This document shows positions 1-24,024 of a stretch of DNA of 24,024 bases, piece by piece. Below the pieces are notes generated by a model. That model was not told the DNA's origin, ran no database searches, and saw only the letters and a list, made by a program, of their open reading frames with translations. The stretch lies in the IMG/VR virus record IMGVR_UViG_3300027969_000418, positions 1-24,024 of that record; one strand, written 5' to 3'. A program made the position numbers and the translations under genes. Each line of letters starts with the position of its first letter. The first letter of the stretch is position 1. The DNA is from a virus.

Positions 1-2
1 CT

Positions 3-305
3 TCAACATTAACACTATATACTGCAAATGGAAATATTCAGTCTCTCACAATTGGAGCATCAACATTAACACTTGCATTATCAAACACTGGAATGAAAGT
101 TAATAAAGGTTATAGTTTAGGATTAGTAATATCACAAGATAACGTAGGAAATAGAAATATAGTATTTCCTAATGCAGTTAAGTGGCAAGGTGGATATACT
201 CCAGCATTAACAAAAACAGCAAACTATACTGATGTTGTTTCAATGTTTACAATTGATTGTGGTATTACTTGGTATGCTACATTATCAGGAAAGGCGTATA
301 TTTAA
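3..305 (+). CDS. Collagen-like tail fibre stalk protein, C-terminal cap domain only (5' end outside window)
   Basis: The frame is open from the first bases of the window, so this is the 3' end of a longer gene; the ATG at 93 is internal. The 100 visible residues match the C-terminal cap of the stalk protein at 1547-2629: both run through a 'NGNIQ-LT' strand, an 'NTGM-xx-NKGYSL' segment, an 'NR-I-F' segment followed by 'KW', and finish with 'W-x-LSGK'. The protein at 7043-8089 ends with a diverged version. In T4-like phages of aquatic bacteria this cap typically follows a collagen-like stalk, so the missing N-terminus is probably a glycine-repeat stalk. The stop is followed after 3 bases by the ATG of the next gene, so the two are probably translated together. 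The exact role (fibre trimerisation or receptor contact) is inference. Confidence 0.75.
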   Translation, partial: STLTLYTANGNIQSLTIGASTLTLALSNTGMKVNKGYSLGLVISQDNVGNRNIVFPNAVKWQGGYTPALTKTANYTDVVSMFTIDCGITWYATLSGKAYI

Positions 306-308
306 ATA

Positions 309-1517
309 ATGTTTGGAATTACTGGAATAATGTTAGGATCAGATTGGAGAAATGGAGCATCCGCCGTTCCTCCAGCTGTTGATAGTAGTATAGTTATATT
401 TACTAATAGTCTAGTAGATTTAGATAGTTCTTGGCTAACTATATCTCAAGGCAATAGCAGATTGATTAGAGCAAGAGATCACAATTTTGCTGATGTTGGT
501 GTTCCATCTGGTGGTACAAGTGCCTCTTTTACTTTTAGTACTGGTACTGCTGGAAGTCATCGTGCAGAAGATTATGGTGCATACGCTAATCCATATGAAC
601 AAAATTATGGTAGTGGAGGCGTTATATCAGGTATTGCTGGAAGTCATGTTCATGGTTCTACCAATATGACTTTTACTAGTAATATTTTTCCTTCATATAG
701 GTCTGCTTATATGAGAAAAAGAAATCCAAATTCATCACCATATTTTACTCTACCATTTGGAACAATACTTTTTGGTGAAAATTTAGATAATATTTCTGGT
801 GTTACTGGTTATTCCACTTATAATGGGAAATATTTAGTTGGACAAGGAACTTCATCATTATCAAATGGTGGTTATTCAAATCCTGTATCTTATCCTTTTC
901 TAACAAATTATGCTGGCGATCATACTCACAATCCAAGTCCATATGGTGGTTCTGCAGTTAATGGTTTTTATGGTGGTGGCGCAGAAGTTAATAGAGCATT
1001 TACTGATGGTGATGATGGTACTTCACACAATCATACAATAACTGCAAATTTTTCTATAAAAAATCAATATGTAAAATTGAGACCTTATGTAACTACTAAT
1101 TCAAGTGTTCCTGTATCTAGAGGAATGATATTTGGGTTTGTTTCTGCTATAAATGATCCTGATTGGTTTTGTTGTAATGGTCAAACAGCAAGAGGGTATA
1201 CTACACCAAATCTTGTTGATAGATTTATTATGTATGGAGATTCTTCATCACACAATGCAAAACCTATTTCTACAGATGATGTTAATACAGTAACATACTT
1301 ATCAAGTACTATGGATACAAATACATGGAATCATAGACATGGTGTTACAAATCCTTACCCTGCAACTACAAGTTTAGGAAATAATAGAGTTATAGCACGT
1401 TATCATGGAAATGCAAATGTTCCTCATACACATGGTATTTTTCATAATACTGGTGGTAATACGTTTGCATTTGAACCAGCACATTTCAATTTAATATTCT
1501 ATGTTTACCTACCATAA
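309..1517 (+). CDS. Tail-collar / HxH-motif tail fibre tip protein (paralogue 1)
   Basis: This 402-residue protein is one of three paralogues in the window (with 3146-4375 and 8105-9673). Residues about 270-310 carry a phage tail-collar-like segment: 'RGMIFGF', then an aromatic-rich 'DWFCCNGQ', then 'TTPNLVDRFI'. Five His-x-His motifs are spread along the chain (HVH near residue 113, then HTH, HNH, HRH and HTH), several after AGS/AGD turns. In the T4 long-fibre tip gp37, HxH motifs from three chains bind iron on the fibre axis, and gp12 binds zinc in a similar way, so a metal-stabilised trimeric tip is a reasonable inference. The start follows the upstream stop by 3 bases without a clear ribosome-binding site, suggesting translational coupling. 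Receptor-binding function is inferred, not shown. Confidence 0.75.
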   Translation: MFGITGIMLGSDWRNGASAVPPAVDSSIVIFTNSLVDLDSSWLTISQGNSRLIRARDHNFADVGVPSGGTSASFTFSTGTAGSHRAEDYGAYANPYEQNYGSGGVISGIAGSHVHGSTNMTFTSNIFPSYRSAYMRKRNPNSSPYFTLPFGTILFGENLDNISGVTGYSTYNGKYLVGQGTSSLSNGGYSNPVSYPFLTNYAGDHTHNPSPYGGSAVNGFYGGGAEVNRAFTDGDDGTSHNHTITANFSIKNQYVKLRPYVTTNSSVPVSRGMIFGFVSAINDPDWFCCNGQTARGYTTPNLVDRFIMYGDSSSHNAKPISTDDVNTVTYLSSTMDTNTWNHRHGVTNPYPATTSLGNNRVIARYHGNANVPHTHGIFHNTGGNTFAFEPAHFNLIFYVYLP

Positions 1518-1520
1518 ATA
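1513..1520 (+). promoter_or_regulatory. Late-promoter-like element CATAAATA
   Basis: CATAAATA differs from the T4 late promoter consensus TATAAATA only at the first base. It ends 26 bases before the ATG of the stalk gene at 1547 and contains the stop codon (1515-1517) of the upstream gene. The same core recurs at comparable distances before other genes in the window, which supports it more than a single match in AT-rich DNA would. Confidence 0.5.
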
Positions 1521-1546
1521 CTAATAAATTATTGGATTTTTAAAAA

Positions 1547-2629
1547 ATGGCATTATCATTTCCTACAGAACCTACGACAGGTCAAAGACATTTCACTGGC
1601 AATCAAACTTGGCAGTGGGATGGATTCCGTTGGAATTCGTTTCCTGATGAGGGGTTTCGTGGTTCTGTAGGATTTTTAGGGTCAGAAGGTTATAAAGGTA
1701 GTGCAGGATATAGAGGTTCTGAAGGATTTCAAGGTTCTGTAGGATATACTAGCTCTGTTGGTTATACTAGCTCAGTTGGTTATATGGGCTCAGAAGGTTA
1801 CAGAGGAAGTGAAGGATATAAAGGTTCGGTAGGGTCTCAAGGATCAGTAGGAAATATAGGACCAATAGGATGGTTTGGTTCAACTGGATATACTGGATCA
1901 ATAGGAAGTACTGGATTGCCAGGTGGACAAACTGGTTATACTGGTTCTATAGGTTATGCTGGTTCAGATGGATTTATTGGGCGTGATGGATATGTTGGTT
2001 CATTAGGAATTGCAGCTGCACAGTTTCAAAATACAATTCCAGTTCCTGTAGAAAATAGAGCGTTGACAGCTGGCGAATTGTGGTTTGATACTGATGAAGG
2101 TATCATGTCTGCTTATTTCCCAGATCAAGATGTATGGTTAGGTATAAATGGTGGTACAGTTGGATTTTCTGGTTCAATTGGAAGACTTGATCCAGAAGCA
2201 ACATTACAATTTAATAACACGGTTACATTTTCCAACAGTGTTATAATAAACAAAACTTTTATTGGTTCATCTGTAGATATGATAAACTACAGTGAGGCAA
2301 CAAAAGATCATGGTGCAGTTTCTACTTCTAAGACAATTTATCTTTCCAATGGCAATATACAGTATTTAACATTATCAACTAGTCCAGTAACATTAACATT
2401 TGCAAATACTGGAATGGTAGATAATAAAGGATATAGTCTAACTTTAATTCTTACTCAAGGGTCAACTAATAGAACAATAGCATTTGATGCATCAACAGTT
2501 ATAAAATGGGCATCTGGCTCAGTTCCATCATTATCAACTGCTTCTGGTGCAATAGACATACTCACATTCTTTACTGGTAATAAGGGAGCATATTGGTTTG
2601 GCTCTCTTTCTGGTAAAAACTTTAGTTAA
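1547..2629 (+). CDS. Collagen-like tail fibre stalk protein (360 aa)
   Basis: The domain order is clear. Residues 1-35 form a short N-terminal module with the pattern W-x-WDG-x-RW, shared with the stalk protein at 4406 and probably a virion-attachment module. Residues about 36-153 are Gly-x-y triplets arranged as hexapeptides G-[YF]-x-G-S-x, including two GYTSSV units where Gly is replaced by Ser. Residues about 165-200 hold 'AGELWFDTDEG', a small beta module common in phage fibres. Residues about 245-360 are the C-terminal cap shared with the truncated gene at the window start. It is followed after 15 bases by a chaperone-like gene and then a collar protein, so it is probably the stalk of that cassette. 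No strong ribosome-binding site is seen before the ATG. Confidence 0.8.
   Translation: MALSFPTEPTTGQRHFTGNQTWQWDGFRWNSFPDEGFRGSVGFLGSEGYKGSAGYRGSEGFQGSVGYTSSVGYTSSVGYMGSEGYRGSEGYKGSVGSQGSVGNIGPIGWFGSTGYTGSIGSTGLPGGQTGYTGSIGYAGSDGFIGRDGYVGSLGIAAAQFQNTIPVPVENRALTAGELWFDTDEGIMSAYFPDQDVWLGINGGTVGFSGSIGRLDPEATLQFNNTVTFSNSVIINKTFIGSSVDMINYSEATKDHGAVSTSKTIYLSNGNIQYLTLSTSPVTLTFANTGMVDNKGYSLTLILTQGSTNRTIAFDASTVIKWASGSVPSLSTASGAIDILTFFTGNKGAYWFGSLSGKNFS
1651..2005 (+). repeat. 18-bp-period coding repeat (collagen-like stalk)
   Basis: Tandem degenerate 18-bp units encode G-[YF]-x-G-S-x hexapeptides inside the stalk gene. Units are closely similar at the DNA level to those in the stalk genes at 4406 and 7043, so they are potential sites of unequal recombination. 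Confidence 0.8.
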
Positions 2630-2644
2630 TAGGAGAAATATATT

Positions 2645-3142
2645 ATGGAATTTAATAGAGTAACACTAGATTTTCTTAATAAGAGTTGTAGCATTTCATT
2701 AAGTGGTGTTGATCATTTATTTTCTTCACCAGAAAATTTTAGATCATTGACAGGTTATCCATTTGAAAATACTCATCTTATGTTTTTTGAACAAGAGAGA
2801 AATATCTTTGTTGTTGAAAGATCAGGACCAGAAACTGTATCTGGAGATGATGTGGAAGAAATTCAATGGGTAATGGCAAACAAAGATAATATAAAACAAG
2901 CAGCATATAATGATGGATATGGCGCATTAGCGCCTATGGCATCAGTAGAACAAGTTAGAACTGGTAAATTATATGAAACTGATTGGATGGTTTTGCGCCA
3001 TAGAGATCAAGTTGAAGCTGGTACTACAACATCATTAACAAATACACAATATCAAAATCTTTTAACATATAGACAAGCTTTAAGAGATTTATCAAAAGAT
3101 TATAATAATGATAATGTAGTTTGGCCCTTATTGGACCTATAA
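2645..3142 (+). CDS. Probable phage tail fibre assembly chaperone (tail_APC-like)
   Basis: This is a 165-residue soluble protein with a good ribosome-binding site (TAGGAGA before the ATG). The C-terminal half has a sequence typical of phage tail assembly chaperone domains: a charged 'VRTGKLYETDWMVLRHRDQ' stretch, then 'LTNTQYQNLLTYRQALRDL', resembling the 'tDW...YRqaLRdl' pattern of the Phage_tail_APC family (PF16778). The N-terminal ~80 residues are not recognised. It lies between a stalk gene (1547-2629) and a collar/HxH gene (3146-4375), where a fibre-folding or fibre-attachment chaperone would be expected. The family assignment is by recall of the motif, without a profile search. Only one such gene occurs in the window although there are three collar paralogues, so it could serve several of them. 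Confidence 0.65.
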   Translation: MEFNRVTLDFLNKSCSISLSGVDHLFSSPENFRSLTGYPFENTHLMFFEQERNIFVVERSGPETVSGDDVEEIQWVMANKDNIKQAAYNDGYGALAPMASVEQVRTGKLYETDWMVLRHRDQVEAGTTTSLTNTQYQNLLTYRQALRDLSKDYNNDNVVWPLLDL

Positions 3143-3145
3143 CCC

Positions 3146-4375
3146 ATGTTTGCTTTTAAAGCTAGAAGTATTTCAGAATACATTGCCAATCCTTTAGCAT
3201 CTGGTGCAACTATACCTGTTGATTCTGTTATATTTGTTACAAATCAACAAATGAGTAATTATAGTGGAAGTGGTAATTGGAGCTTTATAGCTGGTGGATC
3301 ATCTCCAACATATATTAGAGGTGTAGTCAACCCAGCAAATGCTGGTCTAATATATTCTAAAAATATAGGTGGGGATTCTTTTATAACTAGAAGTGCTGGT
3401 GGGCATAGTGGAATTGAAGGTGGTACTTTCTCACAGCCAAGAAATGATGGTTCTGGTACTACTAATTATGGAGTTACTAATACTAATGCTGGTTCGCACA
3501 CTCATACAATAAGTGGTTTATCTGGAGTTAGTTATCTTGGTGGAGTATTTTTTGCAGGAACAGTTGTTGGAATGTATAAGTGCATTACACCTACTAAAGA
3601 AATACCAGATAAAACAATAGTACTAACATCTGGTAATGTTTTAAATGATGATTATGCTCTGTTTAATAATAATGCTGCTCTTATTACTGGTTCTTCTACT
3701 TGGATAACTACGAATGGTGGAGCATTGGGAGATGCAATTAGTCCAACATATGGCACATCTAATCCTGTAGTATCATTTACTAATATACTCACATCTAGTG
3801 CCGGTACACATACTCATGAATTATCAAATGTTTTTTCACAAAATAGACGTTACACTAGTACAGTTAGAACACCTGATGAATTGAGTATGCCAAGAGGAAA
3901 TCATAATCATTATGCTACCGTAGATGCAATCATATATCCAGCAATAATTTATCAAACAGCGCATCAAACTAAAAAAACAACTGGTGTATATAGAGGTATA
4001 ATTCTTGGTTGGGTTGGAACTAATCCTGCAACTCTACCAACTGGTTGGTATTTGTGTAATGGTCAAATTGTAAATGGTTATACAACTCCAGCTTTAAATG
4101 TAAATAGATTTATCATGACTACAAATAATGCAAATGATAGTGGTGTTCAAGGAGGAAATGATACCGCTGATATATATATTTCTACTTCTGCGGGAACAAC
4201 TCCATCTACGCATTCTCATTATCCTGGTGGTGATGATTATCGGCAAAAAGATACTACATACTCAGCTTATCATCAATCCCATGATTGGGTACATAATCAT
4301 GATTCAATTACTGCTACACCTATAAGTTACAGACCATCTTATTATACTTTAAATTTTATAATATACTTAGGATAA
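3146..4375 (+). CDS. Tail-collar / HxH-motif tail fibre tip protein (paralogue 2)
   Basis: At 409 residues this is the closest match in size and layout to the protein at 309-1517. The collar-like segment is at about residues 283-325: 'RGIILGW', 'TGWYLCNGQ' and 'TTPALNVNRFIM', followed by an Asn/Asp-rich loop. Five HxH motifs are present (HTH, HTH, HNH, HSH, HNH), the first two after 'AGS' and 'AGT' turns as in paralogue 1. By analogy with the T4 gp37 tip these probably bind metal in a trimer. It begins 3 bases after the chaperone-like gene with no obvious ribosome-binding site, so it probably depends on coupled translation. It ends inside a GATAAATA element that precedes the next cassette. 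Receptor specificity cannot be read from the sequence. Confidence 0.75.
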   Translation: MFAFKARSISEYIANPLASGATIPVDSVIFVTNQQMSNYSGSGNWSFIAGGSSPTYIRGVVNPANAGLIYSKNIGGDSFITRSAGGHSGIEGGTFSQPRNDGSGTTNYGVTNTNAGSHTHTISGLSGVSYLGGVFFAGTVVGMYKCITPTKEIPDKTIVLTSGNVLNDDYALFNNNAALITGSSTWITTNGGALGDAISPTYGTSNPVVSFTNILTSSAGTHTHELSNVFSQNRRYTSTVRTPDELSMPRGNHNHYATVDAIIYPAIIYQTAHQTKKTTGVYRGIILGWVGTNPATLPTGWYLCNGQIVNGYTTPALNVNRFIMTTNNANDSGVQGGNDTADIYISTSAGTTPSTHSHYPGGDDYRQKDTTYSAYHQSHDWVHNHDSITATPISYRPSYYTLNFIIYLG

Positions 4376-4378
4376 ATA
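4371..4378 (+). promoter_or_regulatory. Late-promoter-like element GATAAATA
   Basis: GATAAATA ends 27 bases before the ATG at 4406 and contains the stop codon (4373-4375) of the preceding collar gene. It is one base from the T4-type TATAAATA. It is a variant, so weaker support than the perfect copies at 16250, 19814 and 22610. Confidence 0.45.
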
Positions 4379-4405
4379 TAAAAGAAATATAAACGAAAGA
4401 TACAA

Positions 4406-6103
4406 ATGGCAATTTCATTTCCTTCTAATCCAGATATTGGCGCTTCATGGACTACAGCTGGCAAAACATGGCGCTGGGATGGTAAGCGTTGGACAACTGT
4501 AGGTGATATTGGTTACAGAGGTTCAGTTGGTTATACTAGTTCAGTTGGATATACTAGTTCTGTAGGATATCAAGGATCAGAAGGTTATAGAGGAAGTGAA
4601 GGCTATAGAGGTTCTATAGGATATACAAGTTCTGTAGGTTATAGAGGCAGTGAAGGATATAAAGGAAGTGAAGGTTATAAAGGTTCAGAAGGATATACAG
4701 GTTCTGTTGGTTATAGAGGAAGTGAAGGTTATAAAGGATCAGAAGGATATAAGGGAAGTGAAGGTTATAGAGGAAGTGAAGGTTATAGAGGATCAGTAGG
4801 ATTTCAAGGATCAGTAGGTTATACCAGTTCAGTTGGTTATACTAGTTCAGTTGGATATAAAGGCTCAGAAGGTTATCGTGGTTCTGTAGGATTTGTTGGG
4901 TCTGTAGGATATACCAGTTCAGTTGGTTACACTAGTTCTGTAGGATTCACTGGTTCTGTAGGATATTTTGGTTCTACAGGTTATACTGGCTCTGTAGGAT
5001 ATACTAGCTCTGTTGGATATAATGGTTCTGCAGGGTATAGAGGTTCAGAAGGTTATACTGGCTCTGTAGGTTATAGAGGCAGCGAGGGCTACAAAGGTTC
5101 TGAAGGATATAAAGGATCAGTTGGTTATCAAGGTTCAGAAGGTTATCGTGGCTCTGTAGGATTTCAAGGATCAGTAGGATATACCAGTTCAGTTGGCTAC
5201 ACTAGTTCTGTTGGTTATATGGGATCAGAAGGATATCGTGGATCAGAAGGTTTTAGAGGATCAATAGGATTTACTAGTTCAGTTGGTTACACTAGCTCAG
5301 TTGGATATAGTGGTTCTGAAGGATATCGTGGATCAGAAGGATATAAGGGAAGTGATGGATATAAAGGATCAGATGGATATAAAGGGTCCGAAGGTTATAA
5401 AGGATCAGATGGATATAAGGGAAGTGATGGTTATAGAGGATCAGAAGGATTTACTGGATCAGTAGGATATACTAGTTCTGTTGGATATACTAGCTCAGTT
5501 GGTTATGTTGGTTCATCAGGCTATCGTGGATCAGAAGGTTATACTGGTTCTGTAGGATATCTTGGATCAGAAGGTTACAAAGGTTCTGAAGGATATAGAG
5601 GCTCTGAGGGTTATCGTGGTTCTGAAGGCTTCACTGGTTCAGTAGGATATACTAGCTCAGTAGGATATACTAGCTCTGTTGGATATAATGGCTCTTCAGG
5701 GTATAGAGGTTCTGTTGGATATATGGGTTCAATTGGATATATTGAGCAAACATTAAGTGTTGCATTATCTAATGAACAAGATTCACTAATTGCTGGTACT
5801 TCTATTTTGACTATAAGATCACCATTTAGTTTAAATCTTTCACAAATACCAAGAGCATATATTACTAACGCATCTTCATCTGGTTTGCCATCAGTTGACA
5901 TAAAATTGAATGGCACATCTATTTTACATTCAACTAACAAATTAACAATAGATGTTAATGAGAAAACTTCTAGGACAGCAACTACTCCAACATCACTAGT
6001 AACAACAAGTATAGCTGATGATGATGAAATATCATTTGATGTTTTAAACTCTGGTACAGGAACTAAAGGATTAAAAGTAACATTATATTTCTGGAGAGCA
6101 TAA
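4406..6103 (+). CDS. Long collagen-like hexapeptide-repeat tail fibre protein (565 aa)
   Basis: Residues 1-34 are the N-terminal attachment-type module (W22-R-W24-D-G...W29) shared with the 1547 gene. Residues about 35-446 are almost pure G-[YF]-x-[GS]-S-x hexapeptides, roughly 68 units; x is often R/K at position 3 and E/V/D at position 6, giving charged blocks alternating with neutral GYTSSV pairs. About sixteen units have Gly replaced by Ser, always after Thr. Residues about 447-565 form a distinct beta-rich C-terminal domain with no collagen character, ending 'LYFWRA'. Gly at every third position with few prolines suggests an extended trimeric rod; a canonical collagen triple helix is not certain. 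The next gene is the glycine-rich protein, probably its partner. Repeat number may vary by recombination. Confidence 0.8.
   Translation: MAISFPSNPDIGASWTTAGKTWRWDGKRWTTVGDIGYRGSVGYTSSVGYTSSVGYQGSEGYRGSEGYRGSIGYTSSVGYRGSEGYKGSEGYKGSEGYTGSVGYRGSEGYKGSEGYKGSEGYRGSEGYRGSVGFQGSVGYTSSVGYTSSVGYKGSEGYRGSVGFVGSVGYTSSVGYTSSVGFTGSVGYFGSTGYTGSVGYTSSVGYNGSAGYRGSEGYTGSVGYRGSEGYKGSEGYKGSVGYQGSEGYRGSVGFQGSVGYTSSVGYTSSVGYMGSEGYRGSEGFRGSIGFTSSVGYTSSVGYSGSEGYRGSEGYKGSDGYKGSDGYKGSEGYKGSDGYKGSDGYRGSEGFTGSVGYTSSVGYTSSVGYVGSSGYRGSEGYTGSVGYLGSEGYKGSEGYRGSEGYRGSEGFTGSVGYTSSVGYTSSVGYNGSSGYRGSVGYMGSIGYIEQTLSVALSNEQDSLIAGTSILTIRSPFSLNLSQIPRAYITNASSSGLPSVDIKLNGTSILHSTNKLTIDVNEKTSRTATTPTSLVTTSIADDDEISFDVLNSGTGTKGLKVTLYFWRA
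4510..5745 (+). repeat. Large 18-bp-period coding repeat array
   Basis: About 1.2 kb of degenerate tandem 18-bp units encode the hexapeptide stalk. Several multi-unit blocks recur almost unchanged (for example blocks encoding GYTSSV-GYTSSV and GYKGSE-GYKGSE). It is not a CRISPR array: there are no unique spacers, the period is one hexapeptide and the frame stays open throughout. Confidence 0.85.
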
Positions 6104-6104
6104 T

Positions 6105-6998
6105 ATTACTACATTTTTAATCAATCAAACTATAATTGCTCGTCATGGCGAGGCTACGTTTACAACAGCTGGTTCTCATACTTGGCTATGTCCTTCTGGT
6201 GTCACGAATGTTTGTATTGCAGTTTGTGGTGCTGGAGGAAATGGCGGTTCTAATATAAGTATTCAGAGAGGTTCTGGTGGAGGTGGAGGTGGGTTTGCAT
6301 ATGTAAACAATCTTCGTGTGTATGCTGGAAACACTTATAATATCCAAGTTGGGGAATCTGGTGGAACATCTGGCGTAGGAGGAACTGGTTCTAGCTGGTT
6401 TGATTCATCTACGTATCTTTATGCTACTGCGGGTTCTTCAGGTGTTGTTGGTACAAGTACTTCTACAAATGGTGGAGGTGGTGGCGCAGCTGGATACTCT
6501 GCAAATGGTGGAGGTGGTGGTAGCGCCAGTACAACATATGCTGGGGGACTTGGTGGATATGGTGGTGGAAATGCACCATCGACAATAATATATCGTACAG
6601 GTGGAAGAGGTGGATATGCTTCATCTGGAAGTCAAGCTGTTACTGCACCTACATTGGGAGTTCCATCTACTGGTGGTGCAGCGGGTGGAGGTTCTGCGGC
6701 ATATACCAATCCAATGAATGGTGGTGGTGTTTCCTATAATGGACAATCAAGTTTTGATGCGAATAATGTCTCTACAAAAGTAAGTAGCGCAGTGCTTATT
6801 GCTCCTGTTACTGGTGTTGCAGAACATAATGCTGGTTCTAATGGAACAAGTGGTGGTATTGGTACTGTAGGACTTACTGGTGGAGGTTCTTTTGGTGGTG
6901 GATCAGCTGGAGGAAGATCAACAGCTGGTGGTGGTTTTGTAAGAATAATATGGGGTCCAGATAGAGCATATCCAAACACAATCACTGGTAGTATATAA
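6105..6998 (+). CDS. Glycine-rich tail fibre protein, apparent AUU start
   Basis: The frame is open from 6081 to 6998. The first ATG is at 6318, but the residues encoded before it are clearly genuine: 'EATFTTAGSHTW' followed by 'CPSGVTNV' is a widespread N-terminal motif of glycine-rich phage fibre proteins, and would be lost with the ATG or with GTG at 6315. No ATG, GTG or TTG lies in frame upstream. ATT at 6105 sits 8 bases after a GGAG ribosome-binding site (6093-6096) and gives a natural N-terminus (MTTFLINQT...), 297 residues. The rest is Gly/Ser/Ala-rich with G-runs, ending 'GGGFVRIIWG', a typical closing strand. It starts 1 base after the stop of the long stalk gene. Alternatives: a sequencing error of ATG, or a +1 frameshift from the upstream gene. 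The product type is fairly sure; the start is not. Confidence 0.7.
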   Translation: MTTFLINQTIIARHGEATFTTAGSHTWLCPSGVTNVCIAVCGAGGNGGSNISIQRGSGGGGGGFAYVNNLRVYAGNTYNIQVGESGGTSGVGGTGSSWFDSSTYLYATAGSSGVVGTSTSTNGGGGGAAGYSANGGGGGSASTTYAGGLGGYGGGNAPSTIIYRTGGRGGYASSGSQAVTAPTLGVPSTGGAAGGGSAAYTNPMNGGGVSYNGQSSFDANNVSTKVSSAVLIAPVTGVAEHNAGSNGTSGGIGTVGLTGGGSFGGGSAGGRSTAGGGFVRIIWGPDRAYPNTITGSI

Positions 6999-6999
6999 A

Positions 7000-7007
7000 C
7001 ATAAATA
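7000..7007 (+). promoter_or_regulatory. Late-promoter-like element CATAAATA
   Basis: CATAAATA lies just after the stop of the glycine-rich gene and ends 35 bases before the ATG at 7043. It is identical to the elements at 1513 and 13183. A TAGGAT ribosome-binding site lies between it and the start codon. Confidence 0.5.
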
Positions 7008-7042
7008 AGAATAATAACAGCTAACCATTTAGGATAATTACT

Positions 7043-8089
7043 ATGCCCACAAAGATATTTGTATCACAGATTGATGATACCTTAAATGATGGATCGCCAG
7101 CACCATTAGATTCTATAATTTATCTTGGTAATGATGGACCAACATGGAAATTAATTAATGAAATTTATCCTGTTGGTTTTAAAGGATCAGCTGGATTTAA
7201 AGGTTCAGAAGGTTTTAGAGGGTCAGTCGGTTTATTTGGTGAACCTGGTTATAAAGGTTCTACAGGCGATGATGGATTTAGAGGAGTAACTGGTTTTAGA
7301 GGTTCAATAGGCTATACTAGTTCTGTTGGATTTTCTGGTTCAATTGGTGATAAAGGAAGTTTTGGTGATACTGGTTATAAAGGATCAGAAGGTGATTTTG
7401 GAATAACTGGATATAAAGGTTCTGATGGTGGTACTGGATTTCAAGGTTCAGAAGGATACCGTGGTTCAAAAGGAATTACAGGATTTACTGGCTCAAAGGG
7501 CGCTATTGATCCATTTAACTTTTTAAATTTATCTGATGTTGCATTATATTATAACACATATGTTGGGTATGAAAATGCATATGTAAGAGTGAATGAATTC
7601 GGAGACGGAATATTTTTAGATACAACAGAATTGCTTTCTAACAATATAAGCAGTAATGTTTATTTCAATAACAACATAGTTGATAAACCTGTATTTAAAG
7701 GTTACTCAGAAACAGTAGTAAATAATTTAGTTGGTGCTAGTGTAATATGTAATCCATTAGATGGAAATATATTTAATATAACTTTAAACAATCCTGTGAC
7801 AACAATTGAATTAAGCAATTATATTACTGAACCAGATATAGTAGCTGGCAATTTTTATACATTGACATTGTTTATTAAACAAGGTGATGGTGATAATACA
7901 ATTGATTGGACAAATGCAAACTATAAAATTTTCTGGTCTATTGGAGATGGTGTATCACAAGAATCAGGACCATCACTATCAGTCACATTAAATTATATAG
8001 ATGTAATTACTGTTTCAACGTATGATGGTGGTGAAACTTGGTTTGGTGTATTAGGTGCCAAGGGATTTAACACTGCGTATTATGATTAA
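7043..8089 (+). CDS. Collagen-like tail fibre stalk protein (348 aa)
   Basis: The N-terminal ~44 residues differ from the other stalks: they begin 'MPTKIFVSQIDDT' and include 'PLDSIIYLGNDGPTWKL', suggesting a different attachment site. Residues about 45-154 are Gly-x-y triplets, less regular than in the 4406 gene and with more true collagen-like triplets (GEPGYKGSTG); one GYTSSV unit is present. Residues about 155-235 are non-repetitive with a hydrophobic beta pattern. Residues about 236-348 are a diverged copy of the C-terminal cap seen in the truncated first gene and the 1547 gene ('FYTLTLFIKQGDG', 'W..ANYKIFW', 'WFGVLGAKGF'). A ribosome-binding site (AGGAT) precedes the ATG. The following gene, 15 bases on, is a collar/HxH protein, completing the stalk-tip pair. 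Confidence 0.75.
   Translation: MPTKIFVSQIDDTLNDGSPAPLDSIIYLGNDGPTWKLINEIYPVGFKGSAGFKGSEGFRGSVGLFGEPGYKGSTGDDGFRGVTGFRGSIGYTSSVGFSGSIGDKGSFGDTGYKGSEGDFGITGYKGSDGGTGFQGSEGYRGSKGITGFTGSKGAIDPFNFLNLSDVALYYNTYVGYENAYVRVNEFGDGIFLDTTELLSNNISSNVYFNNNIVDKPVFKGYSETVVNNLVGASVICNPLDGNIFNITLNNPVTTIELSNYITEPDIVAGNFYTLTLFIKQGDGDNTIDWTNANYKIFWSIGDGVSQESGPSLSVTLNYIDVITVSTYDGGETWFGVLGAKGFNTAYYD
7174..7503 (+). repeat. Collagen-like coding repeat
   Basis: About 110 residues of Gly-x-y triplets, mostly in 18-bp hexapeptide units like those in the genes at 1547 and 4406 but with more sequence variation. Confidence 0.75.
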
Positions 8090-8104
8090 AATGAAAGTAT
8101 AAAC

Positions 8105-9673
8105 ATGCCTATTTCTATTGCATCTTCATTAAACAACACTGGTGTTAAATCTTTTAAAATTGAAAAAGCAATACCAGATTATTCAATTTTATTTTGGCAT
8201 CGTATCCATAATTGGGATACTGTAAATTCTATTCATGGAACAAACCCATCACAAGATAATGATGAGTTTAAAATTTTTAGACAATATGAAATAGGAAATG
8301 CTCAAAAACCAGATATCATTAATTATAATATAAATAATATTATTAAAAAATTTAATTATGTTGTTAGATGTGTTTCAAATTCAGCATTTTGGCCTGAAAT
8401 ATGTGATATAAAATATGATGCAAATACAAACATGGATAGTAATCAGTCAACATTATTAGATATTGCTGGCGCACATGGATATAATTTGCTTGGAAGAGTT
8501 GCGCCTCCTCTTAGAAATAACTCAGAATTTCCATATTCTACTATTACAGACTACACTGTATATACTTCTGACCATGTTGGTCACTTCCATCAGTCAGAGG
8601 GATTACATGATAGATTACTTTTGTCTGATCCTGGAAGTACTCAAAATAATGTTTTTGCAAGTTTCTTTGTTGATCCCATAATCAAAGACCCAAAATTAAA
8701 TTATATAAATGTAAAAACTATTCCCAAAGATATCATAGTTATGTACTATGGTAATAGTACGCTTTCATTAGATCATTATGATCCATATGATATATCTGTT
8801 GATGATTTTAATGATATATCAGCCAATGGTTTTGTTCTTCCAATGACTATGGTTCATACTACTGCAGATTTAGAAGTAGGAAAAATTGGAGTTAAAAATT
8901 TAAATGATTACGCAAACAATATATCTTTTGTAGTATCATCAAATACTTCTGGGTTTCATGATCACAAAACATCAACATTCAGTAGAGTTTCTACAAAACT
9001 TGAACCAGCATATAATGTTGTGACAGAACCATTCAAATCAATTATATTTCCAAATGACGCTGGTGAAGAATTTCCAAATGGTCCTGATCCTGTAAGTCAT
9101 ACTCATAAAATTACATACACATCTGAATTGAAGTTAAAAGAAAAAAAATTAAAAGCTTTTCTTTCAAAATCAGCTGAAGCTCCAATTCAAAAAGGATTGA
9201 TAATTGGATATAGTATTGGAAAACATTCTGGATTTGTTGGAGAAAAAAAATCTGGAAAGAATACGCTTCCATCTGGATGGTATTTTTGTGATGGAACAAA
9301 TGGTACACCAGATTTAAGAGGTAAGTATCCACTATTAAATTTCAGAGATGCAAATAATGCAATTGAAAATACTGAAAGTACAATAGAGATAACAGATATT
9401 CAAGTTGAAACTATAAATTGGCAACATGGTCATGTGTATAGAACAAAGCCATATACTCCAGTAGAAGGCGCAGCTGGATTTAAAGATTCAGGAAGTCATT
9501 CATCAAATTATGATAATGATACTGATCCAAGTAGAACTACAAGACACACTCATGAAGTTTCTTCAAGAGATACTTTTGTTGATGGAAGTACAAATGCAAA
9601 GGTTGGTTCTACATATAATTATGAGCCACCGACAGTAGAAATAGCATTCATAATGTTTAACGATACAATATAA
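8105..9673 (+). CDS. Tail-collar / HxH-motif tail fibre tip protein (paralogue 3, 522 aa)
   Basis: This is the largest of the three collar paralogues; the extra ~115 residues lie mainly in the N-terminal part. The collar-like segment at about residues 363-420 reads 'KGLIIGY', then an extended loop, then 'LPSGWYFCDG' and 'GTPDLRGKYPLLNF', the best match of the three to the tail-collar pattern (P-x-GW-x-x-CDG ... P-x-L-R). Five HxH motifs are again present: HFH, HDH, HTH, HGH and HTH, the last in 'TRHTHEVSS' near the C-terminus. A metal-binding trimeric tip like the T4 gp37 needle is inferred. It pairs with the stalk gene at 7043-8089. The gene is very AT-rich and uses AGA for most arginines, like the other fibre genes and unlike the gp17-gp20 block, where CGT is common. 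Confidence 0.75.
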   Translation: MPISIASSLNNTGVKSFKIEKAIPDYSILFWHRIHNWDTVNSIHGTNPSQDNDEFKIFRQYEIGNAQKPDIINYNINNIIKKFNYVVRCVSNSAFWPEICDIKYDANTNMDSNQSTLLDIAGAHGYNLLGRVAPPLRNNSEFPYSTITDYTVYTSDHVGHFHQSEGLHDRLLLSDPGSTQNNVFASFFVDPIIKDPKLNYINVKTIPKDIIVMYYGNSTLSLDHYDPYDISVDDFNDISANGFVLPMTMVHTTADLEVGKIGVKNLNDYANNISFVVSSNTSGFHDHKTSTFSRVSTKLEPAYNVVTEPFKSIIFPNDAGEEFPNGPDPVSHTHKITYTSELKLKEKKLKAFLSKSAEAPIQKGLIIGYSIGKHSGFVGEKKSGKNTLPSGWYFCDGTNGTPDLRGKYPLLNFRDANNAIENTESTIEITDIQVETINWQHGHVYRTKPYTPVEGAAGFKDSGSHSSNYDNDTDPSRTTRHTHEVSSRDTFVDGSTNAKVGSTYNYEPPTVEIAFIMFNDTI

Positions 9674-9683
9674 AGAGGTAACT

Positions 9684-10307
9684 ATGATCACAGTAGCACA
9701 AATTAAAGAAATATGTCCAACTGCAAAACAAGATATTGCAGAAGCAATTGCAAACAACTACGATCTTCTTTCAGAGTATTATGAAATTAATAGTCCTCTA
9801 AGACTTGCACATTTTCTTGCACAATGCGCTCATGAATCTGGTGGGTTTAGATTGATGCAGGAAAATCTTAATTATTCTTCAGATGGTTTGAACAAAATTT
9901 TTCCTAAGTATTTTAAAAATGCTGGGCGTGATGCAAATGAATATGCAAAGAAGCCAGAGAAGATTGCAAATGTTGTTTATGCAAATCGCATGGGTAATGG
10001 TCCACCAGAATCTGGTGATGGATATAATTTTTGTGGAAGAGGGTTAATTCAATTAACTGGCAGAAACAATTATGAATCTCTTGCAGAAACTCTTGAGATG
10101 ACTGTTGACGAAGTAGTAGAATATCTTCAGACAGCTGGTGGCGCTTTAGAATCAGCTGCATGGTTCTGGGCAAATAATGGATGCAATGAACTTGCTGATG
10201 CTGATGATATTGTTCGTGTCACCAAGAAAGTTAATGGCGGAACTATTGGTCTTGAAGATCGTAAAGAACATCTTGAAGAATTTAAAGAAGTTTTAGGTAT
10301 TAGCTAA
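9684..10307 (+). CDS. GH19-family chitinase-like muralytic enzyme (endolysin or tail-associated lysin)
   Basis: At 207 residues this fits single-domain phage GH19 enzymes, which in phages cleave the glycan strands of peptidoglycan. Visible family features: 'AHFLAQCAHESGGF' with E51 as likely general acid, E60 nine residues later in 'QENLNYS' as likely second glutamate, the 'ANRMGNG' loop at 100-106, and the signature 'GRGLIQLTGRNNY' at 118-130. There is no signal peptide or membrane segment, and no holin gene adjoins it. AGAGG sits just before the ATG. The stop overlaps the ATG of the PAAR gene by one base (TAATG), tying it to a tail-spike-tip protein; it may therefore be a tail-associated lysin acting at infection and not only a lysis endolysin. 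The family call is strong, the choice of role is inference. Confidence 0.85.
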   Translation: MITVAQIKEICPTAKQDIAEAIANNYDLLSEYYEINSPLRLAHFLAQCAHESGGFRLMQENLNYSSDGLNKIFPKYFKNAGRDANEYAKKPEKIANVVYANRMGNGPPESGDGYNFCGRGLIQLTGRNNYESLAETLEMTVDEVVEYLQTAGGALESAAWFWANNGCNELADADDIVRVTKKVNGGTIGLEDRKEHLEEFKEVLGIS

Positions 10308-10672
10308 TGGCACAAAGACCTTTATCAAGATTAGGAGATGTAAGTAGTCACGGTGGTATTATTATATCATCTGGTCAACTTCTTAGAGACAGTGTTGATA
10401 ATAGATTGGTTGCAAGAAGAGGAGACTTACATAGTTGTCCTCTTCCACGCCATGGTATTACTCCTATTTTAACAGCTTCTTCAAAGGTTAGATCACAAGG
10501 AAAAGCTGTTGCTGGAATAACAAGTGTATGTGGCTGTGGTGCTAGTATAGTTACAGGAAGTCCAACCGCCACTATTCCTATGGGCAAAACTATTGGTGAT
10601 TTTGGTGGTGATGTTTTTATATTAAATGATCCAGCATCTGGGTTGATGAATGGTTTATCAAAAATAAAATAG
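10307..10672 (+). CDS. PAAR-motif tail spike tip protein
   Basis: This 121-residue protein begins with 'LGDVSSHGG', a typical PAAR opening, followed by 'RRGDLHSCPLPRHG' and 'GKAVAGITSVCGCGASIVTGS'. PAAR proteins cap the central spike of contractile tails (gp5.4 in T4, PAAR proteins in type VI secretion) as a small sharp cone stabilised by a metal ion held by His and Cys. Candidate ligands are H15, H42, C44, H49, C75 and C77. The length fits a lone PAAR domain with no effector extension. It overlaps the GH19 gene by one base, which resembles the functional link between the T4 gp5 lysozyme spike and gp5.4. Late expression with the tail genes is expected from its location. Confidence 0.85.
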   Translation: MAQRPLSRLGDVSSHGGIIISSGQLLRDSVDNRLVARRGDLHSCPLPRHGITPILTASSKVRSQGKAVAGITSVCGCGASIVTGSPTATIPMGKTIGDFGGDVFILNDPASGLMNGLSKIK

Positions 10673-10685
10673 GATTTTAGTAGTA

Positions 10686-12902
10686 ATGACTTATTATTTA
10701 CAATTAAATTATCCAGCATCAGCTGTGGCTGGCATTCCAATTGAATGGGATATAGTCAATGGTGAACCAGATGAAACTTATTATATAACTACTAATATAC
10801 CAGATCATACTAGAATTCCTCCAACTGGTACATATTCGTTAGATGTAAATGGTGAGGCGTCATCAAATACAACATCATTTGGTAATTTTCTTGGTACAGC
10901 AAATATAGATTTTCATTTTCAATATAATGGATTATTCAGTAGAGTTGTAAATTTTACTGCTATAAAATTATGGGTTCCTGATGAAATATTAAAATCAATT
11001 GAACTAAATTGGAATTTTGATTATTTGCAAACAGAATTTGATAAACTAAAATTTTCAAATTACAATGGTAGTAATGGCAATAGTTTAAATGCTGGTGGTT
11101 CGTTATCAAATGATTTTTATATGAGAAATTGGAGTAGCTTTCAAGTTGGTGCTGAAACTAATTTAACATATAAAATAAATTTGACAGATTCGCCATATGG
11201 AAATACTGCGGTTGAAACTTCAGATTATGTATGGGCAAGAGGTCCTATTTTTCAATTAGAAAGAACTTACAGATGGAACGCAGAATTTTGGGCTAGAAAA
11301 ACAGTAACTGGTCCTGCAAATTCTGGTTCAATTTTTATGGTAATTTCTAATTATAATAGTAATGCAGTATTAATTAGTGCTGAAAATGATACTCATACAG
11401 ATGGGTTTGATTGGAATTATCCATTAGCTAATCTTTATCAAAATACTATGCCACTTGGTGTATGGACAAAATACAGATATACTATTGGTCCAGAAACAAT
11501 TAAAAATCATAGTGCAAATGCAAGATTTATTAGTCTTGGATTTATATGTAACTATCCATCCACTGGTGTAGTTGGCAATGATACTATACAATTTGCTGGG
11601 TTTTCATTAAGACCTTTTCTTGTACAAGATGAACCTATTCGTGGTCCAGAAGGATTTAAAGGTTCTCGTGGAATAACAGGGTTTACTGGTTCTATTGGTG
11701 ATCCAGGACCAGCTGGAACAGAACCTGGTCCAATAGGATTAACTGGATTTCAAGGTTCTACAGGCGCTAGAGGATTGCCGGGATATCGTGGGTGTGAAGG
11801 AGAAAAAGGACCACCAGGAGATGTGCCTGGACCACAAGGTGGGCAAGGACCAACTGGTTACAGAGGTTGTCAAGGTGAACAAGGAATAGTAGGGTTTCAA
11901 GGATGTAGAGGCGACCAAGGAAGTAGAGGCGATAAAGGTTATACGGGTTCAGCTGGAACAGAACCTGGTCCAGTAGGATATAGAGGTTCAGCTGGTAGAG
12001 ATGGCACAAATGGTACAGATGGAAAAAACGGAACCAACGGAACCAACGGAACAAATGGGACCAATGGAACCAATGGAACCAACGGAACAAATGGACAAAC
12101 TGGTGCTACAGGATCACGAGGTGAAACAGGATTTAGAGGTTCTGGAGGTGATAAAGGTCAACAAGGTGATCCCGGTGGTCCACAAGGAATACCAGGAATA
12201 AATGGTCAAAATGGTCAAAATGGATTTACTGGTTCTGTTGGTTTAACTGGTTCTGCAGGAAAAGAATATCGAGGATCAACTGGATATCGTGGTTCAGAAG
12301 GATTTAAAGGTTCTGAAGGTTATAAAGGATCAGAAGGATATCGTGGATCAGAAGGATATTTTGGATCAACGGGGTATCAAGGTTCAGGAGGATTTAGAGG
12401 ATCAGTTGGTGCAAGAGGCGTTAATGGTTTTACTGGATGTGCGGGCATTGAAGGACCAATAGGACCCACTGGATTTAGAGGTTCACTTGGAACTGATGCT
12501 GTAACTTTTCTATCTTATGCTAATGGAGAAGGATACGGTAATGAAGTGTGGGTATTTGAAGGAAAATTCTTTGACCAAGGTAATGGTTATAATCAAGTAA
12601 CTGGTTTATATACAGCACCAACAAGTGGGTATTATCATGTTCATATGAATGGTCTTACTAGACCTGATGCTATAAATGCAATTACATTGTGGTTTCAGGT
12701 AAATGGTTCTGCAATATTACAATCTCAATTTTTAGATTATAAATTAAATGATACTGTACCATCTCCAATAAGAATGTCAACGATTGTTCATTTGGAGCAA
12801 GGTGATACTATTAGTGTATTCGTAAATGATGCTGGTGGAACTAGCACGTTAAACAATTTGCCAAGATATACGAATTTTGGCGCATTTTTAATAGGAAAAT
12901 AA
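10686..12902 (+). CDS. Large collagen-like fibre protein with C1q-like C-terminal head (738 aa)
   Basis: There are three regions. Residues 1 to about 318 form a non-repetitive, aromatic-rich beta region, possibly a carbohydrate-binding or attachment domain ('NWNFDYLQTEFDKLKFSNYNG' onward); I do not recognise its family. Residues about 320-602 are true Gly-x-y collagen-like sequence with prolines (GDPGPAG, GPPGDVPGPQG), four Cys residues placed in triplets (GCE, GCQ, GCR, GCA), an uninterrupted NGT run and a short block of GYxGSE hexapeptides. Residues about 605-738 resemble a C1q/TNF-like trimeric head ('NQVTGLYTAPTSGYYHVHMNG', later 'VHLEQGDTISVFV'). The architecture stalk + C1q head suits a trimeric adhesin. 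AGGA precedes the ATG at a somewhat long spacing; no late promoter element is seen, so it is probably co-transcribed with upstream genes. Confidence 0.75.
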   Translation: MTYYLQLNYPASAVAGIPIEWDIVNGEPDETYYITTNIPDHTRIPPTGTYSLDVNGEASSNTTSFGNFLGTANIDFHFQYNGLFSRVVNFTAIKLWVPDEILKSIELNWNFDYLQTEFDKLKFSNYNGSNGNSLNAGGSLSNDFYMRNWSSFQVGAETNLTYKINLTDSPYGNTAVETSDYVWARGPIFQLERTYRWNAEFWARKTVTGPANSGSIFMVISNYNSNAVLISAENDTHTDGFDWNYPLANLYQNTMPLGVWTKYRYTIGPETIKNHSANARFISLGFICNYPSTGVVGNDTIQFAGFSLRPFLVQDEPIRGPEGFKGSRGITGFTGSIGDPGPAGTEPGPIGLTGFQGSTGARGLPGYRGCEGEKGPPGDVPGPQGGQGPTGYRGCQGEQGIVGFQGCRGDQGSRGDKGYTGSAGTEPGPVGYRGSAGRDGTNGTDGKNGTNGTNGTNGTNGTNGTNGTNGQTGATGSRGETGFRGSGGDKGQQGDPGGPQGIPGINGQNGQNGFTGSVGLTGSAGKEYRGSTGYRGSEGFKGSEGYKGSEGYRGSEGYFGSTGYQGSGGFRGSVGARGVNGFTGCAGIEGPIGPTGFRGSLGTDAVTFLSYANGEGYGNEVWVFEGKFFDQGNGYNQVTGLYTAPTSGYYHVHMNGLTRPDAINAITLWFQVNGSAILQSQFLDYKLNDTVPSPIRMSTIVHLEQGDTISVFVNDAGGTSTLNNLPRYTNFGAFLIGK
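11643..12492 (+). repeat. Collagen-like Gly-x-y coding region of the C1q-headed fibre
   Basis: About 280 residues of Gly-x-y triplets, with two short non-triplet breaks at 'TEPGP' and one at 'VPGP'. It contains proline-bearing triplets, the NGT run and, near 12280-12370, a block of GY-x-GSE hexapeptides closely similar to those in the 4406 gene, suggesting exchange between fibre genes. Confidence 0.7.
12004..12099 (+). repeat. 9-bp tandem repeat encoding NGT triplets
   Basis: Short tandem units such as AACGGAACC and AATGGAACA encode a run of Asn-Gly-Thr triplets within the collagen-like region of the 738-residue protein. Short near-identical units are prone to slippage by multiples of 9 bp, which would change stalk length without breaking the frame. 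Confidence 0.8.
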
Positions 12903-12905
12903 AAA

Positions 12906-13187
12906 ATGGAATATAAAATAATTTATACTGAAGCAGAAGATATGGCTATGAAAAGTATATCTTATTCTGTTGATGAGTGGGTACAAAATGTATGTCATGA
13001 GAGAGCAAGTAAAGCTATTGATGCTATTGTGGATAGATCATTATCTAAATTTTTTCAGGCTGGAATTCAAATTCCTTCATCAAAAGCAGAAATAGTATTA
13101 GCTGCTTTTGCAAACGGGTGGGAGAAAACTGCAGCTGAGACACATGATGAATTTATAGCTAGTTTATCAGCAAACACACAATCATAA
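12906..13187 (+). CDS. Small protein of unknown function (93 aa)
   Basis: I do not recognise this protein. It is 93 residues, acidic at the N-terminus ('YTEAEDMAMKSISYSVDEW'), then mostly predicted helix, with no signal peptide or membrane segment and a single Cys. It begins 3 bases after the large collagen-like gene, and its stop codon lies inside the late-promoter-like element that precedes gp13. Its location at the end of the fibre cluster suggests a small virion or assembly protein, but nothing in the sequence proves that. Its coding status is supported by tight packing and a clean fit between two confident genes. Confidence 0.6.
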   Translation: MEYKIIYTEAEDMAMKSISYSVDEWVQNVCHERASKAIDAIVDRSLSKFFQAGIQIPSSKAEIVLAAFANGWEKTAAETHDEFIASLSANTQS

Positions 13188-13190
13188 ATA
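13183..13190 (+). promoter_or_regulatory. Late-promoter-like element CATAAATA before gp13
   Basis: CATAAATA contains the stop codon (13185-13187) of the small upstream gene and ends 18 bases before the gp13 ATG, with an AAAGGG ribosome-binding site in between. It would start a transcript carrying gp13 and the two cargo genes. Confidence 0.55.
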
Positions 13191-13208
13191 CTTTAAAAGG
13201 GTATTCAT

Positions 13209-13949
13209 ATGGCTACAATTACAACTAGAGACGGTTTCAAAGAGTATTGTCTTCGCAAACTTGGTAAACCAGTTATTGAAATTAATGTTGATGACGATCA
13301 GGTTGAGGATCGTATTGATGAAGCATTGAAGTATTATTGGGATTACCATTTTGATGGTACTGAGAAGATATACTATAAGCATCAGTTTACTGAAGAAGAT
13401 AAAGTAAACAAATATATTACTTTGCCTCAGAATATCATAGGCGCAGTAAATATATTTGATATCGGTGATTACATAGCTTCAAATAATATCTTCAACATCA
13501 GATATCAGATTGCTCTGAATGATCTTTATACCTTGACATATCAATCAATGGTTCCTTACTATATGGCATTCCAACAACTACAGCTTCTTGAACAGCTTCT
13601 TGTTGGTAAGCAGCCAATTAGATACAATAGAAATACCAATAAACTATTCATAGATGTTAGCTGGGACAAAATTATTGTTGGTCAATTTCTTGTGGTAGAA
13701 GCTTATTCTGTTGTTGATCCTGTAGGATTTACAGATGTATGGAATGACAGATGGCTACAGAGATATGCTTCTGAATTGATTAAGAAGCAATGGGGAACCA
13801 ATCTTACTAAGTTTGTTGGTATGCAATTACCTGGTGGTGTTACCTTTAATGGTGAAAAAATTTATGGTGATGCTCATGATGCAATTGATAAGTTGGAAGC
13901 AGAAATGATTAATAGTTACAGCTTGCCTGTTGCAGATATGATAGGATAA
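13209..13949 (+). CDS. gp13: Neck protein gp13
   Basis: This 246-residue protein matches the short gp13 of marine T4-like phages: an N-terminal 'FKEYCLRKLGKPVIEINVDD' segment, then 'QVEDRIDEALKYYWDYHFDG', and later 'DVWNDRWLQRYASELIKKQWG', all typical of the neck family. In T4, gp13 and gp14 form the neck that closes the filled head and receives the tail; T4 gp13 is longer (309 aa). The assignment is supported by position: gp14-gp20 follow in T4 order after two inserted genes. Start chosen by the AAAGGG ribosome-binding site 7-8 bases upstream. I cannot exclude that the 13/14 labels should be swapped, but the next structural protein is a better gp14. Confidence 0.8.
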   Translation: MATITTRDGFKEYCLRKLGKPVIEINVDDDQVEDRIDEALKYYWDYHFDGTEKIYYKHQFTEEDKVNKYITLPQNIIGAVNIFDIGDYIASNNIFNIRYQIALNDLYTLTYQSMVPYYMAFQQLQLLEQLLVGKQPIRYNRNTNKLFIDVSWDKIIVGQFLVVEAYSVVDPVGFTDVWNDRWLQRYASELIKKQWGTNLTKFVGMQLPGGVTFNGEKIYGDAHDAIDKLEAEMINSYSLPVADMIG

Positions 13950-13955
13950 AATTTT

Positions 13956-14513
13956 ATGTTACCATTTAATCTATTCATACAACTAGACGAAGATCAACAA
14001 CAAGCATTAAAATATGCTGCTAGAGCCCATGCTGGTCAAACAAGATCAGATGGTTCTGATTATATTCGTCATCCTGAAAGAGTTGCTGCGATTGTTAAAC
14101 AATTTAAACAATCACACAATCTTGATGCTCTTGTGAGTGCTGCATATACTCATGATACCATCGAAGATACCAATACAACTAAAGAAGATTTAGAAAAAAT
14201 GTTCGGTGCTCTTGTTGCTTCTCTTGTACAGGAATTAACTTCTGATAAAGAAGAAATTGCAAGAGTTGGCAAAACAGAATATTTGTCTCAGAAGATGAAG
14301 AAAATGACTAGTTATGCTTTGGTTATCAAGTTGGCAGATAGATTGGATAATGTACAAGATATCAAGTCAGCAAAGAATGCTGCATGGCGTGAGAAGTATA
14401 AGAAAGAAACTCTTAGCATAATGAGCTATATAGAGAAGGAAAGAGTTTTATCAAAGACTCATATGAAAATTATTACAGCTATACGCCATAAACTAGCAGA
14501 ATTGAGTCACTAA
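13956..14513 (+). CDS. SpoT/MESH1-like HD-domain protein, predicted (p)ppGpp hydrolase (small alarmone hydrolase)
   Basis: At 185 residues this is the size of stand-alone small alarmone hydrolases (MESH1 type), with no synthetase, TGS or ACT domain. Family motifs are in order: 'AARAHAGQTRSDGSDYIRHP' (residues 21-40, metal ligand H39), 'AAYTHDTIEDT' (62-72, metal ligands H66 and D67, catalytic-type E70 and D71), 'FGALVASLVQELTSDK' (83-98), and 'VIKLADRLDNVQDI' (123-136, metal ligand D128). All expected HD residues are intact, so an active Mn-dependent phosphohydrolase removing the 3'-pyrophosphate of (p)ppGpp is likely. It lies 6 bases after gp13 and 1 base before the repeat-protein gene, inside a structural operon where T4 has no gene, and would be expressed late with gp13. 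Substrate is inferred from motifs; a related nucleotide is possible. Confidence 0.8.
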   Translation: MLPFNLFIQLDEDQQQALKYAARAHAGQTRSDGSDYIRHPERVAAIVKQFKQSHNLDALVSAAYTHDTIEDTNTTKEDLEKMFGALVASLVQELTSDKEEIARVGKTEYLSQKMKKMTSYALVIKLADRLDNVQDIKSAKNAAWREKYKKETLSIMSYIEKERVLSKTHMKIITAIRHKLAELSH

Positions 14514-14514
14514 A

Positions 14515-16254
14515 ATGTTAATGTTCAAACAATTTATCAAAGAATATATGACCATCACAGGGTACAATGAAATTCTCAACGAAGAATTAAATGATGATCA
14601 AAAAGCAGTTGTCGATTCATGGGGTGCAAACACAAAGGCTAAGAAAATATCAGCTAATGTTATACCAAAAGGTGAAGATAGAACATATATTCCTCTAGAA
14701 CATCCAGATGATAATAAACCAGTAGAACCACATCCAGATGTGAAAGCACATCTTGAAAAGCATGGCTACAAGATAACTGATTATAGAAATAATAAAGCAG
14801 TCGAACCTAAGTATGGAAGAGAGATTCGTATTGGTAAAGCATTGAATGCTACTGGTGCTTCTAAAGATTTGATGGATACATTCAACAATGATCCTAAAAG
14901 GGCTGCTTCCAACTCTGGTAAGTTGGGCGTAGTTATTTCTCGTCACCCTCATGATGTTGCTGGAATGTCTACTGATAAAGGTTGGCGTTCATGCATGAAG
15001 ATGGGTAAAACAGGAAATAAAAAAGATGATGATGCTGGTCTATATAGTCATTATTTAAAACATGATGTTAAACAAGGAACTCATGTTGCTTATCTTGTAC
15101 ATGAACATGATAAAGAAGCAAAATCTCCTCTTGCAAGAATAGCATTGAAACCGTTCGAATCAGAAGATAAAAAAGATACTATCCTTAGACCAGAAGATAG
15201 AACATATGGAACATCTGATCATGCATTTGGTCATACAGTAAAAAAATGGGCAGAAACAAATTTTCCTGCTAAAGAAGGTAATATATATAGAAAAAATACA
15301 AAATTATATGATGATGATAACAAAGGTACAGTTGCTAGTACTAATACATTATTAAAAAGTAAAAGTTATATGGATAGAGCAGACGCTTTTAGTAATAGTG
15401 ATGTTACACATGAACATATTACTCAGGGATTAAACGACCCTATTGAAGAAGTTAGAAGAGCCGCAGTATCTCATCCAAATGCAACTAAAGAACATCTTTC
15501 TAAAGTATTAGATAACCCAAATGAAGAACGCCATGTAAGAATAGGTGCATTATTACATCCAAAATTGCCTTCAGAAGAAATTACTAAAGTTTTAAATAGT
15601 CCTGGAGGGTATAGAAATAATACAGAAAAAGAATATGCACTCAAGAATCCAAATGTAACACAAGAACATATTACTAAAGCTTTGAATGATCCAGATAGAG
15701 ATATAAGAAAATCTGCTATTCAAAATTCTAAAGTTACATTAAAACCAGAACATATTTCTAAAGTATTAGATAACCCAGATGAAGATACACAAACAAAAGC
15801 TATAGCTGTAAGAAGACCAGAAGCTACCGCAGAACATATTACTAAAGGATTAGATCATAACAATTCTTACGTAAGACATTTTGCCATCAAAAATCCTAAT
15901 GCAAACGAAGATCATATTACTAAAGCTTTATATGATCCTAATGCAGATGTTAGACGATCTGCTATTTTTCATCCTAAAGCAACACCAGAACATATTACAA
16001 AAGCTTTGAATGATAATGATGAAGATGTTGTTCAAGCTGCTATTAAACATCCAAATGCAACACCAGAACATATTACAAAAGCTTTGAATCATCCAAGCGG
16101 ATTTATAAGAAAAGATGCTATTGAAAATCCTAATTCAACAGAAGAACATGCCAATAAAGCATTAAAAGATTCAAGTGGTATGGTCGTAAGAGCGGCAGAA
16201 ACTCGTCTTGCACAACTTAGAGTAGCAGATAAAAGAAAAAGTAAAGAGCTATAA
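14515..16254 (+). CDS. Helical-repeat (LRV/HEAT-like) protein with unrecognised N-terminal domain (579 aa)
   Basis: Residues 1 to about 290 form an unrecognised charged domain with a conspicuous 'ISRHPHDVAGMSTDKGWRSCM' region (W157, S159-C160-M161); I recall similar 'W-x-SCM' stretches in other phage hypothetical proteins but no known function. From about residue 293 to the end are roughly ten repeats of 24-27 residues with consensus PNAT-x-EHITKALNDP-x-x-DVR-x-x-AI-x-H, resembling leucine-rich-repeat-variant or HEAT-like helical repeats that build a curved binding surface. It begins 1 base after the HD hydrolase; a second in-frame ATG (14521) is a possible start, giving the more natural 'MFKQF'. 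Its stop lies inside the gp14 late promoter. Not part of the T4 core set; probably cargo acting with its neighbour. No catalytic call is made. Confidence 0.65.
   Translation: MLMFKQFIKEYMTITGYNEILNEELNDDQKAVVDSWGANTKAKKISANVIPKGEDRTYIPLEHPDDNKPVEPHPDVKAHLEKHGYKITDYRNNKAVEPKYGREIRIGKALNATGASKDLMDTFNNDPKRAASNSGKLGVVISRHPHDVAGMSTDKGWRSCMKMGKTGNKKDDDAGLYSHYLKHDVKQGTHVAYLVHEHDKEAKSPLARIALKPFESEDKKDTILRPEDRTYGTSDHAFGHTVKKWAETNFPAKEGNIYRKNTKLYDDDNKGTVASTNTLLKSKSYMDRADAFSNSDVTHEHITQGLNDPIEEVRRAAVSHPNATKEHLSKVLDNPNEERHVRIGALLHPKLPSEEITKVLNSPGGYRNNTEKEYALKNPNVTQEHITKALNDPDRDIRKSAIQNSKVTLKPEHISKVLDNPDEDTQTKAIAVRRPEATAEHITKGLDHNNSYVRHFAIKNPNANEDHITKALYDPNADVRRSAIFHPKATPEHITKALNDNDEDVVQAAIKHPNATPEHITKALNHPSGFIRKDAIENPNSTEEHANKALKDSSGMVVRAAETRLAQLRVADKRKSKEL
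15391..16230 (+). repeat. Degenerate ~75-bp coding repeats (helical-repeat domain)
   Basis: About ten coding repeats of 72-81 bp, best conserved around bases encoding EHITKALN. Two adjacent units near 15980-16085 are nearly identical, consistent with recent duplication. Confidence 0.75.
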
Positions 16255-16257
16255 ATA
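16250..16257 (+). promoter_or_regulatory. Late promoter TATAAATA before gp14
   Basis: A perfect match to the T4 late promoter core, ending 26 bases before the gp14 ATG and containing the stop codon (16252-16254) of the helical-repeat gene. It separates transcription of gp14 and the terminase genes from the cargo genes. Confidence 0.7.
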
Positions 16258-16283
16258 GTACATAAAAACAAAAGAAAGCTATA

Positions 16284-17012
16284 ATGGCAACTAATTTTTA
16301 CTTCAACAATTTTTCTTCTTCTGGTGAACAGAACCTGATAGAAAATCTTATCATTGAATCTATAAGGATTCATGGTGTAGATACCTATTATGTCCCAAGA
16401 ACAATTATTACCAGAGACAATACTTTCAGAGAACAATCAGTCACCGAATATGGTGAAGGAATTTCTATTGAAATGTATATCAAGAATGTTGATGGCTTTG
16501 AAGGTGATGGCGAATTCCTATCTAAGTTTGGTGTTGAAGTAAGAGATCAGATCACATTCTCTGTTGCTATGAGAGTATTTGATACTGAAGTTGGTTCTAA
16601 TCTTAGAAGAGATAGACCACTTGAAAATGATCTTGTTTGGTTTCCATTCAACCAACATCTTTATCAAATTAAATTTGTCAATAAGAAACCCATATTCTAT
16701 CAGATGGGCGCACTACAGATGTACGATGTTGTATGTGAATTGTTTGAATATTCTAATGAGGTATTCAATACTGGCATCAACATAATTGATGACACTTATA
16801 ATGCTCTTCTTACTACTACTGATCCTTATATTCTTACTGGTGAAAATGGTGTACGTATTACAGATGAAAATGGTTATGATATTCTTGATGAAGATTACAA
16901 CATTGGAACCTTGGATACTGCATCTCAGAATGATTATTTTGAATCAGAAGGAATTGATTTCTTAGATTTCTCTGAGAGAGACCCATTCAGTGAACTTGAG
17001 AGGAGAATTTAA
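16284..17012 (+). CDS. gp14: Neck protein gp14
   Basis: This 242-residue protein (T4 gp14 is 256) has the family's signature stretches: 'SIRIHGVDTYYVPRTI' near residue 30, 'VDGFEGDGEFLSKFGVEVRDQ' around residues 69-89, and 'RPLENDLVWFP' with 'QIKFVNKKPIFYQMG' further on. gp14 binds gp13 at the filled head to form the neck platform for the tail. The C-terminal ~70 residues are an acidic extension with 'NG-x-x-I' repeats ('ENGVRITDENGYDILDED'), of unknown role. The stop overlaps the gp15 ATG by one base, indicating coupled translation, and a perfect late promoter lies just upstream. Confidence 0.85.
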   Translation: MATNFYFNNFSSSGEQNLIENLIIESIRIHGVDTYYVPRTIITRDNTFREQSVTEYGEGISIEMYIKNVDGFEGDGEFLSKFGVEVRDQITFSVAMRVFDTEVGSNLRRDRPLENDLVWFPFNQHLYQIKFVNKKPIFYQMGALQMYDVVCELFEYSNEVFNTGINIIDDTYNALLTTTDPYILTGENGVRITDENGYDILDEDYNIGTLDTASQNDYFESEGIDFLDFSERDPFSELERRI

Positions 17013-17821
17013 TGTTAGGTTCTCCCTTTTACAATTCACTATTTAAAAAGTATGTGGTTATCTTTGGTAGTCTATTCAATAATATTAAAATTGAAAGAGT
17101 GAATGACGCTGGTGAATTAGAACAAACATTCAAGGTTCCTATTGCATATGGACCAAGAGAAAAGTTTCTTGCTCGTGTAGAAGATAACCCAGATGCTACG
17201 GCACTTACTGCTATAAGATTGCCCCGTATGGCATTTGAAATAACATCTATCAGTTATGATCCTAGTAGAAAACTTCAGACAATCAATAAAATTTCTTCTA
17301 GAAAAAATATTAATGGAGTCAATACATATAAGAAAGTGTATAATCCAGTTCCTTATAATATTGGATTTAAACTTGATATTATGGTGAAAACTATGGAAGA
17401 TGGTCTTAGAATTGTAGAACAGGTTCTTCCTTATTTTACACCAGATTGGACTGTATCAGCTAGACTTCTACCAGATTATGATAATGTAACTGATATTCCT
17501 ATCATTCTTGATAACGTAGAGATTGATGATAGTTATGCTTCTGATTTTACTATTCGAAGAGTATTAACTTTCTCTCTTACTTTTACAATGAAATGTTATT
17601 TCTTTGGTCCTGTCACAGAAAGTAAACTTATCAAAATTATTGATGTTAGAATTTATCCTGATGCAACTGCTAATAATGGAGTTGTGACTACCTTGATTAG
17701 ACCGGGACTTACAGTTGATGGTGAACCAACATCTAACGCAGAGCTATCAGTTGCTCTTTCTCAAATTGATGAAACTGATTCATACGGATTTATCGTAACA
17801 GTGAGTGATAATTATGGATAA
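17012..17821 (+). CDS. gp15: Tail sheath stabiliser / tail completion protein gp15
   Basis: At 269 residues this is close to T4 gp15 (272). Family features include the opening 'SPFYNSLFKKYVVIFGSLFNNI', 'VPIAYGPREKFLAR', 'RLPRMAFEITSISYDPSRK', and 'NPVPYNIGFKLDIMVKTMEDGLRIVEQVLPYFTPD'. gp15 forms a hexamer on top of the sheath and tube that terminates tail growth and joins the tail to the neck. A C-terminal tail of about 50 residues ('LIRPGLTVDGEPTS' onward) appears to be an addition to the core. It overlaps gp14 by 1 base and gp16 by 17 bases, so gp14-gp15-gp16-gp17 forms one tightly coupled translation unit. Confidence 0.9.
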   Translation: MLGSPFYNSLFKKYVVIFGSLFNNIKIERVNDAGELEQTFKVPIAYGPREKFLARVEDNPDATALTAIRLPRMAFEITSISYDPSRKLQTINKISSRKNINGVNTYKKVYNPVPYNIGFKLDIMVKTMEDGLRIVEQVLPYFTPDWTVSARLLPDYDNVTDIPIILDNVEIDDSYASDFTIRRVLTFSLTFTMKCYFFGPVTESKLIKIIDVRIYPDATANNGVVTTLIRPGLTVDGEPTSNAELSVALSQIDETDSYGFIVTVSDNYG

Positions 17822-18206
17822 TAAAGATGTGATTTCAAATTCTTTAGGGATACCTTCTATGACTATTCCACCACCTCCTAATCCTGTTATAATGCCAGTT
17901 GAGGAAAGAAACGACTATGAATATGCTCGTCGTAATATGTACGATATAATTGAAAAAGGACAGAATGCCTTAGAAGATATTGTAGATATTGCCAGACAGT
18001 CTGAGTCACCTAGAGCATTTGAGGTTGTCACAAATCTTATCAAGACACTGGCTGATGCCAACAAAGACCTTATGGACTTGGCTAAGAAGAATAAAGAATT
18101 GTCTAAGCCTGATGCCAGCAATGAAAATAAAACTGTGAACAATAACCTATTCGTTGGATCATCCTCTGAACTATTGAAAATGATAAAAGATAAAGCAAAT
18201 GAATAA
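17805..18206 (+). CDS. gp16: Small terminase subunit gp16
   Basis: This protein of 131-133 residues is predominantly helical, as expected for the DNA-recognition subunit of the packaging motor (T4 gp16 is 164). It has a proline-rich N-terminal arm ('TIPPPPNPVIMP'), a helical region from about 40 to 105 ('YEYARRNMYDIIEKGQNALE', then a long amphipathic helix ending 'LAKKNKEL'), and a disordered linker before a C-terminal helix. The start is ambiguous between ATG at 17805 and ATG at 17811; the latter gives the more natural 'MDNKDV'. It overlaps both gp15 and gp17, and its identity depends mainly on this invariant position before the large terminase gene. Confidence 0.8.
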   Translation: MIIMDNKDVISNSLGIPSMTIPPPPNPVIMPVEERNDYEYARRNMYDIIEKGQNALEDIVDIARQSESPRAFEVVTNLIKTLADANKDLMDLAKKNKELSKPDASNENKTVNNNLFVGSSSELLKMIKDKANE

Positions 18207-19806
18207 TACAAATGATGTATATCTTGGTAATATAAATCTTAAACGTAAAGGTATTCAACTAGAATTTACACAAGAACAAATTCTAGAGTATATAAAATGC
18301 GCTAACGATGTTAATTACTTCTGTGAAAAATATGTAAAGATTGTCAGTATTGATAGGGGTCTTGTTCCTTTTACTCCATATATTTATCAGAAAAAAATGT
18401 TTAAAACATTTGATGATAATCGTTTTACTATATGTAAGATGCCTCGTCAGGTGGGTAAGACAACTGGTGTGGTTGGATATATGCTCCACAAGATTCTTTT
18501 TAACGAGAACTATAATATTGCAGTTCTAGCCAACAAACAGATTCAGGCTAAAGAAATTCTATCCAGAATTCAACTCGCATATGAGTGGTTGCCCAAGTGG
18601 ATGCAGCAAGGCATTATCCAATGGAACAGAGGAAACATAGAACTAGAGAATGGTTCTAAGATTCTCGCAGCTGCTACCTCATCATCCGCCATTCGTGGAC
18701 AGTCCTATAACTTAATTTATCTTGACGAGTTTGCATTCGTGCCTAGAAATATTCAAGATACATTCTTCGCATCAGTCTTCCCTACCATTACATCTGGTCA
18801 AAGCTCTAAGCTATTGATTACTTCTACTCCAAATGGTATGAATTTATTTTTTAAAATATGGATGGACTCTGTTAATAATGAAAATTCTTATGCTCGTGTT
18901 GACGTTCACTGGTCAGATGTTCCCGGTAGAGATGAAGCTTGGAAAGTAGAGACTATCCGTAATACATCAGTTGACCAGTTTCGTCAAGAGTTTGAATGCG
19001 AATTCTTAGGTTCAACCAATACTCTTATTCATCCTTCTGTTCTTTCTAGACTTGTCTACATGAGACCTATTGATAATCCTCATGAAGTAAAAATTTATAA
19101 ACATCCTATCAAAGATCATGTGTATGCAATAACAGTGGATGTGAGTGAGGGATTAGGAATGGATTCTTCTGCCCTTGTAGTTGTCGATTGCTCTACTGTT
19201 CCTTATGAAGTAGTGGCTACTTTCAAAGATGCCAACATATCTCAGTTGATGTTACCAACTCTATTGGCTAATATTGGAAAATACTACAATGATGCCTCTG
19301 TTTTGGTGGAGATAAATATAGGATCACAAGTAGTAAATATTCTACATCAAGATTTAGAATATGACAACATTGTAATGACCAGAATGAGCGGAAGAAAAGG
19401 CACAGCAATTGGTACAGCTGGCAATCAAAACAGATTAGGTATAAAAACAACTCAAATTACTAAAAGAATAGGATGCGCTAACTTAAAGACTCTTGTTGAA
19501 TCAGATAAAATAATTTTAAATGATTATGATATTATAAATGAACTGTCAACTTATGCTGTAGACAAGAACACTTATAATGCGGAGGAAGGTCATCATGACG
19601 ACTTGGTAATGTGTTTGGTGTTATTTGCTTGGATGGTAAGCCAGAATTATTTTAAAGATGTGTCGAATACAGATATTCGTAGAAGAATTGAGGAAGATGT
19701 GGAAGAAGATTTCACACCTTTTGGGATTATAGATGATGGTAGAGAAGATGAAATGGAAAACAAGATATTAAGCCAAAGTGAATTCGAACAATTTTTCCTA
19801 AATTGA
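18199..19806 (+). CDS. gp17: Large terminase subunit gp17 (ATPase-nuclease)
   Basis: This 535-residue protein is the packaging motor that translocates DNA into the prohead and cuts it. ATPase domain: Walker A-type 'RQVGKTT' at residues 83-89, an adenine-binding-type Q64 upstream in 'YQKKMF', Walker B with catalytic glutamate 'LIYLDE' at 172-177, and the coupling-type 'TSTPNG' near 208-213. Nuclease domain of RNase H fold: first acidic site in 'ITVDVSEGLGMDSSALVVVD', further Asp/Glu, and the C-terminal 'EEGHHDDLVMCL' motif. It is shorter than T4 gp17 (610), mainly at the N-terminus. The first 8 bases overlap gp16. The gene ends 61 bases before gp18 with a late promoter in the gap. Confidence 0.95.
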   Translation: MNNTNDVYLGNINLKRKGIQLEFTQEQILEYIKCANDVNYFCEKYVKIVSIDRGLVPFTPYIYQKKMFKTFDDNRFTICKMPRQVGKTTGVVGYMLHKILFNENYNIAVLANKQIQAKEILSRIQLAYEWLPKWMQQGIIQWNRGNIELENGSKILAAATSSSAIRGQSYNLIYLDEFAFVPRNIQDTFFASVFPTITSGQSSKLLITSTPNGMNLFFKIWMDSVNNENSYARVDVHWSDVPGRDEAWKVETIRNTSVDQFRQEFECEFLGSTNTLIHPSVLSRLVYMRPIDNPHEVKIYKHPIKDHVYAITVDVSEGLGMDSSALVVVDCSTVPYEVVATFKDANISQLMLPTLLANIGKYYNDASVLVEINIGSQVVNILHQDLEYDNIVMTRMSGRKGTAIGTAGNQNRLGIKTTQITKRIGCANLKTLVESDKIILNDYDIINELSTYAVDKNTYNAEEGHHDDLVMCLVLFAWMVSQNYFKDVSNTDIRRRIEEDVEEDFTPFGIIDDGREDEMENKILSQSEFEQFFLN

Positions 19807-19813
19807 CGTTTTT

Positions 19814-19821
19814 TATAAATA
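19814..19821 (+). promoter_or_regulatory. Late promoter TATAAATA before gp18
   Basis: Perfect TATAAATA in the 61-base gap between gp17 and gp18, ending 46 bases before the sheath ATG, which is preceded by a strong AAAGGAG ribosome-binding site. A separate promoter for sheath, needed in many copies, is expected. Confidence 0.75.
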
Positions 19822-19844
19822 ATCATACGAAATAATTTATGATT
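19821..19844 (+). repeat. Short inverted repeat between gp17 and gp18
   Basis: AATCATA (19821-19827) pairs with TATGATT (19838-19844) around a 10-base loop, followed by a T-rich stretch. The 7-bp stem is AT-rich, so it is at best a weak terminator; it may instead form in the 5' leader of the gp18 transcript. Confidence 0.35.
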
Positions 19845-19867
19845 TTTATTATAAAAAGGAGAAAACA

Positions 19868-22024
19868 ATGCCATTTCAAGTTAGCCCAGGCGTTAACGTT
19901 TCTGAAATTGATCTAACAACCATTGTTCCTTCAGTATCTTCAACTTTTGGAGGTGTTGCTGGGGCATTTAAATGGGGTCCAATAGAAGACAGAGTTCTTG
20001 TCGGTTCTGAGGACGAGTTAGCATCACTTTTTGGTAAACCAAATGCCAACAATTTCGAAACATTTTACACAGCTTCAAACTTTTTAGCATATGGCAATCA
20101 GCTATATGTTGTAAGAGCCGCAGATGATGCATTCAATGCATTTGCAAATACAGATACAGAATATTCAAATACAATTTTAATTAAAAATTTGAATGATTTT
20201 CAAGATCAATATACATCATTAGAAACTACTGTAGGTGCAAATGGAGTAAATTTTGTTGCCAAGTATGCTGGTGATCTTGGAAACTCACTTAAGGTTTCTA
20301 TTTGTACATCATTGGATGGATATGAATCTAATCTAGTAGCATATTCAGGTTCTAATAGTGCTGTTCTTGGATCAAATACTTCATTCTCATTTACATTAGC
20401 AAAGGGAAGTAAGGTTGCAAATGTAGTGTTCTCACATAAAGCAAGTAATACACTTACAATTGCAGCAAATACTTATTATGCTAATGTTGCTGCTACATCA
20501 CTTGAAACTAGTATAAAAGTTGGTGATGTTCTTCTTGTAGGAAATACTACAACTGGTACTCAATATATGACAGTGGCAAATGTAGAATTCCTAGATCAAT
20601 CAACTTATTTCTTTAATTCAAATACAATTGGTTATTATACAATACAAAATATAACATTTACTGATAAATTTAAACAAAAAACTAGTTATACTGTATCTGG
20701 ATCAATAAATGCGGGTCCTACATACGCAGACACTAAGTTTGCTACTAAGTATTGGCAGTATCATAATACTGTTGTACCTGGACCAGGAACTTCTAATTAT
20801 GTTGCTGCAAGAAATGCAAATCCTGATGTAGCTGACGAAGTTCATATTGTAGTTGTTGATGCTGGTGGAAAGTTTACTGGAATTCCTGGAGAAATCTTGG
20901 AAGTTTGGCCTAACCTTTCAGTAGCAAAAGATGCTAGGGGCGAACAGGGCGGTTCTATCTATTATAGAGACGTTATCAATAAGAGTTCACGTTATATTTG
21001 GTCAACTAGTAACTTCTTGTCAGTTGATGGTACACCACAAAATGCAGCTGATGAAGGACTTGCTGTAGGCATAACTAATAATTTTGTGTCAACATTTACC
21101 AGTGGTGCAGATGGTTCTGATGAAAATACAATTTCAGTAGGAAAAGTATTGACTGCCTATGATAAGTTTAAGTCAACAGAAGATGTTGAAGTATCACTTA
21201 TTATGGCTGGTAAGGCAAGAGGTGATATTGGTCAAGATGTTGCCAACTATATCATAGATAACATCTGTGAATATAGAAAAGATTGTGTAGCATTTATCAC
21301 ATCACCATTTGATGACACTGTACTAAATCCAGGTCAAGAAATGGATAACTTACTTGCATTTAGAAACTCCTTAACTTCATCTTCATATGCTGTTATGGAT
21401 TCTGGTTATAAGTATCAATACGACAAGTATAATGACGAATACCGTTGGGTTCCTCTAAATGGTGATATTGCTGGATTGTGTGTACGTACAGATAATCTAC
21501 GTGATCCATGGTTCTCACCAGCTGGATTTAACAGAGGTGTCATCAAGAACGTTGTAAAACTTTCTTATAATCCAGATCAAAATGATCGTGATGTTCTTTA
21601 TCGTAATGGAATTAATCCTGTAGTAACATTCCCAGGTCGTGGAACTGTTCTATATGGCGATAAGACATTGCTTGGTAAGCCATCAGCATTTGATCGTATC
21701 AATGTACGTAGACTATTCATTACCCTTGAAAAGGCAATTGCAATAGCTGCTAGGTCTTCTCTATTTGAATTTAACGATGATTTCACAAGAGCAGGGTTCC
21801 GTAATCTTATTGAACCATATCTTCGTGACATTAAAGGTCGTCGTGGAATTTATGACTTCAAGGTTGTTTGTGACAACACAAATAATACTCCTGAAGTAAT
21901 TGATTCAAATCAATTTAGAGGCGATATCTACATTAAACCCGCTCGTTCAATTAATTTCATCCAACTTAACTTTATTGCTGTACGCACTGGTGTTGAGTTT
22001 GAAGAAATTGTTGGTAAGTTCTAA
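19868..22024 (+). CDS. gp18: Tail sheath protein gp18
   Basis: This 718-residue protein (T4 gp18 is 659) has conserved ends. The N-terminus 'SPGVNVSEIDLTTIVPSVSS' leads into 'GGVAGAFKWGPIEDRVLVGSEDEL' and 'NFLAYGNQLYVVRA', the strand-forming arm typical of T4 sheaths. The C-terminal domain contains 'WFSPAGFNRGVI', 'DVLYRNGINPVVTFPGRGTVLYGDKT', 'RRLFITLEKAI' and a long conserved tail ending 'EEIVGKF', which makes up the contractile core. The middle (about residues 100-320) is Ser/Thr/Asn-rich and variable, forming surface domains, and accounts for the extra length. Sheath subunits surround the gp19 tube and contract during infection. It has its own late promoter and a strong AAAGGAG ribosome-binding site. 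Confidence 0.95.
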   Translation: MPFQVSPGVNVSEIDLTTIVPSVSSTFGGVAGAFKWGPIEDRVLVGSEDELASLFGKPNANNFETFYTASNFLAYGNQLYVVRAADDAFNAFANTDTEYSNTILIKNLNDFQDQYTSLETTVGANGVNFVAKYAGDLGNSLKVSICTSLDGYESNLVAYSGSNSAVLGSNTSFSFTLAKGSKVANVVFSHKASNTLTIAANTYYANVAATSLETSIKVGDVLLVGNTTTGTQYMTVANVEFLDQSTYFFNSNTIGYYTIQNITFTDKFKQKTSYTVSGSINAGPTYADTKFATKYWQYHNTVVPGPGTSNYVAARNANPDVADEVHIVVVDAGGKFTGIPGEILEVWPNLSVAKDARGEQGGSIYYRDVINKSSRYIWSTSNFLSVDGTPQNAADEGLAVGITNNFVSTFTSGADGSDENTISVGKVLTAYDKFKSTEDVEVSLIMAGKARGDIGQDVANYIIDNICEYRKDCVAFITSPFDDTVLNPGQEMDNLLAFRNSLTSSSYAVMDSGYKYQYDKYNDEYRWVPLNGDIAGLCVRTDNLRDPWFSPAGFNRGVIKNVVKLSYNPDQNDRDVLYRNGINPVVTFPGRGTVLYGDKTLLGKPSAFDRINVRRLFITLEKAIAIAARSSLFEFNDDFTRAGFRNLIEPYLRDIKGRRGIYDFKVVCDNTNNTPEVIDSNQFRGDIYIKPARSINFIQLNFIAVRTGVEFEEIVGKF

Positions 22025-22038
22025 GAGGGAGAAAGAAA

Positions 22039-22590
22039 ATGGCATTCAATATTAATGATATCAGATCACGCCTTCAATTTGGTGGCGCAAGACCTTCCCT
22101 CTTCCAAGTAATCATCAGCAACCCAATCAATCCGGTTGCTGATATTAAGCTCCCATTCCTTTGTAAGGTAGCTCAAATTCCAAGTTCACAGCTTGGTCTA
22201 ATTGAGGTTCCTTACTTTGGAAGAAGACTTAAGATGGCTGGTGACAGACGTTTTGATCCATGGACAGTAACAATCATCAATGATGAGGACTTTGCTGTAA
22301 GAGACGCTATGGAACAGTGGAATAACTATATCAATCTTTATGAGCAAAATCGTACTGCACTACCTACTGGTGCCCCATCTGAGTACAAGTCACAGGCAAC
22401 TGTTTCTCAGTACAGCAAGGCTGGCGAAATCATTAGAACATATCAGTTCAATGGTATCTATCCAGAAGCAATTTCTACAATTGACTTGCAGTGGGCATCT
22501 GTTGATGAAATTGAAGAGTTCCAAGTAACATTCCAATATGACACATTTGAAATATTAAATGGTCTTACTGGTAATGCTGGTGGTTCTTAA
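22039..22590 (+). CDS. gp19: Tail tube protein gp19
   Basis: At 183 residues this is slightly longer than T4 gp19 (163). Conserved features are 'RPSLFQVIISNP' near the start, 'CKVAQIPSSQLGLIEVPYFGRRLKMAGDRRFDPWTVTIINDEDF', an insert around 'ALPTGAPSEYKSQAT', and the closing 'GIYPEAISTIDLQW...EFQVTFQYD'. The subunit stacks as hexamers to form the inner tube through which DNA passes. It starts 14 bases after the sheath gene with a good GAGGGAG ribosome-binding site and no separate promoter element, so it is co-transcribed with gp18. A strong inverted repeat 10 bases after the stop probably ends this transcript. Confidence 0.95.
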   Translation: MAFNINDIRSRLQFGGARPSLFQVIISNPINPVADIKLPFLCKVAQIPSSQLGLIEVPYFGRRLKMAGDRRFDPWTVTIINDEDFAVRDAMEQWNNYINLYEQNRTALPTGAPSEYKSQATVSQYSKAGEIIRTYQFNGIYPEAISTIDLQWASVDEIEEFQVTFQYDTFEILNGLTGNAGGS

Positions 22591-22600
22591 TTAAGTAATT

Positions 22601-22633
22601 GAGAGCCGTTATAAATAGAGTGTAACGGCTCTC
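22601..22633 (+). terminator. Perfect 11-bp inverted repeat, probable terminator after gp19, with late promoter inside
   Basis: GAGAGCCGTTA (22601-22611) and TAACGGCTCTC (22623-22633) are exact reverse complements around an 11-base loop, followed by TTCTTT. The stem has six G-C pairs, unusually GC-rich for this genome, so the structure is deliberate. The T-tract is imperfect, so it may terminate partially or protect the 3' end of the gp18-gp19 message. The late promoter core overlaps its 5' arm and loop. Confidence 0.7.
22610..22617 (+). promoter_or_regulatory. Late promoter TATAAATA before gp20
   Basis: Perfect TATAAATA, starting on the last two bases of the hairpin's left arm and running into its loop; it ends 40 bases before the gp20 ATG. 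Initiation a few bases downstream would give a transcript lacking the left arm, so the new message could not form the hairpin. Confidence 0.7.
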
Positions 22634-22657
22634 TCTTCTTTAAGGAAAATTATTATT

Positions 22658-24024
22658 ATGCAATTATTTGGTTTTGAAATCAAAAGAAAAAATGAAGAAC
22701 CTATTGAATCCTTTGCTCCAGAGATAAAGGACGATGGCGCTGTTGTTGTTGCGGCTGGTGGTGCGTATGGCACATTTGTTGACCTTGATGGTACTGCAAG
22801 AACAGAATCTGAACTAGTTGCTAAGTACAGAGAAATTTCACTTCAACCAGAATTAGAAATGGCTATTGATGATATTGTCAATGAAGCTATTGATGCTGAT
22901 GCTGATGAAGTTGCAAACTTAAACACAGACAAGCTTGAATATGGTGATAAGGTAAAAGAACTTATTAGAGAAGAATTTGATAATGTGCTTGATCTATTTA
23001 ATTTTCAAAACGAAGCTTATGATATCTTTAAGAGATGGTATATTGATGGGCGTATGTACTATCATGTTATCATTGACGAGAAGAAACCAAGAGAAGGTAT
23101 AAAAGAACTTCGTTATCTAGACCCAAGAAAAATTCGTAAGGTAAGAGAAGTAAAGAGAAGACCAAAGGGAATCGTCACTGTATATGATACTCAGAAAGAA
23201 TATTTTGTGTACAATGATAGAAGTTTTCTTCCAGCTGGTGCTAATGCTGGACTAGCATTAGACACAAACACATCTGGATTGAAGATTGCTTCTGATGCTA
23301 TCCTTCATGTTACTTCTGGTATAACTGATTCAAATAATAAACTTGTTTATTCTTATCTACAAAAAGCAATTAAGCCACTCAATCAGTTGAGATCACTTGA
23401 GGATGCGACAGTTATCTATCGTATTTCTCGTGCGCCTGAAAGAAGAATTTTCTATATTGACGTTGGTAATCTTCCAAAGATTAAAGCAGAACAATACTTG
23501 AGAGACATGATGGTTCGTCATAAGAACCGTCTTGTATATGATGCTGCTACTGGTGAAGTGCGTGATGATCGTAAGTATATGACTATGCTTGAAGATTATT
23601 GGCTACCTCGTCGTGAAGGCAATCGTGGTACTGAAATTACCACGCTTCCAGCTGGTCAAAATCTTGGCGAATTGTCGGATGTTAATTACTTTCAGAACAA
23701 GTTATTCCAAGCATTGAATGTTCCTATGTCAAGATTGAATCCTGGTCAGTCTGGTTTTAATCTTGGTCGTTCTGCAGAAATTTCTAGAGATGAAGTTAAG
23801 TTCACCAAGTTTGTTGGTAGGCTTCGTAGACGTTTCTCTCAGTTGTTAATGAAGACACTCCAAAAACAATTGATATTGAAGGGCATTGTTGCAGAAACAG
23901 ATTGGCCTGAGATTGAAAATCAAATATTTGTTGAGTTTAAAATTGACAATCACTTTGAAGAATTTAAAGACGCAGAGATTCTTTCAAACAGACTTAATAC
24001 TCTTAATATGATTGCTCCATTTGT
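22658..24024 (+). CDS. gp20: Portal protein gp20 (3' end outside window)
   Basis: The frame opens at ATG 22658 after an AAGGA ribosome-binding site and stays open to the window end, giving 455 complete codons of a protein that is 524 residues in T4. Recognisable portal features: 'YREISLQPELEMAIDDIVNEAI' near residue 55, 'GDKVKELIREEFDNVLDLFNF', 'DIFKRWYIDGRMYYHVIID', 'LRYLDPRKIRKVREV', 'RRIFYIDVGNLPKIKAEQYL', 'EDYWLPRREGNRGTEITTLP' and 'LNVPMSRLNPGQSGFNLGR'. Portal dodecamers occupy one head vertex, start head assembly and hold the terminase motor and then the neck. It is preceded by its own late promoter, embedded in a hairpin. Confidence 0.95.
   Translation, partial: MQLFGFEIKRKNEEPIESFAPEIKDDGAVVVAAGGAYGTFVDLDGTARTESELVAKYREISLQPELEMAIDDIVNEAIDADADEVANLNTDKLEYGDKVKELIREEFDNVLDLFNFQNEAYDIFKRWYIDGRMYYHVIIDEKKPREGIKELRYLDPRKIRKVREVKRRPKGIVTVYDTQKEYFVYNDRSFLPAGANAGLALDTNTSGLKIASDAILHVTSGITDSNNKLVYSYLQKAIKPLNQLRSLEDATVIYRISRAPERRIFYIDVGNLPKIKAEQYLRDMMVRHKNRLVYDAATGEVRDDRKYMTMLEDYWLPRREGNRGTEITTLPAGQNLGELSDVNYFQNKLFQALNVPMSRLNPGQSGFNLGRSAEISRDEVKFTKFVGRLRRRFSQLLMKTLQKQLILKGIVAETDWPEIENQIFVEFKIDNHFEEFKDAEILSNRLNTLNMIAPF

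Follow-up and report, generated by a model that had tools for sequence, protein, structure and literature searches.

A small alarmone hydrolase with a predicted T4-type capsid-targeting propeptide in the neck gene cluster of an uncultured T4-like phage

The DNA analysed here, referred to as the window, is a stretch of 24,024 nucleotides (positions 1 to 24,024 of IMG/VR virus record IMGVR_UViG_3300027969_000418) covering the region of a T4-like phage of aquatic bacteria that encodes tail, neck and terminase proteins, from gp13 to gp19. The features relevant to this study are the following:

13183..13190, + strand: T4-type late-promoter box CATAAATA before the gp13-SAH-HEAT genes, 18 nt 5' of the gp13 start
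13209..13949, + strand: gp13-type neck protein (head-tail adaptor), upstream of the SAH (phrog_211, E=4e-40)
13956..14513, + strand: small alarmone hydrolase (SAH) gene, 185 aa in the precursor form, ATG start, without internal stop
13956..13991, + strand: predicted capsid-targeting propeptide MLPFNLFIQLDE of the SAH, a pattern common to T4 IPIII/IPII and relatives
between 13991 and 13992: predicted gp21 cut after E12
14004..14420, + strand: HD_4 hydrolase domain, residues 17-155 (Pfam HD_4, E=3.6e-19)
14515..16254, + strand: 579-aa protein with HEAT-like repeats (Pfam HEAT), homology to jumbo-phage proteins and the tag-like N-terminus MLMFKQFIKE
14515..14544, + strand: capsid-targeting-like tag of this HEAT-like protein
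16250..16257, + strand: late-promoter box TATAAATA before gp14 (motif scan)
16284..17012, + strand: gp14-type neck protein, downstream neighbour (PF11649, E=9e-30)
1513, 4371, 7000, 13183, 16250 and 19814: NATAAATA late-promoter boxes shortly before six genes

The genes for gp13, the SAH and the 579-aa HEAT-like protein form a tight unit behind the CATAAATA box, which occupies the same place in two relatives (L033 and L035). The initial annotation had located the SAH between gp13 and gp14 and proposed its late expression together with gp13. The location is correct, with the amendment that the HEAT-like gene, which had gone unmentioned, also precedes gp14; the late co-expression is backed at the sequence level by the box before gp13 and its recurrence in the two relatives. 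Sites matching NATAAATA lie 15-60 nt upstream of six of the 21 window genes (random mean, 0.36), nine sites being found on the plus strand of the window and one on the minus strand. The exact TATAAATA alone showed no excess over shuffles, the excess being confined to NATAAATA ahead of gene starts; in L007, TATAAATA stands 22 nt upstream of the SAH itself.

The tail-fibre region of the window encodes collagen-like proteins with long GYxGSxGY repeats (1547-2629, 4406-6103, 7043-8089 and 10686-12902), and the gp17 gene (18199-19806) is uninterrupted. In two other contigs, the terminase large subunit gene is split by an insert that resembles an intein and holds an endonuclease-like ORF (L001:10864-13457 and L003:12401-14994). 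The photosystem gene PF00124 was absent in 13 related contigs, hence there is no sign of a cyanobacterial host.

ppGpp is a bacterial alarm nucleotide, and the initial annotation had read the ORF as an intact SpoT/MESH1-type hydrolase of such alarmones, proposing a profile search and a structure comparison with MESH1 as checks and a higher-scoring profile match to some unrelated HD family as evidence against. The residues it named (H39, H66-D67, E70-D71 and D128) are present at these positions of the 185-aa ORF and, like H25, R30, K125, R129 and N132, do not vary among 42 aligned family members; the opposite strand across the gene is riddled with stops. NCBIfam spoT_relA was matched with E=8e-26 over model positions 1-144 of 687, i.e. 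the hydrolase part only, and Pfam returned HD matches only, the synthetase and regulatory domains being absent. The top solved sequence was MESH1 (E=4.6e-18; 5e-25 with the family profile). With the predicted structure (pLDDT 90.9, pTM 0.88), the first fold matches were P. aeruginosa SAH, MESH1, RelH and Rel, and every solved match at E<=0.001 was an alarmone hydrolase or a Rel/SpoT protein, apart from lmo0812, which is uncharacterised. Profile, solved-sequence and fold searches all ranked alarmone hydrolases first, no unrelated HD family scored higher in any of them, and both proposed checks favoured the SAH/MESH1 class. Differences from L033 fall at codon positions 1, 2 and 3 in 18, 9 and 48 cases, and substitutions against three relatives are mainly at third positions, the pattern of a protein under purifying selection. 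These sequence and model comparisons support the product of 13956-14513 as a stand-alone MESH1/SpoT-type alarmone hydrolase with predicted activity. PADLOC gave no match for the SAH, a near-identity search of cultured phages was negative for close relatives of this region, and a pattern-based scan of bacterial and archaeal genomes with P0001, which could reveal close relatives only, found none.

A MESH1-like enzyme, packaged or not, might instead act on another 3'- or 2'-phosphate nucleotide (NADPH, PAPS or similar) and so concern metabolism and not alarmones. Human MESH1, to which the SAH is closer in sequence than to any other solved protein, was crystallised with NADPH and with PAPS, and bacterial SAHs can be promiscuous (PMC9765508). 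The fold and profile matches, however, are ppGpp hydrolases as a class, and no sequence feature indicates NADPH in particular; we regard such a substrate as quite improbable.

Among the matches listed, the closest relatives carry the gene order gp13-SAH-gp14 (L033, L007 and L038) or gp13-SAH-HEAT-gp14 (L035, L037 and L006). In L003 and L035 a homing-endonuclease-like ORF is inserted ahead of the SAH; the one in L003 (7327-8001, between gp13 and the SAH) is GIY-YIG-looking. In L101 the SAH gene is found between gp14 and gp15, in L041 between gp16 and gp17: it is an accessory gene shifting position inside the late structural cluster. Its position between gp13 and gp14 would suit a catalytically idle structural component of the neck or head, but the catalytic residues are invariant throughout the 42 members and the place in the cluster differs among phages, and we give this explanation hardly any weight.

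The N-terminus of the SAH deserves separate attention. Residues 1-12, followed by D, place F4, F7, I8 and L10-D11-E12 directly before the HD domain. The T4 IPIII/IPII propeptide, MKTYQEFIAE/A (slash, cut site; letters from database record L130), has the same layout: MLPFNLFI of the SAH and MKTYQEFI of T4 both carry aromatics at 4 and 7, followed by a hydrophobic residue 8, whereas the SAH has its E at 12 instead of 10 and D as residue 13. Mutations in T4 assigned targeting mainly to residues 4 and 7 and processing to 8 and 10; T4 propeptides are 10-19 residues long, and gp21 cleaves after L/I-x-E (PMC9026906). L10-D11-E12 of the SAH agrees with this rule for the end of a 10-19-residue propeptide, and the untagged Vibrio and Burkholderia phage homologues start no more than 1-2 residues from the predicted cut site.

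A profile scan of viral contigs yielded at least 469 SAH relatives, and 80 loci were kept. The Acinetobacter 'phage' SpoT match (H48; CAKLQF020000004.1, 149871-153323, L135) was rejected: it is a full-length spoT beside gmk and rpoZ and looks like bacterial chromosome. Among the matches listed, 50 of the 58 unique members have a phi-x-E whose E lies at -13 relative to the first histidine of the HD domain; in the other eight it is found at -14 (three), -17 (one) or -19/-20 (three), or is lacking (one). Stand-alone members show, for example, QLDE/D, TLNE/S and LLNE/D, and the motif is also present where the domain is buried in proteins of 378-1385 aa (GLDE/S, QFDE/G, EVDE/S and PVAE/G). Of the controls, one SpoT and the SAHs from seven cultured phages, two had E at -13; where residue -15 could be scored in these, it was not hydrophobic.

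Examples of N-termini of stand-alone members are MLSFSHFIKE, MIRFKAFISE, MISFKKFIAE, MIRFKQYIAE and MKSFNQFREEITLLNE, with a T4 IPIII/IPII-like layout. The pattern M..[FYW]..[FYW] stands at the start of 29 of 42 unique stand-alone SAHs among the matches listed, of 65 of the 885 remaining ORFs in these loci (7%) and at 31 of 4252 internal Met (0.7%). The 885-ORF control contains genuine tagged neighbours and a few SAHs missed by the filter, which makes the contrast conservative; the Fisher P = 2e-21 treats kin as independent, several rows being near copies, and such P values are therefore too small. The strict pattern is missing in 13 of the 42 stand-alone members, some of which are without a recognisable tag.

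Similar N-termini recur on unrelated genes. In L091, MKTFYQY[IL].E occurs three times, on unrelated bodies, beside the MKTFYQYTSE of the SAH; L057 has MIRFKTFINE and MIRFKEFIE beside the SAH's MIRFKAFISE; and in L048 and L054 DUF6267 and DUF5824 proteins with such tags are found next to SAHs. The similarity extends to DNA in L054 (5284-5890), where the SAH gene and its predecessor match over 56 bp except at 2 positions; this stretch opens 6 nt ahead of the ATG and closes 2 nt beyond the LNE codons, after which the genes diverge. For shared DNA that stops at the predicted cut, there is hardly an explanation other than a movable targeting propeptide. The tag thus common to unrelated neighbours suggests, at the level of sequence, that the SAH is carried in the virion and enters the cell along with the DNA.

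In L054 the tag alone seems to have been duplicated or transferred, and clusters of genes with capsid-targeting-like N-termini occur in L091, L054, L097, L105 and L048, their bodies including DUF6267, DUF5824 and many without Pfam match. The 579-aa protein of the window has an N-terminal domain homologous to proteins of the jumbo phages Lu11, HRDY3 and Atu_ph07, followed by C-terminal HEAT-like repeats. Judged by its tag, the product of 14515-16254 is probably a second capsid cargo. A 127-aa ORF between gp16 and gp17 of L001 (10473-10856, + strand), with the tag MKTFKNFIFE and a ParB-looking body (VDGHHRYRDA), encodes a further candidate.

The SAH could also be an ordinary late enzyme that stays unpackaged and lowers (p)ppGpp in the cytoplasm of the already infected cell, its N-terminus being an extension of the first helix. 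Indeed, one predicted helix spans residues 4-24 and runs through the tag, and the untagged SAHs of other phages sit far from structural genes; model confidence is, however, lowest over the first ten residues (pLDDT 53). Such a role leaves unexplained the fixed distance of phi-x-E, the retention of aromatics 4 and 7 while the tag letters vary, and the sharing of the tag with unrelated neighbours, in L054 down to the DNA; we consider it unlikely.

Processing of the proposed kind calls on gp21. The 24-kb window, itself a genome fragment, does not contain the gp21 gene; among the matches listed, the closest relatives (G001, G002 and G003) encode both a gp21-type protease and gp23, as do the carriers G008 and G011-G013. 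The gp21 of G002 has an LNE/D motif of its own near the N-terminus. For several carriers of the multidomain form no clear gp21 was found in the contig; incomplete contigs or divergent proteins may be the cause, and packaging is less certain for these carriers.

In this form, SAH relatives reside inside proteins of 378-2817 aa. In eight of them (L008, L056, L059, L064, L067, L070, L080 and L092) the partner parts are cytidylyltransferase-like, a weak ADP-ribosyltransferase (ART-PolyVal), DUF6267 or DUF5824; in one multidomain relative, the polyvalent ADP-ribosyltransferase domain was matched below threshold. Conservation is limited to the motif ahead of the SAH domain; counted overall, phi-x-E-small motifs of the multidomain relatives do not clearly outnumber those of shuffles, for which reason regular processing of these proteins is not claimed. 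The domain tree requires five changes between the tagged and multidomain states, at least two to three of them forced by well-supported branches.

We therefore favour, with a probability of about two in three, an alarmone hydrolase bearing a T4-type capsid-targeting propeptide, which would be packaged, cut by gp21, injected, and active before phage expression. We infer packaging, cleavage, injection, substrate and benefit along these lines: the SAH would be made late, together with the neck proteins, and captured by the prohead core through its first residues (F4 and F7); the prohead protease gp21 would cut after L10-D11-E12; and the resulting enzyme of 173 residues and 19.7 kDa would stay in the head and enter the cell with the DNA. 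In this next cell it may remove the 3'-pyrophosphate from (p)ppGpp, (p)ppApp or toxSAS/CapRel-modified tRNA before any phage gene is expressed. Virion packaging, which the initial annotation had called conceivable without a sequence reason, now appears as the best-supported reading, and it would have the SAH act as soon as the next cell is entered, not late in infection as first proposed.

More tentatively, and with the odds leaning a little against so broad a claim, a modular, movable tag may load many enzymes, the SAH included, into the heads of aquatic T4-like phages. The injected SAH would then be a pre-emptive counter-defence, erasing ppGpp/ppApp or repairing toxSAS-modified tRNA before phage transcription starts. 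Certain toxSAS antitoxins act as hydrolases and undo pyrophosphorylation (PMC9712102; PMC11782079), and PaSpo, the SAH of phage SSU5, neutralises toxSAS toxins (PMC9712102). Should the SAH ride in the virion, alarmone signalling would be hit at time zero, the most helpful moment against a defence that shuts translation. The tag with phi-x-E before the domain also offers a sequence rule for a candidate repertoire of injected proteins in uncultured T4-like phages, where most tagged genes seen (DUF6267, DUF5824 and many without family) are unexplained.

Compared with known systems, the window SAH shares the HD fold and all metal-binding and catalytic residues with MESH1 and the bacterial SAHs (human MESH1, P. 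aeruginosa SAH and C. glutamicum RelH), at TM-scores of about 0.7-0.8 and 21-28% identity to these solved proteins; they are without a phage propeptide, whereas the window SAH has the targeting tag and neck-gene neighbours. Phage SAHs are already known (PMC7824862; PMC12846349), and the described ones that we found were regarded as ordinary intracellular enzymes. Those of cultured phages (Vibrio pv27, Burkholderia BcepSauron, and PaSpo of Salmonella phage SSU5) belong to the same enzyme family, phrog_990, and the nearest have 43-49% identity to the window SAH; the examined ones are untagged and outside the structural cluster, while the window SAH is tagged and inside it. The polyvalent proteins of PMC5512222 resemble the multidomain proteins in which relatives of the window SAH occur, and are predicted to be injected; the alarmone domains that we found described for them are synthetases, in contrast to the stand-alone hydrolase behind a tag seen here. 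With its single domain the window SAH falls outside the polyvalent class, only some of its relatives being multidomain. Our literature search, with subscription journals mostly outside its coverage, found no report joining alarmone hydrolases with capsid targeting or injection. IPI, IPII, IPIII and Alt of T4 are, as here, products of late genes with a short N-terminal propeptide that has aromatic residues 4 and 7 and ends in a gp21 motif, and IPI is an injected counter-defence protein (PMC9026906); the T4 cargo includes no alarmone hydrolase, and its cargo domain is unrelated to the SAH. Phage SAHs and T4 capsid cargo are each known separately, and what is new here is the tagged N-terminus.

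What the first reader, a model, noticed from the sequence alone, without database searches (positions are those of the whole stretch)
13956..16254. Two-gene cargo module (alarmone hydrolase + helical-repeat protein) between gp13 and gp14
The two genes are 1 base apart, fill the gap between two otherwise adjacent neck genes, and are bounded by late promoter elements at 13183 and 16250. Such packing suggests a functional pair acquired or kept together. The repeat protein could present or regulate the hydrolase, or recognise a host target. The position is a possible hotspot for cargo genes in related phages.
Basis: inference. Interest (0 to 1): 0.7.

Follow-up and report, generated by a model that had tools for sequence, protein, structure and literature searches.

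The report
Phage genes tagged for virion packaging
Two genes wedged between the neck genes of a T4-like phage look like proteins that carry a head-packaging tag, so the virus may load an enzyme that destroys the bacterial starvation alarm into its head and inject it with its DNA.

Summary
In detail: a small alarmone hydrolase gene (SAH, 13956-14513) and a repeat-protein gene (REP, 14515-16254), one base apart, fill the gp13-gp14 gap. The reading changes. Both proteins start with a short leader like the capsid-targeting sequence of T4 internal proteins. Stand-alone SAH relatives carry it in 16 of 38 loci by a strict pattern (0.08 expected from shuffles); in 12 of 15 polyprotein copies the SAH is bracketed by xE motifs like prohead-protease sites. 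REP's closest relatives: 17 of 19 by a relaxed pattern (2.2 expected). Unrelated neighbours share the leader, and seven of seven records tested encode a T4-type prohead protease. I propose that both are head cargo, trimmed by that protease and injected: the SAH to remove (p)ppGpp or undo alarmone-type defence toxins at once, REP with unknown target. The junction is a cargo hotspot (of 80 gp14 loci: 61 empty, 9 with a gene), with homing-endonuclease traces. An obligate SAH-REP pair is not supported: the SAH sits there alone in three relatives, and REP occurs elsewhere, for example behind gp23. No virion proteomics exist for these phages; packaging is inferred from sequence.

The parts
13183..13190 (+). 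late-promoter-like element CATAAATA, 26 bases before gp13; would transcribe gp13-SAH-REP
   Evidence: same element before gp13 in L082 and L001
13209..13949 (+). gp13, neck protein (head-tail adaptor Ad2 family), left border of the insertion
   Evidence: PHROG 211, 4.2e-40
13956..14513 (+). small alarmone hydrolase (MESH1/SpoT-HD type), predicted head cargo
   Evidence: HD_4 3.6e-19; MESH1 and PaSAH by sequence and fold; 8 active-site-type residues kept in 30 of 30 aligned sequences
13956..13991 (+). predicted packaging leader of the SAH (MLPFNLFIQLDE), outside the conserved HD core; LxE motif at its end
   Evidence: alignment; pLDDT about 53 over residues 1-10, core mostly above 90
14515..16254 (+). 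REP: leader + phage-specific domain + HEAT/LRV-like repeats, predicted head cargo
14515..14586 (+). predicted packaging leader of REP (residues 1-24): helix 4-11, disordered 12-22, LxEE just before the domain
   Evidence: AlphaFold2; 19 of 19 closest relatives keep the xE motif
14593..15339 (+). REP conserved domain (about residues 27-275; relatives match PHROG 17056/18912, function unknown; weak GNAT-like fold match)
15361..16209 (+). HEAT/LRV-like helical repeats (about residues 283-565)
   Evidence: Pfam HEAT, LRV; sequence
16250..16257 (+). late-promoter-like element TATAAATA at the 3' end of REP, 34 bases before gp14; kept in L082 with its surroundings
16284..17012 (+). gp14, neck protein (head closure Hc2), right border of the insertion
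   Evidence: Pfam T4_neck-protein 8.7e-30, PHROG 460 7e-66

Best explanation
Both genes encode phage-head cargo. Each protein begins with a short capsid-targeting leader of the T4 internal-protein type that would draw it into the prohead core; the T4-type prohead protease would cut after an (I/L)xE motif, and the mature proteins would be injected with the DNA. The first is a small alarmone hydrolase that would remove (p)ppGpp (or undo pyrophosphorylation by alarmone-synthetase defence toxins) from the first moment of infection; the second (REP) is a phage-specific domain joined to helical repeats, probably a second injected effector that binds or modifies a host target. The gp13-gp14 junction is a hotspot where such cargo genes and homing endonucleases insert and are lost. 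Shown: gene content, SAH family and active-site residues, leader pattern across relatives, hotspot, presence of the protease in related records. Inferred: packaging, cleavage, injection, substrate, REP activity.
For: Leaders of T4 ipI, ipII and ipIII read from NC_000866 are of the same kind; the strict pattern hits only these three among 191 ORFs called in about 115 kb of T4. SAH: strict leader in 16 of 38 stand-alone loci against 0.083 in shuffles, relaxed 27 of 38 against 0.36; 15 further SAHs are polyprotein domains, 12 of 15 with an xE motif on both sides. REP closest group: relaxed leader 17 of 19 (2.15 in shuffles), xE motif before the domain 19 of 19. In the 157-kb record G004 the only two strict hits are its SAH and REP (181 ORFs called there). 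Same-strand genes next to the SAH carry the leader in 22 of 68 cases against 25 of 285 other genes of those loci, p 3e-6. In L231 and L259, far relatives, three leader-bearing genes in a row, the SAH in the middle, sit between gp13 and gp14. REP relatives sit directly behind gp23. Peptidase_S77 (gp21) in 7 of 7 records. Models: leader apart from a confident core. The leader is an accepted marker of T-even injected proteins (PMC12373910, passages; PMC3012670, passages). A relative (E 1e-17) of a leader-bearing gene in REP's cluster in L113 belongs to cyanophage cluster T4-GC190, found in purified S-SM1 virions (PMC3037559, passages).
Against: No virion proteomics or experiment for this phage or any SAH-bearing relative. 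The leader is short: in gp14-selected loci only 5 of 611 genes match against 2.0 by shuffling, so a single match means little. The pattern was drawn after seeing REP and T4, so the p-values are descriptive. In the SAH, the E expected right after FIx is not there; an LDE follows instead. Strictly only 6 of 19 closest REP relatives and 11 of 65 of all distinct REP relatives match; jumbo-phage relatives have no such leader. SAHs of some cultured phages, such as Vibrio phage pv27, lack it. The cyanophage T4-GC190 protein has no leader in P-HM2. Substrate of the SAH not tested.
Confidence: 0.66

Rival explanations
1. Ordinary auxiliary genes: the SAH and REP are made in the infected cell and act there, not packaged. 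The leader is a lineage habit of N-termini or a local interaction tag.
For: Phage SAH-like genes are common (230 phage records with a match), at least some without a leader (pv27), and are read as metabolic enzymes, for example in phage Adele (PMC12846349, passages). The window gives no virion data.
Against: The same leader is on unrelated proteins, clustered with each other, on SAHs and REPs of many lineages, and equals that of T4 injected proteins. Late promoters and late structural clusters suit packaging better than early action.
Confidence: 0.22
2. A true functional pair: REP presents, targets or regulates the SAH.
For: One-base spacing, shared leader, pair kept in two lineages, REP 63-75% and SAH 88% identical between them.
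Against: SAH without REP at the same junction in L001, L005 and L215; REP without adjacent SAH in other loci; 2 of 10 REP-bearing records have any SAH-like match and 0 of 10 SAH-bearing records gave REP.
Confidence: 0.08
3. The pair is passive baggage of a mobile homing endonuclease that targets the gp13-gp14 junction; no benefit from packaging.
For: A GIY-YIG-like gene stands directly before SAH-REP in L082 and alone in L032 (GIY-YIG 0.00035, just under the cut-off; the L082 copy gives no Pfam hit); L012 keeps a 40 bp scar with the last codons of that gene; L005 keeps a similar promoter spacer before its SAH.
Against: Explains arrival, not the shared leader or the conserved active site (30 of 30 aligned sequences).
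Confidence: 0.04

Closest known systems
T4 internal proteins IPI, IPII, IPIII (and injected Ips of T-even phages)
   Same: N-terminal leader pattern, xE site, T4-type gp21 protease present in related records, accessory genes, expected action right after injection
   Different: Known Ip1-3 are small GmrSD restriction inhibitors (PMC12373910, passages); here the payload is a nucleotide hydrolase and a 579-aa repeat protein; position between gp13 and gp14; packaging not shown
Small alarmone hydrolases: human MESH1, Pseudomonas aeruginosa SAH, phage SSU5 PaSpo
   Same: Fold (Foldseek E 1.7e-7 to 6yvc, TM 0.78), sequence (3nr1, 4.6e-18), metal and active-site-type residues 30 of 30. PaSpo is reported to neutralise toxSAS toxins (PMC9712102, passage)
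   Different: Extra leader, late structural location, or polyprotein context in T4-like relatives
Polyvalent proteins of phages and conjugative elements (PMC5512222, passages)
   Same: Injected effectors and multidomain cargo; RelA/SpoT synthetase domains among them
   Different: The term HD domain was not found in its main text; here a hydrolase, stand-alone with a leader
Cyanophage virion cytidylyltransferase/NMNAT (T4-GC190; PMC3037559, PMC10665884, passages)
   Same: A homologue sits with a leader in REP's gene cluster in L113; reported from purified virions
   Different: P-HM2 copy has no leader; the authors of PMC10665884 note that co-purification is possible
PHROG 17056 / 18912
   Same: REP-domain relatives match them (37 and 24 of 62 members)
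   Different: Function unknown there; the window's REP itself gave no match

Membership tests
Small alarmone hydrolase (MESH1-type SAH) | RelA/SpoT-type HD domain alone, no synthetase domain | tested here: met
   185 aa, HD_4 3.6e-19; NCBIfam spoT_relA matches only residues 17-159
Small alarmone hydrolase (MESH1-type SAH) | Metal/catalytic residues of the HD site | tested here: met
   R30, H39, H66, D67, E70, D71, D128, N132 in 30 of 30 aligned sequences; their roles are recalled from MESH1 work
Small alarmone hydrolase (MESH1-type SAH) | Hydrolysis of (p)ppGpp or (p)ppApp | not testable with these tools
   needs enzyme assay
T4-type internal (injected) head protein | N-terminal capsid-targeting leader | tested here: met
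   both window proteins fit the strict pattern by inspection; family statistics. A short motif; pattern drawn after the fact
T4-type internal (injected) head protein | xE site for the prohead protease after the leader | tested here: inconclusive
   REP: 19 of 19 closest relatives. SAH: LxE at residues 10-12, E12 kept in at least 90%. Cleavage itself not tested
T4-type internal (injected) head protein | gp21-type protease in the same phage | tested here: met
   Peptidase_S77 in 7 of 7 related records; the 24-kb window itself does not reach that gene
T4-type internal (injected) head protein | Presence inside virions and injection | not testable with these tools
   needs virion proteomics
Intergenic homing-endonuclease hotspot | Empty and occupied junctions with endonuclease genes or scars | tested here: met
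   61 of 80 empty, 9 occupied; GIY-YIG-like genes in L032 and L082, scar in L012, SNase in L047/L055/L070/L071. No endonuclease in the window's own junction
GNAT acetyltransferases (REP domain) | GNAT fold | tested here: inconclusive
   top fold matches mostly GNAT, but best Foldseek E 0.29 and best Z 5.7

The most novel reading that the evidence does not exclude
T4-like phages of lakes and seas run a general protein-delivery system: one short head-packaging leader is fitted to an interchangeable library of payloads (alarmone hydrolase, REP, HAD-like, NMNAT-like, nuclease-like proteins), stored at late-operon junctions such as gp13-gp14 and gp16-gp17 or strung together as polyproteins that the prohead protease cuts into separate enzymes inside the head. 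The alarmone hydrolase payload lets the phage cancel the host's stringent state, or alarmone-type defence toxins, before any phage gene is expressed.
Probability: 0.45. Interest if true: 0.87.

Novelty: new variant of a known kind. Interest (0 to 1): 0.73.

Why it matters
If true, phages can switch off the bacterial starvation alarm at the moment of entry, with an enzyme carried in the particle. Most bacteria in lakes and seas are starved (general knowledge), and how lytic phages start in such hosts is an open question; cyanophage MazG, earlier implicated in this role, is reported unable to hydrolyse magic spot nucleotides (PMC6850273, title and start of abstract in a search listing). It would also widen the known use of the T4 packaging leader from small restriction inhibitors to enzymes, give a cheap rule to predict injected effectors from sequence, and offer new payloads and leaders for protein delivery by phage heads.

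Tried and rejected
REP domain identity: no Pfam, NCBIfam or PDB sequence match for the domain; PADLOC gave only a HEAT-ARM hit in the repeats; none confirmed in the cellular genome collection by the pattern scan (13 candidates); PcfJ (PF14284) considered from memory as a look-alike, 0 of 5 records, inconclusive. GNAT fold: weak, not adopted. REP presenting the hydrolase: rejected as the main reading on co-occurrence. The first whole-record scan with a loose pattern gave 25 of 619 N-terminal against 25 of 1231 internal Met matches, p 0.015: not informative, so a stricter pattern was used (35 of 1706 N-terminal against 3 of 3858 internal Met, p 2.5e-15, 141 loci; inflated because some loci were chosen by REP or SAH). 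Less biased sets: 5 of 611 genes (shuffle 2.0) in gp14-selected loci, 8 of 407 (shuffle 1.55) in G001+G004. Rows dropped: of 80 SAH loci I gave 58 to the analysis (22 dropped by eye as near-duplicates), and 5 of these were open at the 5' end; of 79 REP loci, 61 went into alignment A2; of L109-L138, 19 distinct were counted. Literature searched for a packaged alarmone hydrolase without finding one in what was listed or read: (open-licence library only).

Full report
What is there. The flanking genes are neck proteins of the T4 kind. The window is a 24-kb virus record without more sequence. TATAAATA-type late elements stand 26 bases before gp13 and 34 bases before gp14; the second overlaps the end of REP. 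In the other lineage that carries the pair (L082) the element and its surroundings at the REP-gp14 border are nearly unchanged.

First gene. It is a small alarmone hydrolase: HD_4 3.6e-19, best PDB sequences human and fly MESH1, then Rel/SpoT enzymes, predicted fold closest to Pseudomonas aeruginosa SAH and MESH1 (Foldseek E 1.7e-7, TM 0.78). R30, H39, H66, D67, E70, D71, D128 and N132 are kept in 30 of 30 aligned sequences, so it is probably active. Residues 1-10 are modelled with low confidence (about 53), the rest mostly above 90.

Second gene, REP. Residues about 27-275 form a domain found in phages only, as far as searched: 40 records in the phage collection, mostly jumbo phages of Erwinia, Dickeya, Pseudomonas and Agrobacterium, 79 IMG/VR loci, none confirmed in cellular genomes. 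Relatives match PHROG 17056/18912 of unknown function. The model is good (mean pLDDT 90.5) and shows a short helix (4-11), a low-confidence stretch (12-22) and a compact domain. Fold matches are mostly GNAT acetyltransferases but too weak to use. HEAT/LRV-like repeats follow.

The gp13-gp14 junction. Of 80 loci chosen by gp14 alone, 61 have 16 or fewer bases between the genes, 4 have 39-59, 9 have a gene, and 6 show no gp13. The inserts are: SAH alone (L001, L005), a GIY-YIG-like endonuclease gene (L032), a leader-bearing ParB-like gene (L033, L034) and an SNase-like gene (L047, L055, L070, L071). Outside that set, L081-L085 belong to contigs with SAH and REP in a row, with the endonuclease-like gene before them where the contig reaches; REP is identical DNA in the four contigs compared, so I count one lineage. 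L012 holds the last codons of the endonuclease gene as a scar, and L005's spacer before its SAH resembles the promoter spacer before that gene. L215 has the SAH alone between more distant gp13 and gp14, and L231 and L259, with gp13 only about 37% identical, have three leader-bearing genes there with the SAH in the middle.

The leader. T4's injected internal proteins begin MKTFKEF.../MKTYQEFIAE (read from the record). A pattern made from them, widened slightly, hits just those three among 191 T4 ORFs. The window's SAH (MLPFNLFIQLDE) and REP (MLMFKQFIKE...ILNEE) both fit. Among 38 stand-alone SAHs from IMG/VR, 16 fit strictly (0.083 expected after shuffling the N-terminal residues) and 27 in a relaxed form (0.36 expected). 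In 15 other loci the SAH is one domain of a long protein; 13 of 15 have an xE motif just before it, 14 of 15 just after, 12 of 15 both, while 11% of 17-residue windows in those proteins hold one. Of 19 distinct closest REP relatives, 6 fit strictly, 17 in relaxed form (2.15 expected), and all 19 have an xE motif at the border of the domain. Of all 65 distinct REP relatives only 11 fit strictly; those of jumbo phages do not. In L113, L116 and L121 REP begins a run of unrelated genes that nearly all start this way, and genes next to stand-alone SAHs fit in 22 of 68 cases against 25 of 285 others. In record G004, REP and SAH are the only two strict hits. One match alone proves little: in gp14-selected loci 5 of 611 genes fit where shuffling gives 2.0.

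Why packaging. T4 internal proteins share only this leader, which takes foreign proteins into the head (PMC3012670, passages), and ip genes of T-even phages have been recognised by it (PMC12373910, passages). All seven records tested encode the gp21-type protease. REP relatives stand directly behind a gp21-gp22-gp23 run in L122 and after one in L178, and near gp21 and gp23 in L140. A relative of a leader-bearing neighbour of REP in L113 (E 1e-17) is annotated T4-GC190 in P-HM2, a cluster whose S-SM1 member was found in virions (PMC3037559, passages); NMNAT-like proteins are reported from several cyanophage virions, with the caution that co-purification is possible (PMC10665884, passages).

How it would work. 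Made late, both proteins enter the prohead core through the leader, lose it to the protease, and go in with the DNA. The SAH then meets whatever alarmone the host holds. Two uses fit: lowering (p)ppGpp in starved hosts, or reversing pyrophosphorylation by toxSAS defence toxins, which a phage SSU5 SAH is said to neutralise (PMC9712102, passage). REP's job is open; repeats suggest binding of a host macromolecule. Packaging, cleavage, injection and substrate are inferred, not shown.

The pair. SAH and REP are separable: see L001, L005, L215 (SAH without REP at the junction) and L122, L113, L116 (REP without adjacent SAH). Two of 10 REP-bearing records have an SAH-like match of about 30% identity; 0 of 10 SAH-bearing records gave REP, in a search without a positive control. 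Their adjacency is better read as two cargo genes at one hotspot.

Novelty. T4 internal proteins, phage SAHs and homing hotspots are each known. A leader-tagged, probably virion-borne alarmone hydrolase was not found in the papers listed or read. I therefore call it a new variant of a known kind.

Noticed in passing
L091:3909-6308, L221:941-6700, L230, L236, L242 and others: The SAH is one domain of long proteins (up to 2141 aa) with nucleotidyltransferase-like starts in several and repeated VAEG/VAEA-type linkers, like polyproteins cut by the prohead protease.
   Followed up: partly
L113:5886-9697, L116:7716-11814, L121:6468-10502: Runs of consecutive unrelated genes, nearly all with the same N-terminal leader, downstream of gp41/UvsX-like genes; one is DUF6267 (5e-91), another a T4-GC190 relative.
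   Followed up: partly
L001:7916-8299, L034:2743-3162, L217 and L218: A second junction, gp16-gp17, also holds leader-bearing genes, and the SAH in L217/L218.
   Followed up: partly
L001:9217-10900: gp17 of this close relative looks interrupted by an HNH-like gene and an intein-like stretch (by eye).
   Followed up: no
L012:93-132: A 40 bp spacer that keeps the last codons of the GIY-YIG-like gene of L032: a deletion scar of a homing endonuclease.
   Followed up: yes
G001:159780-166540 (L198): A cluster of four leader-bearing genes of unknown function on both strands, far from the neck genes.
   Followed up: no
window 10686-12902: 738-aa tail-fibre-like protein with collagen-like GxxGS/GYRGS repeats (PHROG tail fibre).
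   Followed up: no
window 12906-13187: 93-aa ORF before gp13 without PHROG match; diverged homologues at the same place in L002, L005 and L082.
   Followed up: no
L091:2758-3912 and L226: The gene before the SAH polyprotein, similar by eye to the DUF6267 family, starts with a leader-like MKFSDILFEAAAP.
   Followed up: no
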